Assembly: GCA_002086835.1 (NCBI GenBank)
Contig: MVIG01000030.1
Span: forward strand, 1-64,000
DNA length: 64,000 bases
Direction: 5' to 3'
From: Mycolicibacterium porcinum
GTDB taxonomy: Bacteria; Actinomycetota; Actinomycetes; Mycobacteriales; Mycobacteriaceae
In this document: positions 1-64,000 of the stretch, in pieces
Layout: each line of letters begins with the position of its first letter
How positions within the stretch are numbered: the stretch's first letter is position 1
Made by a program: the position numbers and the translations under genes
The notes under the pieces: generated by a model
What the model was told of the DNA's origin: nothing
Database searches by the model: none
What the model saw: the letters and a program-made list of their open reading frames with translations, nothing else

Positions 1-2
1 CC

Positions 3-110
3 CTCACCTGCAACCTGCACGGCTGGCAATGGAACCTCGACAACGGCAAATGCCTCACCACCAAAGGCCACGAACTGTCGACCGGCCCCCGTACGCCGTC
101 GCCCGACTGA
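3..110 (+). CDS. C-terminal end of a Rieske [2Fe-2S] protein (partial)
   Basis: Only the last 35 residues are in the window, ending at the TGA at 108-110. They include CNLHGW, the Cys-x2-His second half of a Rieske [2Fe-2S] site, followed by a short polar tail. A Rieske domain at the extreme C-terminus is the layout of the mycobacterial UDP-N-acetylmuramate hydroxylase NamH, so that is the best guess. The first half of the cluster site and the catalytic part lie upstream and cannot be checked. It could be another Rieske oxygenase or ferredoxin-like protein. Confidence 0.6.
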   Translation, partial: LTCNLHGWQWNLDNGKCLTTKGHELSTGPRTPSPD

Positions 111-190
111 CCCCTTCTCGAAACATTCCTCCTCCGGCATTAGGGGAATGCCGAAGAAGCCGGGGATTCACCACAAGGAGGTTTCTGTTG

Positions 191-829
191 ATGCACTTCA
201 CCTTCGGCGCCGGACGTTGCTGGATCGTCCGGGTACTGGGCGCCAATCCCATGATTCGGCTGACCGACCGGGTAGAGGCAGTCGGCGCTGTCCTGGTCGT
301 CGTACTGATTTTGACCGCGACGGCAGTCGCTGGCGCGATCAGCACCACCGTCCATGACAGCCGATCTCATCTGTATGCCCAACAGGCGGCGAATCGCCAC
401 ACCGTGCAAGCCCGCGTGACAGGCCGAAGTAGAGAGGTGGCGAGGGGGACAGGAAGACAGTTCGAAGCTCCGGCCCGCTGGCCGACACCATCCGGAGAGC
501 GTTCTGGCTCAGTCTTTCTCAGCCGACCGGCGGAATCCGGCAATCAGGTCGACATCGTGGTCGATTCCACCGGTCGGCAGGTGCCGCCACCACCCCCTCA
601 GTGGCAAGCCGGTGTTGACGCGGCATCCATCGGGGTTGCCGTCTGGCTGGTGTCCATCGGCGTGATCGGTCTGGCAGCGTCCGTGGCACAGCAGTGGTTG
701 GCGCGTCTACGTTATCGACAATGGGATGACGAGTTGCGGTTGCTGACGGCCATACCGGAGGACTCAGCGGGAAGCAACGCAGAGGGGGAGGGCGGTGCCG
801 GACCTGGTCCCGAGGGCTCCTGCACGTGA
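191..829 (+). CDS. Rv1733c-like two-helix membrane protein
   Basis: A 212-residue protein with one hydrophobic helix near residues 29-50 and another near 146-166. They enclose a polar, presumably extracytoplasmic domain with a PPPPP run just before the second helix, and the tail is charged. This length and architecture match the mycobacterial Rv1733c family, a membrane protein of the dormancy regulon whose biochemical role is unknown. The ATG at 191 was chosen because CAAGGAGG at 173-180 sits at good distance; a TTG at 188 is an alternative. No DosR box is obvious upstream. It follows the Rieske gene after about 80 bases. Confidence 0.7.
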   Translation: MHFTFGAGRCWIVRVLGANPMIRLTDRVEAVGAVLVVVLILTATAVAGAISTTVHDSRSHLYAQQAANRHTVQARVTGRSREVARGTGRQFEAPARWPTPSGERSGSVFLSRPAESGNQVDIVVDSTGRQVPPPPPQWQAGVDAASIGVAVWLVSIGVIGLAASVAQQWLARLRYRQWDDELRLLTAIPEDSAGSNAEGEGGAGPGPEGSCT

Positions 830-880
830 TCCGGCCCACCCATATACCTACCTGCACAATGCTTGTCGCGCTCTAGTCGG

Positions 881-1849
881 TCAAGCCAGTTTTTCGGCTT
901 TGCGAGCTGCGCGGCTGAGCCGGCGCTCCTTGGCCGCGTCGAACTTCACGCAGGATTCTTCGAGCTTCTCGACCAAGACACCTAGATCATCCCGCGCCCG
1001 CGCCCCGTCGCCGGTGAAGTCCTCGCGTTCGAAGATCCGCCACTTCCTGAGCTGAGGCATCACGATCTCCTCCAGGTGGACGCGCGGATCGTAAATGCCG
1101 CCAACCGCAATGGTCACCGCCTTACGGCGAAACGCGGGAATGGTGTAGCCGGGCATCGTGAAGTTGTTGAGTATCCGGTACACCGAAGCGATGGCCCGAT
1201 TCGGCGCGAGTTCGAACCCCGCCGCGGAGATATCGCGGTAGAAAAGCATGTGCAGATTCTCGTCGGCTGAAACTCGTTGCAGCAGTTGATCAGCAATTGG
1301 ATCATTGCACGCCTTGCCGGTGTTGCGGTGCGACACCCGGGTAGCCAGTTCCTGGAAACTCACGTAGAGGACGGAGTCGAGGAGGCTGTCGGCGAACAGG
1401 TCACCCTGATGATTCTGGCCGGGGGAGAAGCCGCGGGTGATCTGCTCGACGCGCAACTCTTCGAGCTCGACCGGGTCGCAAGCGCGCGTCACCACGAGGT
1501 AGTCGCGCAGTGCGAGGCTGTGTCGGTTTTCTTCCGTGGTCCAGCGGTTGACCCACTGGCCCCACGCACCGTCCATGCCCATGTTCATCGCAATCTCACG
1601 GTGATAGGAAGGCAGGTTGTCTTCGGTGAGCAGGTTGACCACCATGGCGAGCCTGGCGACCTCCGACAACTGCGATTGCTCTGGGTGCCAATCCTCGCCG
1701 CCCAGAGCGTAATAGTTCTTGCCGTCCGACCACGGAATGTAGTCGTGCGGATTCCAGTCCTTCATCATCGACAGATGCCTGTTGAGCAGCCGCTCCGCCA
1801 CCGGTTCCAACTCATGCAGCAATCGCAGATCGTTCGAGTCCTTCGGCAA
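881..1849 (-). CDS. desA1: Acyl-[acyl-carrier-protein] desaturase, DesA1 type
   Basis: A soluble di-iron desaturase that puts a double bond into ACP-bound fatty acyl chains, in mycobacteria as part of mycolic acid precursor synthesis. The 322 residues include the ligand motifs E-E-N-R-H (about residue 106) and D-E-N-L-H (about residue 196), and stretches such as WNPHDYIPWSDGKNYYALGG that are hallmarks of mycobacterial DesA1. Length is close to the roughly 338 residues of M. tuberculosis DesA1, and no membrane helix is present. The gene stands alone, convergent with the gene at 191. A DosR-like box lies about 70 bases upstream of the start (1917-1928). The call is firm; DesA1 rather than a close paralogue is slightly less so. 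Confidence 0.9.
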   Translation of the reverse strand: MPKDSNDLRLLHELEPVAERLLNRHLSMMKDWNPHDYIPWSDGKNYYALGGEDWHPEQSQLSEVARLAMVVNLLTEDNLPSYHREIAMNMGMDGAWGQWVNRWTTEENRHSLALRDYLVVTRACDPVELEELRVEQITRGFSPGQNHQGDLFADSLLDSVLYVSFQELATRVSHRNTGKACNDPIADQLLQRVSADENLHMLFYRDISAAGFELAPNRAIASVYRILNNFTMPGYTIPAFRRKAVTIAVGGIYDPRVHLEEIVMPQLRKWRIFEREDFTGDGARARDDLGVLVEKLEESCVKFDAAKERRLSRAARKAEKLA

Positions 1850-2150
1850 AGTCCCTCCTGAGCCTCGTACCTGTTACTTGCAGTTTCATCTAACGGGTCG
1901 TGTTCGCACGTGGATAGGGACCTTTGTCATCGCTCGCCGCCTCTAGCGCGCACGGGACGGCACGTCGCAGTTTGATTGACAGATCAGGACTTTCGACTCT
2001 GGCGCTGTTCGCCCACCGGGCGTAATCAGAAGGGGTGAGGCGAGCGGTGCGTACGCAGTGGACGGTTCACCGCACCGGCACGCGTACGCAGATCCGCCAT
2101 GAACGACGCCGTCAAATCCGTTGAGATCACCACAGGAGGCTGAACAAACC
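1850..2150. other. Intergenic stretch between divergent desA1 and the DUF5642-like gene
   Basis: About 300 bases without a convincing gene. It holds the upstream region of desA1, the DosR-like box at 1917-1928, and the ribosome binding site CAGGAGG (2133-2139) of the next gene. Short open frames here have no family features. Confidence 0.5.
1917..1928. promoter_or_regulatory. DosR-like box upstream of desA1
   Basis: GGGACCTTTGTC resembles the DosR dormancy box (consensus core GGGACTWWAGTCCC). The GGGAC half and GTC are kept but the second half is degenerate. It lies about 68 bases upstream of the desA1 start. A stronger copy with the same GGATAGGGAC lead-in lies upstream of the CBS gene. Confidence 0.35.
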
Positions 2151-2943
2151 GTGTCTGGCACAGCGGATTCCGACTGCATTGCCCCTTCTGACAGCGGCGA
2201 CACCACCACCACGGAGAAGCGGCCACGCTTGTCTCGGAGAGGTTGGGCTCTGCTCGCCACCGCGACGCTCGTTGTCGCCCCGCTCTCAGGTGCGGCGGGC
2301 TGGGAGCTGAACAACCGGCTCCGCAACAGCGGCACGTCCGCGGCAATTGACAGGCAGTGGCTGATCAAGCTGGTGGACCTGGCTGCCCAGTTCCCCTCTG
2401 GGTTCCACCTGACCTCTGCCGATGCAGCGGACCTGGCCGAACAGTCCCGCTTGATGCAGGGCGCCACCGTCATCCCGGCGAACTGCGCCAACCCGGCGGA
2501 GCGGAACGGCGGCATATCCCCACCCGCGGGCGCCATTCTCGACAGCCTCGCCGGAAGAACTCAGGGGCCGCGTGCTGGAAGTGACCGCCCTGGCATCTCC
2601 CCAGCCGATACCGGTGCGAGATGTGCCCCCGCACTGTGACGCGGTGGTGTTCTACAAGGCCGGTCTCATCCAGGGCTTCACCGGCCCAGTCTCGCCACCC
2701 CCGATCCCGGACGGGGTAGCGGTGAAATCGAGCCAGGCCGTGCGGGTCCGCTACACCATCACAGACGGCACCGGACCCAGCATCGACACTGTCTGCTACG
2801 TCTACCGAGCACTGCTCGACGACCTGCACTCGGTCACCGTGACTTTCGCAGGCCAGATCAGCCCCGGGCCACTTCGCGACATCGACCCGACACCGGCCAG
2901 TGAGCTGTTCACGCATGCGCTAACCACGCTGCAAACGTCCTGA
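2151..2943 (+). pseudogene. DUF5642-like anchored protein, split by a frameshift
   Basis: Two overlapping frames make one protein. The first begins at GTG 2151 (CAGGAGG at 2133-2139) and encodes a cytoplasmic tail, a membrane helix around residues 33-55 and the first half of a domain with FPSGF and a conserved Cys. It then runs out of register near 2540-2560 and stops at 2637-2639. The second frame picks up at about 2542 (SPEELRGRVLEV) and runs to 2943, with the second half of the domain and Cys residues in PPHCDAVVFYK and IDTVCYVY. This resembles mycobacterial DUF5642-type proteins. Either the gene is broken by a single indel or the assembly has an error here. Function unknown. Confidence 0.6.
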
Positions 2944-2978
2944 CGGCCGTATGCGGATGTGACGATCAGCCGCCGAGC

Positions 2979-3392
2979 TCACACCACGGGGTCGGCCTCG
3001 GCGGCATAGACGCCCAGCAGGTCACGGGCAGAGACGATACCCACCAAAACACCAGCACGCTCTACCAGGATGTGCCGGATGTGGCGGTCGGTCATCCGAA
3101 CAGCCACTTGTTCGACAGTATCGGACGCCGCGCACCAGACCAGATTCGTGCTCGCCACGTCGACCACGGGGACCGCAGCTGGATCCTGATGGGCGGCGAT
3201 GACACGTATGGCGTCACGTTCGCTGACCAGGGCCACTGGCCGTTCCTGGTCGCCGACCACCACGGCGCCGATCCCGGCCTCGGCCATGGCCTCCGCGGCC
3301 GTCGCGACTGTCGCGTCGGAGGGCACCCGAACCACTGCATCACCGATGAGATCCGTGACCGAGATCGAACCGGCTGAGGGAACATTGACCAT
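2979..3392 (-). CDS. Tandem CBS-domain protein
   Basis: A 137-residue protein made of two CBS motifs, about residues 10-65 and 75-132. The second ends in GVLVGIVSARDLLGVY, the typical strand-turn-SxRDL pattern. Such stand-alone pairs bind adenosyl ligands and act as energy sensors; mycobacterial Rv2626c is a DosR-induced example. The ATG at 3392 is followed by VNVPSAG. A DosR-like box lies about 36 bases upstream (3428-3439). It is convergent with the broken gene at 2151 and divergent from the FHA gene. The partner protein is unknown. Confidence 0.85.
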   Translation of the reverse strand: MVNVPSAGSISVTDLIGDAVVRVPSDATVATAAEAMAEAGIGAVVVGDQERPVALVSERDAIRVIAAHQDPAAVPVVDVASTNLVWCAASDTVEQVAVRMTDRHIRHILVERAGVLVGIVSARDLLGVYAAEADPVV

Positions 3393-3427
3393 GGCACGAT
3401 CGTGGCACCACGCACCTGCTGCGGATA

Positions 3428-3442
3428 GGGACTTAAGTCTTC
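3428..3442. promoter_or_regulatory. DosR-like dormancy box between the CBS and FHA genes
   Basis: GGGACTTAAGTC followed by TTC matches the DosR consensus core GGGACTWWAGTCCC except in its last bases. It is about 36 bases upstream of the CBS-protein start and about 235 bases upstream of the FHA gene. That position suits control of the CBS gene. Confidence 0.5.
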
Positions 3443-3675
3443 TAGTCAGCCATCAGGACGGACATAGGGTGTGGACGATTGTCGCCGGTGTTGTGCTGGA
3501 CGTTCCCATGAAGTGACATTCGGCCCTGGAAGCCTCCGGCCCGCGAACGATATGTATAGAAAGTGGTCGCCGCGTCCGCGACACACCAGAAATCAGGCCT
3601 CGACATCCCACGCCAGAAGCTCGCCGATGCAGCCTTCCGCCCTTGGAGGGTGAAACCAGCTAGGGGACAACCTGA

Positions 3676-4131
3676 GTGAGCCCGCCAGTCGCAGGCCCTC
3701 CACCACTCATCAATGACGGCAACAACGCCCGCACCGTCGCCGTGCGCCGCACTCCACGACAACCGCCTACACACACCACCGGATACCACCGCGCGGCACC
3801 TAACGCCGAACTGGGATCCGCTGTACTCTACGTCGTCCGCGGCCCGACTTCTGGCGCCGAATTCGGATTGGCCCATCCCTACACCACCGCCGGCCGCCAT
3901 CGCGACAGCACAGTCCTTCTTGATCACGTCACTGTCAGCCGCCGGCACGCCGAGTTCCGTTGGGTTGACGGCCATTACTGGGTCATCGACACCGGAAGCC
4001 TCAACGGCGTCTACGTCAACCAGATCCGGGTTGAGTCTGCGCTCCTGACCAATGGCGACGAGATCTGGATAGGTGCATTGGACCTCGCATTCTTCTGCCG
4101 TGAACTGGATTGTGCCCAGCGGTTTCGCTAA
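3676..4131 (+). CDS. FHA-domain protein, GarA-like
   Basis: A 151-residue protein with an FHA phosphothreonine-binding domain at about residues 65-135. It shows the canonical GRHRDS, SRRHAEF and GSLNGVYVN motifs, including the conserved Arg, Ser, His and Asn. The domain closely resembles GarA, which regulates glutamate and 2-oxoglutarate metabolism when phosphorylated by PknB/PknG. GarA carries an E-T-T-S phosphorylation motif near its N-terminus. Here the N-terminal 50 residues are Pro/Thr-rich and have only an H-T-T-G, so it is probably a paralogue with a different switch. GTG at 3676 is the likely start. The 3' end overlaps the convergent P-loop gene. Confidence 0.85.
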   Translation: MSPPVAGPPPLINDGNNARTVAVRRTPRQPPTHTTGYHRAAPNAELGSAVLYVVRGPTSGAEFGLAHPYTTAGRHRDSTVLLDHVTVSRRHAEFRWVDGHYWVIDTGSLNGVYVNQIRVESALLTNGDEIWIGALDLAFFCRELDCAQRFR

Positions 4132-4661
4132 CGCGGTCTGCCGGATTGCCATTTCGTGAGGTTGATGATGTCTGCGGCGATGCTGGATACGCTGCGATCG
4201 TCGGTGGGTAGACGATGAGTCGCGGCAGCAACACCAGATTCAAGCCGTGCGTTCATCTCATTGCTTGACTCGAGATGCTGTTCCAGAGTGGAGCCGATCT
4301 CGCGCTTGCCGAGACGCACTCGCGCCGTGACGTCGGCGCAGGTGAGGAGGATTGACACGACAGTGGGATTCCCTCCCATGGCTGTGGTGAGTCGCTCCAT
4401 CACTTCAGGCAACACACTGGCAGTGTTGATATAGATCATGCGGTGGTAGCCGAGTGCCCGATAATTCGCCCACATGGTTGCGAGGTTTCGCTCGGCGAGG
4501 CTGTCTGCGTGCGATGGGACGGGATGGGCCATGTCGAGGAAGTCGCCATCTATGAGGCAGTGAGTGACGCCCACCGCGCTCAACTGCGCGTGCATCTCGA
4601 AACCGACACTGGTCTTCCCGGTGCCGGACCGTCCGCCGATGAACACCACTTCGCTTGTCAC
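4128..4661 (-). CDS. P-loop NTPase, kinase-like
   Basis: A 177-residue protein beginning at GTG 4661 (VTSEVVFIGG). It has a Walker A motif GGRSGTGKT in the first 20 residues, a DGDF motif after the second strand, and a C-terminal helical region, like small adenylylsulfate- or gluconate-kinase-type P-loop kinases. The open frame extends further upstream but that part overlaps the opposite-strand kinase gene and has no features, so the GTG is preferred. Substrate unknown. It is divergent from an APH-family gene; such pairs are common in actinobacteria. Confidence 0.75.
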   Translation of the reverse strand: MTSEVVFIGGRSGTGKTSVGFEMHAQLSAVGVTHCLIDGDFLDMAHPVPSHADSLAERNLATMWANYRALGYHRMIYINTASVLPEVMERLTTAMGGNPTVVSILLTCADVTARVRLGKREIGSTLEQHLESSNEMNARLESGVAAATHRLPTDDRSVSSIAADIINLTKWQSGRPR

Positions 4662-4799
4662 ATGCCGAGTGTCTCTGATTGTCGGCACTTTTGACGAGGC
4701 GATGAGCAGTGGCGCGGCGTCGACCGGTGTCCACGAATCGATGTGAGCGGACGGAAAATGCCTTTCTTGTCGGGGCGCACATCTTTTAGGATTCGGCCC

Positions 4800-5723
4800 G
4801 TGCTGTCCCGACCTCTGTCCGTCAGCGATGAGACGATCGCCGACGTGGTCGCTGCGCACTGGTTGCCCCAGGTCACCGATATCAGTTATTTGCCATGGGG
4901 TTTCGGTGCGCACCACTGGCGAGTGATCGGCGGCGGGACCACGTTGTTCGTGACGTTGGACCAGCTGGAACCCCGACACACCGGATCGTCTCTCGAGGCT
5001 GCCTACGCCGGAGCAGCCGCCCTGGCCGTTGCTGGCTTGAACATGGTGTGTGCACCGCTGCCCGCCCCGTCTGGACGATTCACCGTCGATGTCGGGGCCG
5101 GTGTAGTCAGCGTGACGCCGTGGCTGCAGGGCCGCAGCCCGACCGAGGCGCAGGCCCGCGAACCCCGGCATATCCGCGAAGTGGTTCTGGCTCTGGATGC
5201 GCTACACCGCGCCGTTCCACCTGAGGAGATTCGCCCATGGACCCCGACAGTCGACGCTTCATTCGCCCACGAGTTGCGAACTCGCACCGCCGAGCCATGG
5301 ACGAGCGGTCCGCTGGCAGAAGAGGCGCGGCTGGCCGTCGCCGCGCACATTGAACCGATCCAACGCTGGACCGAGCGCTACCTGGACCTCGCGGAGGCAG
5401 CACGTGCCCGGCGCGACGCATGGGTGCCGACGCATGGCGAGCCACACAACGACAACCAGGTCGTGACCGCGGACGGCTTGCAGCTGGTCGATTGGGAGTC
5501 GCTGGCTCTTGCACCGCCCGAACGCGATTACGCCGACCTACCCGCCTCGGCACACGAGCTATTGCGCGCCGACCCCGCGATGCTAGAGCTGTTCGCGCTG
5601 GACTGGCGGCTCAGCGAGATCGCCGAGTACGCACGATGGTTCGCCGCTGCGCATATCGGCACCGAAGACGACCACACCGCTCTGGAAGGGCTGTACGAGG
5701 AACTGACTGGGGAGGCGCAGTGA
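4800..5723 (+). CDS. Aminoglycoside phosphotransferase (APH) family protein
   Basis: A 307-residue protein kinase-like fold enzyme. It has the Brenner catalytic motif THGEPHNDNQ (H-G-x2-x-x-N) followed by LVDWESL, whose Asp binds the metal. The family phosphorylates small molecules, sometimes aminoglycosides, but most chromosomal members in actinobacteria have unknown substrates, so no resistance role is claimed. GTG 4800 is preferred; an ATG at 4743 would add 19 residues without family similarity. Divergent from the P-loop kinase-like gene. Confidence 0.8.
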   Translation: MLSRPLSVSDETIADVVAAHWLPQVTDISYLPWGFGAHHWRVIGGGTTLFVTLDQLEPRHTGSSLEAAYAGAAALAVAGLNMVCAPLPAPSGRFTVDVGAGVVSVTPWLQGRSPTEAQAREPRHIREVVLALDALHRAVPPEEIRPWTPTVDASFAHELRTRTAEPWTSGPLAEEARLAVAAHIEPIQRWTERYLDLAEAARARRDAWVPTHGEPHNDNQVVTADGLQLVDWESLALAPPERDYADLPASAHELLRADPAMLELFALDWRLSEIAEYARWFAAAHIGTEDDHTALEGLYEELTGEAQ

Positions 5724-5762
5724 AGCTGCCGCTCACCAAATCCATTCCGCCACAACAGCTTA

Positions 5763-5775
5763 CGTCACAGTGACG
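5763..5775. repeat. 13-bp perfect dyad CGTCACAGTGACG
   Basis: A perfect palindrome with 6-bp arms, 25 bases past the stop of the lipoprotein gene. Near-identical dyads recur at 20138-20150 and 20489-20501, on the far side of the transposon. It is too short and lacks a T-run for a terminator; function unknown. Confidence 0.6.
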
Positions 5776-5799
5776 AATATCGCCCTCCTGGCCCCGCCT

Positions 5800-6135
5800 T
5801 TACGGGAAGGGGATTGGCGGAATCGCGGAAGGCAACTGAATCTGGGGGATCGCGGCAGGCAATTCGATCTGGGGCACATCGGCCGGAAGTTGAGCCCGCG
5901 GGATGTCACTCGGCAGTTCGACATTAGGCACGGAGCTCGGCAACGGCACCGGTGGAACATCGCTCGGATACGGGAACGGTGGCATGTTGGCCGGAACTGG
6001 CAGCGTTGTCACTGGATCGTCCGATGCAACCGGTCGGCCCAGAGTGCCCGAGCAGCCGGCGGCGAGCATCGCCGCAGCCATCAGGGGCGGGAGCAGCGTA
6101 ACTCGCCACCGAGCCCGCCTCACCCAAACACTCAT
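5800..6135 (-). CDS. Small Pro-rich lipoprotein with six nonapeptide repeats
   Basis: A 111-residue protein with a lipoprotein signal peptide (Arg-rich start, hydrophobic core, lipobox LAAGC with Cys at about residue 28). The mature part ends in six tandem nine-residue units of the form P-S/A-x-V/I-P-x-x-x-L (PSDVPPVPL, PSSVPNVEL, PSDIPRAQL, PADVPQIEL, PAAIPQIQL, PSAIPPIPF). This predicts an extended polyproline-like rod on the cell surface, perhaps spanning periplasm or wall. No known family is recognised. A degraded, shorter copy lies at about 20164-20345, so the gene has been duplicated. The nearest neighbour is the ketoreductase-like gene 85 bases upstream on the same strand. Confidence 0.75.
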   Translation of the reverse strand: MSVWVRRARWRVTLLPPLMAAAMLAAGCSGTLGRPVASDDPVTTLPVPANMPPFPYPSDVPPVPLPSSVPNVELPSDIPRAQLPADVPQIELPAAIPQIQLPSAIPPIPFP

Positions 6136-6219
6136 CTGTCAGCCCCTTGCCGTCAATGACGACGCTATCACCGGCCGAGCCGCTTGAGCCTTCCGCTGGT
6201 CCTCGTCCAGACCGACAGC

Positions 6220-7380
6220 CTAGAGGCGCTTGAGTCCACGGATCGCCTGCAGGAACGGCACAGTCGACGCGAGTCCCTTGCGAAAGTTCGGTTGTAACGT
6301 ACTGATGTTTCCCAGCGTGATGTGTCGGACGCCCCGGTCTCGCCATTCGGCGGCCTGTTCGACGATGTCGTTTGGTGTGCCGGTCAGTAATCCCTCCCTG
6401 AGCAATGATTGTGGGACCTGCCGGGTGTAGGACAGCGCGGTTTGTTCATCGATCAGTTGAGGCATGATGTCGGTTGCCCCACCGGTGGAGCCCATTGGAT
6501 GCGCAACGCCGTGGCTCTCCCACCAATCTGCTGGAGCAAGTAGTGCGGCGGCTTTGATGGCGTCAGTGCTCAATGCCTCGTCGACGTCGTCGCGGGTGCG
6601 GCCGACGACGGCGAACCCCTGCCAAGCCCCCTTGATGGACATCGGGTCTCGGCCGGCGTCGGAAGCGGCGCTTCGTACTACATCCAACCGGGCGGCGTAT
6701 TCGGTGGGGGCGATCAGTGCTGGCACCCAGGCGTCGGCATAACGGCCAGTGATCCTGAGCATCCGTGGGCCGTGAGAAGCGACCCAGATCTCGGGCCATT
6801 GCCCGTTGTGAGGCGGCAGGTCGAAGACGGCATCACGCAGCGGAAAGTACGGCGAGTCGCGGGAGATCAGCTCGCCGCCGGAGTTCCACAGGGCGCGGAT
6901 GGTGGCCAGCGCTTCTTCCAACCGTGTTACCGGCTTGGACCACTCCACGCCGTAGGGTTCGTTGCCTTCGCGCTCGCCCGTTCCGATTCCCAGGACCGCC
7001 CGTCCGCCGCTGAGCAGATGCAGCGTCGCGGCCGCCTGAGCAGTTACCGCGGGGTTGCGGCGACCCGCGTCGGTGACGCTGACTCCCAGCCGCAGGCGCC
7101 CGATCCGATTACGCGCCGCGAGATGGCCCAGCACGGTCCAGGGTTCGAGGATCGCGTCGACCTTCGGGGCCAGACGCGCTGCACCGACATAGCGGCGCGT
7201 AGCGATCGACCGGGGGAACAACGAGTTCAGATGATCGCCTACCCAAAACGAGTCCGCGCCGGCGGCCACCGCGCCAAGATAGTTTGCACGCAACGGCGCC
7301 GTCGGCCATGGCTGCGCATTGACGATCTGGTCGAACACACCGACCCCGAACCGGTTCTTCGAATTCGACCGTCGTCTCAT
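6220..7380 (-). CDS. Luciferase-like F420-dependent oxidoreductase, phthiodiolone ketoreductase-like
   Basis: A 386-residue LLM-family TIM-barrel enzyme. Long stretches such as VTDAGRRNPAVTAQAAATLH, GERGNEPYGVEW-type and EIWVASHGPRMLRITGRYAD match what I remember of mycobacterial (phenol)phthiodiolone ketoreductase (Rv2951c). That enzyme uses F420H2 to reduce the keto group of phthiocerol-dimycocerosate precursors. No phthiocerol lipid genes are in the window, so it may be a paralogue acting on another ketone or a hydroxymycolate. The transposon has inserted about 210 bases upstream of its start codon. That probably leaves its promoter intact or replaces its distal part. Confidence 0.8.
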   Translation of the reverse strand: MRRRSNSKNRFGVGVFDQIVNAQPWPTAPLRANYLGAVAAGADSFWVGDHLNSLFPRSIATRRYVGAARLAPKVDAILEPWTVLGHLAARNRIGRLRLGVSVTDAGRRNPAVTAQAAATLHLLSGGRAVLGIGTGEREGNEPYGVEWSKPVTRLEEALATIRALWNSGGELISRDSPYFPLRDAVFDLPPHNGQWPEIWVASHGPRMLRITGRYADAWVPALIAPTEYAARLDVVRSAASDAGRDPMSIKGAWQGFAVVGRTRDDVDEALSTDAIKAAALLAPADWWESHGVAHPMGSTGGATDIMPQLIDEQTALSYTRQVPQSLLREGLLTGTPNDIVEQAAEWRDRGVRHITLGNISTLQPNFRKGLASTVPFLQAIRGLKRL

Positions 7381-7585
7381 TGGTCTTGTCCTTTCCCCGC
7401 GGCGCCGCTGGACTGGCCACCTTCGAGCAATGGACAGCGCACTAAGTGCTCGATGGTGTTCGTGCCAAGTATCGCGGTGTAGGGGCCCTGTGACGTGCGA
7501 TTTTCGAAGATCTCGGGAGTCGGACTCAGCGTGGCGATCAGGGTGCGGGGCTATCGGTATGTCTCGAATCTTCCGGGCGAGGACA

Positions 7586-7590
7586 TCACT
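7586..7590. repeat. Target-site duplication TCACT, left copy
   Basis: Five bases TCACT directly precede the left transposon end and are repeated at 20045-20049 directly after the right end. Five-base duplications are the rule for Tn7, Tn402/Tn5053 and Mu-type DDE transposases. Confidence 0.85.
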
Positions 7591-7692
7591 TGTCCGTTCT
7601 CATTGAATCTGGGGCAAGTATTCGACCGTGACCCGAGGCACCCCAGATTGAGTGAGAATTTGGTCCGCGCGTTTTCTCATCGAATCTGGGGT
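7591..7692. repeat. Left transposon end with three transposase-binding-type repeats
   Basis: Three repeats share the core TTCTCA-N2-3-GAATCTGGGG. L1 is 7591-7614 (starts TGTCCGTTCTCATTGAATCT). L2 is 7640-7662, in inverted orientation. L3 is 7671-7692, in direct orientation. The tail of L3 is about 8 bases from the stop of the desaturase gene. Multiple end-binding sites are typical of TnsB/TniA ends. Confidence 0.8.
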
Positions 7693-7700
7693 AATTCGGG

Positions 7701-8792
7701 CTAGTTTTCTTTCCGCATTTTCCGCCGGTCATCTGGGAGTGCGAGCGTGAGAATGGTGCGCAGGGTGTGCCGGTACTGGCGTGTGAGCGGACCGGTTGTG
7801 TAGGGCAGGCCAAAGCGTGCGCATAGAGGTTGAACTTGCCGGGCGATCTGGGCGTAGCGGTTACTCGAAAGGTCGGGGAATAGGTGGTGCTCGATCTGGT
7901 AGCAGAGGTTTCCGCTGAGGAATGCTAATACGGGTCCGGCGTGGAAGTTCGCGGTGCCCAGCATTTGTCGCAGGTACCATTCGGGTTTGGTCTCGTCCTG
8001 TAGGGCGGCGGGCGTGAATTTCTGTGTGCCGTCGGCGAAATGACCACAACAGATCACCACGTAGGCCCAGACGTTGCGCAGCAGGTTGGCGACCGCATTC
8101 GCGGTGAGGGTGCGGCGCCATCGTCGAAGACTCAGCGCGGGAAAGATCAGATAGTCCTTGCCGGCTTGGCGGGTGATCTTGCCGACCAGCGATCTGGTGA
8201 GAGCGGATTTCTCGGCGCGAGTCGCCGCGCTTCGCTGCTGGGATTCCCAGCCCTGCAGTGCGATGCCCCATTCGAACATGATGGCCAGCAGAATGTTTCG
8301 TAGGGGCTGCAGCAGATTGCTCAACCGCCACGGTTGGTCGGGGGTGACCCGCATGATGCCGTATCCGAGGTCGTCGTCCATGCCGATGACGTTGGTGAAC
8401 ATGTGGTGGCGGTAGTTGTGGGCGTAGCGCCATTGCGCGGAGACGCTGGCCATGTCCCATTCCCAGGTACTGGAGTGGATTTCCGGGTCGTTCATCCAGT
8501 CCCATTGACCGTGGCAGATGTTGTGGCCGAGTTCCATGTTCTCGATGCTCTTGGCGGTGGCGAGCGCGGCGGTGCCGAGCGCGCAGCCGGTCTTGGTGCG
8601 GCTGGCGGCGATGATCAGCCGTGCGGTGACGTCCAGGCAGCGCTGAAACATGATGGCGCGCTGGATGTATGCCCTGTCTGAGGCGCCGCGCGAGTTCTCG
8701 ATGTCGCGACGGATGGCTCCTAATGCGTCGCCGAGTGCCTCAAGGTCGGTCTTGCTGAGGTGGGCGTATTCGGCGACGTTGGTGATGGCCAT
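7701..8792 (-). CDS. Membrane fatty-acid desaturase, DesA3-like (transposon cargo)
   Basis: A 363-residue integral-membrane di-iron desaturase that inserts a double bond into an acyl-CoA or lipid-linked chain. Three histidine clusters are visible: HNICH (with GQWDWMNDPEIHSSTW after it), HNYRHH and QIEHH. The sequence resembles mycobacterial DesA3, the stearoyl-CoA delta-9 desaturase. DesA3 itself is longer at its C-terminus; here the protein ends 8 bases from the transposon end repeats. ATG 8792 (MAITNVAEY) matches the family start. A longer open frame upstream is Arg-rich and unlikely. It follows the TetR gene on the same strand by 123 bases, so that repressor probably controls it. Confidence 0.88.
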   Translation of the reverse strand: MAITNVAEYAHLSKTDLEALGDALGAIRRDIENSRGASDRAYIQRAIMFQRCLDVTARLIIAASRTKTGCALGTAALATAKSIENMELGHNICHGQWDWMNDPEIHSSTWEWDMASVSAQWRYAHNYRHHMFTNVIGMDDDLGYGIMRVTPDQPWRLSNLLQPLRNILLAIMFEWGIALQGWESQQRSAATRAEKSALTRSLVGKITRQAGKDYLIFPALSLRRWRRTLTANAVANLLRNVWAYVVICCGHFADGTQKFTPAALQDETKPEWYLRQMLGTANFHAGPVLAFLSGNLCYQIEHHLFPDLSSNRYAQIARQVQPLCARFGLPYTTGPLTRQYRHTLRTILTLALPDDRRKMRKEN

Positions 8793-8915
8793 CGGTGTCT
8801 CACCGAGACTCAGTAGGCGCCGGCGGGGTGCCCTGGCGGCGTGCGGCTGTCGCAGCATGTGGGGTGTTTGGGCGGGTCATTGTGGTCACGTCGGTTTCAG
8901 GGTCGTGTGGGGGGG

Positions 8916-9743
8916 TTATCCGGGTTCGGGTGCGCGCGTGGGCATACCGCCAGGCATGTCGAGTCGGGTGGCCAGTCCGGTAAGCAGAATGTCGAGGCCG
9001 CGGTCGAGTTCGGCCAGGCCGTCGTAGGCGGCCCAGGTCGGGGCGAGGTCGCGGACGTGCGGGAATTCGCCGATCGGCAGCCGGTGCAGCCCGAGCCGCA
9101 TCACGTGGTCGGTTTCCTCGGGGCGTTCGACGATCTCCTGCAATTCGGTGAGCACGTGGCCGTAGAGGAATCCGAACAATGTGCGGTATACGTGCAGTGC
9201 GTCGGGCCCGGTGAAGCCGCATCGGGTCAGCAGGGCGAGGATCTGTTCGAGGTGGCGCAGGATGCCCGGTGGCCGCATGCCGAGCGGTGTCGCCAGGGGG
9301 CGGGTGACCAGCAAGGGCACCACGTTGGGGTGGGCGCGTGCCAGGTTTCGGAAGTCGTGGCCCAGGCGGCGCAAGGCGGCGATCCAGTCCGGTGTTGTGG
9401 TGTCCAGGGAGAGTTGTTCGAAGATCATCTCGACCACCCCGTCGAGCACGGCCGCCTTGTTCGGCACGTGCCGGTAGAGCGCCATCGGATCACGCCCGAG
9501 CGCTTCGCCGAGGCGTCGCATCGACAGCGCGTCGACGCCGTCGCGGTCGATGATGTCCAAGGCACCGGCCAGGACCGCTTCGCGGGTGATCGGCCGGTTC
9601 TGGCCGTTCTCGGTGGCGTCGGCGCTCGGGGCGCTATCTCCCGGACCTGATGGACCCGCTGGTGGTTGGGTCATGGACGAAGCACCACCTTCCGGTTGCG
9701 GCTGCGCTGATGTCTGCTCCGGGGAACCCCGCATGGCTGACAT
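8916..9743 (-). CDS. TetR-family repressor (transposon cargo)
   Basis: A 275-residue regulator. A low-complexity Pro/Ser/Ala-rich lead (about 48 residues) is followed by a helix-turn-helix (ITREAVLAGALDIIDRDG...LSMRRLGEALGRDPMALYRHVPNKAAVLDG) and a TetR_C-type ligand domain. The HTH contains the canonical A/MALYRHVPNK segment. The start could be at 9743, 9734 or 9674, since the N-terminal lead is not conserved. It is transcribed with the desaturase downstream and divergently from the small-protein cargo operon. A GTAGAC-N11-GTCTAC palindrome lies upstream (9825-9847). The ligand is unknown; fatty acyl-CoA sensing would suit a desaturase repressor. Confidence 0.85.
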   Translation of the reverse strand: MSAMRGSPEQTSAQPQPEGGASSMTQPPAGPSGPGDSAPSADATENGQNRPITREAVLAGALDIIDRDGVDALSMRRLGEALGRDPMALYRHVPNKAAVLDGVVEMIFEQLSLDTTTPDWIAALRRLGHDFRNLARAHPNVVPLLVTRPLATPLGMRPPGILRHLEQILALLTRCGFTGPDALHVYRTLFGFLYGHVLTELQEIVERPEETDHVMRLGLHRLPIGEFPHVRDLAPTWAAYDGLAELDRGLDILLTGLATRLDMPGGMPTRAPEPG

Positions 9744-9824
9744 GTCGATCGCGGGCCAGCCGATACGGACGCGTGCGCTCGGTGCGCTCGGTGCACACGC
9801 ATTTCTGCGTTCGACATCTACATC

Positions 9825-9847
9825 GTAGACCTATTCTGTATGTCTAC
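9825..9847. promoter_or_regulatory. Candidate TetR operator GTAGAC-N11-GTCTAC
   Basis: A perfect 6-bp inverted repeat with an 11-base spacer. It sits in the AT-richer gap between the divergent tetR gene (start 9743) and the membrane-protein gene at 9907, so it could govern both cargo operons. Confidence 0.5.
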
Positions 9848-9906
9848 AACGTTGACATTGGGGTGAATGCGGCGTGTACTGGACTTCTACAGATTGAAGT
9901 GTCGCC

Positions 9907-10404
9907 ATGCTCGTCATTGTTGGATTGGTTGTTCTGCTCGTCGCGGTGATCGTGGGGTTCACCGGGGCGCTTCTCAATGCGGGGCCCGCGCACCCATTGA
10001 CGGAGAACTTCGATGTCTTCGGCTATCACGTCACCGGGTCGACGAGCACGCTGTTCCTGTTCGGGATCGTCATCGGCGCGGTCGCGATGCTGGGGTTGAG
10101 TGTGCTGCTGGCCGGCGCGCAGCGCAGCGCGGGACGCGGGCGAGCCGCCCGCCGTGAACTCGACAGGTCACGACGTGAGACCGCGTTTCTGAATCAGGAG
10201 CGCGATCGGCGGCTCGAACACGACCAGGACCACGCCGTCGCAGCCTCGGCGGTGCCCCCGCAGCGCGCCGTCCCCAGCCGCAGCAGAGATGCTCGGTTCG
10301 GCCGGTGGTGGCACGGTGGACAACCGGTGCGCGCCGCCGGAGTCGACACCGCCGGTAGGCCAACCCCGGCCGATACCTCCAGCCCGCGCTCGCGGGGGCG
10401 GTGA
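9907..10404 (+). CDS. Small membrane protein with two helices (cargo)
   Basis: A 165-residue protein. It starts directly with a hydrophobic helix (MLVIVGLVVLLVAVIVGFTG), has a short loop, then a second helix at about residues 48-70. A long Arg/Ala-rich cytoplasmic tail containing a coiled-coil-like stretch follows. No known family is recognised; similar two-helix proteins occur beside stress genes in actinobacteria. It is first in the rightward cargo operon, ahead of a CsbD-like gene. Confidence 0.65.
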   Translation: MLVIVGLVVLLVAVIVGFTGALLNAGPAHPLTENFDVFGYHVTGSTSTLFLFGIVIGAVAMLGLSVLLAGAQRSAGRGRAARRELDRSRRETAFLNQERDRRLEHDQDHAVAASAVPPQRAVPSRSRDARFGRWWHGGQPVRAAGVDTAGRPTPADTSSPRSRGR

Positions 10405-10429
10405 ACACCGAAAACCAAGGAGCACGTAA

Positions 10430-10603
10430 ATGAGCGTCGGTAAGAAGATCGCCCACAAGGCCGAATCCGCCAAGGGCACGGTGAAAAAGCTCTTCGGTCG
10501 CGCCATCGGCAACACCCGCCTGCGTACTGAAGGACGCGCCGATCAGTTCAAGGGCAACACCAAACAGGCCGGCGCCAAGGTCAAAGACGCCTTCAAACAC
10601 TGA
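10430..10603 (+). CDS. CsbD-like stress protein (cargo)
   Basis: A 57-residue, Lys/Ala/Gly-rich protein (MSVGKKIAHKAESAKGTVKK...) with the repeating KG-x-x-K pattern of CsbD-family general-stress proteins (G-N-T-x-L-x-x-E-G-x-x-D-Q-x-K-G-N). CsbD proteins accumulate under general stress in many bacteria; their molecular role is unclear. AAGGAG at 10417-10422 sits 7 bases before the ATG. It lies 25 bases after the previous gene and before a hydrophobic micro-protein. Confidence 0.85.
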   Translation: MSVGKKIAHKAESAKGTVKKLFGRAIGNTRLRTEGRADQFKGNTKQAGAKVKDAFKH

Positions 10604-10654
10604 TCTGAGCAACACCGTGCCCGGACACACCTACCCAGAAACTAGGCAACCGCC

Positions 10655-10834
10655 ATGATCGTCCTCGGAATCATCCTCATCGTTCTGGGGCTCCTGCTTC
10701 CCAGCCTCGTCCCCACGTTCGCGTTCGCCCACATAGTTTTGGTCGTCGGAGTCATCCTGCTGGTCGTCGGCCTGCTCATGATGCTCATGGGACGGATGGG
10801 TCACGCTGTCGGCGGCCGCCGCCACTACTACTGA
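10655..10834 (+). CDS. 59-residue hydrophobic protein, DUF6131-like (cargo)
   Basis: Two tightly packed hydrophobic helices (MIVLGIILIVLGLLL... and HIVLVVGVILLVVGLLMMLM) end in a basic HAVGGRRHYY tail. The layout matches the small mycobacterial proteins grouped as DUF6131; function unknown. A damaged second copy forms the 3' part of the chimera at 11560-11810, down to the same GGRRHYY ending. This shows a local duplication within the transposon cargo. Confidence 0.75.
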   Translation: MIVLGIILIVLGLLLPSLVPTFAFAHIVLVVGVILLVVGLLMMLMGRMGHAVGGRRHYY

Positions 10835-10979
10835 GCGACCACCGTCAACGGCGGACGGCACAATCCCTGGCGGCCCCGCGGACTCCACCGCGCCGGCCAC
10901 CCAGTACCTCACGCCGCCGAGAGCATTCCTTAGCCTCCGGCCACCAAAATTTCACGCTCAACCAACCCAAGGAGCCGAC

Positions 10980-11381
10980 ATGCCCACCAGCAGTATCGTT
11001 TTGATCGTCGTCATCGTCATCGCGGCCATCTTGCTTATCGCCGCAATCGTGTGGGTGGCGCGTAACAAACGCAACGAACATCGTCACGTAGCAGCCGAAG
11101 AGATTCGCGAGGCCGCCAGGGACGAGACGCCGCAGGTTCGGCAGCGCGAGGCACGCGCCGACGAGACCGCCGCCCGGGCCCGCGCCGCTCAGGCTGAATC
11201 CAACGTCAAGGCAGCCCAAGCGTCCGGTCTGCAACAGCAGGCCGTCGCCTACCGCAGCGAGGCAGAGACCTCCCGCCACCAGCTCGACGAGCAGTGGGAC
11301 CGCGCGGACACGATGGATCCGACCTCGCAAACACCCGATATGCCCAGAACTGCCGACCGCAAGGAACACCAAGCCCACTGA
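10980..11381 (+). CDS. Membrane-anchored coiled-coil protein (cargo, copy 1)
   Basis: A 133-residue protein with one N-terminal helix (residues 5-28) and a highly charged cytoplasmic domain rich in Ala, Arg, Glu and Gln, predicted as a long coiled coil, ending in an EQWDRAD segment. AAGGAGCCGAC before the ATG is repeated almost exactly before copy 2 at 11968. Similar single-pass proteins are common in mycobacteria near stress genes; function unknown. Confidence 0.7.
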   Translation: MPTSSIVLIVVIVIAAILLIAAIVWVARNKRNEHRHVAAEEIREAARDETPQVRQREARADETAARARAAQAESNVKAAQASGLQQQAVAYRSEAETSRHQLDEQWDRADTMDPTSQTPDMPRTADRKEHQAH

Positions 11382-11559
11382 CCGTCGCCAGCTCAAACCT
11401 CGCACCCCGCCTGACATCGCCACTCGCGCAACAACGTAACATCGCTGGACCGCAAAATTCACAGCCATCGGCGGTAGCTTGCGTACCCGCAACCCATCTG
11501 CGTGTCATCGCTGAATCGCAGGATTTGGACCGGTTCACGACCAAGACAGGAGCGTCGCC

Positions 11560-11810
11560 ATGACGCCACAACCGAGACGAAAAAACGATCAGAACTCGAC
11601 CGTACCCGCGCGCACGCCGCGGCTTAGGCTGAAACCTAAGGCGCCGCACACCGGATCGTTCTGGGGCTCCTCCTTCCCAGCCTTGCCACCACATTCGCGT
11701 TCGCCCATATTGTCTTGGTCGTCGGCGTCATCCTGCTGGTCGTTGGCCTGCTCATGATGCTGATGGGGCGGACGGGTCACGCCATCGGCGGCCGGCGTCA
11801 CTACTACTGA
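11560..11810 (+). pseudogene. Chimeric remnant: DUF5994-like head fused to hydrophobic-protein tail
   Basis: The first 30 codons (from ATG 11560) match the start of the DUF5994-like genes at 13688 and 15091 (NDQNS-VPARTPRLRLKPKAP). From about 11660 the DNA instead matches the inside of the 59-residue hydrophobic gene at 10655, but one base out of frame. The reading frame therefore stops at 11755-11757 while the matching frame continues to TGA 11808-11810. This is a recombination scar between two cargo genes. A ribosome binding site, GGAGCGTC, identical to that of the DUF5994-like genes is retained. Confidence 0.7.
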
Positions 11811-11967
11811 CCGGTCCGCAACGCTGACCGGGTCGATGCGGGTCGTGGCCGACTGACCCCGGACGCGCAACGACATACCCACTTCGACACTGGTCAGCGA
11901 TGCAATGCCCTCAGCCATACCCCCTCACGCCAACAAATTCATGTTTCAACAATCACAAGGAGCCGAT

Positions 11968-12339
11968 ATGGCTACCAGCAGTATCGTTTTCGTCGCCCTC
12001 GTCGTGTTCGCGACGACCATACCTATCGCTGCCTTCGCGTGGGTGGCGGGCAATAAACGCCAGAAAGATCCCTCTGCCACGCCCGACAACATCCAGCAAT
12101 CCGTCAAAGCGGACCCACCGCAATTTCGGCGGCGCGAGGCGTGGGCTGACGAGGCCGCCGCCCGCAGCACTCCGCATGGCCAGAAGCCGACATCTGGGCG
12201 ACCGCAGTATGGGGCCTGTGTCAACGGGACGGCGTCCGCCGCAACGCGGCGCCGGATCCCGTTGAACAGCTCGACGACCCAGTGGGACCGAGCGGACACG
12301 AGGGATACCGTCCCACAGGCGCCCCATGAGCATGCGTGA
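11968..12339 (+). CDS. Membrane-anchored protein (cargo, diverged copy 2)
   Basis: A second copy of the gene at 10980. It has the same AAGGAGCCGA leader, the same MATSSIV start, one N-terminal helix and a charged domain, and ends near the shared QWDRAD segment. Between about 12160 and 12270 the frame differs from copy 1 and the residues become low-quality (Thr/Pro/Arg-rich), which indicates compensating indels. It is probably decaying. Its end overlaps the start of the ligase gene by 14 bases. Confidence 0.55.
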   Translation: MATSSIVFVALVVFATTIPIAAFAWVAGNKRQKDPSATPDNIQQSVKADPPQFRRREAWADEAAARSTPHGQKPTSGRPQYGACVNGTASAATRRRIPLNSSTTQWDRADTRDTVPQAPHEHA

Positions 12340-13522
12340 ATGCCGATCACAAGAAGCGTCAGGACAATTGACATTCGCCAAGACGCCACGGACGGTCGGC
12401 ATAGAGGAAGAGTTCCACCTTGTCGACCTCACAACCAGGCGGCTGGCAACGCGGGCACCAGAGCTGCTACCGCTGCTGCCTGACGGTTATGTGGCCGAAT
12501 TGCAGAGCTGCGTGGTCGAGACCAACGGCAGTGTGGTCAGCACGCTTCCGGAATTGCGGGCTGATCTGACAGCGCGGCGTCGAGTCCTCGTCGATACCGC
12601 CGCCACACTCGGGTTGGGCGTGGTTGCCGCAGGCGCGGTTCCGCTGTCGGTGCCCAGCGAGATGCGAGTGACCCAGACTTCCCGTTATCAGCAGATGCTT
12701 GCCGACTATCAGCTGTTGGCGCGCGAACAACTGATCTGTGGAACCCAGATCCACGTTGGAATCGACGATCCTGATGAGTCTGTCCTAGTGGCCGGTCGGG
12801 TAGCCGCCTATGTTCCCACTTTGCTTGCGTTGAGCGCGAGTTCGCCGTTCTGGTCCGACGGATCTGACACCGGCTACAGCAGTGTCCGCACATTGGTTTG
12901 GCAGCGATGGCCGACCACTGGATTGGCGCCTCCGGCCACGTCAGCCGCCGAGTACGACGCGTTGATCTCCGATCTGATTGCAACCGGGGTGATCACCGAT
13001 GCGGGGATGTCGTATTTTGACGTCCGCCCCGCCTTGCGCACTCCCACCTTGGAGCTACGCGTGTGTGATAGCTGTCCCCGCGCCGACACCATTGTGCTCA
13101 TCGCGGCGTTGTTCCGCGCGCTCGTCGAACGCGAAATCGAGGGACTACGTGCCGGGGTGCCTGCCGCCATCGTGGTGCCCCCGCTCGGCCGTGCTGCGCT
13201 GTGGCGAGCTGCCCGTTCAGGCCTGGAAGGCAACCTGGTGGACTTGATACATCCGGCGAGTCGCCCCGCGGGCGATGTGGTTACTGATTTGGTCCAGATG
13301 CTCCGTCCGCAGCTGGAGGCATCCCGAGATTGGCAGACGGTCGAGGAGTTGGCACGCAGGGCACTGGCAGAGGGCAGCTCGGCGGCTCGGCAACGTCGCG
13401 CCATGCGCATGCGCAACAGCCTTCTCGACGTCGTAGATCACCTCATCGCTGAGACCGCTGACGTCGCAACGGTGGCCAACGACGCATTGCCAACCCAGCG
13501 TAACGGGTCTGACCGAGGCTGA
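12326..13522 (+). CDS. Carboxylate-amine ligase, YbdK/GCS2 family (cargo)
   Basis: A 398-residue ATP-dependent ligase of the glutamate-cysteine ligase 2 family. It has the family opening T-V-G-I-E-E-E-F-H-L-V-D, the C-G-T-Q-I-H-V-G-I metal/substrate segment, S-S-P-F-W-x-G-x-D-T-G-Y and V-x-L-R-V-x-D. YbdK-type enzymes show weak gamma-glutamylcysteine synthetase activity; true substrates are mostly unknown. Mycobacteria make mycothiol and do not need glutathione, so a different amide bond is likely. Start is ATG 12326 or 12332; both overlap the preceding gene. Confidence 0.88.
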   Translation: MSMRECRSQEASGQLTFAKTPRTVGIEEEFHLVDLTTRRLATRAPELLPLLPDGYVAELQSCVVETNGSVVSTLPELRADLTARRRVLVDTAATLGLGVVAAGAVPLSVPSEMRVTQTSRYQQMLADYQLLAREQLICGTQIHVGIDDPDESVLVAGRVAAYVPTLLALSASSPFWSDGSDTGYSSVRTLVWQRWPTTGLAPPATSAAEYDALISDLIATGVITDAGMSYFDVRPALRTPTLELRVCDSCPRADTIVLIAALFRALVEREIEGLRAGVPAAIVVPPLGRAALWRAARSGLEGNLVDLIHPASRPAGDVVTDLVQMLRPQLEASRDWQTVEELARRALAEGSSAARQRRAMRMRNSLLDVVDHLIAETADVATVANDALPTQRNGSDRG

Positions 13523-13687
13523 GAGTCACCGCCGGCATGTCGAATATGTTTCGCCTGACGCAGCCTGTATTCGGGCCGATCCGCGTAGAATCAGCACTAT
13601 CAGCGGTATTTCGTGCGCACAACAAATTTCGTGTGTCATCGCTGATTTGAAGGGGCCGCGGGACGCGGTCCAGATGGGAGCGTCATT

Positions 13688-14233
13688 GTGACGCCACAGC
13701 AGACACGCAGAAATGATCAGAACTCCATCGTGCCGGCACGTACGCCGCGCCTACGGTTAAAGCCCAAAGCACCCCAAAGCGGGTATGTCGACGGGGCCTG
13801 GTGGCCCCACAGCGATGACCTCCGCTCAGAGCTTCCAGACCTTTTGGCCGTGCTGTCGGTACGCCTGGGCCGCATCGACCGGGTGCTGTATCACCTGAAT
13901 GCATGGGCGGAGGCGCCACGAAAGCTCATCACCGGAGGGCGGACGGTCCGCTTGGATGGGTATCGGCTTCAACCGATCAACACCATTGATGTTCTCGGGC
14001 TCGACGGTGACCGGCTCACGCTCCTGGTGATTCCGCCCCACACCAATGCCAACGACGCCCACCGCACCATGATGACCGCGGCGCAACCTCACAACGCCGC
14101 GACCGTCGACGGATTGCTCACGATCAGCCAGCGAGACCGGGACACACGCAACCAGGCCTCCACTGCTCAAGAACGCTGGGAATCAGAAGGCGGAACTACG
14201 GCTTCCCTACGGCTAGCGCAGCTCCCCGGCTGA
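13688..14233 (+). CDS. DUF5994-like protein (cargo, paralogue 1)
   Basis: A 181-residue soluble protein opening with TPRLRLKPKAP, then GYVDGAWWPHSDDL and LPDLLAVLSVRLGRIDRVLYHL. This is the signature of the actinobacterial DUF5994 family (function unknown, often beside anti-sigma-factor or stress genes). GTG 13688 is preceded by GGGAGCGTC, the leader shared with the two paralogues. It is followed by a strong hairpin (14240-14269). Confidence 0.8.
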   Translation: MTPQQTRRNDQNSIVPARTPRLRLKPKAPQSGYVDGAWWPHSDDLRSELPDLLAVLSVRLGRIDRVLYHLNAWAEAPRKLITGGRTVRLDGYRLQPINTIDVLGLDGDRLTLLVIPPHTNANDAHRTMMTAAQPHNAATVDGLLTISQRDRDTRNQASTAQERWESEGGTTASLRLAQLPG

Positions 14234-14239
14234 CACGAA

Positions 14240-14269
14240 CTTTCCCGCGGCCCGGCACCCGCGGGAAAG
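14240..14269. terminator. Hairpin terminator between convergent cargo genes
   Basis: An 11-bp perfect stem CTTTCCCGCGG / CCGCGGGAAAG with an 8-base loop, 7 bases past the DUF5994-like stop. The AAAG/CTTT ends give a short T-run on both strands, so it may end transcription in both directions. Confidence 0.7.
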
Positions 14270-14293
14270 CGCGCTGGCACTATGTTCGTGCCA

Positions 14294-14497
14294 CTATGAG
14301 CGGTGACGAAATAGCCCGTGCGGCTTCCGCTTCTCATCGCCGGCCACCTCGGTCCAGCCCCCTGCAGGATAGGCCACAGGTTGCATTGTTCCGGCACGGA
14401 CAACCTCCAACGACCCGTCGGCGTGCTTGATGTAGCGGTCACCGAAGCGCGCAAACTCATCAGTGAGGCCGTCGTTGCGGGTTACTTGTACAGTCAT
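14294..14497 (-). CDS. 67-residue hypothetical protein (cargo)
   Basis: A small soluble protein with a recognisable mycobacterial pattern: a sequence FGDRYIKHADGSLEVVR, then an aromatic/Gly segment GGWTEVAGDEKR. I recall close relatives as short conserved hypotheticals in fast-growing mycobacteria, sometimes in several copies. Function unknown. Convergent with the DUF5994-like gene and downstream of its paralogue on the same strand. Confidence 0.65.
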   Translation of the reverse strand: MTVQVTRNDGLTDEFARFGDRYIKHADGSLEVVRAGTMQPVAYPAGGWTEVAGDEKRKPHGLFRHRS

Positions 14498-14557
14498 GGT
14501 TCAAATCCGATCCCTGACGCCATCGTCAGCGTGTTGTTCTTCACAAGCCGTCACCGG

Positions 14558-15091
14558 TTAGGTATTCGGTTGTGCACTGCGTGATTTCGGTATCTCAGAT
14601 TCCCAGCGCTGCTGGGCAATGCTGGCTCGGTCCAAGGTGATTCGAACGCGCGGCTCGATGCCGAGAAGCTGGTCCACACTGGTCTCGTCGCTGGGATGTG
14701 CGGCCCGCATCATCGTCGCGTGCGCGTCGGAGGCGTCCGTGTGCACAGCCACGACCAGCAGATCGAGTCGACGGAATCCCGGTCCTAGCAGGCTGATTGT
14801 TGAGATCGGTTGGCGCTCATCTCCATCCAACCTGACCGGACCGCTACCAGCGTCGAGTTTTCGCGGCGCTGACTGCCAGTCAGACAATCGGTACAGTACC
14901 CGTTCGACATGCCCCAACCTGACGGACAACACCGCTAGAAGGTCAGGAAGTTCAGCACTTAGGTCGTTACCGCGAGGCCACCACGCCCCATCGACAAAGC
15001 CGATACGTGGCGCCTTCGGTTTCAACCGCAATCTCGGAGTACGGGACGGAATTTGCATCCGTTGCGAATTCTCGGCCGCTTGTAGCGTCAT
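14558..15091 (-). CDS. DUF5994-like protein (cargo, paralogue 2)
   Basis: A 177-residue paralogue of the 13688 product, in opposite orientation. It shares TPRLRLKPKAP, GFVDGAWWPRGNDLSAELPD, LLAVLSVRLG and a WESE C-terminal segment. ATG 15091 follows GGGAGCGTC, the same leader as its relatives. A longer frame to 15181 has no similarity. With the fragment at 11560 this makes three DUF5994-like copies within 4 kb, so the family has been amplified inside the transposon. Confidence 0.8.
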   Translation of the reverse strand: MTLQAAENSQRMQIPSRTPRLRLKPKAPRIGFVDGAWWPRGNDLSAELPDLLAVLSVRLGHVERVLYRLSDWQSAPRKLDAGSGPVRLDGDERQPISTISLLGPGFRRLDLLVVAVHTDASDAHATMMRAAHPSDETSVDQLLGIEPRVRITLDRASIAQQRWESEIPKSRSAQPNT

Positions 15092-15213
15092 GTGGACGCT
15101 CCCATCTGTGGTCGAGCCAATCGACCTATTGATCGATGCTCCAAACCCGAATGGGCAAGCTGCATGACCGAACACCGACATGTTTAACGCTACTCGCAGT
15201 CACACAAATTTGC

Positions 15214-15236
15214 GACAGACGAGGCCGGCGTCTGTC
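15214..15236. terminator. Hairpin downstream of tniQ
   Basis: A perfect 8-bp stem GACAGACG / CGTCTGTC with a 7-base loop, about 16 bases past the tniQ stop on the minus strand and followed by an AT-rich run. It is probably the terminator of the transposition operon. Confidence 0.6.
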
Positions 15237-15251
15237 AAGTAGCTGTTGGCG

Positions 15252-16097
15252 TCAGGAGCCGCGGTGTGGTCCGAGCAATCTGGTGATCGGCCCGGCGGGT
15301 CGGTGCATTGCCAGGCGTTGGTCGCATATCCATTGGTCGAGGGCGCCGGTGCTCCCGCAGCGATCGGGGAAATCGGTCTCGATCCGTCGGTGAAGCGCGT
15401 CAAGGAGTTGGCCGCTGTGAGGATGGGTCGTGGCAATGTGGGGCCGATAGTCGGCAAGGATGACCGCCAAGGCGACGTGATCGCTGTAGGCGTCGAGGTA
15501 TTCCTCCACCGTGATTTCTCGAAGCGACAGCACGGGTGTGACGGTGCAGCCTTCACGCCACCAGCAATTCAGGATTCGGCGCGCATCACGCATAGCGAAC
15601 GGAGCGAAATCCTTGTGCTGGTAGGCCATTCGCGCATGCCTGCGTGCTGCTGTGAGCACTGCCGGACGATGTTCGAGCGGTCGTTGATCGCCCCACCGGT
15701 GTGCTGGTGCGCCGATCCATCGGCGATGACGGAAACACACCGTGCGGTGTTCGGGCAGCCAGCAGTAGACCGGTTCATAGATTCCGCGGCGCGCCATACA
15801 CAGTCGGCACCCGGGTCGTGACCTGCGCAGTTGTTCGGCGAAACCATGGCCTCGGGTGAGGCCTTTGAGCCGAATTTCCAGCAGATCAAGAGGGTAACCG
15901 CTGGCAGCTGCGAGCCATTCGGGCCGCGGCTGGTTGCTGACCGCTGTGCCCGACAGATAGGTGTGCAGCACCTTCAGGGGCAGGTGGTTGGCGTGGGCCA
16001 GTCGCATCGTGTAGGAATGCACCGTTTCGGTCTGCACCGGCCACACCCTGCGCGGCAACGCGTGTTGTGGTCCTTGCGGCCATGGTCTGGGATTCAA
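15252..16097 (-). CDS. tniQ: TniQ-family transposon target-selection protein
   Basis: A 281-residue TniQ/TnsD-family protein, which recruits the transposase-ATPase complex to target DNA. The N-terminal segment RRVWPVQTETVHSYTMRLAHANHL is the family start. A zinc-binding set is visible as C97-x2-C100 and C121-x2-H124 (CRLC ... CFRH). At about 280 residues it is a short TniQ without the long DNA-reading C-terminus of TnsD, so sequence-specific attachment-site reading is not expected. It is last in the tnsA-tniA-tniB-tniQ operon, 6 bases after tniB. Confidence 0.9.
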   Translation of the reverse strand: MNPRPWPQGPQHALPRRVWPVQTETVHSYTMRLAHANHLPLKVLHTYLSGTAVSNQPRPEWLAAASGYPLDLLEIRLKGLTRGHGFAEQLRRSRPGCRLCMARRGIYEPVYCWLPEHRTVCFRHRRWIGAPAHRWGDQRPLEHRPAVLTAARRHARMAYQHKDFAPFAMRDARRILNCWWREGCTVTPVLSLREITVEEYLDAYSDHVALAVILADYRPHIATTHPHSGQLLDALHRRIETDFPDRCGSTGALDQWICDQRLAMHRPAGPITRLLGPHRGS

Positions 16098-16103
16098 GCC
16101 GGT

Positions 16104-17138
16104 TCAGCTGGCGGTGCGGGCGGCTGCGGTGTGAGCGGCATAGTCGATCAGCACGGTGTCCATCAGCGCTCGCGAGACCTGTTCGGTGCCATCCAGCATG
16201 GCCTGGATAGCTGCGGCGCGGATCAGATGGGCAAGGCTGCCGATCATGCCGCCGGTGCGGCGGTGCAGGTATCGCGCCTTGGCAACAAGGGATCCCGGTG
16301 GGTGGGAGTGCAGCCGCAAGGTGCCCTCCATCGCTGCCACGAGCTGACGCCATTCTTTAGCATCCGGGAACGCACTGGTGTGGATAACACCACAGCGCCC
16401 GGCAAGCTGGCGTCCGCGGGTGCCGGTGAACAGCCCGGAACGCTCCACGTCGATCCCGGCATACACAAACGTCGCAGGCAGGTGTTCGGTGAAGTATTTG
16501 AGGTGATCAGACAGTTCTTCCCCGGCGCGGGTATCCAGGTTGAGGTTGTGGATCTCGTCGACCACCACGATGTCGGTCCTGGCGTCGATGAGCACTTGGC
16601 ACACCGCGTCGGAGATATCGGTGACGTTCATCCGCGGGTTTAGCATGGGTAAGCCCAGAAACCGGGCGAATTCCATCGCGAGCTTGCGTGGTGAACCTTT
16701 CGGCGGTGCGGTCACATACACCACCGGTATGCGGTTGTCGTCGCCGGGGAACCGTGCCCTGGTACGCAGTTCGTGAAATCTGCCCAGTTGTTTGATCGCG
16801 GTGGTCTTGCCGGTCGCAGCGGCGCCGGAGATGATCAGGCCACGTCGCGCGCCAATCTCGCGCTGATTGAGCAGGGTCAGCAGTCGGCCTTGGTTGGTGA
16901 TCGATTCGATCGCCGATGTCGTGACCACCACCAACTCCGAGTGATGCGCTACGCGGGCCTCGTTGTAACGGGTCCGAGCATCGTCGTCTAACTGCGACCA
17001 CGTCAGATCGTCGAGCAGTTCGAACTCGGGTGCATCGGCCTCAATGAAACGCCGCCAGCCCTCCAACGTGGTGGTGGGCTGGCGGCGATCCTCCAACTGG
17101 TTCACGGCCACTGTTTGCGGCTCGGTCACAGTCGCCAC
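16104..17138 (-). CDS. tniB: TniB-type transposition ATPase
   Basis: A 344-residue AAA+ protein equivalent to TnsC/TniB, which bridges transposase and target selector. Walker A is GAAATGKT (about residues 105-112) and Walker B is IVVVDEIHN (about 190-198). A tRxGRQLAGRC-like arginine segment follows further on. The N-terminus lies within the last 13 bases of tniA, so the two are translationally coupled. Confidence 0.93.
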   Translation of the reverse strand: MATVTEPQTVAVNQLEDRRQPTTTLEGWRRFIEADAPEFELLDDLTWSQLDDDARTRYNEARVAHHSELVVVTTSAIESITNQGRLLTLLNQREIGARRGLIISGAAATGKTTAIKQLGRFHELRTRARFPGDDNRIPVVYVTAPPKGSPRKLAMEFARFLGLPMLNPRMNVTDISDAVCQVLIDARTDIVVVDEIHNLNLDTRAGEELSDHLKYFTEHLPATFVYAGIDVERSGLFTGTRGRQLAGRCGVIHTSAFPDAKEWRQLVAAMEGTLRLHSHPPGSLVAKARYLHRRTGGMIGSLAHLIRAAAIQAMLDGTEQVSRALMDTVLIDYAAHTAAARTAS

Positions 17139-19201
17139 GATTGGGCCTCCTTGCGTGCATCGAACACCGGCAGAGGAATCACCTCGGCCACAACGTCTTC
17201 ACCGTTTGCGTCGTCGGCTGTTTGATCGCTCGGCGACGCACCGTGCTCGGCCGGCGGCCCCGGCACGCCGGGCCAGCCGCGACCGGCGCTAGCAGCACTT
17301 GTCCGCCCAGTCACCCGTCGCTCCGCTTTCGTTCGGCCCTGGGGGCCCGCGGCGGCTCGGTCCATCAGATCCTCGGCAACGGCTGCAATCTCGGCTTCCT
17401 GCGCCTTCTGGATGCCTGTGCGGTTAGCCACCGTGCGCGCGTGACGCCACAGCATCTCGCCGAACGGCACCGGGGCGCTGCGCAGGTGCGTCCACGTCGC
17501 GCCCAGCCAGCCATCGTCGTGGTGATTGCGTATCCAGATTCTCGACACGTCATAGGGGTCGTAATGGACCTCCCACTGTCCGTTGTGGGCATCGACCCCG
17601 GAATGCTGGCGGCGGTAAGGGTTGAGCGCCTTGGCGTCATAAGTACGATGATTGATCCGGATCCCGTAACTGTTGATGGTCCGCCACGCCACCGGCAGTA
17701 GCTCAACGTAATCGTCGGCGCCCAGCGGGACCGGCACATAGCCGGCGACTTCGACCAGCGCAGCGTATTTCTCGTTGGGGGTCAACGCTTTCCCTGGAGT
17801 CACCGGATCCCGCAGACCGTCGTGAGGCCGGTTCTGCCACACCGCGATGATCCACTCGTCCAACAGCGCCTGAAGTTCGATCATCGACCACACCGCATCG
17901 TCCTCGGCGTTCTTCCCGCGCCGTTCCACCGACGACCCCACATACCCGGCAACATACTGCGCGAACAGGGTGCTCACAGACTGCAGCGTCCGTTCTACCT
18001 TCGGTTTGTCGGTCGGGCAGTCAGGATGAGCCGGTTGCAGATTGATCCCGAGAGTGCAGCACGCCTGCCGAAACGTTTGTGACAGATACGCTTTCCCGTG
18101 GTCACACACGACCGTCTCCGGAGTGATTACCGGCCGCGCCGCGGCATCGGCCAGGCGCTGATCAACACTGGTCAAACTGCGGTGCGGCAACACCGACCGC
18201 GACATCCGCAGCGCATCCGCCCATCCCGGACGCATTGGCTCCGGCGTCAACGCCCGCGCTAGCAACAACGACGCATCCACCGCCTTGGTCGTCGGCCGCA
18301 ACACCGCCGCCGGAATCGAACGCGTCGCGTTGTCGACCATCCCGGTCAACTCGACCCGGTCCACCAGACCATCATCCAGAACCACCAGCACATCCAACGG
18401 CGTCGAATCGATCTCCACCATCTCCCCGGGCCGCACCACGGTGACCGACCCGAACGGGCCATCCGGCTGCTTGGACAACGACCGCCGCGTACGCGCCGAC
18501 CCGAACGTATGCCGGCCCTCGGCAAGCCTCTTCACCAGCCGGTAGAACGTCGGCTGAGACGGCATCGCCGGTGCATCCTCGGGTCCATACGCCGCCGCCA
18601 ACGACTTGGCAACTTGCCGCTGCAAGCGCTGCACTGTCCCCGTCGACAGGTTGGTCTCGCCCTCGATTGCGTCACGCACCGCGGCGACCACACGCTCGTC
18701 CACCCGGCCGAACACCTGCCGGCGACGATTGTGTCGCCCATCCACGACGCCCAACAGCCCATCCCGCTCATAGGCGTAACGACGACGCTGCAATGCATTC
18801 CGGCTCACCTCATGGCCAGCAGCACGCAACTCGTCCAGCTTGGCCAACTCCCGTTGGCGCAGAGATCGTCTCGCCGTGTCATATTCCGGGCGGGGTCGAG
18901 AACCCGGAGCGGCCCCGGGCGGCCGGCCGGTCAGGATCTCGACGATATGTCGCTCCCACCAGCGCGCCAGGTCAACCGCTGCTTCCGGAATTCCCGCCAA
19001 CATCTCCTCAGAACACAACGGTGGCCGCGACCCTGACACCAACTCCAACGCAGGGTCAACCAACAACTGCGACACCGGCACCACGATGTGCTCACCGACA
19101 GCGTCGACCAACCGGACCGACCCACCCGACAAGGCCACAACGGTGAAAACACCTGATGACAAACGGATCTCGTCTCCCACGCGGACCACACCCGTTCGCA
19201 C
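17126..19201 (-). CDS. tniA: TniA/TnsB-type DDE transposase
   Basis: A 691-residue Mu/TnsB-family transposase. N-terminal winged-helix DNA-binding regions span about residues 1-230. The RNase-H-fold core has D265 (EIDSTPLD), D367 (VCDHGKAYL) and E403 (KVERTLQ), a D-D-35-E triad with all three acidic residues present. A Mu C-terminal beta-barrel follows, then a tail of about 70 residues rich in Ala/Arg/Pro that may contact TniB. Length is larger than the roughly 560 residues of Tn5053 TniA and close to TnsB (702). It is preceded by tnsA with a 6-base gap. No frameshift is seen, so it should be functional. Confidence 0.95.
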   Translation of the reverse strand: MRTGVVRVGDEIRLSSGVFTVVALSGGSVRLVDAVGEHIVVPVSQLLVDPALELVSGSRPPLCSEEMLAGIPEAAVDLARWWERHIVEILTGRPPGAAPGSRPRPEYDTARRSLRQRELAKLDELRAAGHEVSRNALQRRRYAYERDGLLGVVDGRHNRRRQVFGRVDERVVAAVRDAIEGETNLSTGTVQRLQRQVAKSLAAAYGPEDAPAMPSQPTFYRLVKRLAEGRHTFGSARTRRSLSKQPDGPFGSVTVVRPGEMVEIDSTPLDVLVVLDDGLVDRVELTGMVDNATRSIPAAVLRPTTKAVDASLLLARALTPEPMRPGWADALRMSRSVLPHRSLTSVDQRLADAAARPVITPETVVCDHGKAYLSQTFRQACCTLGINLQPAHPDCPTDKPKVERTLQSVSTLFAQYVAGYVGSSVERRGKNAEDDAVWSMIELQALLDEWIIAVWQNRPHDGLRDPVTPGKALTPNEKYAALVEVAGYVPVPLGADDYVELLPVAWRTINSYGIRINHRTYDAKALNPYRRQHSGVDAHNGQWEVHYDPYDVSRIWIRNHHDDGWLGATWTHLRSAPVPFGEMLWRHARTVANRTGIQKAQEAEIAAVAEDLMDRAAAGPQGRTKAERRVTGRTSAASAGRGWPGVPGPPAEHGASPSDQTADDANGEDVVAEVIPLPVFDARKEAQSWRL

Positions 19202-19207
19202 GCCAGC

Positions 19208-19948
19208 TCACCACCCAGCCCCGAGCCCGATCAGCGTGTCATCGCCAAGCGGCGCATCACGCAAATCGGCTACTAAGCACCGTTTCCAAAGCAGATGAAA
19301 CAGCACCGGCAGCACCACCAGGGGAGTGCCGACGGCCCGTACTCCAGCCATCAAGGGACGGGCTCGGGTGAACACCTCAGTGAGCTGGTCAGCCAGGCCC
19401 ACCCGCAGGACTCGTGGGTGTCGATAACCCGACAACCACCGCAGGTTGGCCCGCAGCACCGGATTGAGTGCGCCGACCCGGCGATAATCCCAGCCCACCA
19501 TCGCGCAGGCCGCCGCAGACCGATCGAACACCTTCTGGCCGCCCACCGAGATTCGCTCGTCCTCACGAACATCAACCACCACGGCAGAGCCATCTCGATG
19601 ACGCACGAAGTAATCCGGCGCGTGTCGAGATCCGTCGGGCCAGTGGAACCAAAACGGTTGCGACAGCACGCCAACCACATCTGGATCGGCATCCAGCGCC
19701 ATCAGCTGATCACGTTCCACCCACGACTCGTGACCGACGTGCGTACCCGTGGTGGCAAACCGCCACAGACCAGGAAAGTTCCGTTGACCGCGAAAAGACG
19801 GGAAATTGCGCACCGGTGCGCAGTCCAGTTCAAACCGGACAGCAGCGCATCGCTCAAGTGAACGGCGCAAACGTCCCTCGCGTGTATCGAACTCCAAGTC
19901 CACAACACCCGCTACAACCGGCCCTGCCGACAACGCCGATGTCAGCAC
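19208..19948 (-). CDS. tnsA: TnsA-like heteromeric transposase endonuclease
   Basis: A 246-residue restriction-fold nuclease that in Tn7 cuts the 5' ends of the element, allowing cut-and-paste movement. Candidate catalytic residues are E78 (SWVERDQL) and D112 (HAPDYFV). The next strand reads VVVDVRED where classical TnsA has Q-x-K, so D126 and R128 replace the usual pair. The FPGLWRFATTGTHVGHESW block matches actinobacterial TnsA-like proteins. GTG 19948 is only about 20 bases inside the innermost right-end repeat. The operon promoter must therefore overlap transposase binding sites, a layout that permits autoregulation. Confidence 0.85.
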   Translation of the reverse strand: MLTSALSAGPVVAGVVDLEFDTREGRLRRSLERCAAVRFELDCAPVRNFPSFRGQRNFPGLWRFATTGTHVGHESWVERDQLMALDADPDVVGVLSQPFWFHWPDGSRHAPDYFVRHRDGSAVVVDVREDERISVGGQKVFDRSAAACAMVGWDYRRVGALNPVLRANLRWLSGYRHPRVLRVGLADQLTEVFTRARPLMAGVRAVGTPLVVLPVLFHLLWKRCLVADLRDAPLGDDTLIGLGAGW

Positions 19949-19969
19949 AAATAAACGTTAAGCCCGATG

Positions 19970-20044
19970 CCCCAGATGCAGTGAGAAAGACACGCGGATA
20001 CCTCAGATTCAATGAGAATGCCCCAAAATCCGTGAGAACGGACA
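19970..20044. repeat. Right transposon end with three transposase-binding-type repeats
   Basis: Three repeats share the same core as the left end, all in one orientation. R3 is 19970-19988 (CCCCAGATGCAGTGAGAAA), R2 is 20000-20019 (CCTCAGATTCAATGAGAA) and R1 is 20021-20044 (ends TGAGAACGGACA). Spacing is tighter than at the left end, where the middle copy is inverted. That asymmetry could define left and right, as in Tn7. Confidence 0.85.
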
Positions 20045-20049
20045 TCACT
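20045..20049. repeat. Target-site duplication TCACT, right copy
   Basis: Identical to 7586-7590. Removing the element and one copy joins the flanks into a continuous sequence ...GACATCACTGGTGAATCC... . Confidence 0.85.
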
Positions 20050-20130
20050 GGTGAATCCGATCGCCAAGATCCAGTGGCAGATCCTGCGAATCGACGGTAC
20101 AACGTCTGATCTAAAGTCCTTGCAGCACAA

Positions 20131-20510
20131 CCATTTTAGTCACAGTGACGAATTGAAGTGTGCCACCGGCAACTTTTACGGAAAAAGGGGATAGGTGGGA
20201 TCGCGGAAGCCAACTCGATTTGGAGCACGTCGAACAGAGGCGGCTCCCGCGGAATCCCACTCGGCAAGCCGGAAGCGGCAATGCCATATCGGGATCATCT
20301 GATGCGGTAGATCTGCGTGGGTTGGCACGGCAGCCGGCCAACCATCCGCCTCCGCGCCAACACCCGTCCGATCGGCGCTGCCTTCACCAACGAGGCCATC
20401 ACTGGCGAGGAGACCGACCCAGCCCGCCGAGCACCGAAAGAGGCTGTGCAGCAATGGAATATGCAGACAGGGCCAGCAGTCGCCAATTCGTCACTGTGAC
20501 GTAAATATGG
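20131..20510. repeat. Inverted dyad pair enclosing a decayed lipoprotein copy
   Basis: CCATTTTAGTCACAGTGACG (starting 20131) and the reverse complement of the stretch ending at 20510 (CCATATTTACGTCACAGTGA...) agree over about 25 bases apart from an insertion of a few bases. Each is centred on the dyad found after the repeat lipoprotein gene (5763-5775). About 330 bases lie between them. The arrangement looks like a small non-autonomous repeat element or a duplicated regulatory dyad; no duplication of a target site is evident. Confidence 0.45.
20164..20345 (-). pseudogene. Degenerate copy of the nonapeptide-repeat lipoprotein
   Basis: This DNA aligns with the lipoprotein gene at 5800-6135. 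Shared blocks are the 3' end (TTTACGG-AA-GGGGAT-GG-GGGATCGCGGAAG-CAACT), the GGATCATCTGATGC block near the lipobox, and the following CAGCCGGC. It has fewer repeat units and several indels, including one that breaks the I-P-F-P-stop ending. The lipobox A-G-C survives in one frame. The copy lies just beyond the transposon, so the duplication predates or is independent of the insertion. Confidence 0.55.
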
Positions 20511-20846
20511 GCAGCGACCCCTGGAGTCGCGAGGGCCGATAGAGGCCTTCGGCGCGAGTGCCGCCGTGCGCACCCAAGCCAGGCGACGCGTTGCGGCGGC
20601 TCGCCGGCACCCGCGACGCTTGTGCGGGGGGCGTTCGCGCGCGCGTTCCGCGCCGATGAATGAGATGGATGACAGTTGGGCGCAAGAGGCGCCGGTCGGC
20701 GCACGACCGTGAAGGTATAAGGCGAAGAACGCAACGGCGACAGCCACCGCCCGCAGTCCCGGCGCAGCTTGTCACAGTACCGATAAGCTACATTATGTCA
20801 AGTTGTTGTAGTCTCCTGTCAGACTCCACACCTGGCTGACCCAGCG
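20511..20846. other. Non-coding or decayed stretch
   Basis: No gene is supported. The short frames here are Arg/Ala-rich and without family features. The last 90 bases are AT-richer (around 20765-20815) and may hold a promoter for the broken endonuclease gene. Confidence 0.4.
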
Positions 20847-21355
20847 TTGACGACGGCCATCAGATGCAGGCTTCCTCCGCTGCTCTCCACTCGACGGGTG
20901 CGGCAAATTGAAACCGCAAAACAGATAGTGCGGCTACAGCCTGATCCGTTGTGTGGGGCGTGCTACCAACGGGCCCGCAGGCTGCTGCAAGATCCCCGAG
21001 AGGTTCGGCGTGCGAATCTGTGGGCCAAGTATCGGATCACGCCCGAGGAATACGATTCCTATCGGGCGGCACAGGAATACCGTTGCGCCATCTGCGGGCG
21101 AGATGAAACAGCGATTGATCTGAAACGTGTCGGCGGTCGACCCCGCGCGGACGGCAGACCCTCGCGAAAGTGCCCTTGGCTGTCGATCACGACCACGTCA
21201 CTGGCGCAGTTCGCGGATTGTTGTGCCCGTCGTGTAACGCTGGATTAGGTGCGTTCGGCGACGATCCCGTGCGTCTCGCCGCGGCAATCACCCACCTTCG
21301 AGCACTCCTGTCCCCTGAGGCCGCGTATTGCGGTGCAGATTCAACGGGCCCATGA
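20847..21355 (+). pseudogene. Recombination endonuclease VII-like HNH gene with a frameshift
   Basis: Two overlapping frames together encode a phage-type endonuclease VII domain. The first has C-G-A-C-Y, LWAKYRITPEEYDSYRAAQ and YRCAICGRDE. The second, from about 21170, has [20 protein letters not shown] and [11 protein letters not shown]. The zinc cysteines and the DHDH catalytic segment end up in different frames. The break maps to the run at about 21171-21173 in AAGTGCCCTTGG, where one missing C would restore a single protein. Endonuclease VII resolves branched DNA in phages, so this is likely a phage remnant. A sequencing error in the C-run cannot be excluded. Confidence 0.7.
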
Positions 21356-21500
21356 CATACAGCGGAATCCAATATGGCGGGTTACCAGTAAAACAACGCC
21401 CGATTCATCTGAGTCTGAAGGCCATCGCGTATCCCAGCTCACGAATGACAACATCATTGACACCGGACACGCCACCGCCGCCAGCCCAGCCAAACCGCCA

Positions 21501-21935
21501 TCAGGACTCTTTTGAGTAGTCGACGCTGAGCCAGTGCTCGGGTCGCATCCGGAACAAGAGCGATTCAGCGTCAGGGTGGTCCCTGGCGAACGACTCCACG
21601 AAGGCTTGGCCCCCTTCCTCACCGAGATAGCGAATGGCGATCGCGCTCATGGTGGCGTCGTCGGCCGTCTCGATCGACGTCAACGACCCCTCGGCAGTGA
21701 CATAGCGGTACGGATAGGTCTCATCCTGAGCAGTGATGGAGAAGCGCCCGGCGGCGGTGATGAGGCGAGCTTTGAGCGACCCCGCCAAGCTGGAGACGAG
21801 AACCTCGCCGCCGGGCTCGTATGCGTACCAGATCGGTACCGTCAGCGGTGCGCGATCAGGTCGTTCGACGCCGATGACGCCAACGTGCAGATCTGCCAGA
21901 TAGGTCTCGCGTTCCGTGGTGGTCATCTTCGACAT
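21501..21935 (-). CDS. PPOX-class split-barrel oxidoreductase, probably F420/FMN-dependent
   Basis: A 144-residue pyridoxamine-5'-phosphate-oxidase-like split barrel. It starts with a helix (TTTERETYLADLHVGVIGV), then PLTVPIWYAYEPGGEVLV, SLKARLITAAGRFSITAQDE and a C-terminal FRMRPEHWLSVDYSK. Mycobacterial relatives (FDOR-B type) use F420H2 or bind flavin or biliverdin to reduce small molecules. The start is M1 or the ATG three codons later. It stands alone before the beta-propeller gene. Cofactor assignment is inference. Confidence 0.8.
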   Translation of the reverse strand: MSKMTTTERETYLADLHVGVIGVERPDRAPLTVPIWYAYEPGGEVLVSSLAGSLKARLITAAGRFSITAQDETYPYRYVTAEGSLTSIETADDATMSAIAIRYLGEEGGQAFVESFARDHPDAESLLFRMRPEHWLSVDYSKES

Positions 21936-22098
21936 AATCTGACCAACCCCGCGTCCCCCGGCACGATTCCCGATCTCGTGCGCGGGAGTCGGGGTTCTCG
22001 GCTACCAACGAGCTGCGGCTGCTTACGGCCATCGGATGTGCGGATCATCGCCGGCAAGTCGCTCACGTCGGGCGCCTGCCGTGACCTGCCTGCCGGGG

Positions 22099-23106
22099 TT
22101 ACGCGACGGGCACCGTTTCATCCCCGAGAACAAGGCGCACAACTTGCGCCGGCCGCACGATCCCGTCGGCAGGCGGCTTGGCATGTCCACCGTCGGTGGT
22201 GACGTAAGCGACCCGCCCGTAGTCACCCGGCGCCCTTCCCCAGACGATGCTCGACGGGCCCACCAGCGAATCAGTGAACGGATCACCCGCTACGATCGCC
22301 GACTCCGGCCCGCGGCCTGACTGTAGCGGAACCCGATGGATCGTGTTGTCGATGTGGGTCGTGATGTACGCAACGCCGGCTCGTTCGTCGAGGCAGAAGT
22401 CATCGACCGCGTGGATCCCCTCGGCGATCAGTTCCGGTGCACCACTGGGCTCGTAGGTTCGGGGATCGACGGGGACGCGCAGGAAGCTCTGCGCCGCGGA
22501 CCCGGTGTAGTACAGATGACCCGTAGAGGCGGCATAGCGCACTCCGTTGACACCCGGCATCGGGATCTGCACGGTGTTTGACAGCACCACCGGCGCAAAC
22601 GGATCCGTGTACGACGGTGCCATGGACGCATGCTGCAACCACGGCTTCGCGGTCGCACTCAGTCCGTCGCCGCTGAGATCGACCCGCCAGATGAGTCCTT
22701 CCACGCAGTCGGCCACGAGGATCACGTTCGGGGCCAGGAGGCATGAGCCGTTCGGTCCTGCGCTGTCGGGAGCGAAGGTCAGCACACGGGACGTCGGCAC
22801 CGCGCCACCCGTCGTCCACCCGCGAAAATCAAAGCGGTACAACGCAGGATCGCCGAGTGTTCCGATGTAGAAGACGTCACGTTCGGTCTCGACGATGCCC
22901 ATGGTGAGCCCGTCGAGCGTCGCGATGAGCAGCGGCTCGACCGGGATGGTGCTCATCGGTGCGGGTAGGTACCAGAGCTCACTGTGGTTGAGGGCGGTCA
23001 CCAGGATGGATCCATCGCCCCGTACCGCGATGTTCTCGAGGAAGTAGTTCGGCGGGAAGTTCGCCACCGCCGCGAGAGAGGTGTTCGTCGTTTTGCTGAT
23101 CGTCAT
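22099..23106 (-). CDS. Six-bladed beta-propeller protein, SMP-30/lactonase-like
   Basis: A 335-residue protein. Repeated blade patterns include NIAVRGDGSILVTALNHSELWYL, GIVETERDVFYIGTLGDPALYRFD, GSCLLAPNVILVADCVEGLIWRVD and HAVDDFCLDERAGVAYITTHIDNTIHRV. These fit the SMP-30/gluconolactonase-like fold, with acidic metal ligands in D-D-F and D-C. No signal peptide is seen. It lies 55 bases downstream of a carboxymuconolactone-decarboxylase-like gene on the same strand, suggesting a two-gene operon. Lactone hydrolysis is plausible but unproven. Confidence 0.75.
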   Translation of the reverse strand: MTISKTTNTSLAAVANFPPNYFLENIAVRGDGSILVTALNHSELWYLPAPMSTIPVEPLLIATLDGLTMGIVETERDVFYIGTLGDPALYRFDFRGWTTGGAVPTSRVLTFAPDSAGPNGSCLLAPNVILVADCVEGLIWRVDLSGDGLSATAKPWLQHASMAPSYTDPFAPVVLSNTVQIPMPGVNGVRYAASTGHLYYTGSAAQSFLRVPVDPRTYEPSGAPELIAEGIHAVDDFCLDERAGVAYITTHIDNTIHRVPLQSGRGPESAIVAGDPFTDSLVGPSSIVWGRAPGDYGRVAYVTTDGGHAKPPADGIVRPAQVVRLVLGDETVPVA

Positions 23107-23161
23107 GAGGCTCCTTCGAAATGTTCTGTTACGTCGAGCTGTCGGCGTCCGGCTGTCGGCT

Positions 23162-23755
23162 TCAGCCGGGCGCCGGCACCTCGAACAGGCTGAGCAATGC
23201 CGATACGGTGAGGTACTGCCCCATCAGCGCCACGATGTCGAACAGGCCCCGCCTGCCAAAGGCCGCTTCGGCGTCCCGATACAACGCCTCGTCGATGCGA
23301 TGATTCTTCGAAAGTTGCTGCGCCAGTTCGGCCGCGATGAGTTCGTCACCGTGGAGGGATGTCGGGGCTTCACCATGAGCCAACGCCTGGATCGCCATCC
23401 TGTCGATGCCGACGTTGGCTGCCAGCACCGAGTGCGCATAGAGCTCATACTCGGCGGCCCACACTCCCCCGACTGCCAAGATGACGATCTCGCGGATGCG
23501 CTCGCTGAGCGTGGTGTACCTGGATTCGCCGGCAGAGAAAGCCAGGAAGCGCGAGGCGATCTCGGGATGATGCAGGAACGCGTTGAACGGGCCGATCAAT
23601 CGGCCATCCGGTGAGGTGATTTCGAATCCGGCATCGACGGCCCACGGCAATTGTGTGGCCCTCACCGAGGCAGCCAGGTCCTGCTGCTCGGGCGTCAATC
23701 CGGCGGGGTCAACCAGAGGTAAACGCCCGCCGAGCGTTTCATTCACGGCAGTCAA
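23162..23755 (-). CDS. Carboxymuconolactone decarboxylase-like (AhpD-fold) protein
   Basis: A 197-residue AhpD-like helical protein with the family core GPFNAFLHHPEIASRFLAF, LSERIREIVILAVGGVW and E-x3-H (EYELYAHSVLAANVGI). The usual C-x-x-C of AhpD is missing, as in many carboxymuconolactone-decarboxylase-type members. TTG 23755 was chosen because AAGGAGGA lies 5 bases before it; GTG 23746 is the alternative. Upstream of the beta-propeller gene, and near a divergent-to-them LysR gene's downstream end. Possible lactone or peroxide chemistry. Confidence 0.8.
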   Translation of the reverse strand: MTAVNETLGGRLPLVDPAGLTPEQQDLAASVRATQLPWAVDAGFEITSPDGRLIGPFNAFLHHPEIASRFLAFSAGESRYTTLSERIREIVILAVGGVWAAEYELYAHSVLAANVGIDRMAIQALAHGEAPTSLHGDELIAAELAQQLSKNHRIDEALYRDAEAAFGRRGLFDIVALMGQYLTVSALLSLFEVPAPG

Positions 23756-23934
23756 GGCCGTCCTCCTTCGATGTGGATGTCGTTCCGGCACCGTCGGTCG
23801 GTAGAGAGTCCGATGGGCCGCACGACTCCACGATGCCTATCCGCTTGCCATATGTGAAGTGCATCATTTGTCTAGAGGTACATGCACTAGTCGCATAGTC
23901 TTCAATGGCAAGGGGCCAGAGGCGACTCAGCGGA

Positions 23935-24870
23935 TCAGCCCTCGGCGGGCGGCGCCCCCGAAGCCGGTGAGGTGGTCACGGCCTGCAGGGTGCGCCGCAG
24001 CCACCGATGCCACGGGTCGGCGTCCATCCGCGGGTGCCAGACCGCATAAATACCGAACGGCGGGATCTCGGGTGGCGCCGGGATCACCCGGGTCGCACCG
24101 TCACCGGGCACCCAGGACAGCAGTCGCGACGGGAAGGTCAGCACCAGGTCGGATCCGGGCAGCGACGCCGGCGCGGTGACGTGGAAGGGGGTGGTCACTT
24201 GAATGCGACGCGACACTCCGAGGCTGTGCAGCACGGGATCCACGCCGGGCTGCATCCCATCTTCGACGTCGATCGCCAGGTGAGGCCAGCGCAGATACTG
24301 CGCCAATCCCATAGACCGCCGCTTGGCCAGCGGATGATCGGCCGCGACTACGGCGACGAATCGATCGCTGAAAAGCTTCTCGGCGCGATATCGCGGCGGT
24401 GGCGTCCGGCCGAGTGCTAGCAGGTCGATACTGCCGCCCTCGAGCTTGTCGAACGCCCGACCGTCGAGCACCTCGAATGAGATCGTCGACTCCGGCGATT
24501 CGGCGCGGATGGCTCGGGCCAGGGCCGTTCCGAACGCGGTCACCGTGTAATCGGTGAGCATGATGCGGATATCGCGGGCGGCCAACGCCGGGTCGAAGGC
24601 GTCCGTGCCAAACAGCTCGTCCAAACTCGGTAGGAACGTTGAGATTTGAGCGCGGATTCGCTCGGCGCGCGGTGTCAGGGCATAGCCTTCGTCACCGCGC
24701 ACAAGCAGTTCGTCGTCGAACAGCCGTCGCAGCCGGTGCAGCGTGCGGCTCATCGCAGGTTGACTGATGCCCACCCGCTCGGCGGCGCGAGATACGTGTC
24801 TTTCGTCGAGCAGCGCGACGAGACCTGGGAGCAGGTTGAGGTCAACCCGATGCAGATTCAACGGGCGCAT
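23935..24870 (-). CDS. LysR-family transcriptional regulator
   Basis: A 311-residue LTTR. The N-terminal HTH (VDLNLLPGLVALLDERHVSRAAERVGISQPAMSRTLHRLRRLFDDELLVR) is textbook, with the NodD-like R-L-F-D-D-E-L sequence, and is followed by a periplasmic-binding-fold effector domain. It is 180 bases upstream of the carboxymuconolactone-decarboxylase-like and beta-propeller genes and on the same strand, so it may control them. Ligand unknown. Confidence 0.9.
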   Translation of the reverse strand: MRPLNLHRVDLNLLPGLVALLDERHVSRAAERVGISQPAMSRTLHRLRRLFDDELLVRGDEGYALTPRAERIRAQISTFLPSLDELFGTDAFDPALAARDIRIMLTDYTVTAFGTALARAIRAESPESTISFEVLDGRAFDKLEGGSIDLLALGRTPPPRYRAEKLFSDRFVAVVAADHPLAKRRSMGLAQYLRWPHLAIDVEDGMQPGVDPVLHSLGVSRRIQVTTPFHVTAPASLPGSDLVLTFPSRLLSWVPGDGATRVIPAPPEIPPFGIYAVWHPRMDADPWHRWLRRTLQAVTTSPASGAPPAEG

Positions 24871-25165
24871 GTCTTATAGCGTAGTCAATGCACGCCGATC
24901 ATATAGCCGACCGTCTCACACGGCCGGGTCCCCCGGCGCGATGGAGCCGTAGCGCGATCCAGGAACATGGCCGGATCGAATATGGCGGGCTACCAGTGAA
25001 GAACGTGCTATTGCAAGCGATGGTTCGCTTCCCATTTGGATTGCCGCCCAACCGTTTCCACCCGTGAAAGAGATGCTCTCGCAGCGACTCTGAGGAACTG
25101 AAGGAAGACCTCATCGACAATCTCGTCGAATATGAGCGCTTCCGTTCGCGCCGTAGGCTCACGAC

Positions 25166-25375
25166 ATGCACAACGTGACTCTGGCCAGCGCCGCCGGAAC
25201 GGCGACGGTGACGGTGGCGCTTGCGGCCTATTCAGCGTTGATCCTCGCCTGCATCGCGGTGGCGATCGACAGTGCCCGCCGACACCGACGACGCCGGGCC
25301 ATCGCCGCCGCAGTGATGGTTGGGATGCTGACCCTGGGCGGGCTGGTTATGGCGATCATCAGCAGCGTCGCATAA
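25166..25375 (+). CDS. Small two-helix membrane protein
   Basis: A 69-residue protein with helices at about 9-33 and 45-66 separated by a very basic loop (SARRHRRRRA). Composition and codon use look genuine, but no family is recognised. ATG 25166 has only a weak upstream binding site (CACGAC). Confidence 0.5.
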   Translation: MHNVTLASAAGTATVTVALAAYSALILACIAVAIDSARRHRRRRAIAAAVMVGMLTLGGLVMAIISSVA

Positions 25376-25516
25376 ACCCTCAGAACGCAGAGCGTGAACA
25401 CCGGACAGCTGGCCGCGTCGGCAACTCCCCGAACTTGCCATCGACGTGCCACTGCCGCCTGACCACTCAATGTGGCCCGACTACTCGAGGGACGCCGCCT
25501 GGGTGCACACTATGAC

Positions 25517-26068
25517 GTGGCCCTTTCTGCAACAGTGTTCAAAGTCGAACTTGGCGTGTCCGATGTCGATCACGGTTACTACGCCGATCACACGCTGACC
25601 GTGGCCCGTCATCCCAGTGAGACAGATGAGCGGATGGTAGTGCGGTTGTTGGCGTTTGGGCTGCGCGCACACCGACTCAGCGATGTCGACGGTGAGTTGG
25701 CGTTCGGGCCGGGCCTGTCCACCCCCGGCGTACCGGACTTGCGGCTCGCCGACTACACCGGCCGGATCCTGGAGTGGATCAACGTCGGCCAGCCCGACGA
25801 ACGCGTCTTGGGCAAGGCTGCCAACCAGGCCGACCAGGTGCTGCTGTTCCCGTTTGCCGCCGGTGTGGCCACCTGGTGGCGCACCGTGGGCCCTAAAGTG
25901 GCGGGGCTGCCGAACCTGTCGGTGGTGCAGATACCGCACGCCCCGGTGCAGCAACTGGCCCAGACTGTCGATCGGCGGCTCGCGGCGCAGGTGATGGTGA
26001 TCGAAGGTCAAGTGACGATGACCGTAGGCGGAGTCGACGTCACCTTCACGCCCGAGCCATTGCAGTGA
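25517..26068 (+). CDS. yaeQ: YaeQ family protein
   Basis: A 183-residue PD-(D/E)XK-fold protein. The sequence opens ALSATVFKVELGVSDVDHGYYADH and HPSETDERMVVRLLAFGLRA, the YaeQ hallmark, with DLRLADYTGRILEWINVGQPD completing the nuclease-like core. Length matches the family (about 180). GTG 25517 is chosen to match the family N-terminus; a longer frame upstream is unrelated. YaeQ in enterobacteria was proposed to suppress an rfaH defect; its biochemical role is not settled. Confidence 0.9.
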   Translation: MALSATVFKVELGVSDVDHGYYADHTLTVARHPSETDERMVVRLLAFGLRAHRLSDVDGELAFGPGLSTPGVPDLRLADYTGRILEWINVGQPDERVLGKAANQADQVLLFPFAAGVATWWRTVGPKVAGLPNLSVVQIPHAPVQQLAQTVDRRLAAQVMVIEGQVTMTVGGVDVTFTPEPLQ

Positions 26069-26111
26069 ACGTCTGACCCACCGCATTGCGCTACCGTCAC
26101 CGGTCGCTCGC

Positions 26112-26900
26112 CTATCGGCCCAGCAGGTCGCGTTCCAGGAAATCTCGGAAGATTCGCGCGAGATTCTTCGCGTTTGGGTCCGAGCCATCACCGAGTCGGT
26201 TTCCGAGTTGAAAGGCCTCATTGATGACGGCCCGCCGTGGCAGTTCAGCACGGACCTCGTCGCCAAATTCCTTCTGTACCCGTTCCCTGATCGACTGGTC
26301 GATGCCGTTTCTACTGTCGAAACCGGATAGAACCACACCACACCACCTGAGTGGATGTGTTCGTTGGATACGCTCAACTCTGTCACGGGCCTCGCGGGCT
26401 TTGCGCACCGCATCAAGGGTCGGAGTGATCGGCGAGTACGCAACATCACCTAGATGCATGGCCAGGGCTTCCAGAGAGCCAGTGCGGCCGCCGGTGTCGA
26501 TCAAGACAACCTCATAACGGCCAAAGATGCCGGCAGTGTCGAAGATGGCCCGCAACAATCCGGTGTCCGGCACGCCGAAGCCCGCAACACGGCCCAACGA
26601 AGCACCTGCAGGCAGCAAATCGATGCCGGGCCATCGAGTTTCGATGATCTCCTCATCGATTCGTTTCGCGCCCTTGTCGGGATTGCCCCAAAAACTGATA
26701 TCGGCATCCTCAAGCACTGAACCCAAGCCGGTCGAATGCTGCGACACTCCGAAGTGGTTGGACAGATTTCGCTCTGGGTCCGCGTCGACCAACAACGCGG
26801 AGATCCCGGCTCGCGAGGCCTCCCCCGCCAGCATCATCTGCCACAGCGTTTTCGCTGTTCCGCCCTTACCCGAAAGCACCAGCGCCGAAACAGCTACCAT
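26112..26900 (-). CDS. ParA/MinD-like P-loop ATPase
   Basis: A 262-residue SIMIBI ATPase with a deviant Walker A KGGTAKT at about residues 11-17 (SGKGGTAKTLWQMML), then VDADPERNLS and VVLIDTGGRTGSLEALAM for the switch regions. ATG 26900 was chosen; the frame extends to 27044 but that extension is Cys/Arg-rich and unconserved. No parB partner or replication gene is nearby, so this is an orphan ParA, possibly from a lost plasmid or mobile element. Orientation is convergent with yaeQ. Confidence 0.8.
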   Translation of the reverse strand: MVAVSALVLSGKGGTAKTLWQMMLAGEASRAGISALLVDADPERNLSNHFGVSQHSTGLGSVLEDADISFWGNPDKGAKRIDEEIIETRWPGIDLLPAGASLGRVAGFGVPDTGLLRAIFDTAGIFGRYEVVLIDTGGRTGSLEALAMHLGDVAYSPITPTLDAVRKAREARDRVERIQRTHPLRWCGVVLSGFDSRNGIDQSIRERVQKEFGDEVRAELPRRAVINEAFQLGNRLGDGSDPNAKNLARIFRDFLERDLLGR

Positions 26901-27090
26901 TGCGAGCCCCTGTGCAATGCCTGACTCACCTCGCTGCATTCCTCCATCGTGTTCGCGCTGTTGCCAGACACCGCGCGTTCTCAGCGTATCTGCCGAGCAG
27001 CAGATATCCCTCGTCACCCGGCAGGACGGGAATGGTTTCGCCACTCGAAAGGTCCACTGGTCAGGGTGTGGGCGCTACCAGGAGGCCGGT

Positions 27091-27129
27091 GGCGCATCTA
27101 CCTGGCGCATCTACCTGGCGCATCTACCC
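27091..27129. repeat. Three tandem 13-bp repeats
   Basis: GGCGCATCTACCT is repeated twice exactly and a third time with one change (27091-27103, 27104-27116, 27117-27129). The array overlaps the last codons and the region just past the stop of the SGNH hydrolase gene. It is a minor slippage repeat. Confidence 0.8.
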
Positions 27130-28317
27130 CAATGCCAATGCGACGAACCGTTCTGCGATGAGCCGATGGGTGGCGGCGTCCGGGTGCAGATTGTCGGGTA
27201 GCGGATGAGTCGCCTCGTCGCGAGGTCCGTACAGGTCGAGACCATCGACATAGGACAGGTGCGGATCGTCGGTCTGGCGCTGCGCCACGATCTGAGTGAG
27301 CTGCTCGCGGATGCTCTGCAGCGTGAGCCGCCGTAGCCCCGGGTTCGGCACCTTCGCGTCGGCCGGGTCACCCAGCGCCATAAAGCGAATCGTGCCTGCC
27401 GACAGCGCTTCCTCATCGAAACTTCCCGGTCCTGGCGTAGATTCGTGAATCGGGCAATGCAGTGGGCCGATGACTACGATTGGCGTCGTTGGATGCCCGT
27501 CGCGGATGGTGTCGAGGAACCCGTGCACCGCGGGACCGAACGCGCGTTGGCGCATCAGGTCCGAATTCACCAGGTTGATACCGATCTTCACGCTGATCAG
27601 GTCGGCGGGACGGTCACGAATCGCCCTGGCGACGAACGGATCCAGCATCGCACTGCCCGAAAAGCCCAGATTCACCAGGTCGAGATTTGCATGAGCGGCC
27701 GCCAAAGCGGGCCACGTGGTACTGGGGGTGGCGGCGTTGGATCCCTGGCTGATCGAGCTGCCCTGGTGCACCCAGATGGGTCGGTCCGCCGGAGCGGCTG
27801 CGATCGGTGCATCCGTCCGCAAGGCCATCAGTTCGACTCGCTCGTAATGCGGCAGCCAGAGCTCGACCGTCTTGTCCTGTGGCGCAAGCCCGTCGAAGCG
27901 AAGGGTCGCTGCCTCGCCTTGCTGCATCTCCGTCGCGCCCGTTGCCGGGTCGATGCGCACCAGATCGCCGCCATATACCGTCGCATGCTGAACCCGCTGA
28001 CCGTCGACCAGTAGATCCACGGCACCGTCGGCACGCGGCGGCACGCCGGTCAACACAACGCGTGTCCGCAGCAGATCGAGTTCGAGGAGCGTGGCGGTCG
28101 TGCGCACGGCCACGCGCACACCGGAGGGCTGCGCTTCAGCGCTCAACAGTTGTGGGTCGTCGCATCGCGCACGTGCGCTCCGCGGCAAGCGGTGCGGAAG
28201 TTGGCCACGGCCAGTATCTTCGAGCTCTGCGACTCCACGAAACAACTCGATGGCAATCGGGTGCGAGATGATGACGAAGCTCCTCGAGGTCGTCCCCCAC
28301 GCTACCCGAGCTCCCAA
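27124..28317 (-). CDS. SGNH/GDSL-type hydrolase, two-domain
   Basis: A protein of up to 397 residues. An N-terminal beta-sandwich (about 1-170, with SGVRVAVRTTATLLELDLL) is followed by an SGNH hydrolase domain containing block I VHQGSSISQGSN (Ser nucleophile), the Gly in GFSGSAM, the Asn in GINLVNSD, and DNLHPD at the end (Asp-His). This is the actinobacterial two-domain lipase/esterase arrangement. The exact start is uncertain: TTG 28317 is the longest option and family similarity begins near IELFRG. It lies 51 bases downstream of allantoinase on the same strand, so it may be co-transcribed with it. Confidence 0.8.
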   Translation of the reverse strand: MGARVAWGTTSRSFVIISHPIAIELFRGVAELEDTGRGQLPHRLPRSARARCDDPQLLSAEAQPSGVRVAVRTTATLLELDLLRTRVVLTGVPPRADGAVDLLVDGQRVQHATVYGGDLVRIDPATGATEMQQGEAATLRFDGLAPQDKTVELWLPHYERVELMALRTDAPIAAAPADRPIWVHQGSSISQGSNAATPSTTWPALAAAHANLDLVNLGFSGSAMLDPFVARAIRDRPADLISVKIGINLVNSDLMRQRAFGPAVHGFLDTIRDGHPTTPIVVIGPLHCPIHESTPGPGSFDEEALSAGTIRFMALGDPADAKVPNPGLRRLTLQSIREQLTQIVAQRQTDDPHLSYVDGLDLYGPRDEATHPLPDNLHPDAATHRLIAERFVALALG

Positions 28318-28368
28318 CTACACGCGCCGAATATTGTGGCTTCCAGCCGCGCTGTGTGATCGGTGGCG

Positions 28369-29736
28369 CTACACGCCCCCGCGGCGCAGCATCCGCCCCT
28401 GTGCGGTCTGGAAGTCAATCTTCTTGCCGCGTAACCAGGTACCCCTCACGACACCGGCGAGTGCACGTCCGTCGTACGGGCTGATCGGGTTCTTGTGGTG
28501 CAGCTTGTGCACGTCGACGACCTGCGCGGACTCGGGCTCGAAGATCGCGAAATCGGCGTCGTAGCCCAGCGCGATCTTGCCCTTGTTGTTCAGTCCGGCA
28601 AGCGCGGCGGGTTTGGCCGCCATCCAGTCGATCACCTGCGTGAGTTCGATGCCGCGGCGCTTGGCCTCAGTCCAGATCAACGACAGGCCGAGCTGCAGCG
28701 ACGCGACGCCGCCCCAGGCAACGCCGAAGTCACCGTTCTCGACGTCTTTCAGGTCGACCGTCGACGGTGAGTGGTCAGAGACGATGCAGTCGATCGTGCC
28801 GTCGAGCAGGCCCTGCCACAGAAGTTCCCGATTCGACGCCTCACGGATCGGCGGACAGCACTTGAATGCGGTCGCGCCGTTCGGGATCTCCTCGGCCAGC
28901 AGGGTCAAGTAGTGCGGGCAGGTCTCGACGGTGATCTTGACGCCGTCGCGCTTCGCGGTGGCCAGCATGGGCAGGGCGTCCGACGACGACAGGTGCAGGA
29001 TGTGCGCGCGGACGCCGGTCCACCGAGCGCGCTCGATGACCTCGGCGATCGCCACGTTCTCGGCGCCGCGCGGCCGCGACGCCAGGAAGCGTTCGTACTT
29101 GTTGCCCTCGGCCGAGGGGGCTCGGTCGATGGCGCGGGAGTCCTCGGCGTGCACGATCATCATGGAGTCGAAGCCGGCCAGTACGGCCATGTCCTTCTCC
29201 ATCTCATCCGCGTCGAGATGCGGGAATTCGTCGACGCCGGAGTGCAGCAGGAAGCATTTGAAGCCGAACACGCCTTCGTCGTGAAGACCGCGCAGGTCGT
29301 CGGTGTTGCCCGGAATCGCGCCGCCCCAGAAACCGACGTCGATGTGTGTCTTGCCCGCCGCAGCGGCACGCTTGGCATTGAGAGCTTCGACGTTGACCGT
29401 CGGCGGAATCGAGTTCAGCGGCATGTCGATCAGCGTGGTCACACCGCCCGCCGCCGCTGCGCGGGTAGCGGAGTCGAACCCCTCCCACTCAGTGCGGCCC
29501 GGCTCGTTGACGTGCACATGCGTATCGACCAAGCCGGGAATCATGACCTGCTCGTCGGTGAGCTCAACGATCTCCGTGCCGGTGAGACCGCTCCCCAGCG
29601 GTTCGATCGCGACGACACGACCGTCGCGGATGCCGATCTCGCGGGCGACGATGCCCGCCGTCGTCAGTGTGCGTTCACCGCGGACCACCAGGTCGAATTC
29701 TGGGTGGTTCAACGTCTCGGGTGCCTCGGCGGTCAT
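28369..29736 (-). CDS. allB: Allantoinase
   Basis: A 455-residue cyclic amidohydrolase that opens allantoin to allantoate. Metal ligands are visible: PGLVDTHVHVNEPGR, the bridging Lys in FGFKCFLLHSGVDEF, the His in MMIVHAEDS and AHILHLSS, and the Asp in CIVSDHSP. The H-V-H-x-N-E-P-G-R and D-H-S-P strings are specific to allantoinases among dihydroorotase-like enzymes. ATG 29736. Divergent from the NCS1 permease. IclR-type palindromes lie in the gap between them (29775-29790, 29884-29910). Confidence 0.95.
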   Translation of the reverse strand: MTAEAPETLNHPEFDLVVRGERTLTTAGIVAREIGIRDGRVVAIEPLGSGLTGTEIVELTDEQVMIPGLVDTHVHVNEPGRTEWEGFDSATRAAAAGGVTTLIDMPLNSIPPTVNVEALNAKRAAAAGKTHIDVGFWGGAIPGNTDDLRGLHDEGVFGFKCFLLHSGVDEFPHLDADEMEKDMAVLAGFDSMMIVHAEDSRAIDRAPSAEGNKYERFLASRPRGAENVAIAEVIERARWTGVRAHILHLSSSDALPMLATAKRDGVKITVETCPHYLTLLAEEIPNGATAFKCCPPIREASNRELLWQGLLDGTIDCIVSDHSPSTVDLKDVENGDFGVAWGGVASLQLGLSLIWTEAKRRGIELTQVIDWMAAKPAALAGLNNKGKIALGYDADFAIFEPESAQVVDVHKLHHKNPISPYDGRALAGVVRGTWLRGKKIDFQTAQGRMLRRGGV

Positions 29737-29774
29737 CGGTCACTCTCCATGACTTGAAGCATAATTCCTCATCG

Positions 29775-29790
29775 TGGAAGTAGCACTCCA
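29775..29790. promoter_or_regulatory. IclR/AllR-type operator near allB
   Basis: TGGAAGTAGCACTCCA: arms TGGAA and CTCCA around 6 bases, one mismatch from perfect. It is about 40 bases upstream of the allB start. Confidence 0.55.
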
Positions 29791-29883
29791 TCCTTCGGGC
29801 AACTCTAAATGTGAGCGGTGACACAGTCAATCGGGCCAAAAGCTTGACAGGCGGTATCGGGATGCGGGTTACTTACTGAACTT

Positions 29884-29910
29884 GTGGAATATAACTTCCA
29901 CACAGTGGAA
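29884..29910. promoter_or_regulatory. Overlapping IclR/AllR-type operators upstream of the permease
   Basis: GTGGAATATAACTTCCAC (29884-29901) is a perfect GTGGAA-N6-TTCCAC palindrome. It overlaps TTCCACACAGTGGAA (29896-29910), a perfect TTCCAC-N3-GTGGAA palindrome. The E. coli AllR site is of the same TTGGAA...TTCCAA kind. The pair sits 50-75 bases upstream of the permease start. Confidence 0.65.
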
Positions 29911-29960
29911 TCTCTGCAGCGGCGCCGAGCGTCGTCGCTCCGACCGTGACAGGCTTATCC

Positions 29961-31466
29961 ATGAGCACAGAGTCAACCGGGCTCGTCGGCGACTCCAGCC
30001 GTACCGATGTAACCCCGTTCACCGACGTCAGTCCGCATCTGTACAACGCCGATCTCGCGCCCACCAAGCGCGAAGGACGACGGTGGGGCGCGTACAACAT
30101 CTTCACGTTGTGGGCGAACGACGTACACAGCCTGGGGAACTATTCGTTCGCCATCGGCTTGTTCGCCCTCGGGCTCGGTGGGTGGCAGATCCTGCTGGTG
30201 CTCGGACTCGGCGGCGTCTTCCTGTTCCTGCTGCTCAGCCTGTCCGGGTTCATGGGGGAAAAGACCGGCGTCCCGTTCCCGGTGATGAGCCGCATCGCGT
30301 TCGGTATCCGCGGCGCGCAGATCCCGGCCGTGGTCCGCGGCGCGGTCGCGATCGCATGGTTCGGCATCCAGACCTACCTGGCGTCGGTGGTGCTACGCAT
30401 CTTGATCGTCGCGCTCGCACCATCGGCACAGACCCTCGACTCGAACCGCTTCCTGGGATTGTCGACGCTCGGCTGGATCTCGTTCCTCGGGTTGTGGGTG
30501 ATCCAAGTGATCATCGTCAGCTACGGCATGGAGATGATCCGCAAGTACGAGGCGGTCGCCGGCCCGGTCATCCTGATCACGATGGTCGCGCTCGCGGTCT
30601 GGATGCTCAGCAGCGCCGACTGGTCCATCGCGTGGACCACGCCCGACTCGCTGACCGGTCTCGACATGTGGCTGAAGATCGTCGGCGGCGCCAGCTTGTG
30701 GGTCGCGATCTACGGCACGTTCGTTCTCAACTTCTGCGACTTCACCCGTAACGCGACGTCGAAGCGGGCCATCGTGAAGGGCAACTTCTGGGGCATCCCG
30801 CTCAACATGCTGGTGTTCGGCAGCATCGTCATCACGCTGGCCGGCGCCCAGTTCCGCATCGACGGCCGCATCATCGAATCGCCCGCTGACATCGTCAAGG
30901 AAGTGCCGAACACCCTGCTGCTGGTACTCGCGGGACTCGCGCTGCTGATCCTGACCATCGCGGTGAACCTGATGGCGAACTTCGTCGCCCCGATCTATGC
31001 GCTCAACAACCTGTTCCCGAAGCACCTCAATTTCCGTCGCGCAGCACTCATCTCGGCTGTCATCGGTCTGGTGATCCTGCCGTGGAACCTGTACAACTCC
31101 CCTGCCGTCATCAACTACTTCCTCGGCGGACTCGGCGCCATTCTCGGGCCGCTGTTCGGCATCATCATGGCCGACTACTGGCTGGTGCGCCGTTCCAAGA
31201 TCAACGTTCCCGCCCTCTTCTCGACCGATGCGTCCGGCGAATACCACTACGCGAAGGGCGTCAACGTGCGTGCCGTGGTCGCCCTCGTCATCACGGCGGT
31301 CGTGGCACTCCTGCTCGCGTTCGTTCCGGCGTTCAAAGTTGTCTCGGAGTTCTCCTGGTTCATCGGCGCGGGACTCGGTGCGATCGTGTACCTGGTGGTC
31401 GCCGACCGCCGGGGTCCGTTCACCGACATCTCCGGCGACCCGATCGCCGTGGCCAGCACGCACTAG
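29961..31466 (+). CDS. NCS1-family allantoin/cytosine-type permease
   Basis: A 501-residue, 12-helix transporter of the nucleobase:cation symporter-1 family. It is recognised by NLAPTKREGRRWGAYNIFTLWANDVH near the start, the VPFPVMSRIAFGIRG motif in helix 3 and WFGIQTY. A role in allantoin or related ureide uptake follows from the neighbouring allantoinase, racemase and ureidoglycine aminohydrolase genes. ATG 29961 is preferred; a GTG at 29946 would add five residues. The racemase gene follows after 11 bases. The IclR-type operators lie just upstream. Confidence 0.9.
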   Translation: MSTESTGLVGDSSRTDVTPFTDVSPHLYNADLAPTKREGRRWGAYNIFTLWANDVHSLGNYSFAIGLFALGLGGWQILLVLGLGGVFLFLLLSLSGFMGEKTGVPFPVMSRIAFGIRGAQIPAVVRGAVAIAWFGIQTYLASVVLRILIVALAPSAQTLDSNRFLGLSTLGWISFLGLWVIQVIIVSYGMEMIRKYEAVAGPVILITMVALAVWMLSSADWSIAWTTPDSLTGLDMWLKIVGGASLWVAIYGTFVLNFCDFTRNATSKRAIVKGNFWGIPLNMLVFGSIVITLAGAQFRIDGRIIESPADIVKEVPNTLLLVLAGLALLILTIAVNLMANFVAPIYALNNLFPKHLNFRRAALISAVIGLVILPWNLYNSPAVINYFLGGLGAILGPLFGIIMADYWLVRRSKINVPALFSTDASGEYHYAKGVNVRAVVALVITAVVALLLAFVPAFKVVSEFSWFIGAGLGAIVYLVVADRRGPFTDISGDPIAVASTH

Positions 31467-31477
31467 TAGGGACCGCC

Positions 31478-32200
31478 ATGAGAATCCTCGTAGCCAACGT
31501 CAACACCACGGTCTCGATGACCGAGGCGATCGCCGAGTCGGCGCGCGGTGTCGCGTCGCCGGGTACCGAGATCGTCGGTATCACACCGCGTTTCGGCGCG
31601 GACTCGTGTGAAGGAAACTTCGAGAGCTATCTCGCGGCCATCGCGGTCATGGACGCGATCACGTCGTACCCCGAGCCGTTCGATGCCGTGATTCAGGCCG
31701 GCTACGGCGAGCACGGCCGGGAAGGCCTGCAGGAGTTGCTCGACGTCCCGGTCGTCGACATCACCGAGGCGGCCGCATCCACGGCGATGTATCTGGGACA
31801 CAAGTACTCGGTCGTCACCACGCTCGACCGCACCGTCCCGCTGATCGAGGACCGTCTCAAGCTCGCGGGACTCGACGCGCGATGCGCGTCGGTGCGGGCG
31901 TCGGGTCTCGGTGTGCTCGAACTCGAATCAGATCCGGAGCGCGCGGTCGAGGCGATCGTCCACCAGTCGCGGGAGGCGGTCGAGAACGATCACGCCGAAG
32001 TGATCTGTCTCGGCTGCGGCGGTATGGCCGAGCTCGAAGCGAAGGTACGGGCAGCGACCGGCGTCCCAATCGTCGACGGCGTGCGCTCGGCGGTCACCAT
32101 CGCCGAAGGGCTGGTCCGGATGGGCCTGTCCACGTCGAAGGTGCGCACCTACGCGACGCCCCGCGAGAAGAAGGTCATCGGCTGGCCCTTCCGGTTGTAG
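31478..32200 (+). CDS. Allantoin/hydantoin racemase family protein
   Basis: A 240-residue Asp/Glu/hydantoin racemase-fold protein. Two catalytic cysteines are visible in FGADSCEGNFESY and VICLGCGGMAE, with the NVNTT nucleotide-like opening typical of HyuE/HpxA proteins. By context it interconverts allantoin enantiomers so that the (S)-specific allantoinase can act. ATG 31478 lies 11 bases after the permease stop, so the two are co-transcribed. A strong terminator follows (32226-32255). Confidence 0.9.
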   Translation: MRILVANVNTTVSMTEAIAESARGVASPGTEIVGITPRFGADSCEGNFESYLAAIAVMDAITSYPEPFDAVIQAGYGEHGREGLQELLDVPVVDITEAAASTAMYLGHKYSVVTTLDRTVPLIEDRLKLAGLDARCASVRASGLGVLELESDPERAVEAIVHQSREAVENDHAEVICLGCGGMAELEAKVRAATGVPIVDGVRSAVTIAEGLVRMGLSTSKVRTYATPREKKVIGWPFRL

Positions 32201-32225
32201 GCCAATGCCGTAGAAGAACAAACAG

Positions 32226-32255
32226 AGACCGGGCGCCGCACCAGGCGCCCGGTCT
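32226..32255. terminator. Bidirectional hairpin between the racemase gene and allE
   Basis: A perfect 12-bp stem AGACCGGGCGCC / GGCGCCCGGTCT with the 6-base loop GCACCA. An outer ACAGAG...CTCTGT pairing continues further out. It lies between two convergent genes, 26 bases past the racemase stop and 30 bases past the allE stop. Confidence 0.85.
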
Positions 32256-32284
32256 TGTCGTCTCTGTGGTCTCGGCTCGATCCG

Positions 32285-33100
32285 TCAGAGCATGATCTGG
32301 CGGTTGACGTCCTTGTACAGCAGGTAGCGGAAGTTGGACGGCCCGCCCGCGTAGCACGCCTGCGGGCAGAAGGCGCGGAGCGACAGGAAGTCGCCCTCCT
32401 GAACTTCCACCCAGTCGCCGTTGAGGTGATAGACGGCCTTGCCTTCGAGCATCAGCAGGCCGTGTTCCATCACGTGGGTCTCGGCGAACGGAATGGTCGC
32501 GCCCGGCTCGAAGGTGACGATGTTGACGTGCATGTCGTATGCGAGGTCCTGCGGGTCGAGCATGCGTGTCGTGCGCCATTTGCCGTCGGTTCCCGGCATG
32601 GCCGACGGTTCGATGTCCTGCTCGTTGCCGAACTTGACCGACGGCGTGTGACCCTCGATGGCCTCATACCGCTTGCGGATCCACACGAACGTCGCATCGA
32701 CGTCGCCGTTGTTGTGGGCCGACCAGTCGGTGCCCGCCGGGAGATAGGCGAAGCCGCCCTCGGTCAGCGTCTGCGACTGGCCCGCCGCGTCGACGGTGAG
32801 CGCACCGGAGGTGACGAACAGGAAGCTCTGCACCTCGGGTTGCGGCTCGGGGCGCTGCGCCCCGCCGCCCGGCTTGACCTCGACGATCGCTTGGTAATAC
32901 GTCGTCGCACCACCGGCGACCGGCCGGTTGATGATCCAGGCGCGTGTATCGGTCCACTCCGGGAACACCGAGGTGACGATGTCCGAGAGGACGCCCCGCG
33001 GGATCACCGTGTAGGCCTCGGTGACGATGGCGCGGTCGGTCAGCAGATCGGTCTGCGGGGGCAGGCCGCCACGGGGTGTGTAATACGACGCAGTGGTCAC
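32285..33100 (-). CDS. allE: (S)-ureidoglycine aminohydrolase
   Basis: A 271-residue bicupin that releases ammonia from ureidoglycine to give ureidoglycolate. Two cupin halves are visible: a first with SFLFVTSGALTVDAAG and a second metal-binding one with ETHVMEHGLLMLEGKAVYHL. The C-terminal FCPQACYAGGPSNFRYLLYKDVNRQ is characteristic of YlbA/UGHY. GTG 33100 has CAGGAG upstream and overlaps the DUF6986-like stop by 4 bases (GTGA). The frame upstream of 33100 is open for a long way but is antisense to a real gene. Confidence 0.92.
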   Translation of the reverse strand: MTTASYYTPRGGLPPQTDLLTDRAIVTEAYTVIPRGVLSDIVTSVFPEWTDTRAWIINRPVAGGATTYYQAIVEVKPGGGAQRPEPQPEVQSFLFVTSGALTVDAAGQSQTLTEGGFAYLPAGTDWSAHNNGDVDATFVWIRKRYEAIEGHTPSVKFGNEQDIEPSAMPGTDGKWRTTRMLDPQDLAYDMHVNIVTFEPGATIPFAETHVMEHGLLMLEGKAVYHLNGDWVEVQEGDFLSLRAFCPQACYAGGPSNFRYLLYKDVNRQIML

Positions 33101-34374
33101 TGAGTGCTCCTGGTTGTGCGGCCGAGCGCGATGTCGCGCACGGTGGACATGGAGAGATCGGTGGCTGTCTCGATCTCGTCGCCGGTGAGGGCGCCGCAGA
33201 CGCGGCCACGATGGATCACGTTGGCGAGCGCGCGGGCGGTGGCCGGCTCGTCCATGACGGTCGAGTCGAGCCGGTGGACATAGTTGCGCAGGCGGTTCGC
33301 AGCAGGTGCGAAGGCACCCCGGTAGAACGCGTAGGTCGCCAGGTACCGGGTGACGAGTTGGGCTGGGTGCATGTCCCAGCCCTGGTAGATGCCGCGTTCC
33401 AGGTGGCGCCGGACGAGGCGCGCGTGCAGCTTCCACGCCATGGCGACGTTGTCGGGGTCGCCGACCGGCAGGATGTTGGTCGAGCCGTCGGACATGTGAA
33501 CGCCAGTGCCTGCGACAGCCAGTTGCATGACGTTCTTGGCGTGGTCTGCCGCCGGGTGCTCCATCGACTGGTAGTCGGCGGCGATGCCGAGGGACGCCGA
33601 GTAGTCGTAGGTCCCGTAGTGCAGCGAGCTGACGCGGCCCTGGCCGGCGTGGATGAACTGCGCGACGGGTGCGCGGCCGTCGGCGCCCAGGATCGCCTGC
33701 GGAGTTTCGACCTGGACTTCGAAGCGGATCCGGCCGGCCGGCAGTCCGTTCGCCGCTTCGAGTGCGCTGGCGACCGCGACCATCGCCTCGACCTGGTCCA
33801 CCGACGTCACCTTGGGCAGGGTCAGGGTGAGCCCGTCCGGGAGGCCGCCGGATGCGACGAGTCCGCTGACGAACATGTCGAGCGTGCGCAGCCCGCGCGC
33901 CCGGGTGCCTGCCTCGAAGCACTTGAAGCGGGTGCCGACGAAAGGCGTTGCGGTGCCTGCGTCCAGCGCGGTCCGCAGGGCGGCGATCGCCTGTGCGACG
34001 TCGGCGTCCTCGGTCGCATCGTCGAAGGTGCCGTAGCCGTCCTCGAAGTCGATCCTGAGATCTTCGATCGGCTCGGTGGTCAGCTTGTTCTCGACGAGAG
34101 TCGCCAACGTGTCGGGCTCACAGTCGATCCCGGTACTCGCACCGACGAGTGAGGCCACCGCGTCCAGCCCGCCGGCGTCCTTCGCGGTGGTGAGAGCGGC
34201 GGATCCCCAGTCGGCGGGCATCGTCGCGGTATACCGGTTGCCCGGAATGTAGACCGTGTGGATCGGCTGCCGACGGCCGTCGTCGCCTGGGTATCGGTTG
34301 GCCAGTTGTGCATCAGCGGCCGAGAGGCGGCGGTCGACGTCGGCCAGCACCGCATCGTCGAGGCGTCGTATCAC
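33097..34374 (-). CDS. HpcH/HpaI-fold (DUF6986-like) lyase or synthase-like protein
   Basis: A 425-residue TIM-barrel protein related to citrate lyase beta, HpcH/HpaI aldolase and malate synthase. Metal and substrate segments are LRIDFEDGYG, RIRFEVQVETPQAILG and SSLHYGTYDYSASLGIA; PAQLVTRY and RGIYQGWDMHP near the end are typical of the DUF6986 group. Similar proteins sit in actinobacterial purine-degradation clusters. Ureidoglycolate breakdown yields glyoxylate, so condensation or cleavage of a glyoxylate-derived acid is a reasonable inference. The substrate is not known. Its promoter region carries an IclR-type palindrome (34416-34430). Confidence 0.75.
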   Translation of the reverse strand: MIRRLDDAVLADVDRRLSAADAQLANRYPGDDGRRQPIHTVYIPGNRYTATMPADWGSAALTTAKDAGGLDAVASLVGASTGIDCEPDTLATLVENKLTTEPIEDLRIDFEDGYGTFDDATEDADVAQAIAALRTALDAGTATPFVGTRFKCFEAGTRARGLRTLDMFVSGLVASGGLPDGLTLTLPKVTSVDQVEAMVAVASALEAANGLPAGRIRFEVQVETPQAILGADGRAPVAQFIHAGQGRVSSLHYGTYDYSASLGIAADYQSMEHPAADHAKNVMQLAVAGTGVHMSDGSTNILPVGDPDNVAMAWKLHARLVRRHLERGIYQGWDMHPAQLVTRYLATYAFYRGAFAPAANRLRNYVHRLDSTVMDEPATARALANVIHRGRVCGALTGDEIETATDLSMSTVRDIALGRTTRSTQ

Positions 34375-34415
34375 AGGTGTCCCTTCCCTATCCGGAAGTC
34401 TCCGTGATGACAGGA

Positions 34416-34430
34416 TTCCACAATGTGGAG
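34416..34430. promoter_or_regulatory. IclR/AllR-type operator upstream of the DUF6986-like gene
   Basis: TTCCACAATGTGGAG is a palindrome with TTCCACA and TGTGGA(A/G) arms around one base. It matches the outward-facing half of the permease operator and is 42 bases upstream of the DUF6986-like start. Confidence 0.6.
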
Positions 34431-34482
34431 TTTAAAGCGAGCTCCGAAGGGCGTTGATGTGCGTTATCCTCTAGCCACAGCT

Positions 34483-34499
34483 TTTCCATATTACGGAAA
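34483..34499. promoter_or_regulatory. IclR/AllR-type operator upstream of the IclR gene
   Basis: TTTCCATATTACGGAAA: arms TTTCC and GGAAA around 7 bases. It lies 53 bases upstream of the IclR start, so autoregulation is likely. Confidence 0.5.
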
Positions 34500-34551
34500 T
34501 AATTCTGCGTATGTTGGATGGAACGAAAATCATCGGCCGGGAGTGGACTGT

Positions 34552-35313
34552 ATGGCGGAGAAGTCGGGCGGCGTGCAGTCGGTGGAGCGGGCCTTCGAGT
34601 TGATGGAATTGATCGGACGTGCGGGTGGCGAGTGCTCGCTGACCGAGCTGTCGGCGGAGTCTCCCCTGCCGCCGCCGACGATTCACCGTCTGCTGCGCAC
34701 GCTGGTCAACATCGGCTACGTGCGCCAACTGCCCAATCGCCGCTACGCCCTGGGGCCGAGACTGATTCGGCTGGGTGAAGTTGCGAACCGCCAGTTGGGC
34801 GCGGTCGCCGCGCCGGTACTGCAGTCGTTGGTCGACGAACTGTCGGAGACGGCGAGCCTGGCGGTACTTGACGGCGACATGGTGATCTACACCGGACAGG
34901 TTCTGTCCCCGAAGCTGATGCCGACGAACAGCGAGGTCGGCAAGCGCGTCGGATTGCACACGTCCGGCGTGGGCAAAGCAGTCCTGGGCGAGCTGGACGA
35001 TGCGCGCATTCTGAAGCTGGTCACACAGTCTGGCCTTCCCGCACCGACCGAGAACAGCGCCTCGACCCTCTCCGCGATGTTCGCGAACGTCGAGCGCGTG
35101 CGCGTCGACGGCTATGCGATCGACGACGAGGAGTTCGAGATGGGTGTTCGCTCCGTCGCGATGGCGGTGCCCGGCGCCCCGACTCCGATGGCGATCGGCA
35201 TCTCCGGGCCCTCGGAACACATCGATGCGGAATTGATCGCCCGAGCCGTTCCCGCGCTGAAGAAGGCGACCGGCGTGATCTCGGAAGCCCTGATCGGCGC
35301 GAGGGAACGGTAA
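34552..35313 (+). CDS. IclR-family regulator of the ureide island
   Basis: A 253-residue IclR protein. A winged HTH (VQSVERAFELMELIGRAGGECSLTELSAESPLPPPTIHRLLRTLVNIGYVRQ) is followed by a GAF-like effector domain with HTSGVGKAVLGEL, GYAIDDEEFEMGVRSVAMAV and IGISGPSEHI. This is the AllR layout; AllR senses glyoxylate or allantoin. ATG 34552 follows GGGAG by 8 bases. Divergent from the DUF6986-like/allE pair. Palindromes of the same kind occur at four places in the island, so this is the likely shared regulator. Confidence 0.92.
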   Translation: MAEKSGGVQSVERAFELMELIGRAGGECSLTELSAESPLPPPTIHRLLRTLVNIGYVRQLPNRRYALGPRLIRLGEVANRQLGAVAAPVLQSLVDELSETASLAVLDGDMVIYTGQVLSPKLMPTNSEVGKRVGLHTSGVGKAVLGELDDARILKLVTQSGLPAPTENSASTLSAMFANVERVRVDGYAIDDEEFEMGVRSVAMAVPGAPTPMAIGISGPSEHIDAELIARAVPALKKATGVISEALIGARER

Positions 35314-35371
35314 CCTTCGGACTTACGCGATCCGCCCTCGACCAATACTAGAACGTGTTCTAATTCGGCGT

Positions 35372-36529
35372 ATGTCCAGTTCAGCCACGGGGCACGCTGA
35401 CCCCGCGTTCGCGGAAGTGAAAGCCGTCTTTGAGGCAGGTTTGGCCAACGGCGACGATCTCGGCGCAGCGGTGGCGGTTTTCGTCGACGGTCGTGCGGTG
35501 GTGGATCTGTGGGGAGGAGTCGCCGACCGACGGACTGGGCGCCCATGGACGCGCGACACCGTGTGTCCGACCTTTTCCTGCACCAAGGGTGTGACGGCGA
35601 CGGCTGCCCTCATGGTCGCTCAGCAACGCGGTCACGGCACCGACGAACCGGTGACCACCTGGTGGCCGGAATTCGCGCAGCACGACAAGAGCGAGACCAC
35701 ACTGAGCGACCTGATGGCCCACCGGGCCGGGTTGCCCGTCTTGGAGCGCCCGGTGTCAACGGCCCAAGCCGCGGATCCCGCGGCCATGGCCGACCTGTTG
35801 GCGCGCCAATCCCCGCTCTGGGAACCCGGGGCCGAACATGGCTATCACGCTTTGACTTTCGGATGGCTGGTCGGGGAATTCGTGCGTCGCCACACCGGCA
35901 TGACGGTCGGCGAGTTCACTCGGCGCCATCTGGGTGATGGGCTGCTCGTCGGCGCTTCTGGTGCGGCGGTGCGCGAGGCAGCTCGGGTCAGTTCGCCACC
36001 GCCGGAGCAGCGGGTCTGGAGCGCCGAGAACGCGGCGCCGATACCGGACGGCACCGTCGCCGAGATGATGGCCGCGTTCGCCGATTCAGAATCGCTGTTC
36101 ATCCGAGCGTCATCGAATCCTGTTGCTTCCTATAATGATCCAGAAGTACTGGCGGGCGGATGGCCCGCGGCTGGTTTGGTCACCACCGCTCGCGATCTGG
36201 CCAAACTCTATGACGACCTGATCAGCGGAACCCTGGTCGCGCCGGGCGCTCTGCGGGAGGCGATCACAGAACGCGTGCGCGGTCAAGACCGGGTGTTGCG
36301 CTTGGAAAGCGCATTCGGGCTCGGCTACATGCTGCCGTCGCAGAACTTCGTGGTGCCCGACCGTGCACAACGGACGGTTTTCGGTCACCCGGGGGCCGGT
36401 GGTTCGGTGGGACTGGCAGATCTCGAGCACAAGGTCGCTTTCGCCTTCGTACCCAATCTGCGCCGCGACTGGCTGGCCGGCGATCGCCGGGCTTACCGGC
36501 TCATCGCCGCGGTGTATGACGCGCTGTGA
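35372..36529 (+). CDS. Serine hydrolase of the beta-lactamase/esterase EstB family
   Basis: A 385-residue protein with the class C-like S-x-x-K motif in FSCTKGVTATAAL (about residue 69), a Y-x-x motif in EHGYHALTFGWLVGEF, and HPGAGGS near the C-terminus replacing K-T-G. Lack of a signal peptide and the HxG motif point to an esterase or peptidase-like enzyme rather than a penicillin resistance enzyme. It starts at ATG 35372, 58 bases after the IclR gene, and is probably not part of the ureide pathway. Confidence 0.88.
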   Translation: MSSSATGHADPAFAEVKAVFEAGLANGDDLGAAVAVFVDGRAVVDLWGGVADRRTGRPWTRDTVCPTFSCTKGVTATAALMVAQQRGHGTDEPVTTWWPEFAQHDKSETTLSDLMAHRAGLPVLERPVSTAQAADPAAMADLLARQSPLWEPGAEHGYHALTFGWLVGEFVRRHTGMTVGEFTRRHLGDGLLVGASGAAVREAARVSSPPPEQRVWSAENAAPIPDGTVAEMMAAFADSESLFIRASSNPVASYNDPEVLAGGWPAAGLVTTARDLAKLYDDLISGTLVAPGALREAITERVRGQDRVLRLESAFGLGYMLPSQNFVVPDRAQRTVFGHPGAGGSVGLADLEHKVAFAFVPNLRRDWLAGDRRAYRLIAAVYDAL

Positions 36530-36621
36530 CTGCGCAGCGCGACTGGCACGCGCGGTACTCCGGCGCTTGACATCAGGCCCTTTCCTTGAAGCGCTCCAGC
36601 TTTTCCTGAAGTGTTGAGAGG

Positions 36622-37011
36622 ATGAATCGCAACGTGCTCATTCGCGCCTTTGCCGCTCTACGGTTCACCACCGGCATAGCCGCATGGTTGGCTCCGAACA
36701 CCACAGGTCGACTCATGGGACTCAGCGCCGGCCGCGACCAGCCACTCACCACTCAACTCTTCGGCTCGCGTGAGCTGACCTTGGCGGTCGCGATCACCGA
36801 AACCTCTTCCCCGCGACTGCAAACTCGCGCGCTCCAGCTCGGACTGCTCACCGACCTCTTGGACATCCTCGCCGCCGTGCGTGGGATCCGGGCCCGAACC
36901 CTCTCGGCTACCGGCGCTATCGTCGCCGGAGGTGGTGCTGCACTTTTCGCAGGCCTCGGAGTCGGGGCGCTCACCAGTCGGGAGCAATCGTCCATGCCCG
37001 TGCCGGAATAA
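36622..37011 (+). CDS. Small membrane protein, DUF4267-like
   Basis: A 129-residue protein with about four hydrophobic helices (FAALRFTTGIAAWLAP, LTLAVAIT, LQLGLLTDLLDILAAV, ATGAIVAGGGAALFAGLGVGAL) and the F-G-S-R-E-L motif seen in DUF4267-type proteins. Function unknown. It is followed 58 bases later by an F420-type oxidoreductase. Confidence 0.65.
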   Translation: MNRNVLIRAFAALRFTTGIAAWLAPNTTGRLMGLSAGRDQPLTTQLFGSRELTLAVAITETSSPRLQTRALQLGLLTDLLDILAAVRGIRARTLSATGAIVAGGGAALFAGLGVGALTSREQSSMPVPE

Positions 37012-37069
37012 TTCCGCACCTGGCCAACTTGCCTCAGGAGTCGCATTTCCCCGACTCAGGAGCATTCAC

Positions 37070-37879
37070 ATGACCCGTCCCGTTCGCGTCGCCGTGCAGA
37101 TCCAGCCCGGCGGTGCGCCCGACTACCGCACGTGGCGCGACGCCGTACTGGCCGCCGATGACCTCGGCACTGACGTGATCTTCGGTTACGACCACTTCCA
37201 CCGCCCGGCGTTGGAGGCCATCGTCGACGGCAAGCCCATCCTGCTCGACGAGCAGCCCGACGTCGCCAACTTCGAGGGCTGGACCGCGCTCGCGTCGTGG
37301 GGTGAGATCACCTCGCACGCCGAGATCGGGCTCCTCGTCACCGGCGTCGGTTACCGCAACCCGGACCTGCTCGCTGACATGGCGCGCACAGTCGACCACA
37401 TCAGCGGCGGCCGGCTCATCCTCGGCCTCGGCGCCGGGTGGTACGAAAAGGATTACACCACCTACGGTTACGAGTTCGGCACCTTCGGCTCCCGCTTCGA
37501 TCTGTTCGACGAGAGCCTGATCCGCATCGAGAACCGGCTGGCTGCCCTGATCCCGCCGCCCGTGCGCAAGGTGCCGATCCTCATCGGCGGCACGGGGCCA
37601 AAGCGCTCGCTGCCCGCCGTTGCCCGGCACGCCGACATCTGGCACGCGTTCCAAGACCTCGACGCGTTCCGCAAGTCCAGCGACCGCGTCGACGAACTGG
37701 CGGCAACCTTCGGTCGTAACGGCGCCGACATCGAACGCTCGACGTTGTGGCAGAACGCCGACAGCGCCGATGCCTACCGCGAAGCCGGCGTCACGTTGTT
37801 CCAGACCGAGCTCACCGCCGACAACGGATACGACCTCACGTCCCTCAAGCAGGTGATCACCTGGCGGGACAACGGATGA
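37070..37879 (+). CDS. LLM-class F420-dependent oxidoreductase
   Basis: A 269-residue luciferase-like TIM-barrel enzyme. It has RVAVQIQPGGAPDYRTWRDAVLAADDLGTDVIFGYDHF at the start, RTVDHISGGRLILGLGAGWYEKDY in the middle and PILIGGTGPKRSLPAVARHADIWH. These are F420-binding-type motifs. ATG 37070 follows CAGGAG by 6 bases. Substrate unknown. It converges with a second LLM enzyme. Confidence 0.88.
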   Translation: MTRPVRVAVQIQPGGAPDYRTWRDAVLAADDLGTDVIFGYDHFHRPALEAIVDGKPILLDEQPDVANFEGWTALASWGEITSHAEIGLLVTGVGYRNPDLLADMARTVDHISGGRLILGLGAGWYEKDYTTYGYEFGTFGSRFDLFDESLIRIENRLAALIPPPVRKVPILIGGTGPKRSLPAVARHADIWHAFQDLDAFRKSSDRVDELAATFGRNGADIERSTLWQNADSADAYREAGVTLFQTELTADNGYDLTSLKQVITWRDNG

Positions 37880-37901
37880 CCACGATCTGCCGGCTGAATG
37901 G

Positions 37902-38726
37902 TCATGTGACCGCTGCTGGTGCGAGACGCTGTCGCCAGAGCGCCTCGTCGTCGTCGACCCCGGTGATCCGTAGCACGACCTGGTCGGCGCCGGCGGCGTG
38001 ATAGTCGGCAACCCGTGCGGCAATGGCGTCGACGTCGCCCGAGGCGGTGACCGAATCCACCAATCGCGGGGCGATGGAGACAATCTCGGATTCAGTGAAG
38101 CCCTGACGCCGGAGGCTGTTGCAGTAAGCCGGCGAAGTGATGAAGAAGCTCAGTGCAGCTGCGGCCGCGCGCCGGGCGGCGCTGCGGTCGGTGATCGGGA
38201 TGACCATCAGCAGCACGATGAGTTGACGGTGCGGGCCCAGCGTTGCGCGCGCACTCTCAACGTAGGACGGCGTCACCAAGAACGGGTATGCGCCTGCGGC
38301 GCGATCGCGCGCCAGCGCAAGCATTTTGGGACCGAGCGCAGCCAGGATTCGGGATTGAGCCGGCACACCGCCGGAGTCGAGATGGTCCAGGTAGCCGTTG
38401 AGCGTGCCGAGGGGACGCTGCCCATGTGCACCGCCGAGACCGACGAGAATGCGGTCCGGGTAGTCCTGATGAAGCTCACCGAAGGTAGCGACCACGTCAT
38501 CGGGTTTGACCCTGTCGACGGAAATGACCCCCGGGGCAACCTGAATACTCTCGGTGCTGCGGACGGCAGCAGCGAGCATCGGCAGGAGGTTGGCGCGCCC
38601 GCCGGGTATCCATAAGCTCGAATAGCCCAGCGATTCGGCCTGGCGTGCTTGATCGGCCGCATCGTCGAGGTTGTGGAATCCAACTTTGCTCCCCGCGAGA
38701 CCCACTGCGCGCATCGAACCCATCAC
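37902..38726 (-). CDS. LLM-class F420-dependent oxidoreductase (TIGR03620-like)
   Basis: A 274-residue luciferase-like enzyme. It is recognised by QARQAESLGYSSLWIPGG, RSTESIQVAPGVISVDRVKPDD, GRILVGLGGAHGQRPLG-type and ILAALGPKMLALARDRAAGAYPFLVTP. The ATG overlaps the preceding PPOX stop by 4 bases, so both are translated from one message. In mycobacteria such pairs handle F420-linked reductions of unknown substrates. Confidence 0.85.
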   Translation of the reverse strand: MMGSMRAVGLAGSKVGFHNLDDAADQARQAESLGYSSLWIPGGRANLLPMLAAAVRSTESIQVAPGVISVDRVKPDDVVATFGELHQDYPDRILVGLGGAHGQRPLGTLNGYLDHLDSGGVPAQSRILAALGPKMLALARDRAAGAYPFLVTPSYVESARATLGPHRQLIVLLMVIPITDRSAARRAAAAALSFFITSPAYCNSLRRQGFTESEIVSIAPRLVDSVTASGDVDAIAARVADYHAAGADQVVLRITGVDDDEALWRQRLAPAAVT

Positions 38727-39151
38727 GGCTCCCGACGGATGTCACGTGCTTCGCCGTCGGGTATCTCGGGATCAATGTGCCAGCTGATGACCCTCTCGGG
38801 ATGTATGCGCAAGACGTCGTGACTGAACCAATCCGGGGCGACGGGCGGCTCATCGACGACTATGGCCTCGGCGCGGCCGCGCACCTCGACCCCGCGACCC
38901 ATCCCCGGTTTGATCGCGCCGGGGACGTCAGGAGTCATGTCGTCAACGACCAAGCTGACCCTCGGATGTGTCAGGGCGTTGCGGAATCGCTGGGTAGCGC
39001 GGTGGTTGGGGCCACCGATGTCGATCGTCCCGTCAGCGTTGAGACGGAACCCCAGGGGACGCACGTTGGGCACCTGATCGGGCCCGACGGTGGCCAACCG
39101 GCAAAGGCTCTGCTGTTCCAGATATGCACGTTCAGCTGCGCTGAAAACCAT
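38723..39151 (-). CDS. PPOX-class F420-dependent oxidoreductase (TIGR04023-like)
   Basis: A 142-residue split-barrel protein. It has MVFSAAERAYLEQQSLCRLATVGPDQVPNVRPLGFRLNADGTIDIGG, then TQRFRNALTHPRVSLVVDD and VRGRAEAIVVDEPP, with a long C-terminal segment ending in HPERVISWHIDPE. This matches the mycobacterial F420 PPOX group. It is the first gene of a two-gene operon with the LLM enzyme. Divergent from the GMC oxidoreductase. Confidence 0.85.
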   Translation of the reverse strand: MVFSAAERAYLEQQSLCRLATVGPDQVPNVRPLGFRLNADGTIDIGGPNHRATQRFRNALTHPRVSLVVDDMTPDVPGAIKPGMGRGVEVRGRAEAIVVDEPPVAPDWFSHDVLRIHPERVISWHIDPEIPDGEARDIRREP

Positions 39152-39279
39152 GACCCGACCCTAGAATCTCAACCGTACTTCAGGTCAAGGTATGGAATCG
39201 GGACAGCACGCGCGGGAATGTGCACGGACCCGATCGGTATCGCGCACACTAGGACGCGCATCCGATGCCATGGAGGAAC

Positions 39280-40965
39280 ATGAGCCCCGTCGCCGAGTTC
39301 GACTACATCATCGTGGGAGCAGGCAGTGCCGGCTGCCTGCTCGCCAACCGGCTCAGCGCCAACCCTGACCACCGTGTGCTTCTGATCGAGGCCGGCGGCA
39401 AGGACGACTGGTTCTGGATCAAGGTGCCGGTGGGCTATCTGTACACCATCGCCAACCCCCGCACCGACTGGTGCTTCACGACGGAGGCCGATCCGGGTCT
39501 GGCCGGCCGCAGCATTCACTATGCCCGGGGCCGGGTGATCGGCGGCTGCTCGTCGATCAACGCCATGATCCACATGCGCGGCCAGGCAAGCGATTACGAG
39601 CTGTGGGCGCAGGCCACCGGTGACGACCGCTGGCGGTGGGGCGGCCCGGACAGTCCCGGCGAGACGCTCGCGATCTACAAGGAGCTGGAGGACTACTTCG
39701 GCGGAGCCGACGAGTGGCACGGCGCCGGAGGCGAGATCCGCGTCGAGCAGCCCCGCGTGCGCTGGAAGATCTTGGACGCCTGGCAGGCTGCCGCGGCCCA
39801 GCTGGGCATCGCTCCTATCGACGAGTTCAACCGGGGCGACAACTCGGGCAGCGCTTACTTTCACGTCAACCAAAAGCGGGGCCGCCGCTGGTCGATGGCC
39901 GACGCCTTCCTGCATCCGATCGCCCACCGCTCCAATGTCACCGTCTTCACCCAGACCCAGGCTGTGCGGCTGCTGATGGATGACCACGTGCACGAGGATC
40001 AGCGTCGCGGTGCCTGGACCACAGCTCGGCACCGGGCCACCGGCCTGCGGCTGCACAAAGACGGTCAGCTCGTCGACGTACATGCCCGCCGCGAGGTCAT
40101 CCTGAGCGCAGGCGCGATCGGCTCGCCGCATCTCATGCAGGTCTCGGGTTTGGGCCCGGCAGAGCTGCTGACCCAGCATCACGTGCCGGTGGTAGTCGAC
40201 CTGCCAGGAGTGGGCGAAAATCTCCAGGACCATCTCCAGCTTCGGACGGTCTACCAGGTGCAGGGCGCCCGGACCGTGAACACGCTGTACCGGAACTGGA
40301 TCACCCGTGGCGGCATGGGCCTTCAGTACCTGACGCTGCGATCAGGCCCCATGACGATGCCGCCCTCCACGCTGGGGGCCTTTGCGAAAAGCGATCCCGC
40401 GCTGGCCAGTCCGGATTTGGAGTGGCATGTGCAGCCCTTGTCGTTGCCCAAGTTCGGTGAGCCGCTGCACCGTTTCGGAGCGATCACTCCGTCGGTCTGC
40501 AATCTACGACCCAGCTCGCGCGGCCATGTGCGCATGGCCAGTGCCGATCCGCTGACAAATCCGAAGATCGCGTGCAATTACCTGTCAACTGACGCCGATC
40601 GTCAGATCGCCGTGAAGGGCCTCCGGATGACCCGGGAGATCATGGCGGCGCCGGCCCTGGCCCCGTATCACCCGCAAGAGCTGTTGCCTGGCCCGCAGCT
40701 GGTGAGCGACGAGGAGCTGCAGCAGGCTGCCGGCGAACTCGGCACAACGATCTTTCACCCCGTGGGCACCTGTGCGATGGGAGCCTTTGACGCACAGGGA
40801 CTTCCGCGGTCAGCGACCACGGTACTCGACACCGACTGTCGCGTGCAGCGCGTCGCCGGACTGCGCGTCGTCGACGCCTCAGCTATGCCCACCATCACGT
40901 CCGGCAACACCAACGCACCGGTCATGCTGATCGCCGAGCGCGCTGCGCGGGCGATCCTGGGATGA
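39280..40965 (+). CDS. GMC-family FAD oxidoreductase (choline/alcohol dehydrogenase-like)
   Basis: A 561-residue FAD enzyme that oxidises an alcohol. The N-terminal GAGSAGCLLANRLS binds ADP. GMC signature 1 appears as ARGRVIGGCSSINAMIHMRGQ and signature 2 as SAGAIGSPHLMQVSGLGPA. The catalytic His pair is in IFHPVGTCAMG and SGNTNAPVMLIAERAA (His replaced by Asn in the second). ATG 39280 follows GGAGGAAC by a short spacer. Resembles polyethylene-glycol/choline dehydrogenase-like proteins; substrate unknown. Confidence 0.92.
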   Translation: MSPVAEFDYIIVGAGSAGCLLANRLSANPDHRVLLIEAGGKDDWFWIKVPVGYLYTIANPRTDWCFTTEADPGLAGRSIHYARGRVIGGCSSINAMIHMRGQASDYELWAQATGDDRWRWGGPDSPGETLAIYKELEDYFGGADEWHGAGGEIRVEQPRVRWKILDAWQAAAAQLGIAPIDEFNRGDNSGSAYFHVNQKRGRRWSMADAFLHPIAHRSNVTVFTQTQAVRLLMDDHVHEDQRRGAWTTARHRATGLRLHKDGQLVDVHARREVILSAGAIGSPHLMQVSGLGPAELLTQHHVPVVVDLPGVGENLQDHLQLRTVYQVQGARTVNTLYRNWITRGGMGLQYLTLRSGPMTMPPSTLGAFAKSDPALASPDLEWHVQPLSLPKFGEPLHRFGAITPSVCNLRPSSRGHVRMASADPLTNPKIACNYLSTDADRQIAVKGLRMTREIMAAPALAPYHPQELLPGPQLVSDEELQQAAGELGTTIFHPVGTCAMGAFDAQGLPRSATTVLDTDCRVQRVAGLRVVDASAMPTITSGNTNAPVMLIAERAARAILG

Positions 40966-40989
40966 GTCGGTCGGTACCGAGGGCCCTCT

Positions 40990-41457
40990 CTACCTTCGAC
41001 ACAACGCACCGATCGGTGCAATCACACGCCCCGCGTGGTCGACCCAAACCGCTGTACCGTCTATTAGATCCGGGGCATACAACCGCGAACCGTCCGATGG
41101 CCACTGGACAAACTCGTAGCCGGCCAGTTCGTCCTGAACTACTGACGCGACCCAAACCATGGCCTGCGCGCAGGTCGCTTCAAGTGCGAAACCTCGGCCT
41201 ACTGAGAAGGCGCTCAGGTCTGCATCATCGGCCGTCGTCGCAAATCCGATCGCTACCGACCCGTCCGAGAACACGGCCAGCGTCCATTCGACGCTCTCGA
41301 GACTGACTGCTCTCCCATTCCGTCGGCATCCGAGATCACGGGTGACAGCTGCCACGGCCGCGGCCCATTCGGCCGGCAAGTCAGATGGAGCCCTACCGGC
41401 AAACGGAACCCGCCACTCACGTACGACACTCGGGCCACCATTTTTCCGCTGTGTCAC
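40990..41457 (-). CDS. Conserved hypothetical protein
   Basis: About 155 residues, from GTG 41457 or TTG 41463. It starts TQRKNGGPSVVREWRVPFAG, has SLESVEWTLAVFSDGSVAIGFATTADDADL in the middle and WVDHAGRVIAPIG at the end. No membrane helix or recognised domain. Only 23 bases after the stop of the small gene at 41481, so probably the second gene of that operon. Function unknown. Confidence 0.55.
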   Translation of the reverse strand: MTQRKNGGPSVVREWRVPFAGRAPSDLPAEWAAAVAAVTRDLGCRRNGRAVSLESVEWTLAVFSDGSVAIGFATTADDADLSAFSVGRGFALEATCAQAMVWVASVVQDELAGYEFVQWPSDGSRLYAPDLIDGTAVWVDHAGRVIAPIGALCRR

Positions 41458-41480
41458 AACCAAATACGGGCGACGGCAGA

Positions 41481-43114
<1,634 letters not shown>

Positions 43115-43115
<1 letters not shown>

Positions 43116-44428
43116 TGACCGCGTACCAGTCCGGTTTTGGCAACGGCTTCGAAAGCGAGGCGCTGCCCGGCGCGTTGCCCGTGGGCCGCAACTCGCCTCA
43201 ACGGTGCGCCTACGGCCTCTATGCCGAGCAGCTCAGCGGCTCACCGTTCACCGCGCCCCGCGCCACCAACAAGCGGTCCTGGCTGTACCGGATTCGGCCG
43301 AGCGTGGCCCACTGGGGCCGGTTCACCGCCGTCGACGCGGACGGGGCCGCATGCTGGCGCTCGGCTCCCGACGACGCAGAGCCTGTGCCCATTGCCCAAA
43401 TGCGCTGGAATCCACTGCCGATGCCGGATCCCGCGGTCGCGGATACGACGTTCATCACCGGCGTCCGCACCATCACGACCGGCGGGGATGTTGGGACCCG
43501 CACCGGGTTTGCCAGCAGCGTCTACACAATCACGTCGACGATGGTCGACGCGTACTTCTACAACGGCGACGCCGAGATGCTGTTCGTCCTGGAGCACGGC
43601 GGCGTTCGGTTCTGGACCGAATTCGGGATCATCGACGCCGAACCCAGCGAGATCGTCGTCATCCCTCGCGGAGTGAAGCTGCGCGTCGAAGTGCCCGACG
43701 GTCCGGCCCGCGGCTACCTGTGCGAAAACTACGGTGGCTCTTTCACACTCCCCGAGCGGGGCCCGATCGGCGCCAATTGTCTGGCCAATCAGCGTGACTT
43801 CCTCACCCCCGTGGCGGCGTACGAAGATCGCGAAGGTCCGGCCACGTTGTACGTGAAATGGGGTGGCAACCTGTGGCAGGCCGACCTCGACCATTCGCCT
43901 CTGGATGTCGTTGCCTGGCACGGGAATTACAGCCCGTACAAGTACGATCTGAGGCGCTTCTCCCCGGTCGGTCCGGTGTTGTTCGATCATGCCGACCCGT
44001 CGATCTTCACGGTGCTCACCTCACCCAGCGAGACCCCAGGTACCGCCAACGTCGACTTTGTCTGCTTCCCCGAGCGGTGGATGGTCGCCGAGGACACCTT
44101 TCGGCCGCCGTGGTACCACATGAACGTGATGAGCGAGTTCATGGGACTCGTGCACGGTGTCTACGACGCCAAGCCAGACGGATTCGTCCCCGGTGGTTTC
44201 AGCCTGCACAACAGCATGACCCCACACGGCCCCGACGCCTACGCATTCCAAGCCGCCAGCACCGAAGAACTGAAACCCGTCAAGCAAGCGAACACGCTGG
44301 CGTTCATGTTCGAAACGCGGTTCCCGCAGAAAGTCACCACCTACGCCGCGAATCTCCCCCAGCGGCAGCAGGACTACGCGGATTGCTGGAGCGGCCTGAT
44401 CAAGCGATTCCATCCGGATACCCCGTGA
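43115..44428 (+). CDS. hmgA: Homogentisate 1,2-dioxygenase
   Basis: A 437-residue enzyme that opens homogentisate to maleylacetoacetate. It starts [28 protein letters not shown] and contains the iron-site segment [24 protein letters not shown] with the His/Glu ligands, followed by [21 protein letters not shown] 43115 overlaps the hppD stop by one base; a GTG three bases upstream is also possible. Overlaps fahA by 4 bases. Confidence 0.97.
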
Positions 44429-45750
44429 CCGCGCCGGCCCCCGCCCTGGATTTCACCCACGATCCGCGACCCCACAGTTGGGTCTCCTCGGCAAACTCCA
44501 GCAGCGAATTCCCCCTGCAGAACCTGCCGTTCGGCGTGGTGGCCGGTGTCACGGGCGAGCCGCACGGCGTGGTACGCATCGGGGACGCGGCCCTGGACCT
44601 CCGGAGGCTCGCCGCATCGGGGTTGCTCACCGATGAGGCACAAGAGGCAGCCGAGGCGGCCGCGCAAGGAACGCTGAATACGTTGTTCGCCTTGGGATCT
44701 GGCCCACGGATCGCGCTGCGCAGGGCCTTGCACTCACTGCTGGTCGAGGGGGCGCCGAACCGGGACACCGTTGCCGGGCTGCTCACCCCACTGTCTGAGG
44801 TCGACGTGCTGCTGCCCGCCCAGATCGGGGACTACACCGATTTCTACGTCGGCATCCACCATGCGCGCAACATCGGTGCGCTGTTGCGACCGGACGAGCC
44901 CCTGCTGCCCAACTACAAGTGGGTTCCGATCGGCTATCACGGACGTGCCTCGAGTGTGCGCGTCAGCGGTAGCCCGATCACCCGCCCGCACGGGCAACTG
45001 AAGAATGGCGCCCAGGCGGCGCCGGTGCTGGCACCCACCCGGCGGCTGGATTTCGAACTCGAGCTCGGCGTGTGGATCGGTCCGGAGAATCAACTCGGCG
45101 CGCCCGTGCCGCTCGACGACGCCGAATCTCACGTCGCCGGTTACTGTCTGCTCAACGACTGGTCGGCACGTGACGTGCAGGCCTGGGAGTACCAGCCGCT
45201 GGGCCCGTTTCTCGCCAAGAGCTTCGGCACCACGGTCTCCCCTTGGGTCATCACTCCAGAAGCATTGGCGCCGTTTCGGATTCCCGTTGACCGCCCCGTG
45301 GACGACCCTGCTCCCCTGCCCTACCTCGACAGTTCCCGCCACCGCAGCTCCGGTGGGCTCGACATCGACCTACAGGCGCTCATCATCACGGCCCAGATGC
45401 GCCGGCATGGCGAGCCGCCGCACGTGATCTCACGCTCGTCGAGCCGCCACATGTACTGGAGTGTCGCGCAGATGCTCACCCACCACACCAGCAATGGATG
45501 CGATCTGCGGCCCGGCGACCTGCTCGGCAGCGGCACCCTTTCCGGTCCCACCGCGGGGTCCGAAGGCAGCCTGATGGAGCTGAGCCATGGCGGAAAAGTG
45601 CCAATCACGCTGCCCAACGGCGAAACCCGGACGTTTCTCGAAGACGGCGACGAAATTGTCCTCACCGCCAGTGCCCATCGCCCGGGCGCAGCCACCATTG
45701 GCTTCGGCGAATGCGTCGCCGCCGTACGGCCGGCGATCACCTACCCGTGA
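44425..45750 (+). CDS. fahA: Fumarylacetoacetase
   Basis: A 441-residue hydrolase splitting fumarylacetoacetate to fumarate and acetoacetate. Motifs are [16 protein letters not shown] (metal Asp and catalytic His), [27 protein letters not shown] (metal Glu pair), [26 protein letters not shown] and [15 protein letters not shown] 44425 overlaps the hmgA stop by 4 bases. No maleylacetoacetate isomerase gene is beside it, so isomerisation must be provided elsewhere or by a mycothiol-type enzyme. The 3' end overlaps phhA by 14 bases, tail to tail. Confidence 0.96.
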
Positions 45751-46636
45751 CTTGAGACGTGTCATGCAGCAGGCGCTCGATCAGGTCGTCGTCAACGTCG
45801 GCGAAGAACCCCCCGACAACATCCTCGATCTCGTTGAATCCTCTGGCGCAGAAGAGAACTGGTTGATAGTGCGTGATGTCGTAGGTCTGCACACCCATGC
45901 GGCCGATGTTCAGTGGTCGCAGGTCGGCCATATCGATCTGCTGGATCTCCCCGTATGACGACAGGAGGCCCGCGCCGTACGTGCGTACTTCATCATGCTC
46001 ACCCACCACGCCGAATTCCAGGGAGAACCAGAACACCTTCGAGACGAATTCGAGCGCCTCACTGGTCGTCACGCGGCGAGCCGCCTGCCCGGCCAGCCGG
46101 TACAGAGTCGCGAAACGATCATGCGCCAGGCAATTGCCGTGGCCGACGACCTCGTGGATCAGGTCGGGCTCTGGCGTGTAGAGCGGCACAGAATGGTGCC
46201 GGATGTACTGGGTGGAGTGGAAGATTCCGTCCGCGAGGAGTCCATAGAACTCCCGTAGGGGCACCAGCCCCGCTGCCGGTACGTACTGAAAGCCGGTGAG
46301 CGGCGCGAGCTTCTCGTTGACCTCGACCAGTTGTGGGATCCGATCCTCGGGAAGTCCCAGTCGCTCCCGCCCCTGCAGGTACTCGGTGCAGGCCCGACGC
46401 TGGTGCAGCCTGTGCAGCTCGGCACACGCGATGCGCCAGACCTCCTGCTCGTCCTCGGTGTAGTTCGCGACCGGTGGCGGTGTGCCGGGCTGCCAATCCA
46501 TCGCGAGCGCGGCAATCGCGTTGCGGCGCGCACGGTATTCCGGATCGACCGCGCCCGGGTGATCAGCGGCCAGGTGCACCGTGACGCCATCCTCCGAGCG
46601 CGTCACCGGCGCATACAGCTGCGCCTCTTCGAACAT
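45737..46636 (-). CDS. phhA: Phenylalanine 4-monooxygenase
   Basis: A 299-residue pterin-dependent hydroxylase converting phenylalanine to tyrosine, which feeds the homogentisate genes. The iron ligands are in IHEVVGHGNCLAHD (two His) and FWFSLEFGVV (Glu). FQYVPAAGLVPLREFYGLLADGIFHSTQYIRH is the pterin-site region. ATG 46636 follows GGAGGTAGCG; the frame starts 10 codons earlier but lacks a good site. No ACT regulatory domain, as in bacterial forms. Transcribed toward fahA, so the two 3' ends overlap. Confidence 0.96.
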   Translation of the reverse strand: MFEEAQLYAPVTRSEDGVTVHLAADHPGAVDPEYRARRNAIAALAMDWQPGTPPPVANYTEDEQEVWRIACAELHRLHQRRACTEYLQGRERLGLPEDRIPQLVEVNEKLAPLTGFQYVPAAGLVPLREFYGLLADGIFHSTQYIRHHSVPLYTPEPDLIHEVVGHGNCLAHDRFATLYRLAGQAARRVTTSEALEFVSKVFWFSLEFGVVGEHDEVRTYGAGLLSSYGEIQQIDMADLRPLNIGRMGVQTYDITHYQPVLFCARGFNEIEDVVGGFFADVDDDLIERLLHDTSQVTGR

Positions 46637-46806
46637 CGCTACCTCCCGGGTGTCCGGGCGTCGCAATGAGCGGCGTCGTTCGTGGCCGGCCGTCGCTTCG
46701 GTGTGCCGTCGCGGCAGCCATCTGGGGCAGGACGTGTGGTCCTGTCAACCAGGATAGGCGCCCTGGCCTGGTCGAAGACGGCGCGACAGCGGCGCGCCGC
46801 GGGCCC

Positions 46807-47415
46807 CTACAGCCCGGACGGTACGACCTTCCCGTTGAGCGTCACCTCGACCTTGTCGGTCTTCGGGTCGTAGCTGACCTTGCCGTGCTCGAAGGTCTCC
46901 ACAACCAGATCGCCATCGGGCTGCTCGTCGCTGGTGGGCGCACCCAGCGGGCCCACCGAACCGTTGTCGCCGGTCACCGCGGGCACGCCGCCCGGGTCGC
47001 GCGGGACGTTCCAGGCCTCCCGAATCTTGCCCCGGGTGATGTACGCGGGCGTGCCCGCCTCGTCGCTCTTGGCGGTGATCACGCCCCCCTGGAACTGCTG
47101 GAAGAACACGCCGCCCTCCCGCTTTCCCGCGTTGCGGTCACCCGTCAGCGGCTTACCGAGAGCCTTCTTCTGCTCCTCGGTTGCCGATGCGTACTTGGCA
47201 GCGATCGGGCCGGTCAGCGTCACCTCGACGTCTCGATCCCCGATGAGCTTCACTTCCTTGGGCTGGCCAGGGGTTTCCGTCGTGGAGGTGGCGATCAACC
47301 CGACCTGAGGCGACATCGACGTGTCAGCGCTGTTGCCGTTGCTGCAGCCCGCAATGCTCAGCGCGACGGCGGCCAGGCCGACGACTGCTGTGTTGCGGTA
47401 TGCGTTCGTCCTCAT
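46807..47415 (-). CDS. LGFP-repeat lipoprotein
   Basis: A 202-residue secreted lipoprotein (signal helix, lipobox SIAGC with Cys at about residue 24). The mature part has one or two LGFP-like units: YASATEEQKKALGKPLTGDRN and GGVFFQQFQGGVITAK...YITRGKIREAWN. LGFP repeats are found in actinobacterial surface proteins and are thought to bind the cell wall. It stands alone between phhA and the amidase. Confidence 0.8.
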   Translation of the reverse strand: MRTNAYRNTAVVGLAAVALSIAGCSNGNSADTSMSPQVGLIATSTTETPGQPKEVKLIGDRDVEVTLTGPIAAKYASATEEQKKALGKPLTGDRNAGKREGGVFFQQFQGGVITAKSDEAGTPAYITRGKIREAWNVPRDPGGVPAVTGDNGSVGPLGAPTSDEQPDGDLVVETFEHGKVSYDPKTDKVEVTLNGKVVPSGL

Positions 47416-47684
47416 GGGCTTTCCCTCCCGCGTTTCCTGTGGTCTGGGTCAGGCTGTTGGCTGAACCCGCGCCCGGCCGGACTATAACGGAAACGCTTGG
47501 GTGGCGCAGGCGGTCTCGGTCTTCGTCGCCCCGAACAGACATGCGCCATCAGCACTTTCGGCGTGCCACGCCGAGAATGCCGACCGGGCTTCATCCTCGC
47601 TCTTCAGGCACTGTTTTCTACTGATTTTCCATTGCGGGAAGCGGGATTTTATGGCCTCGTCGGCCAGTCATTAGCGTCGGATCG

Positions 47685-49136
47685 ATGGAATGGATTTTTC
47701 GGCCGGCTGGAGAACTGGCAGTCGCGTTGGGCGCTGGTGAGGTGTCCTCAGTGGAGTTGACTGAGGCGGCGATCGCGGCGATTGAGCGCAATGACGGCCA
47801 GATCAACGCCATTTGTGCGCCGGACTTCGATCGGGCGCGCGAGGCCGCGCGGCAGGCCGATCACGCGCGTGCGCGGGGCGAGGATCGTCCGCTGCTGGGT
47901 ATTCCGGTGACGGTCAAAGAGTCTTACAACATGGTCGGGCTGCCCACCACCTGGGGCATGCCGCAATACCGGGATTTCATGCCGCCCGAAGACGCAGTAC
48001 AGGTGTCGCGCCTCAAAGCCGCGGGTGCGGTGATACTCGGGAAGACCAACGTGCCCTTGGGGCTGCAAGACATCCAGACGTTCAACGACATCTACGGCAC
48101 CACTCACAACCCGTGGGATCACGGTCGTACGTCGGGCGGATCCTCCGGTGGATCCGCGGCCGCCCTGGCATCGGGATTCGGTGCGCTGTCCATCGGCTCG
48201 GACCTTGCCGGTTCACTGCGCACCCCCGCGCATTTCTGTGGCGTGTACGCCCACAAGCCGACACTCGGGCTGGCCGCCATGCGGGGTATGACGCCGCCAT
48301 CATTACCGGCCTTACCGACCGAGGCTGATCTCGCAGTGGTCGGTCCGATGGCGCGCTCTGCATCTGACCTCATCCTGCTGCTCGACGTGATGGCCGGACC
48401 GGACCCGCTGACGTCCGGCGTGGCACACGAGATGACGGTGCCTCCGGCGCGCCACGAAAGACTCGGCGACTTCCGGGTCCTGCTCCTCGAGGAGCACCCG
48501 TTCATCGCTACCGGGGGTGCGGTGCGCGCCGGCCTAAACCGGGTCACCGACGCACTCGTCGCCGGCGGGGCCCGCGTCGAACGGCACAGCCCGCTGCTGC
48601 CGGATCTGGCCGAGGCCGCGACCGTGTACACGCAGCTGCAGTTCTCCGGCTCCGTCGCACGATTCCCGATCGACGCCTACGAGCAGCTGCAGACCCGCGC
48701 TGCTGGGCTGAGTGCAGACGACCAGAGCCTCGACGCGGCGCGGCTGCGCGGAATGGTGCTGAGCCATCGGGATTGGCTCGAGGTGAACCACCGTCGCGAG
48801 CTCCATCGTCTTGGCTGGCGGCAGGTGTTCGGCGAGTTCGATGCCGTGGTGTGTCCGATCACGCCCACTCCGGCGTTCCCACATGACCACAACCCTGATC
48901 CGTTGGAGCGTCGGCTCGACATCGACGGGGTTGAACACCCGTACTTCGACCAGCTCGTCTGGGCTGGCGTGGCCACCATGCCCGGCCTGCCCGCGACAGC
49001 GATACCCGCGGGCCGGTCCGCCGATGGTCTACCGGTAGGTGTACAGCTCATCGGTCCGATGTTCGAGGACCGCACCCCGTTGCGCCTGGCCGAACTGCTC
49101 GAACAACAGATCGGCGGGTTCCAAGTACCGACGTAG
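47685..49136 (+). CDS. Amidase-signature family amidase
   Basis: A 483-residue amidase. The Ser-cisSer-Lys triad is visible: Lys in TVKESYNMVG (about residue 78), the signature GGSSGGSAAALASGFGALSIGSD containing the two Ser, then LRTPAHFCGVYAHKPT. Length is typical. ATG 47685. The family hydrolyses small amides; substrate unknown. Neighbours give no hint. Confidence 0.93.
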   Translation: MEWIFRPAGELAVALGAGEVSSVELTEAAIAAIERNDGQINAICAPDFDRAREAARQADHARARGEDRPLLGIPVTVKESYNMVGLPTTWGMPQYRDFMPPEDAVQVSRLKAAGAVILGKTNVPLGLQDIQTFNDIYGTTHNPWDHGRTSGGSSGGSAAALASGFGALSIGSDLAGSLRTPAHFCGVYAHKPTLGLAAMRGMTPPSLPALPTEADLAVVGPMARSASDLILLLDVMAGPDPLTSGVAHEMTVPPARHERLGDFRVLLLEEHPFIATGGAVRAGLNRVTDALVAGGARVERHSPLLPDLAEAATVYTQLQFSGSVARFPIDAYEQLQTRAAGLSADDQSLDAARLRGMVLSHRDWLEVNHRRELHRLGWRQVFGEFDAVVCPITPTPAFPHDHNPDPLERRLDIDGVEHPYFDQLVWAGVATMPGLPATAIPAGRSADGLPVGVQLIGPMFEDRTPLRLAELLEQQIGGFQVPT

Positions 49137-49154
49137 GAACCGCATCCGCGGCGA

Positions 49155-49522
49155 TCAGCCAGAATGCAGCACGAAGAACAAGAAGCACAGAAACCGCATA
49201 CCGGTGCTTTCGTCGTATCCATCGGGGAACAGCTCGCGGGCGGCGGGAAGGGCCGGCGGTTCGCTGATGACGCTGATTCGAAAACCTGCCGCGGTGAATG
49301 CGTCGGGCATCGCGTGCAACGGCCGGTCCCAGAAGCTCACCCCGCATCGAGGATGCGCCGACCCGTCACGTTGCCCGCGAGCTCCAGCATCGCGGGCCGC
49401 TCGTAGAAGGCGTTGAGCAGACTGGTCTCGTTCTCGGCCGTGTAGCCCTCGGCAAAACTGTCGTACGGGCTTTCCCGGGTCGGATCAGTGGAACCTCGGC
49501 GACTTTCTGGAACCGGCATCAT
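49155..49522 (-). pseudogene. Methyltransferase remnant with internal deletion
   Basis: The 5' half (from ATG 49522 or 49519) encodes SPYDSFAEGYTAENETSLLNAFYERPAML and ends at the SAM motif I RILDAG, then a TGA. A second frame directly after it encodes the usual methyltransferase C-terminus, from SFWDRPLHAMPDAFTAAGF to FLCFLFFVLHSG. The central 100-odd residues of the Rossmann fold are missing, so an internal deletion with a frame change has removed the active part. Not functional. Confidence 0.75.
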
Positions 49523-49599
49523 ATCGCCCATCTTCACACGCCATCCGATCCATGCCCCCTCTGTGCAACAACACCTTTCGTGAGGTTGAGCAGACACCG

Positions 49600-50040
49600 C
49601 TAGGTGCAGTAGTACTGCCCGTTGAGCACACAATTCGACGGAGGCGTGTAGGAACCGCTGAGTACACCTCGCATTCCACCCTTCGCAGAACCCCCGGGTG
49701 GAATGATGCGATTCCAATTCACGGGAGTAAGCACATAGTGCGTGCCCGATCGGGTGATGGTGCTACTCCACGTGTGCGAGACGGATTCGCCTGGCGGCAA
49801 GTCGAATTCAAGCCTCCAGTCGCTCATCGGCACCGTGCTCGTGTTGGTGATGATGAAACGGGCGATGAAGCCGGTTTGCCACGTCGATGTCACCGACAAC
49901 GTCGCCACGGGCACAGCCGCGTGAACCACGGGCGTGACGGCGAGGCTGACAACGGCGACAATCAGCGCCGACACAGTGAGGTGAAGCGCTGTGCGCCAGC
50001 GCTTCACGTATTGGTTCAGTCCGGCCACAGCAGTTGACAC
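49600..50040 (-). CDS. Secreted protein with a family-2 carbohydrate-binding module
   Basis: A 146-residue protein. The signal peptide (KRWRTALHLTVSALIVAVVSLAV, cleavage near VVHA-AVP) is followed by a CBM2-type domain: TSTWQTGFIARFIITNTSTVPMSDWRLEFDL, then VNWNRIIPPGGSAKGGMRG, with the conserved Trp residues and Cys near the C-terminus. CBM2 modules bind cellulose or chitin. Here no catalytic domain is attached. GTG 50040 is preferred since the residues upstream are Arg-rich and unlike a leader. Confidence 0.8.
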   Translation of the reverse strand: MSTAVAGLNQYVKRWRTALHLTVSALIVAVVSLAVTPVVHAAVPVATLSVTSTWQTGFIARFIITNTSTVPMSDWRLEFDLPPGESVSHTWSSTITRSGTHYVLTPVNWNRIIPPGGSAKGGMRGVLSGSYTPPSNCVLNGQYYCT

Positions 50041-50151
50041 TAAGGTCGCCGGGAGACTTTCGGCCCTGGCGTCGCCGCTACGCGGCCGAACTTTTGCTCG
50101 ATCGCAACCGTTACGCAATGCTGGGGCCCACGCGCGGCGCGATGTCCGGCG

Positions 50152-50838
50152 TCAGGTCACCGGTTGCAGAGAGGTGCCGGCGACCCGGTACAGGTCGGCG
50201 GCGGCGCTCATCGCGGACTTGATGGTGTTGTAGTACTGCGTGCCGACGCCACCGTGGTACTTGAGCAGCTGCGGGTTCTGCGCGAGCGTGGCTGCCAACA
50301 CAGTGTCACCGCTGGTGATGCGGTATTTCTTGAACGCGTCACTGAACCGGGCGATGAACCGGGCGATCGACTTGTTGGGGTCCTGGCGATCGGCCACCGT
50401 ACCGAAACTCGCTTTCTCCTGGAACAGCCCGATGACCTCGTCGGCGGCGCCGCCCGGACCGCCGTAGGCCTGCACACCGCCGGAGGCAGCCGGCCGGAAA
50501 CTGGACTCGATTTTCGCGGTGGCGATGACAGTCTTGATCTGATCCTCGCTGAGCCGGGCGGCCCGGCCCTGGCTCACGATCGCCTTGACGATCTCCTCCG
50601 CGCTGGAGTCCTTGGTCACGATCACCGGTGCGGGGGCGGGAACGGGCGCCGGGGCCGCAGCTGCTCCGGTGCTGTCGGTCACCGGCTGCTGCTGAACCTC
50701 CACCGACGGATGCTGGTGTATCGGCGACGAAAGCAGCGTGGCGCCGGCGAGACCAGACGCGACGAGAACGCTGCTGATGATCTTCTTGACGTGCTTCGGT
50801 TTTCCGAACGTGTCCGCGGGTCGGTCGACTCCCGGCAT
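50152..50838 (-). CDS. Transglycosylase-like secreted protein
   Basis: A 228-residue protein from ATG 50838 (GAGGAGAGC upstream). An N-terminal membrane/signal helix (HVKKIISSVLVASGLAGATLL) is followed by a Pro/Ala-rich linker and a lysozyme-like domain with KIESSFRPAASGG, GLFQEKASFGTV and FIARFSDAFKKY. The Glu in KIESSF fits a lytic-transglycosylase catalytic Glu, and the fold resembles mycobacteriophage tape-measure transglycosylases. Likely cell-wall cleavage or binding; activity unproven. Confidence 0.7.
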   Translation of the reverse strand: MPGVDRPADTFGKPKHVKKIISSVLVASGLAGATLLSSPIHQHPSVEVQQQPVTDSTGAAAAPAPVPAPAPVIVTKDSSAEEIVKAIVSQGRAARLSEDQIKTVIATAKIESSFRPAASGGVQAYGGPGGAADEVIGLFQEKASFGTVADRQDPNKSIARFIARFSDAFKKYRITSGDTVLAATLAQNPQLLKYHGGVGTQYYNTIKSAMSAAADLYRVAGTSLQPVT

Positions 50839-51009
50839 GGTCTTGCTCTCCTCTGTGGGGGGATCTGAACTTGTGGATTCGTGTGGCGGACACGAACGCC
50901 CCCCTCCAACCCGCCTCGCGATGCGAGACACAGGGTTGAACTGCGCACCGGCCATCGGTGCGGCGACCAGCACCGCACGATCAGGCGCACGCCAGCAAGA
51001 GTTTGCTGT

Positions 51010-51219
51010 ATGGATGACAGCTGCGGCGACGCAGGAATTGACCCGCCGCCCGGCACGTCACGTTTGTGGCAACCACCACCCCAGTTGCCACAATGTGATC
51101 CGTGCCACCTTGCCTGGTACTACGGCACCGTGGCGATTAGCCGAGAACTGTATTGGAACATTCAAGAGATGGCAAAACGCCAGTACACTCCGGTCGACAA
51201 CACGTCCGCGCACCGGTGA
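51010..51219 (+). CDS. Small putative protein with C-x-x-C
   Basis: A 69-residue frame with coherent features: SRLWQPPPQLPQCDPCHLAWYYG, then ISRELYWNIQEMAKRQYTP. The C-x-x-C and aromatic residues look like a genuine small protein, but there is no strong ribosome binding site and no family is recognised. The 500 bases around it otherwise hold nothing clear. Confidence 0.4.
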   Translation: MDDSCGDAGIDPPPGTSRLWQPPPQLPQCDPCHLAWYYGTVAISRELYWNIQEMAKRQYTPVDNTSAHR

Positions 51220-51341
51220 TCGATCGCCGATTCGGCATTTGCCAGAACGGGTGTCGCAAGCCTGTCAGGCGCCCGAGCCGTGCGCATACCTTCCGTCGGC
51301 TGGATGGTGCACGAAAGACGCGGTGGCACAACGCCTCGTCG

Positions 51342-51755
51342 TCAGTTGATGATCTCGGCTCGTTCGTCGTCGCGGATCGAGGCCAGCCGGTCCCGCCACA
51401 TCTGCAGCGCCTCCGGCGTCAGCCGCGTCCAGTCGGTGACTTCACGCACCACTCGAAGCGGTGATTCGCTCCGAAAGGACCGGGTGGGGTTGCCCGGAAA
51501 CTCCTTGTCCGTGACGTTCGGATCATTCTCAAAGGGCCCGGTGGGGACCACCTCGTAGACGTGTGGTGTCGACCCGTTCAGCGCGGCAACTTCGGCCGCC
51601 AGTCCAGCGCCGTCGAGCAACGCAGTGAAGTAGATGTGATTCATGACGACCTCGGGCCGGTAGTTGGAGTTGAAACCTGCCGTCAGAAGGTCGCCGGGGC
51701 GCAGTTCTGCCTTCGTGCCGTGAAAGAACGGGCCTTCGTCGAGTGCGTCGGTCAC
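51342..51755 (-). CDS. arr: Rifamycin ADP-ribosyltransferase
   Basis: A 137-residue Arr protein that ADP-ribosylates and inactivates rifamycins. FFHGTKAELRPGDLLTAGFNSNY and HIYFTALLDGAGLAAE (NAD-binding), TGPFENDPNVTDKEFPGNPTRSFRS and VTDWTRLTPEALQMWRDRLA follow the mycobacterial Arr sequence closely. The chromosomal Arr of fast-growing mycobacteria is about 142 residues. It is expected to be functional, so intrinsic rifampicin insensitivity is likely. Confidence 0.95.
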   Translation of the reverse strand: MTDALDEGPFFHGTKAELRPGDLLTAGFNSNYRPEVVMNHIYFTALLDGAGLAAEVAALNGSTPHVYEVVPTGPFENDPNVTDKEFPGNPTRSFRSESPLRVVREVTDWTRLTPEALQMWRDRLASIRDDERAEIIN

Positions 51756-51812
51756 GAGCCGATTCTAGGATTCGCCAACACCCCGCGCCGGGACGCTGAG
51801 ACTTCCCGTCGA

Positions 51813-53606
51813 TCAGGTTCGGGCGGCAACGCCGTGCACCGTCAGCGCAGACGAAAACTCTATGGTGGTCGCCGGATCGGCAACATTCACCTCACACAGT
51901 TGCTCAATCCGTCGTAGTCGTTGCGCGACGGTGTTGGGATGGATCAGCAACATCTGGGCGGTCGCGTTGCGGTCCTGCCTACATGCGTAATAGCTCCGCA
52001 ATGTCGTCATCAACTCAGTGCGATGGTCGGCGTCATAGTCGATGATCGGCTTGAGTGTGCGAACGGCGAAGGCGGTGAGTTTGGCCGGATCGTTCAGCTG
52101 AAGCAGCAGCCCGACGATACCGAGATCCGCGAGGGTGACCGTGGTGCCCGCACGGCCACCCTGCAGCGCAATATCCAACGCTCCCTTGGCAATGCGATAG
52201 GCCTCGCCTGCATCGGCAGCGTCGGAGGGTGAGACTGCGGCCGTGGCAGTGACCTCCTGAGACACTTGGGCCATCGCTCGCTGCACCATGCCACCGGGCG
52301 GTGAGCTGGTGCTCGCCTCCGCAGGCCACAGTGTGACGAGTGTGCCGGCGTGCATCGCCACCAGCGGCTTCGGCCGGTACTGCGAAGCCAACTCCGTCAC
52401 TGCCGCGAGCGCACGCTGCCACGCCACGCGGGTGGCGGATTCGGAGGCCCCCGACAGAGCCGCCACGATCGCGACGTGAGGGACGCCGAGGTCATGGCCC
52501 AGCCGCCGAGCACGGAGCAACAACGCATCGGTCAGTGACCCGCCGCTGGACAGCACATCCGCCAGCAACTCCCCGCGAAGTCGCCTTTCCACCTCGGCCG
52601 CAGTCTGCTCCCGCAGCAGTTCGACCGACACCACGATCGACGCGTGCTCGACGGCGCGAACCTGAAGCGGGTCAAGCGTTTCGATGTCGCCTGGGAACCA
52701 GATCCACGCGGCCACCGTATTGCCCAACCGGACGCCGGCGACAAGCCACCCGCTGGGGTTGCCGTCGGCTTCGGCAATGGCCTCAATGGTCGCCCCGGAT
52801 TCAGCAGTGCCGTGAACAACTACCGTTGAACGCAATGCCGGGATGGGGAATTCGACGCTGTCGCCCACACGGGCCATCTCGGTATGGTGCTCGTCATCGA
52901 TCAGCACCGGTCGGCCGATGAGATCGCTCAGCGCGGCCGCTATTCCGGTAATCCCTCCGGAGCGCAAGGTGACTGTCAATAACCGCTCGTGGATCTGCTC
53001 CGACCGCGCGAGCGCGTCGCGCTGTCGACGCAGCGAGCCGGTGAGAGTGCGCAACTCGTCGAGACGACGCGCCGAAGTAACTGCGATCGCGGCATGGTTG
53101 GCCAACAAGGTCAGTCGCTCGATCTCGTACCGGGTGAAGGTGTGTACCGAGGCGTAGTAGCCGTTGAGCGTCCCCAGTACATCAGCGCCCGCCACCAACG
53201 GTACGGCGACGATGGCCCGGTACCCCTGTTCTTGTGCGACGCCGGCCCATAACGCGAACTCAGGCTCGCCTCGAACGTCCCTGATGGACACCGGTTCGCC
53301 GCGGTGAAATGCCCGGCTCGACGGCGAGCCGCTGTCGAGCCGGATCGGCCGGTCGGAATTCACCCGCTGGACGTACTGCTCCGACAGTCCGCTCCATCCC
53401 TGCACCACCAGCCGGTCACGATCGGAATCAGGGATGAGGACTCCGCAGAAGTCGAAGCCCAGCAATGTCCGGGCTGTGTCGGCAACCAGACTGAGCACCT
53501 CCCGCAGATCGGTATCGGCACCGGCTCTAGCGCTGAGGGTCCGCAGCGCGGCCAGCCATGTCAGCAATTCCGCTCCGGGCCGTTCACTGTCCGTCGGAGG
53601 AGTCAT
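51813..53606 (-). CDS. PucR-family regulator with a GAF domain
   Basis: A 597-residue regulator. A GAF sensor domain (about residues 10-165, with TLLGFDFCGVLIPD and VAVPLVAGADVLGTLNGYYAS) is followed by a helical linker and a central domain. A C-terminal PucR HTH carries TLRSYYACRQDRNATAQMLLIHPNTVAQRLRRIEQL. ATG 53606; a longer frame is not supported. Divergent from the aldehyde dehydrogenase gene with 108 bases between. It likely controls the catabolic genes at 53715-64000. Ligand unknown. Confidence 0.9.
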   Translation of the reverse strand: MTPPTDSERPGAELLTWLAALRTLSARAGADTDLREVLSLVADTARTLLGFDFCGVLIPDSDRDRLVVQGWSGLSEQYVQRVNSDRPIRLDSGSPSSRAFHRGEPVSIRDVRGEPEFALWAGVAQEQGYRAIVAVPLVAGADVLGTLNGYYASVHTFTRYEIERLTLLANHAAIAVTSARRLDELRTLTGSLRRQRDALARSEQIHERLLTVTLRSGGITGIAAALSDLIGRPVLIDDEHHTEMARVGDSVEFPIPALRSTVVVHGTAESGATIEAIAEADGNPSGWLVAGVRLGNTVAAWIWFPGDIETLDPLQVRAVEHASIVVSVELLREQTAAEVERRLRGELLADVLSSGGSLTDALLLRARRLGHDLGVPHVAIVAALSGASESATRVAWQRALAAVTELASQYRPKPLVAMHAGTLVTLWPAEASTSSPPGGMVQRAMAQVSQEVTATAAVSPSDAADAGEAYRIAKGALDIALQGGRAGTTVTLADLGIVGLLLQLNDPAKLTAFAVRTLKPIIDYDADHRTELMTTLRSYYACRQDRNATAQMLLIHPNTVAQRLRRIEQLCEVNVADPATTIEFSSALTVHGVAART

Positions 53607-53714
53607 GCGATCTAGTGTCCCGCAATTTGAGGTGTCAACAGACATATAAATTCCAACAAAGTATGTCTGGATAAACATTGAAGGGCCGCCATGGTGTGAC
53701 GACACTCATGTTCC

Positions 53715-55214
53715 ATGACCCACGTCTCACTGGAGAGCACATCCCCCACGCCAACCCCGGCGGTGCAGCCCGGCCACTTCCGCGACATTGTCAACCCCGC
53801 CACCGGCGAGGTGATCGCCACGCTTCCTGAACAGGGCGAGCGCGAAGTAGACGCCGCAGTATCCGCCGCGCGCAAGGCTTTCGAGGACGGGCCGTGGCCG
53901 AACATGGTCCGCAGCGACCGCGCAAAACTCCTGCTGCGCATCGCCGACGCCATCGAGGATTCCAGTGAGACGCTCTACACCCTGGAAACCCGCAACAACG
54001 GTCGGCCGATCACCGAGACGCGCGCCCAGCTGTCCCGGGTACCGGAATGGTTCCGCTACAACGCCGGATTGTTGGCAGCCCAGCGCCAGGCCGTACTTCC
54101 CGGGGACGGGCCCTACCTCTCCTATCAGCAGCGGCTTCCGCTCGGCGTATGCGGCATCATCACCCCGTTCAACCATCCGATGCTCATCCTGGCGCGCAGC
54201 CTGTCTGCCGCGCTGGCCAACGGAAACACCGTGGTGGTCAAGCCATCCGAGCTGACCCCACTGACCACCCTGGCACTCGCCGACATCCTCGCCGAGGCTG
54301 GATTGCCGGACGGTGTACTGAATGTCGTCACGGGTGCCCGCGCGGCCGGCGAGAGCCTGACGCACCATCCCGGCATTGCCAAGATCACCCTCACCGGTGG
54401 CACCGAGGCGGGTCGTTCGGCCGCAGTCGCGACCGCGGCGCGGTTCGCCCGAATCACGGCCGAACTCGGCGGCAAGACACCGGTGCTGCTGTTCGACGAT
54501 GTCGATCCCACCGTCGCCGCCGAGGGTGCCGCGTTCGCGGCATTCGTCGCGGCCGGCCAGTCGTGCGTGGCCGGGTCCCGATTCCTGGTACAGCGCGGCA
54601 TCTACGACGAATTCGTCGATGCTCTCGCCGGGCGGGCACGAGCGATTCGGCTCGGAGACCCGGCGTTGCCCGGCACTCAGATGGGACCACTCATCAGCGC
54701 CCGCCAGCGGGACAAGGTGGCGGCCCTGGTCCAGACCGGGCTCGATGAGGGTGCCACTCTCAAGGCCGGAGGCCGGCCGCCAACTCTGCCAAGCCCGTTC
54801 GACCACGGATTCTTCCTGTCTCCCACCGTGCTTTCCGACGCCACCATGACCATGGCCGTGGCGCGTGAAGAGATCTTCGGCCCGGTGGCGGTGGTCATCC
54901 CGTTCGATGACGAGTGCGACGCGGTACGCATGGCCAACGACAACCCCTACGGGCTCGGTGCCGGCTTGTGGACCACCGACGTCAGCCGGGCACACCGCGT
55001 GGCAGCACAGATCAACGCGGGCATGGTGTGGGTCAACGACCACCACCGCCTCGAGCCGTCGCTGCCCTGGGGCGGCATCAAGGAGTCCGGCTCCGGAAAA
55101 GACGCCGGTACTGAGTCATTCGAGGATTTCTCCTGGGTCAAGACGATCGTCGTGCGCACCGCGGCCGACCACGTCGACTGGTACGGCGACCAGCCGCAGC
55201 GCCGCCTCAACTGA
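53715..55214 (+). CDS. Aldehyde dehydrogenase (NAD-dependent superfamily)
   Basis: A 499-residue enzyme oxidising an aldehyde to an acid. It contains NPATGEVIATLPEQ, ITPFNHPMLILARSLSAALANGNTVVVKPSELTP (cofactor site), the catalytic Glu in AELGGKTP, the catalytic Cys in AGQSCVAGSRF (about residue 290) and EEIFGPVAVVIPF. ATG 53715. First gene of the PucR-linked catabolic cluster; it would handle a semialdehyde from ring cleavage or an aromatic aldehyde. Confidence 0.95.
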   Translation: MTHVSLESTSPTPTPAVQPGHFRDIVNPATGEVIATLPEQGEREVDAAVSAARKAFEDGPWPNMVRSDRAKLLLRIADAIEDSSETLYTLETRNNGRPITETRAQLSRVPEWFRYNAGLLAAQRQAVLPGDGPYLSYQQRLPLGVCGIITPFNHPMLILARSLSAALANGNTVVVKPSELTPLTTLALADILAEAGLPDGVLNVVTGARAAGESLTHHPGIAKITLTGGTEAGRSAAVATAARFARITAELGGKTPVLLFDDVDPTVAAEGAAFAAFVAAGQSCVAGSRFLVQRGIYDEFVDALAGRARAIRLGDPALPGTQMGPLISARQRDKVAALVQTGLDEGATLKAGGRPPTLPSPFDHGFFLSPTVLSDATMTMAVAREEIFGPVAVVIPFDDECDAVRMANDNPYGLGAGLWTTDVSRAHRVAAQINAGMVWVNDHHRLEPSLPWGGIKESGSGKDAGTESFEDFSWVKTIVVRTAADHVDWYGDQPQRRLN

Positions 55215-55244
55215 CCCTTCCCCGAAACCTCGAAAGGCACATCC

Positions 55245-56600
55245 ATGTCCACAGGACGTTGGCATCAGGACATCACCCGGACACAATGGCTCGTTCTGGC
55301 GGGCACCACGTTGGGCTGGGGGCTCGACGGCTTCGCAGGGAGCCTCTATGTCCTCGTTCTCGGTCCGGCCATGAACGAACTGCTTCCCAACAGCGGAATC
55401 GGTACTGACGGAGCGGCAATCGGCTTCTACGGCGGGCTTACTGTCGCCCTCTTCCTCACCGGCTGGGCCACCGGAGGCATCCTGTTCGGGATGCTCGCCG
55501 ACTACTTCGGTCGCACCCGGGTGTTGTCGGTCGGCATCTTGACCTACGCCGTTTTCAGCGCTCTGGCCGTGTTCGCCGAAACCTGGTGGCAACTCGGCAT
55601 TCTGCGCTTCATCGCGGGCCTCGGATCCGGCGTCGAGGCCCCGGTGGGCGCGGCACTGATCGCCGAGTCCTGGCGCAACCGCTTCCGCGCCCGTGCGGGT
55701 GGAGTCATGATGGCCGGGTACGCGGCTGGATTCTTCATGGCAGCCGCCGCGTACGCGCTGCTCGGCGACCACGGCTGGCGCGCCATGATGCTGCTCGCCG
55801 GCATCCCGGCCCTGGTGGTCTGGTTCATCCGTCGCTACGTACCCGAGCCCCCCGAGATCGGCGCCCATCTGCAAGCCCGAAAGGAACGGAAAGCGCTCGG
55901 CCGAACCCACGATCACGATCGATTCGTGCTGCGGCGCCTCTTCACTCCCCCGCTGCTTCACCCGATGCTGGTATGCACCGCGCTGGCCACCGGAGCGCTC
56001 ATCTCGTTCTGGAGCGTATCGACCTGGTACCCGCAGATCATCCGGCAGATGACCACCGGCGCCGGCCTTGACCGGACGGAAGCCGACCACCGGGTAGCGG
56101 TCGCGGCCATGCTGTTCAATGCCGGCGGCATCATCGGTTATGCCGCATGGGGTTTCGCAGCTGATGCCATCGGACGGAAGAAAGCCTTCCTGATCAGCTT
56201 CGTCGTCTCGGCCGCAACGATCGCCTGGGCGTTCCTGTTCGACCGCAGCTACACCGAGATGCTCGTCGCCATGCCACTTCTCGGCTTCGGCTTGTTCGGC
56301 GCGCTGTCGGGCACCTTCATCTACGGCCCAGAACTCTTTCCGCCCAGTGTGCGCGCCACCGCACTGGCGATCTGCAACAGCGTGGGCCGCTACATCACCG
56401 CACTCGGGCCTTTCACCGCAGGTGTGATCGCCGCCTCGTGGTTCGGCGGAAACCTCGGCATCGCCACGGCATCCGTGTCTGCGATCGGCCTGGTCGCCGT
56501 CATCGGTCTTGCTTTCGCGCACGAAACCCGTGGCGAGCCAATGCCGGTCGACCACAACGTCGTCCAAGACATTCCCTTGAGCGAAAAGAGCGCGTCATGA
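55245..56600 (+). CDS. MFS transporter, aromatic-acid/metabolite symporter-like
   Basis: A 451-residue, 12-helix major facilitator. It shows the GWGLDGFAGSLYVLVL opening and D-G-F helix-1 motif of AAHS-type transporters, LFGMLADYFGRTRVLSVG between helices 2 and 3, and FLGRT-like repeats. Codon and position indicate a substrate importer for the catabolic cluster. ATG 55245; its stop overlaps the monooxygenase start by 4 bases. Confidence 0.88.
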   Translation: MSTGRWHQDITRTQWLVLAGTTLGWGLDGFAGSLYVLVLGPAMNELLPNSGIGTDGAAIGFYGGLTVALFLTGWATGGILFGMLADYFGRTRVLSVGILTYAVFSALAVFAETWWQLGILRFIAGLGSGVEAPVGAALIAESWRNRFRARAGGVMMAGYAAGFFMAAAAYALLGDHGWRAMMLLAGIPALVVWFIRRYVPEPPEIGAHLQARKERKALGRTHDHDRFVLRRLFTPPLLHPMLVCTALATGALISFWSVSTWYPQIIRQMTTGAGLDRTEADHRVAVAAMLFNAGGIIGYAAWGFAADAIGRKKAFLISFVVSAATIAWAFLFDRSYTEMLVAMPLLGFGLFGALSGTFIYGPELFPPSVRATALAICNSVGRYITALGPFTAGVIAASWFGGNLGIATASVSAIGLVAVIGLAFAHETRGEPMPVDHNVVQDIPLSEKSAS

Positions 56601-57787
56601 CCGAATACGCCAATGCGTCGGCAATCGTCGTCGGAGGATCCATCGGAGGGCTGACGACGGCCCTGCTGTTGCGCGACCTGGGATTCCAGGTCGACGTCTA
56701 CGAACGCACGCCGGTCCCCCTGGACGGCCGCGGCAGCGGCATCGTCCTGCAACCCGATACCGTGCGCTGGTTCGCCGAACGCAGCCGCCAGAATCTGACC
56801 GACCTGCGCACCGCTACCGACTACGTGCAGTACCTCGACCCCAGCGGAGCGATCATCCACCGCGAGCGCGCCGTGTGGACCTACACCTCCTGGGGCACGT
56901 TCTACCGGGCGCTGCTTGCTGACTTCGGCACCGAGCACTACCACTACGGCGAGTTCGCCTGCGGCTTCGACCAGGATGCCGACAGCGTGACGGTGCGGTT
57001 CGTCAGCGGAAGAACCGCACATGCCGACCTTGTCGTGTTCGCCGACGGGATCAGCTCACCAGCACGCGAATACTTCGACCCCGACGCCAAACTCAGATAC
57101 TCGGGATATGTCGGCTGGCGGGGCACTGTCGCTTTGTCAGAGCTCAGCGCGCGAACCCGCGAAGTGCTCAGCGACGCAATCACCTACACCGTTATCCCGA
57201 ATTCCCACATCACCATGTACCCGATACCGGGCGAGGACAGCCTTGACGAAGCGGACCGTCTGATGAACTACGTCTGGTATCGCAATGTTTCGGCAGGCCC
57301 TCAGCTCACCGAATTGACTACCGACAAAAGAGGTTTCACCGGATCGGTGTCCGTGCACCCCGGACAGGTACAGGAGCGCTTCGTCGCCGAACTGCGCGAG
57401 GCGGCCACCGCCCAGTTGGGCCCCGCGGTGGCCGAAGTCGTAGCCACCACCGCACAGCCCTACCTGCAGGTGTTGTCAGACGTGCGCTCCTCGCGGATGG
57501 CGATCGGCCGGGCCGCGCTGATCGGGGATGCCGCGTGCGCATCCCGGCCACACGCGGCGGCAGGAACAGCCAAGGCCGCGGCGGACGCGTGGGCCTTGGC
57601 GGCTGCCTTGTCCACCGCCTCAGGCGACATCACCTCTGCGCTGTCCAAGTGGGAGCCGACCCAGCTGCAGCTCAGCGACACGCTGTTGCGCCGAGTTGTC
57701 GATATGGGCGAACGCTCCCAGTTCCGTAACACCTGGACGCCCGGCGACCCCGACCTGCGATTCGGCCTCTATGGGCCCGGGCACTGA
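56597..57787 (+). CDS. FAD-dependent monooxygenase (hydroxypyridine/hydroxybenzoate hydroxylase type)
   Basis: A 396-residue class A flavin monooxygenase. FAD motifs: VVGGSIGGLTTALLLRDLGF (GxGxxG-like), VFADGISSPAREYF (DG), and ALIGDAACASRPHAAAGTAKA (GD), with RGSGIVLQPDTVRWF. Similarity in layout to 2,6-dihydroxypyridine 3-monooxygenase and related N-heteroaromatic hydroxylases. It would hydroxylate an electron-rich ring. ATG 56597 overlaps the MFS stop. The exact substrate is inferred from context only. Confidence 0.85.
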   Translation: MTEYANASAIVVGGSIGGLTTALLLRDLGFQVDVYERTPVPLDGRGSGIVLQPDTVRWFAERSRQNLTDLRTATDYVQYLDPSGAIIHRERAVWTYTSWGTFYRALLADFGTEHYHYGEFACGFDQDADSVTVRFVSGRTAHADLVVFADGISSPAREYFDPDAKLRYSGYVGWRGTVALSELSARTREVLSDAITYTVIPNSHITMYPIPGEDSLDEADRLMNYVWYRNVSAGPQLTELTTDKRGFTGSVSVHPGQVQERFVAELREAATAQLGPAVAEVVATTAQPYLQVLSDVRSSRMAIGRAALIGDAACASRPHAAAGTAKAAADAWALAAALSTASGDITSALSKWEPTQLQLSDTLLRRVVDMGERSQFRNTWTPGDPDLRFGLYGPGH

Positions 57788-57814
57788 ACCCTTCACCACG
57801 AAAGGAACTCGACC

Positions 57815-58252
57815 ATGACCGAGCACAACTACCTGACCGACCTGCCGCTCGCCGGCGAACTGGTGGCCACCGATTTCGAAAGCTGGCCCGAGTGGCTCAA
57901 GACCGAGTTCGCCGAGCATGCGTTCGACGGACACGTCGGATCCCGCCTTCTCAGCCAGGATGCTCGCGTCCGAGTCTGGGAAATCCGGTTGGCGCCCGGC
58001 GAGCGCTGGCACGCACACCGGCACGTGCTTGACTACTTCTGGACGGCGATCAACTCCGGCAGCAGCCGTCAGCACACCCACGACGGCACCGTTCGCGAGG
58101 TCTCCTACCAGGCTGGCGAAACCCGCCACTTCCATTTCGGGCCAGGTGAATTCCTGTTACACGACATCGAAAACATCGGAGACACCGAGCTGGTCTTCAC
58201 CACCGTCGAGCACCTCGACAGTGACAACTCCGCGTTGGACATCGCGCGATGA
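57815..58252 (+). CDS. Single-domain cupin protein
   Basis: A 145-residue cupin. Motif 1 is EIRLAPGERWHAHRHVLDYFW (two or three His) and motif 2 is FHFGPGEFLLHDIENIGD. It could be a ring-cleaving dioxygenase, a decarboxylase or a small-molecule binding protein. Its place between an oxygenase and an amidohydrolase favours a catabolic step. Stop overlaps the next start by 4 bases (ATGA). Confidence 0.82.
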   Translation: MTEHNYLTDLPLAGELVATDFESWPEWLKTEFAEHAFDGHVGSRLLSQDARVRVWEIRLAPGERWHAHRHVLDYFWTAINSGSSRQHTHDGTVREVSYQAGETRHFHFGPGEFLLHDIENIGDTELVFTTVEHLDSDNSALDIAR

Positions 58253-59226
58253 GCACAGACATGCACCCCGAGGGCGTCATCGACGTCCACGCTCATTGGC
58301 TCCCCCGCGACCTGTTCGGATTGCCGGCGGGCGCACCTTACGGACCGATGAATGATCGGGACGGCCAGTTGTATCTCGGTGACCTGCCGTTGTCGATCGC
58401 CACCGAAGCCATGAGCGATGAGGCCGCCATCATCAGGGACATGGCACGTACCGGAGTCGCGGTGCGGGTACTCTCCGCTCCGCCGTTTGCCTTTCCGCTT
58501 ACCGGCGAAGCGGAAGGCGCCGATTACGCCCGGGCATTCAACACTTCCCTGGCCGATGTCGTGAGGAGAGCGGACGGGAATCTACTGGGGCTGGGGATCG
58601 TCAGCCTGGGCACACCAGAACTGGTGACGGCCCAGCTCACAGATCTGCGTGCCACCGACGGCATCGCCGGGGTCGCCATCCCACCTGTGGTCGACGGCGG
58701 ATCACTGCACCGAGGAACGCTGCGGCACATCATTTCCGAGGCGGCCCGCCTCGACCTCTCCGTGCTCGTTCACCCCATGCAGATCGGGCGACCGGAGTGG
58801 GCGGACTACTACCTGGCCAACCTCATCGGGAACCCAGTCGAAACCGCGACCGCGGTCGCGAATCTGATCCTGAGCGGACTCAAGGATGAGCTGCCGGCTC
58901 TGCGCATCTGTTTCCTGCACGGCGGTGGCTGCGCCCCCGGGCTGCTCGGCCGCTGGGATCACGGCTGGCGCGCACGCGCGGATGTGCGGGGAGGGTCCAC
59001 CCGACTCCCCTCTGCGGTGTTCCGCGACCTGTACTTCGACACGGTCACCCACGACCGACCCCAGCTCGAGCTGCTCTGCCAGATCGCCGGCGAGGACAAG
59101 GTCGTGTGCGGCAGTGACTACCCATTCGACATGGCGGAGCCTGAACCCGTTCAGTTCGCCGTCAAACACGGACCCGATGCGGATGCTTTGGCCCGCGCGG
59201 CGCGAGCATTTCTGGGGATGAGCTGA
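58249..59226 (+). CDS. Amidohydrolase/decarboxylase, ACMSD-like
   Basis: A 325-residue TIM-barrel metal enzyme of the amidohydrolase-2/ACMSD group. Metal ligands are seen in VIDVHAHWLPRDLFG (H-x-H), in the C-terminal CGSDYPFDMAEPE (Asp) and in LSVLVHPMQIG and FLHGGGCAPGLLGRWDHG. Aminocarboxymuconate semialdehyde decarboxylase and resorcylate decarboxylases belong here, so it may decarboxylate a ring-cleavage product. Overlaps the cupin and reductase genes by 4 and 1 bases. Confidence 0.85.
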   Translation: MSTDMHPEGVIDVHAHWLPRDLFGLPAGAPYGPMNDRDGQLYLGDLPLSIATEAMSDEAAIIRDMARTGVAVRVLSAPPFAFPLTGEAEGADYARAFNTSLADVVRRADGNLLGLGIVSLGTPELVTAQLTDLRATDGIAGVAIPPVVDGGSLHRGTLRHIISEAARLDLSVLVHPMQIGRPEWADYYLANLIGNPVETATAVANLILSGLKDELPALRICFLHGGGCAPGLLGRWDHGWRARADVRGGSTRLPSAVFRDLYFDTVTHDRPQLELLCQIAGEDKVVCGSDYPFDMAEPEPVQFAVKHGPDADALARAARAFLGMS

Positions 59227-60314
59227 TGGCGGGTCTGTTCACCCCTCTGACATTGCGCGACGTCACATTTTCCCACCGGGCATGGATGTCGCCGATGATG
59301 CAGTTCTCGGCCGTCGTCGACGGTCCGGAGGCGGGCACACCCACCGATTGGCACCTGCAGCATTTCGGGGCACGTGCGATCGGTGGGGTCGCGCTGGCGA
59401 TGGTCGAAGCCACTGCAGTCGATCCCGTCGGCCGCAGCAGCATCTATGACCTCGGATTGTGGAACGACACCCAGGTGCCTGGGTTTCAGCGATTGACGTC
59501 CTTCATCTCCGGGCAGGGCGCGGTCCCGGGAATCCAGATCGTGCACGCCGGCCGGAAAGGATCCACCGGCCGCCCCTGGCCGGACTCCACCCGCCAACCC
59601 GAATCCTGGACGACGGTGGGCCCCAGCCCGATCGCCTTCGGGCGCAACCCTGTCCCGGACGAACTGAGCCGCGCCGAGATCGAACGCATCGTAACGGCCT
59701 TCGCCGACGCGGCGAGCAGGGCAGCTGCCGCTGGGTTCCGCGTACTCGAAATCCACGGAGCCCATGGCTATCTCATTCATCAGTTTCTGTCACCACAAGC
59801 GAACGCGCGCACCGACGAGTACGGCGGGACGCTGGAGAACAGGATGCGATTCGCCCTGGAGGTGACCAGCGCGGTGCGGGACGCCTGGCCCGACCATCTA
59901 CCGCTGTTCTTTCGGGTGTCCGCCACCGACTGGCTTGCCGGTGATACAGACGACCCGCGTGCCGGTTGGACGCTCGAGGACACCATCACGCTGGCCGCCG
60001 GCTTGAAGACAGCAGGTGTCGACCTCATTGATGTCTCCTCCGGGGGAGTCGTTCCCGACGCCAGGATCCCGGTCTTTCCGGGCTACCAGGTTCCGTTCGC
60101 CAAACGGGTGCGGGCCGAGGCGGAGATCCCGACGGCATCGGTGGGTTTGATCACCGAAGCCGAACAGGCCGAGGCGATCATCTCCGGTGCCGAAGCCGAC
60201 GCAGTGTTCGTGGCCCGGGCCCTGCTGCGCAACCCGAGCTGGGTCCGCGATGCCGCCCGGCGCGGTGGCAAGACCCTTCCCTACCCACCTCAGTACAGCC
60301 GAGCCTTTACATGA
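59226..60314 (+). CDS. Old-yellow-enzyme-type NADH:flavin oxidoreductase
   Basis: A 362-residue FMN TIM barrel. It has AGLFTPLTLRDVTFSHRAWMSPMMQFSA at the start, GIQIVHAGRKGSTGRPW, IHGAHGYLIHQFLSPQANARTDEYGG and FVARALLRNPSWVRDAAR, like YqjM-type ene reductases. The class uses NAD(P)H to reduce activated C=C bonds, which suits processing of an unsaturated ring-cleavage product. The ATG at 59226 overlaps the preceding stop by one base. Confidence 0.92.
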   Translation: MAGLFTPLTLRDVTFSHRAWMSPMMQFSAVVDGPEAGTPTDWHLQHFGARAIGGVALAMVEATAVDPVGRSSIYDLGLWNDTQVPGFQRLTSFISGQGAVPGIQIVHAGRKGSTGRPWPDSTRQPESWTTVGPSPIAFGRNPVPDELSRAEIERIVTAFADAASRAAAAGFRVLEIHGAHGYLIHQFLSPQANARTDEYGGTLENRMRFALEVTSAVRDAWPDHLPLFFRVSATDWLAGDTDDPRAGWTLEDTITLAAGLKTAGVDLIDVSSGGVVPDARIPVFPGYQVPFAKRVRAEAEIPTASVGLITEAEQAEAIISGAEADAVFVARALLRNPSWVRDAARRGGKTLPYPPQYSRAFT

Positions 60315-60364
60315 GCCCGGCGTGGCATGCGCAACCACGAGCGATGAAGCATGATGGAGCCACC

Positions 60365-62596
60365 ATGAGTGAGCCGGTGAGCCGTGTCGAGGGACGCGAC
60401 AAGGTGACCGGGCGGGCCCGGTATACCGCCGACACTGCCGTCCCCGGACTGGTTCACGCGGTGCTGGCACAAACGCAGATCCCGCACGGACATGTCATCG
60501 AGTCGTCGCTGCGCCACGCTGCGGACCGAGTCAGCCGAGCACCTGGAGTCCTGCACGTCCTCACTCCGCTGAATTGCCCTGCGCTACAGCAGTTACCGCG
60601 CGAACTCACCTTCGATCTACCGTTGGAGCGGCGTCCGCCGCTGTCTGATCTGACTGTGCAGTACGTCGGTCAGCACCTAGCGGTGGTGGTCGCCGACTCG
60701 TTGGAGAACGCGACGGAGGCGGCATCTCGCTTCGCCGTGGACTACGAGGTGTTGCCGGCGCAGATGACGGTACGCGCGGTGCTTGAGCAGCCGGCCGCCC
60801 CTGACGAGAAGGGCGGCCAGATCCGCCACGGTAGCTATCTCCCGGATCACTTCGTGAAACTGGAAGAAGAGAAACTGCAAGACTGCCGCGGCGAAACGCC
60901 TCGCCGGAGCTCCGCGCCCCATCGTGTCGATGCTCACTACACGACAGCAATGAATGCGCATTACCCGATCGAGCTGTCGTCCACCATCGCCCAATGGGAC
61001 GGTGACCGCCTGACCGTTCACGACAGCACCCGATGGATTGCGGGCGAGCAAGCCACTCTCGCAGCGTATCTGGGCATACCTGAGGACCGGATCCGGATCC
61101 TTTCACCGTTGGTAGGTGGCGCATTCGGGTCCAAGAGCTTCCTGTGGATGCACGTCGTGCTGTGCGCTGTCGCCAGCCGGGCTATCGGCCGTCCGGTCAA
61201 GCTGGTACTCACCCGCGACCAGATGTTCACCTCTACCGGACATCGTCCCCGCACCGAACAAGACGTGACCCTCATCGCCGACCGGGACGGCCGGATTGTC
61301 AGCACCGAACATCACACCCTGACCGAGACTTCGACCGTGGCCCACTTCTGCGAGCCCGCAGGCATTTCCACGAGATTCCTGTACACCTCACCGCACCTGG
61401 TGGTGTCGCACCGCGCGGCCCGTATCCATGCCCCCACCCCATGCTTCATGCGTGGCCCCGGTGAAGCTCCGGGATTGTTCGCCCTCGAAGTGGCCATGGA
61501 CGAACTTGCCGAGCGCATCGGAATCGATCCGCTGGAGTTCCGTATCCGCAATCACGCCGATTTCGACCAGGCCAGTGGGAAGCCCTGGTCGGGGAAGCAT
61601 CTTCTGCAGTGCTATCAGCTGGGAGCCCAACGATTCGGGTGGCACGATCGCCCGGCCGTGCCGCGGGCCATGCGGCGCCGGGGAGTCCAGGTCGGTTGGG
61701 GAATGGCCACGGCGACCTACCCTGGCCGCCGAATGCCGGCCGGATGCCGCGTCGACACCGACTCGAACGGATGCGTGCATTTCGCCTCGGCCACCCACGA
61801 GATCGGCACCGGTGTGCGCACCGTGATGACGCAGGTTGCCGCCGACGTGACCGGCCTCGCCATGGACCGCGTGAGCTTCGTGTCGGGCGATTCGTCGTTC
61901 CCTGCAGCGCCCTACAGCGGGGCGTCACAGACGACCGCCACGGTGGGCTCCGCCGTGTTCGCCGCCGCCGTCGAATGGAAGCGACGCTTCATCTCAGCTG
62001 TGACCACCGACCGTGGCTCGCGGTTCTACGGTGCTGATGCCGCGGCGGTTGGCATCACCGCCCTGAGCCCCGCCGCAGTCGCGGCTTATCGCGACCAGTT
62101 GAGCTTCTCGACCAGCAGTGACGACGGAGCTCAGGAAACCACGGCAGTTCAGTCATTCGGCGCGCACTTCTGCGAGGTCGAGGTCGACGAAGACATCGGA
62201 CGGGCCAGCGTCACGCGGTGGGTGGCGGTCATGGATTGCGGACGGGTGCTCAACCCGAAGCTCGCCCGTAACCAGGTGATGGGCGGCATCACTTTCGGCC
62301 TGGGGATGGCACTGATGGAACACATTCCCTACGACGAGGCATCGGCGCTGCCGATCGGCGAGTACTACCTGCCCACCCATGCCGACCGCCCCGAATTCGA
62401 CATCTCCTTCCTCGAGCACCCCGACTACGCACTGGATCCAATTGGCGTGCGCGGCATCGGTGAGATCGGCACCTGCGGTGTACCAGCGGCCATCGCTAAT
62501 GCGATTCACCACGCCACGGGCCGGCGACTGCGCGACCTGCCCATCACCCTGGAGGACCTCATGGCGCCATTTGAACCCCCGGAGGCCCGGTCGTGA
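60365..62596 (+). CDS. Molybdenum-cofactor large subunit, xanthine-dehydrogenase/PaoC family
   Basis: A 743-residue molybdopterin-binding subunit. Features: VTGRARYTADTAVPGLVHAVLA near the start, VGGAFGSKSFLWMHVVLCAVASRAIGRPVKLVLTR (cofactor region), GEAPGLFALEVAMDELAERIGIDPLEFR, and RGIGEIGTCGVPAAIANAI with the catalytic Glu. ATG 60365 has GGAG 5 bases before it; a start at 60311, overlapping the previous stop by ATGA, is possible and would add 18 residues. With the next two genes it forms a complete three-subunit hydroxylase. Confidence 0.93.
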   Translation: MSEPVSRVEGRDKVTGRARYTADTAVPGLVHAVLAQTQIPHGHVIESSLRHAADRVSRAPGVLHVLTPLNCPALQQLPRELTFDLPLERRPPLSDLTVQYVGQHLAVVVADSLENATEAASRFAVDYEVLPAQMTVRAVLEQPAAPDEKGGQIRHGSYLPDHFVKLEEEKLQDCRGETPRRSSAPHRVDAHYTTAMNAHYPIELSSTIAQWDGDRLTVHDSTRWIAGEQATLAAYLGIPEDRIRILSPLVGGAFGSKSFLWMHVVLCAVASRAIGRPVKLVLTRDQMFTSTGHRPRTEQDVTLIADRDGRIVSTEHHTLTETSTVAHFCEPAGISTRFLYTSPHLVVSHRAARIHAPTPCFMRGPGEAPGLFALEVAMDELAERIGIDPLEFRIRNHADFDQASGKPWSGKHLLQCYQLGAQRFGWHDRPAVPRAMRRRGVQVGWGMATATYPGRRMPAGCRVDTDSNGCVHFASATHEIGTGVRTVMTQVAADVTGLAMDRVSFVSGDSSFPAAPYSGASQTTATVGSAVFAAAVEWKRRFISAVTTDRGSRFYGADAAAVGITALSPAAVAAYRDQLSFSTSSDDGAQETTAVQSFGAHFCEVEVDEDIGRASVTRWVAVMDCGRVLNPKLARNQVMGGITFGLGMALMEHIPYDEASALPIGEYYLPTHADRPEFDISFLEHPDYALDPIGVRGIGEIGTCGVPAAIANAIHHATGRRLRDLPITLEDLMAPFEPPEARS

Positions 62597-63180
62597 GCGA
62601 CAGCGACAGCGATGCGTGTTCTGAGAAAACCGAAGTCAGCATGAGCAACGATTACGATCTGTGTCTACGCGTCAACGGAACGATCCACAGCATCGCCGTC
62701 GACGTCCGCTCCAGCCTGCTCGATCTGCTTCGCGAACGGTTACATCTGACCGGCACCAAGAAGGGCTGCGACCACGGACTGTGCGGTGCCTGCACGGTGT
62801 CGGTCAACGGCGAGCGGGTGGTCAGCTGCCTGACCCTGGCCGCGTCCGTCGATGGATCCGACGTGCTCACCATCGAAGGAATCGCTGGCGGAGACGCGCT
62901 GCACCCGCTGCAGCGAGCGTTCCTCGAGTGCGACGGCTTCCAATGCGGCTACTGCACTCCCGGTCAGATCTCCTCAGCCCACGCAATGCTGGCCGAGCAT
63001 CGGCGTGGCGACCTCAGCATGGCGACCTTCGATGGCACCAAGGACGACGTCTTGACCGGCTGCCCCCGGTTGACCAAGGTCGAGATCCGGGAACGCATGG
63101 CAGGCAACATCTGTCGTTGCGGTGCGTACGCCAACATCGTCGAAGCCATCGAGAGCGCCGCCCAGGGCGAGCCGACGTGA
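62593..63180 (+). CDS. [2Fe-2S] small subunit of the molybdenum hydroxylase
   Basis: A 195-residue protein with two [2Fe-2S] clusters: KKGCDHGLCGACTVSVNGERVVSC (plant-type ferredoxin site) and QCGYCTPGQ ... NICRCGAYANIVEAI (four-helix site). No twin-arginine signal, so the enzyme is cytoplasmic, unlike E. coli PaoA. GTG 62593 overlaps the large-subunit stop by 4 bases. Carries electrons from the Mo site to the FAD subunit. Confidence 0.95.
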   Translation: MSDSDSDACSEKTEVSMSNDYDLCLRVNGTIHSIAVDVRSSLLDLLRERLHLTGTKKGCDHGLCGACTVSVNGERVVSCLTLAASVDGSDVLTIEGIAGGDALHPLQRAFLECDGFQCGYCTPGQISSAHAMLAEHRRGDLSMATFDGTKDDVLTGCPRLTKVEIRERMAGNICRCGAYANIVEAIESAAQGEPT

Positions 63181-64000
63181 AGCCCTTCGACTTCAGGCAC
63201 GCTGAATCGGCCGACGACGCCATCGACGCGGCCATACATGGCGCCACGTACCTCGCCGGCGGAACGAACCTCTTCGACCTGATGAAGAGCGGCGTCGAAC
63301 AACCCTCCGCGTTGATCGACCTTCGGCGACTCGCGATGACGTCGATCACCACCACCGACACCGGTGGTGTCTTCATCGAAGCCGGCGTCACCAACAGCGC
63401 TCTGGCCAACCACCAACTCATCCGCAGCCAGTACCCCGTGGTCTCGCACGCCATCCTGAGCGGAGCCACCACTCAGTTGCGCAACATGGCTACCGCCGGT
63501 GGAAATCTGTTGCAACGCACCAGATGTCCTTACTTCATGCAGACCGCGTTCCCTGAGTGCAACAAGCGCAAACCAGGAAGCGGTTGCGCCGCAATCAACG
63601 GGTTCCACCGCGAACACGCCATTTTCGGCGCCAGCGACGACTGCGTGGCAATCCATCCATCTGACATGGCGGTCGCGCTGGCCATGCTGGACGCGGTCGT
63701 GCACGTGAAAAGTTCGACGGGTCGCCGCAGCATCCCGATCAGCAAGTTCTTCGCGCTTCCGGGCCGAACCCCCGAAGTCGACAACACTCTGCAACCGCAC
63801 GACCTCATCCTCGGAATCGAACTGCCGCCGTCGCATCTCCATGAGCACTCGTGGTACCTCAAGGTGCGTGACCGGCACAGCTATGCCTTCGCACTGGTGT
63901 CCGTCGCCGCAGGCCTGCGCATCGAGGACGGAGGAATCACGGATGCTGCCCTCGCCTTGGGCGGTGTGGCTGCCAAGCCGTGGCGATTGCAGGAGGCCGA
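63177..64000 (+). CDS. FAD-binding medium subunit of the molybdenum hydroxylase, PaoB/YagS-like (partial)
   Basis: At least 274 residues, running off the right edge of the window. GTG 63177 overlaps the small-subunit stop (GTGA). The FAD site is ATYLAGGTNLFDLMKSGV, followed by SGATTQLRNMATAGGNLLQRTRC. Cys residues in TRCPYFMQTAFPECNKRKPGSGC and SDDC repeat the extra [4Fe-4S] ligand pattern of PaoB/YagS, which ordinary xanthine dehydrogenase medium subunits lack. This points to a PaoABC-like aldehyde oxidoreductase. Confidence 0.92.
   Translation, partial: MKPFDFRHAESADDAIDAAIHGATYLAGGTNLFDLMKSGVEQPSALIDLRRLAMTSITTTDTGGVFIEAGVTNSALANHQLIRSQYPVVSHAILSGATTQLRNMATAGGNLLQRTRCPYFMQTAFPECNKRKPGSGCAAINGFHREHAIFGASDDCVAIHPSDMAVALAMLDAVVHVKSSTGRRSIPISKFFALPGRTPEVDNTLQPHDLILGIELPPSHLHEHSWYLKVRDRHSYAFALVSVAAGLRIEDGGITDAALALGGVAAKPWRLQEA

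Follow-up and report, generated by a model that had tools for sequence, protein, structure and literature searches.

For Tn7-like elements, the central question is how they choose their targets. Members of the Tn5053 family have a gene for a serine resolvase but no TnsA. In the portions of the literature consulted, these Tn5053/Tn402 'res site hunters' aim at a resolution site, probably via the bound recombinase. Insertion sequences of the IS1202 family, e.g., ISAjo2, target dif or pdif on the XerC side, generate a 5-bp duplication and encode a TnsB-like transposase; in the sections consulted, they are 1.5 kb long, have this one transposase and lie 5 bp from dif in a single orientation (PMC10132070). 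Tn6022 is Tn7-like and uses TnsF, an element-encoded target selector derived from tyrosine recombinases, to aim at comM (PMC10293859, sections consulted). The Actinobacteria-dominated Tn7-like clade 2, described in 2021 with no experimentally characterized member, does not always carry a resolvase, but those that occur are almost exclusively of the tyrosine type, and the targets mentioned in the sections consulted are tRNA-type safe sites and those of CASTs (PMC8649781); the word dif is absent from the text of that paper. Finally, an 8,452-bp transposon resides in the Mycobacterium abscessus prophage prophiGD20-1, and its loss from induced phage is described, in the part consulted, as imprecise excision (PMC8092298). 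We re-derived the same length of 8,452 bp and found its TniA 63% identical to that of the element analyzed here.

The 64,000-nucleotide stretch of Mycolicibacterium porcinum DNA that we analyzed (the window) carries a Tn7-like transposon at 7591..20044, with its operon on the minus strand. A sequence-only reading had proposed an intact 12.45-kb element with exact 12-bp termini and TCACT on both sides, and this was borne out: the element spans 12,454 bp, from the left terminus TGTCCGTTCTCA (7591..7602, plus strand) to its exact inverted copy (20033..20044, minus strand), and TCACT can be read directly at 7586..7590 and 20045..20049. No further exact copies of the 12-bp terminus were present in the window or the 102-contig genome. 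A 10-bp match at both junctions, GGACATCACT, was discarded: it comprises the target site duplication and 5 bp that happen to agree with the terminus, and other copies lack it. Boundaries were identical in copies elsewhere, and the differing boundaries in related insertions that the reading had named as evidence against it were not found in relatives' copies. Most related elements with both flanks visible had an exact 5-bp duplication of their own on either side; mismatched duplications occurred in M. rhodesiae, M. icosiumassiliensis and genome G350. The prophiGD20-1 transposon likewise has TGTCCGTTCTCA ends and a 5-bp duplication, there ACTGT (PMC8092298, part consulted).

Repeats of the transposase-site type were found at both ends as anticipated, but not three further ones per side: each end has three 20-bp sites including the terminal one. 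These are L1 (7597..7616, plus), L2 (7639..7658, inverted, minus) and L3 (7674..7693, plus) on the left, and R1 (20019..20038), R2 (19999..20018) and R3 (19968..19987), all minus, on the right, each at a position kept in relatives. All six sites were at identical positions (right end 7+, 27+ and 58+; left end 7+, 49- and 84+) in 6 of 23 distinct related elements scanned, and further ones retained some of them. Chance is excluded, with six relatives keeping every position and most related elements with both flanks visible having exact duplications of their own. TGT...ACA ends, a 5-bp duplication and end-repeat arrays are together those of a Tn7-like element.

The transposition genes tnsA, tniA, tniB and tniQ form the uninterrupted operon previously claimed, all four being open and overlapping or 6 bp apart on the minus strand. 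The TnsA-like endonuclease (19208..19948) scored 284.7 bits against NCBIfam NF033179 (cut-off 110) and had no Pfam match; invariant acidic residues across 12 aligned sequences include E74, E78, D112 and D126. The 691-aa DDE transposase TniA (TnsB; 17126..19201) matched TnsB chains and Mu-transpos_C above the Pfam cut-off, with an rve domain of 21.2 bits, under its cut-off of 32.6. The AAA+ ATPase TniB (TnsC; 16104..17138) matched Pfam TniB at 62 bits as well as ShTnsC. TniQ (15252..16097) is a short, 281-aa TniQ-family protein for which Foldseek alone gave no match under E 0.001. The catalytic residues of TniA (D265, D367 and E403) and the Walker motifs of TniB (A, GAAATGKT; B, IVVVDE) were confirmed. 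A TnsB-type DDE transposase with an intact triad, a TnsC-type ATPase, TnsA and a TniQ/TnsD protein were thus all present, supporting a Tn7-like, functional-looking transposon whose window copy may be active. No TnsD or TnsE family was detected among 10 ORFs scanned, and nothing clear emerged among the ORFs scanned for a second TniQ, TnsE, Cas or defense cargo.

Host and gene content would place the element in clade 2, with which it shares TnsA/B/C plus TniQ and subterminal repeats of ~20 bp, as given in the sections consulted (PMC8649781). Unlike clade 2 elements with tyrosine resolvases (PMC8649781, sections consulted), no resolvase gene was found among the ORFs scanned in the element. No Cas family, and hence no Cas effector of a CRISPR-associated transposon, occurred among them, nor did a TnsF-type gene, and host Xer proteins are proposed in its place. 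In contrast to the Tn5053/Tn402 res hunters, the element has TnsA, and it probably aims at dif. The transposon is of a known, Tn7-like kind; its proposed target is new.

The proposed target is the chromosomal dif (XerCD site) AGTACCGATAAGCTACATTATGTCAAGT, located by pattern match outside the element at 20776..20803 (plus strand), 731 bp from its right end, with the element on the XerC side. The genome's only other dif-pattern match (contig C15, 2 mismatches) lacked dif arms. The sequence-only reading had missed this dif 731 bp away, a spacing typical for the family. An ordinary Tn7-like insertion that is near dif by coincidence would agree with Actinobacterial Tn7-like elements being a known clade (PMC8649781, sections consulted) and with the 21 of 56 insertion or junction records that have no dif-like site, several of them with only one flank visible. 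Family-wide statistics contradict it, however, and we consider it scarcely credible. The remaining 35 records had dif (29) or a secondary dif-like site (6) within 2 kb, at a median gap of 365 bp (range 168-1886 bp), and 34 of these 35 were on the XerC side (p 2e-9), in either orientation; seven positives came from searching dif itself, and excluding them leaves 28 of 49. The counts leave out element contigs that lack flanks (L004, L014, L022, L023, L136 among others), MAG fragments flanked by <500 bp (L008, L010) and second records of an insertion present in both of two collections, as well as M. algericus (G101, contig C66; dif on the contig, right end not found), G394 (no ends detected on fragments lying some kb from dif) and three contig edges with dif but without an element terminus (L208, L211, L222).

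Of the 19 family copies on closed chromosomes, 11 lay ≤2 kb from dif, compared with 0.013 expected; these 11 were all within 0.9 kb, and all but one on the same side. A terminus zone tolerant of insertions, where survivors of random insertion are kept, would explain why 17 of the 19 copies fell no more than 8% of the chromosome length away from the point opposite dnaA and why near-dif flanks mostly differ among species. Tolerance over hundreds of kb, however, yields neither 11 of 19 copies within 0.9 kb nor one-sidedness. Moreover, IS256-type elements in the same genomes were evenly spread among the matches listed, with 25 of 141 within 8% and 2 of 123 no farther than 2 kb from dif (listed chromosomal-contig copies from genomes with known dif), and dif-like sites on plasmids showed the same side as chromosomal dif, making this explanation very improbable. 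Group D (TniA 30-36%), tried as a control, was set aside as it clusters near dnaA instead. A shared attachment gene was rejected as target on flank comparison, most flanks differing, and we infer no orientation bias relative to replication, since copies occur on both relative strands.

On the matrix, dif sites scored 42-52 and the six dif-like sites 21.6-38.3, against a 99th percentile of 3.8 for the background, defined as the best score per 2.4-kb window after excluding windows with a site of ≥25. Known plasmids carry two of the six: pJCM15296, where the gap is 270 bp, and pP4-4a, where it is 660 bp. The landmark might also be something that travels with dif, e.g., arrest of FtsK, a conserved sequence nearby or a termination structure, and the variable gap of 168-1886 bp does suggest a zone over a point. 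Against this, the same geometry recurs at plasmid dif-like sites in other surroundings, and a sister lineage (TniA 40-45%) holds its right end about 39-50 bp from the 28-mer of dif or a dif-like site, on the XerD side, in 8 of 9 listed copies (the ninth, G169, had no visible flank). We regard such a landmark as unlikely.

Together, closeness and side bias across many independent insertions argue that the family probably targets the Xer dimer-resolution site, both chromosomal dif and plasmid dif-like sites, through recruitment of TniQ/TniB by Xer recombinases, in a manner that would resemble resolvase sensing by the Tn5053 res hunters. TnsA and TniA (TnsB) would cut and join, with TniB (TnsC) as the ATPase and TniQ as the adaptor. 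TniQ, directly or via dif-bound XerC/XerD, most likely initiates the loading of TniB on the XerC side; insertion in either orientation would then occur at distances that vary but are mostly 170-900 bp, and dif itself would stay intact. A TniB filament may cause the spread of distances, and TniQ or TniB presumably contacts the Xer proteins. A dif-side targeting mode of this kind was not found in the literature searched. Unlike the small single-transposase IS1202 elements, the family has four tns/tni genes plus cargo (12,454 bp here) and inserts 168-1886 bp from its site in both orientations. If correct, this would be another transposon sensing recombinase-bound DNA, after the res hunters and, as proposed, IS1202-family insertion sequences, and it would account for the spread of the same element to chromosomes and plasmids in many mycobacteria. 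As a simple 28-bp target, dif may also lend itself to a site-directed insertion tool for Actinobacteria.

In one genome, a 171-kb plasmid-like segment is fused to the chromosome between two copies of the element, where dif lies 208 bp from one outer end and a dif-like site belonging to the segment itself lies 168 bp from the inner end. This is a bridge case for a reading that we put forward tentatively, and that could about as easily fail as hold: that one landmark serves both halves of the life cycle, chromosomal dif offering a safe home and the dif-like sites of plasmids a means of reaching new hosts, so that a single adaptor reading DNA-bound host XerC/XerD would replace the two separate selectors of Tn7, TnsD and TnsE.

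Among the dif-negative records are the second copy in G087, both copies in G152, two of the three in G332 and three insertions in M. abscessus prophages. The prophiGD20-1 transposon differs from the window element in lying in a phage HNH gene (PMC8092298, part consulted), and no dif-like site was found within 1.2 kb of it. An M. intracellulare plasmid copy with a weak site only (4.7 bits, 621 bp, XerC side) was scored negative, as were copies in G288, G214 and G150, where no family terminus adjoined chromosomal dif in the stretches fetched. The closest relative, G296, is on the XerD side. No dif match was found in 20-kb stretches around relatives in six non-Mycobacterium genomes or in the Mycobacterium genome G202; among other non-mycobacterial loci, Kribbella (L028) was the sole dif-positive one. 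Of seven loci with TniA at 49-50%, four lacked dif and three had it 1.6-6 kb from tniA.

Among the matches listed, members of the TniA family (≥69%) came from 43 of the 396 Mycobacterium genomes covered by the search. No clean empty site for the window insertion was recovered, the right flank with dif being collinear with G021 and the left flank not. Copies that are nearly identical occupy different sites and have different 5-bp duplications, which supports the claim of a mobilized Tn7-like element in a mycobacterial genome; one copy, 98.65% identical to the element, lies at another site with a different 5-bp duplication. A sister element of 10.35 kb was found in 15 genomes, always with the same TniA score.

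Cargo had been described as neither resistance nor CRISPR, and indeed no resistance, CRISPR or clear defense family was detected among the cargo ORFs scanned, PADLOC returning one weak match (17.3 bits) among the ORFs scanned. Family scans identified a TetR-family regulator (8916..9743, minus) and two copies of a DUF5994 protein (13688..14233, plus; 14558..15181, minus). Between the regulator and these lie duplicated small membrane-protein-like ORFs (10980-11381 and 11905-12339, within 10980..12339, plus; repeats D1, D2, D4 and D7) and a glutamate-cysteine ligase family 2 gene (12326..13522, plus; Pfam GCS2, 182.6 bits, and NCBIfam). A fatty acid (acyl-CoA) desaturase gene assigned by Pfam (7701..8858, minus) lies within an 84.7% DNA match to the cargo of an M. 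branderi plasmid.

At least 43 of 396 Mycobacterium genomes, the source genome included, encoded a TniA match of at least 69% identity, the 396 being a sample from a larger group in which no more than two places were scored per genome. The nearest copy to the window element (7591 to 20044), in genome G296, was 98.65% identical over its full length yet occupied a different site (target-site duplication TCGAC), while genome G344 carried an 11,608-bp version flanked by ACCAC. A sister element of ~10,347 bp shared 80% DNA identity with the window over 3.98 kb; its copies were 99.79 to 100% identical to one another, their duplications mostly differed where both flanks were visible, and an identical TniA bit score of 1388.9 recurred in at least 15 genomes among the matches listed. 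In some assemblies the element formed its own contig, fitting a collapsed repeat.

Of 19 family copies in closed genomes, 17 were located no further than 8% of the chromosome's length from the point opposite dnaA, a zone holding 25 of 141 IS256-type transposases in the same genomes, among the matches listed. An Xer-site search based on actinobacterial dif (PMC3025954) revealed that dif adjoins many family elements, including that in the window, where chromosomal dif (20776 to 20803) is 731 bp from the element's right end. On closed chromosomes, 11 of the 19 copies were less than 2 kb from dif (expected 0.013), compared with 2 of 123 IS256-type transposases among the matches listed. dif sites adjoining family elements scored 42 to 52 bits with a 28-bp matrix built from 25 sites; in background 2.4-kb windows (those with a site scoring at least 25 excluded) the 99th percentile of the best score was 3.8, and a single site fell between 12 and 28 bits in 4.9 million strand-bases. 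Since the matrix was trained on these same loci, weight rests on this background and on independent pattern searches. In genome G087, a different family element (comparison of L120:10225 with window 7535 to 7590) was inserted ~50 bp from the window's insertion site and 730 bp from dif (731 bp in the window), with a left flank 91% identical to the window's.

In a first set of 40 insertions, a site was found within 2 kb of 24 and none was found for 16. From those 16, the pJCM15296 copy (26.2 kb, duplication GTTGA) was moved to the positives, with a plasmid dif-like site of 21.6 bits located 270 bp from its left end. Further positives were the second, plasmid-side site of a fusion in genome G102, G318, pP4-4a, and seven junctions at contig edges of five draft genomes, the junctions having been found by searching 19 genomes for dif; one extra copy each in G152, G332, and G087, together with three prophages, brought the negatives to 21. 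In the final tally, 35 of 56 records were near dif or a dif-like site; excluding the seven dif-ascertained junctions left 28 of 49. Among these 35, 29 adjoined dif itself and the other 6 a secondary dif-like site; the gap was at most 900 bp in 32, and the element lay on the XerC side in 34 (p 2e-9; arms named by the convention of PMC10132070, Table 8). The right end was nearer in 20 and the left in 12, with 3 not assigned, and the median gap was 220 bp when the left end was nearer versus 425.5 bp when the right end was (p 0.007). Leaky targeting, unrecognised sites on plasmids or phages, subsequent rearrangement, or a flank beyond the visible sequence may account for the 21 negatives.

A 2021 study reported a relative in Mycobacterium abscessus prophages that has imperfect inverted repeats of 25 bp and is accompanied by a 5-bp duplication (PMC8092298); its exact ends were re-derived here. 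The relatives in prophiGD15-1, prophiGD20-1, and prophiGD05-1 span L147:13155-21935, L190:9155-17607, and L146:7605-17331, respectively. Two of the M. abscessus prophage insertions are described as lying 25 bp apart within a single HNH gene (PMC8092298), a spacing that suggests a different kind of target site in phages.

In G102, two element copies bound 171 kb, copy 1 having CTATC beside the right end and TCTCG beside the left, and copy 2 TCTCG and CTATC. An X-E-Y-plasmid-Y-E-X layout of this kind is expected if a cointegrate formed or if a chromosomal copy recombined with a plasmid copy. Three of nine stretches of the segment were compared with plasmids: one matched mycobacterial type VII secretion plasmids (70 to 93% of length, 80 to 86% identity) and the other two gave partial plasmid matches, 22% and 30% at best. 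Both sides carry a site on the XerC side of which the element lies, a dif-like site (30.7 bits) at 168 bp on the plasmid side and dif at 208 bp on the chromosome side.

A sister lineage with TniA of 40 to 45% identity had at least nine listings in Mycobacterium. In eight of nine copies, the first TGTCC right-end tip lay past dif or a dif-like site, 39 to 50 bp away on its XerD side; the ninth (G169) stops, flankless, at a contig edge. The second G277 copy of this lineage is far from the terminus, and the site 50 bp away from it is a secondary dif-like one (31.7 bits). Both ends and a matching duplication were located in three of the eight (L141, L142, and L143). A Kribbella locus (L028) with TniA 64% identical to the window's had a similar arrangement at 51 bp, and a similar end was 47 bp from a dif-like site at a G040 contig edge. 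Together, these distances indicate two modes, dispersed XerC-side and fixed XerD-side. No dif match was found within 20 kb in G471, from another genus (TniA 45%), and among seven loci with TniA of 49 to 50% identity dif was 1.6 to 6 kb from tniA in three and not in view in four.

More distant groups were also recorded. For a third group (TniA 32 to 33%), dif was upstream in six of nine fetched loci (L159, L160, L176, L177, L179, and L180), roughly 0.5 to 8 kb from tniA; their ends were not delimited and they were left out of the counts. In a TniA-like group of 30 to 36% identity (G171, G016, G039, G251, G011, and G347), 8 of 11 copies were directly before dnaA (offset 0.94 to 0.99, from rounded genome lengths), as if using an origin-proximal attachment site. 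Within a 50%-identity group, TniA of G013, G195, G002, G079, and G141 each contained one in-frame TGA, perhaps a conserved frameshift or start-site effect.

Tn5053-family elements sense resolvase-occupied res sites, as the title of a cited work states, and IS1202-family insertion sequences land 5 bp away from the XerC arm, for which the authors suggest XerC contact (PMC10132070). By analogy with both, an Xer-dif complex may recruit TniQ and set off TniB loading on one side of dif; a TniB stretch of varying length would then yield one-sided, variable gaps in either orientation.

The window element belongs to a known kind of transposon, and the new part is the target of its family, a novelty that we regard as provisional. 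In titles and abstract openings from a mostly open-access literature on Tn7-like elements combined with mycobacteria, prophages, dif, Xer, or TniQ, no dif-targeting Tn7-like element was reported. Where papers paired the whole words "Tn7-like" and "dif", the text available used them in separate contexts, and the word dif was absent from the main texts of PMC8649781, PMC10293859, and PMC11406308.

The window cargo encodes a desaturase, a TetR regulator, duplicated small membrane-protein-like ORFs, a glutamate-cysteine ligase, and two DUF5994 proteins. A large share of it was found at 84.7% identity on the M. branderi plasmid NZ_AP022607 (L145:8001-14274), where tns genes were absent from the 22 kb examined. 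Inside the cargo, a ~1-kb unit that includes a small membrane-protein-like ORF is tandemly duplicated (window 10679 to 12327), its repeated blocks being 75 to 89% identical.
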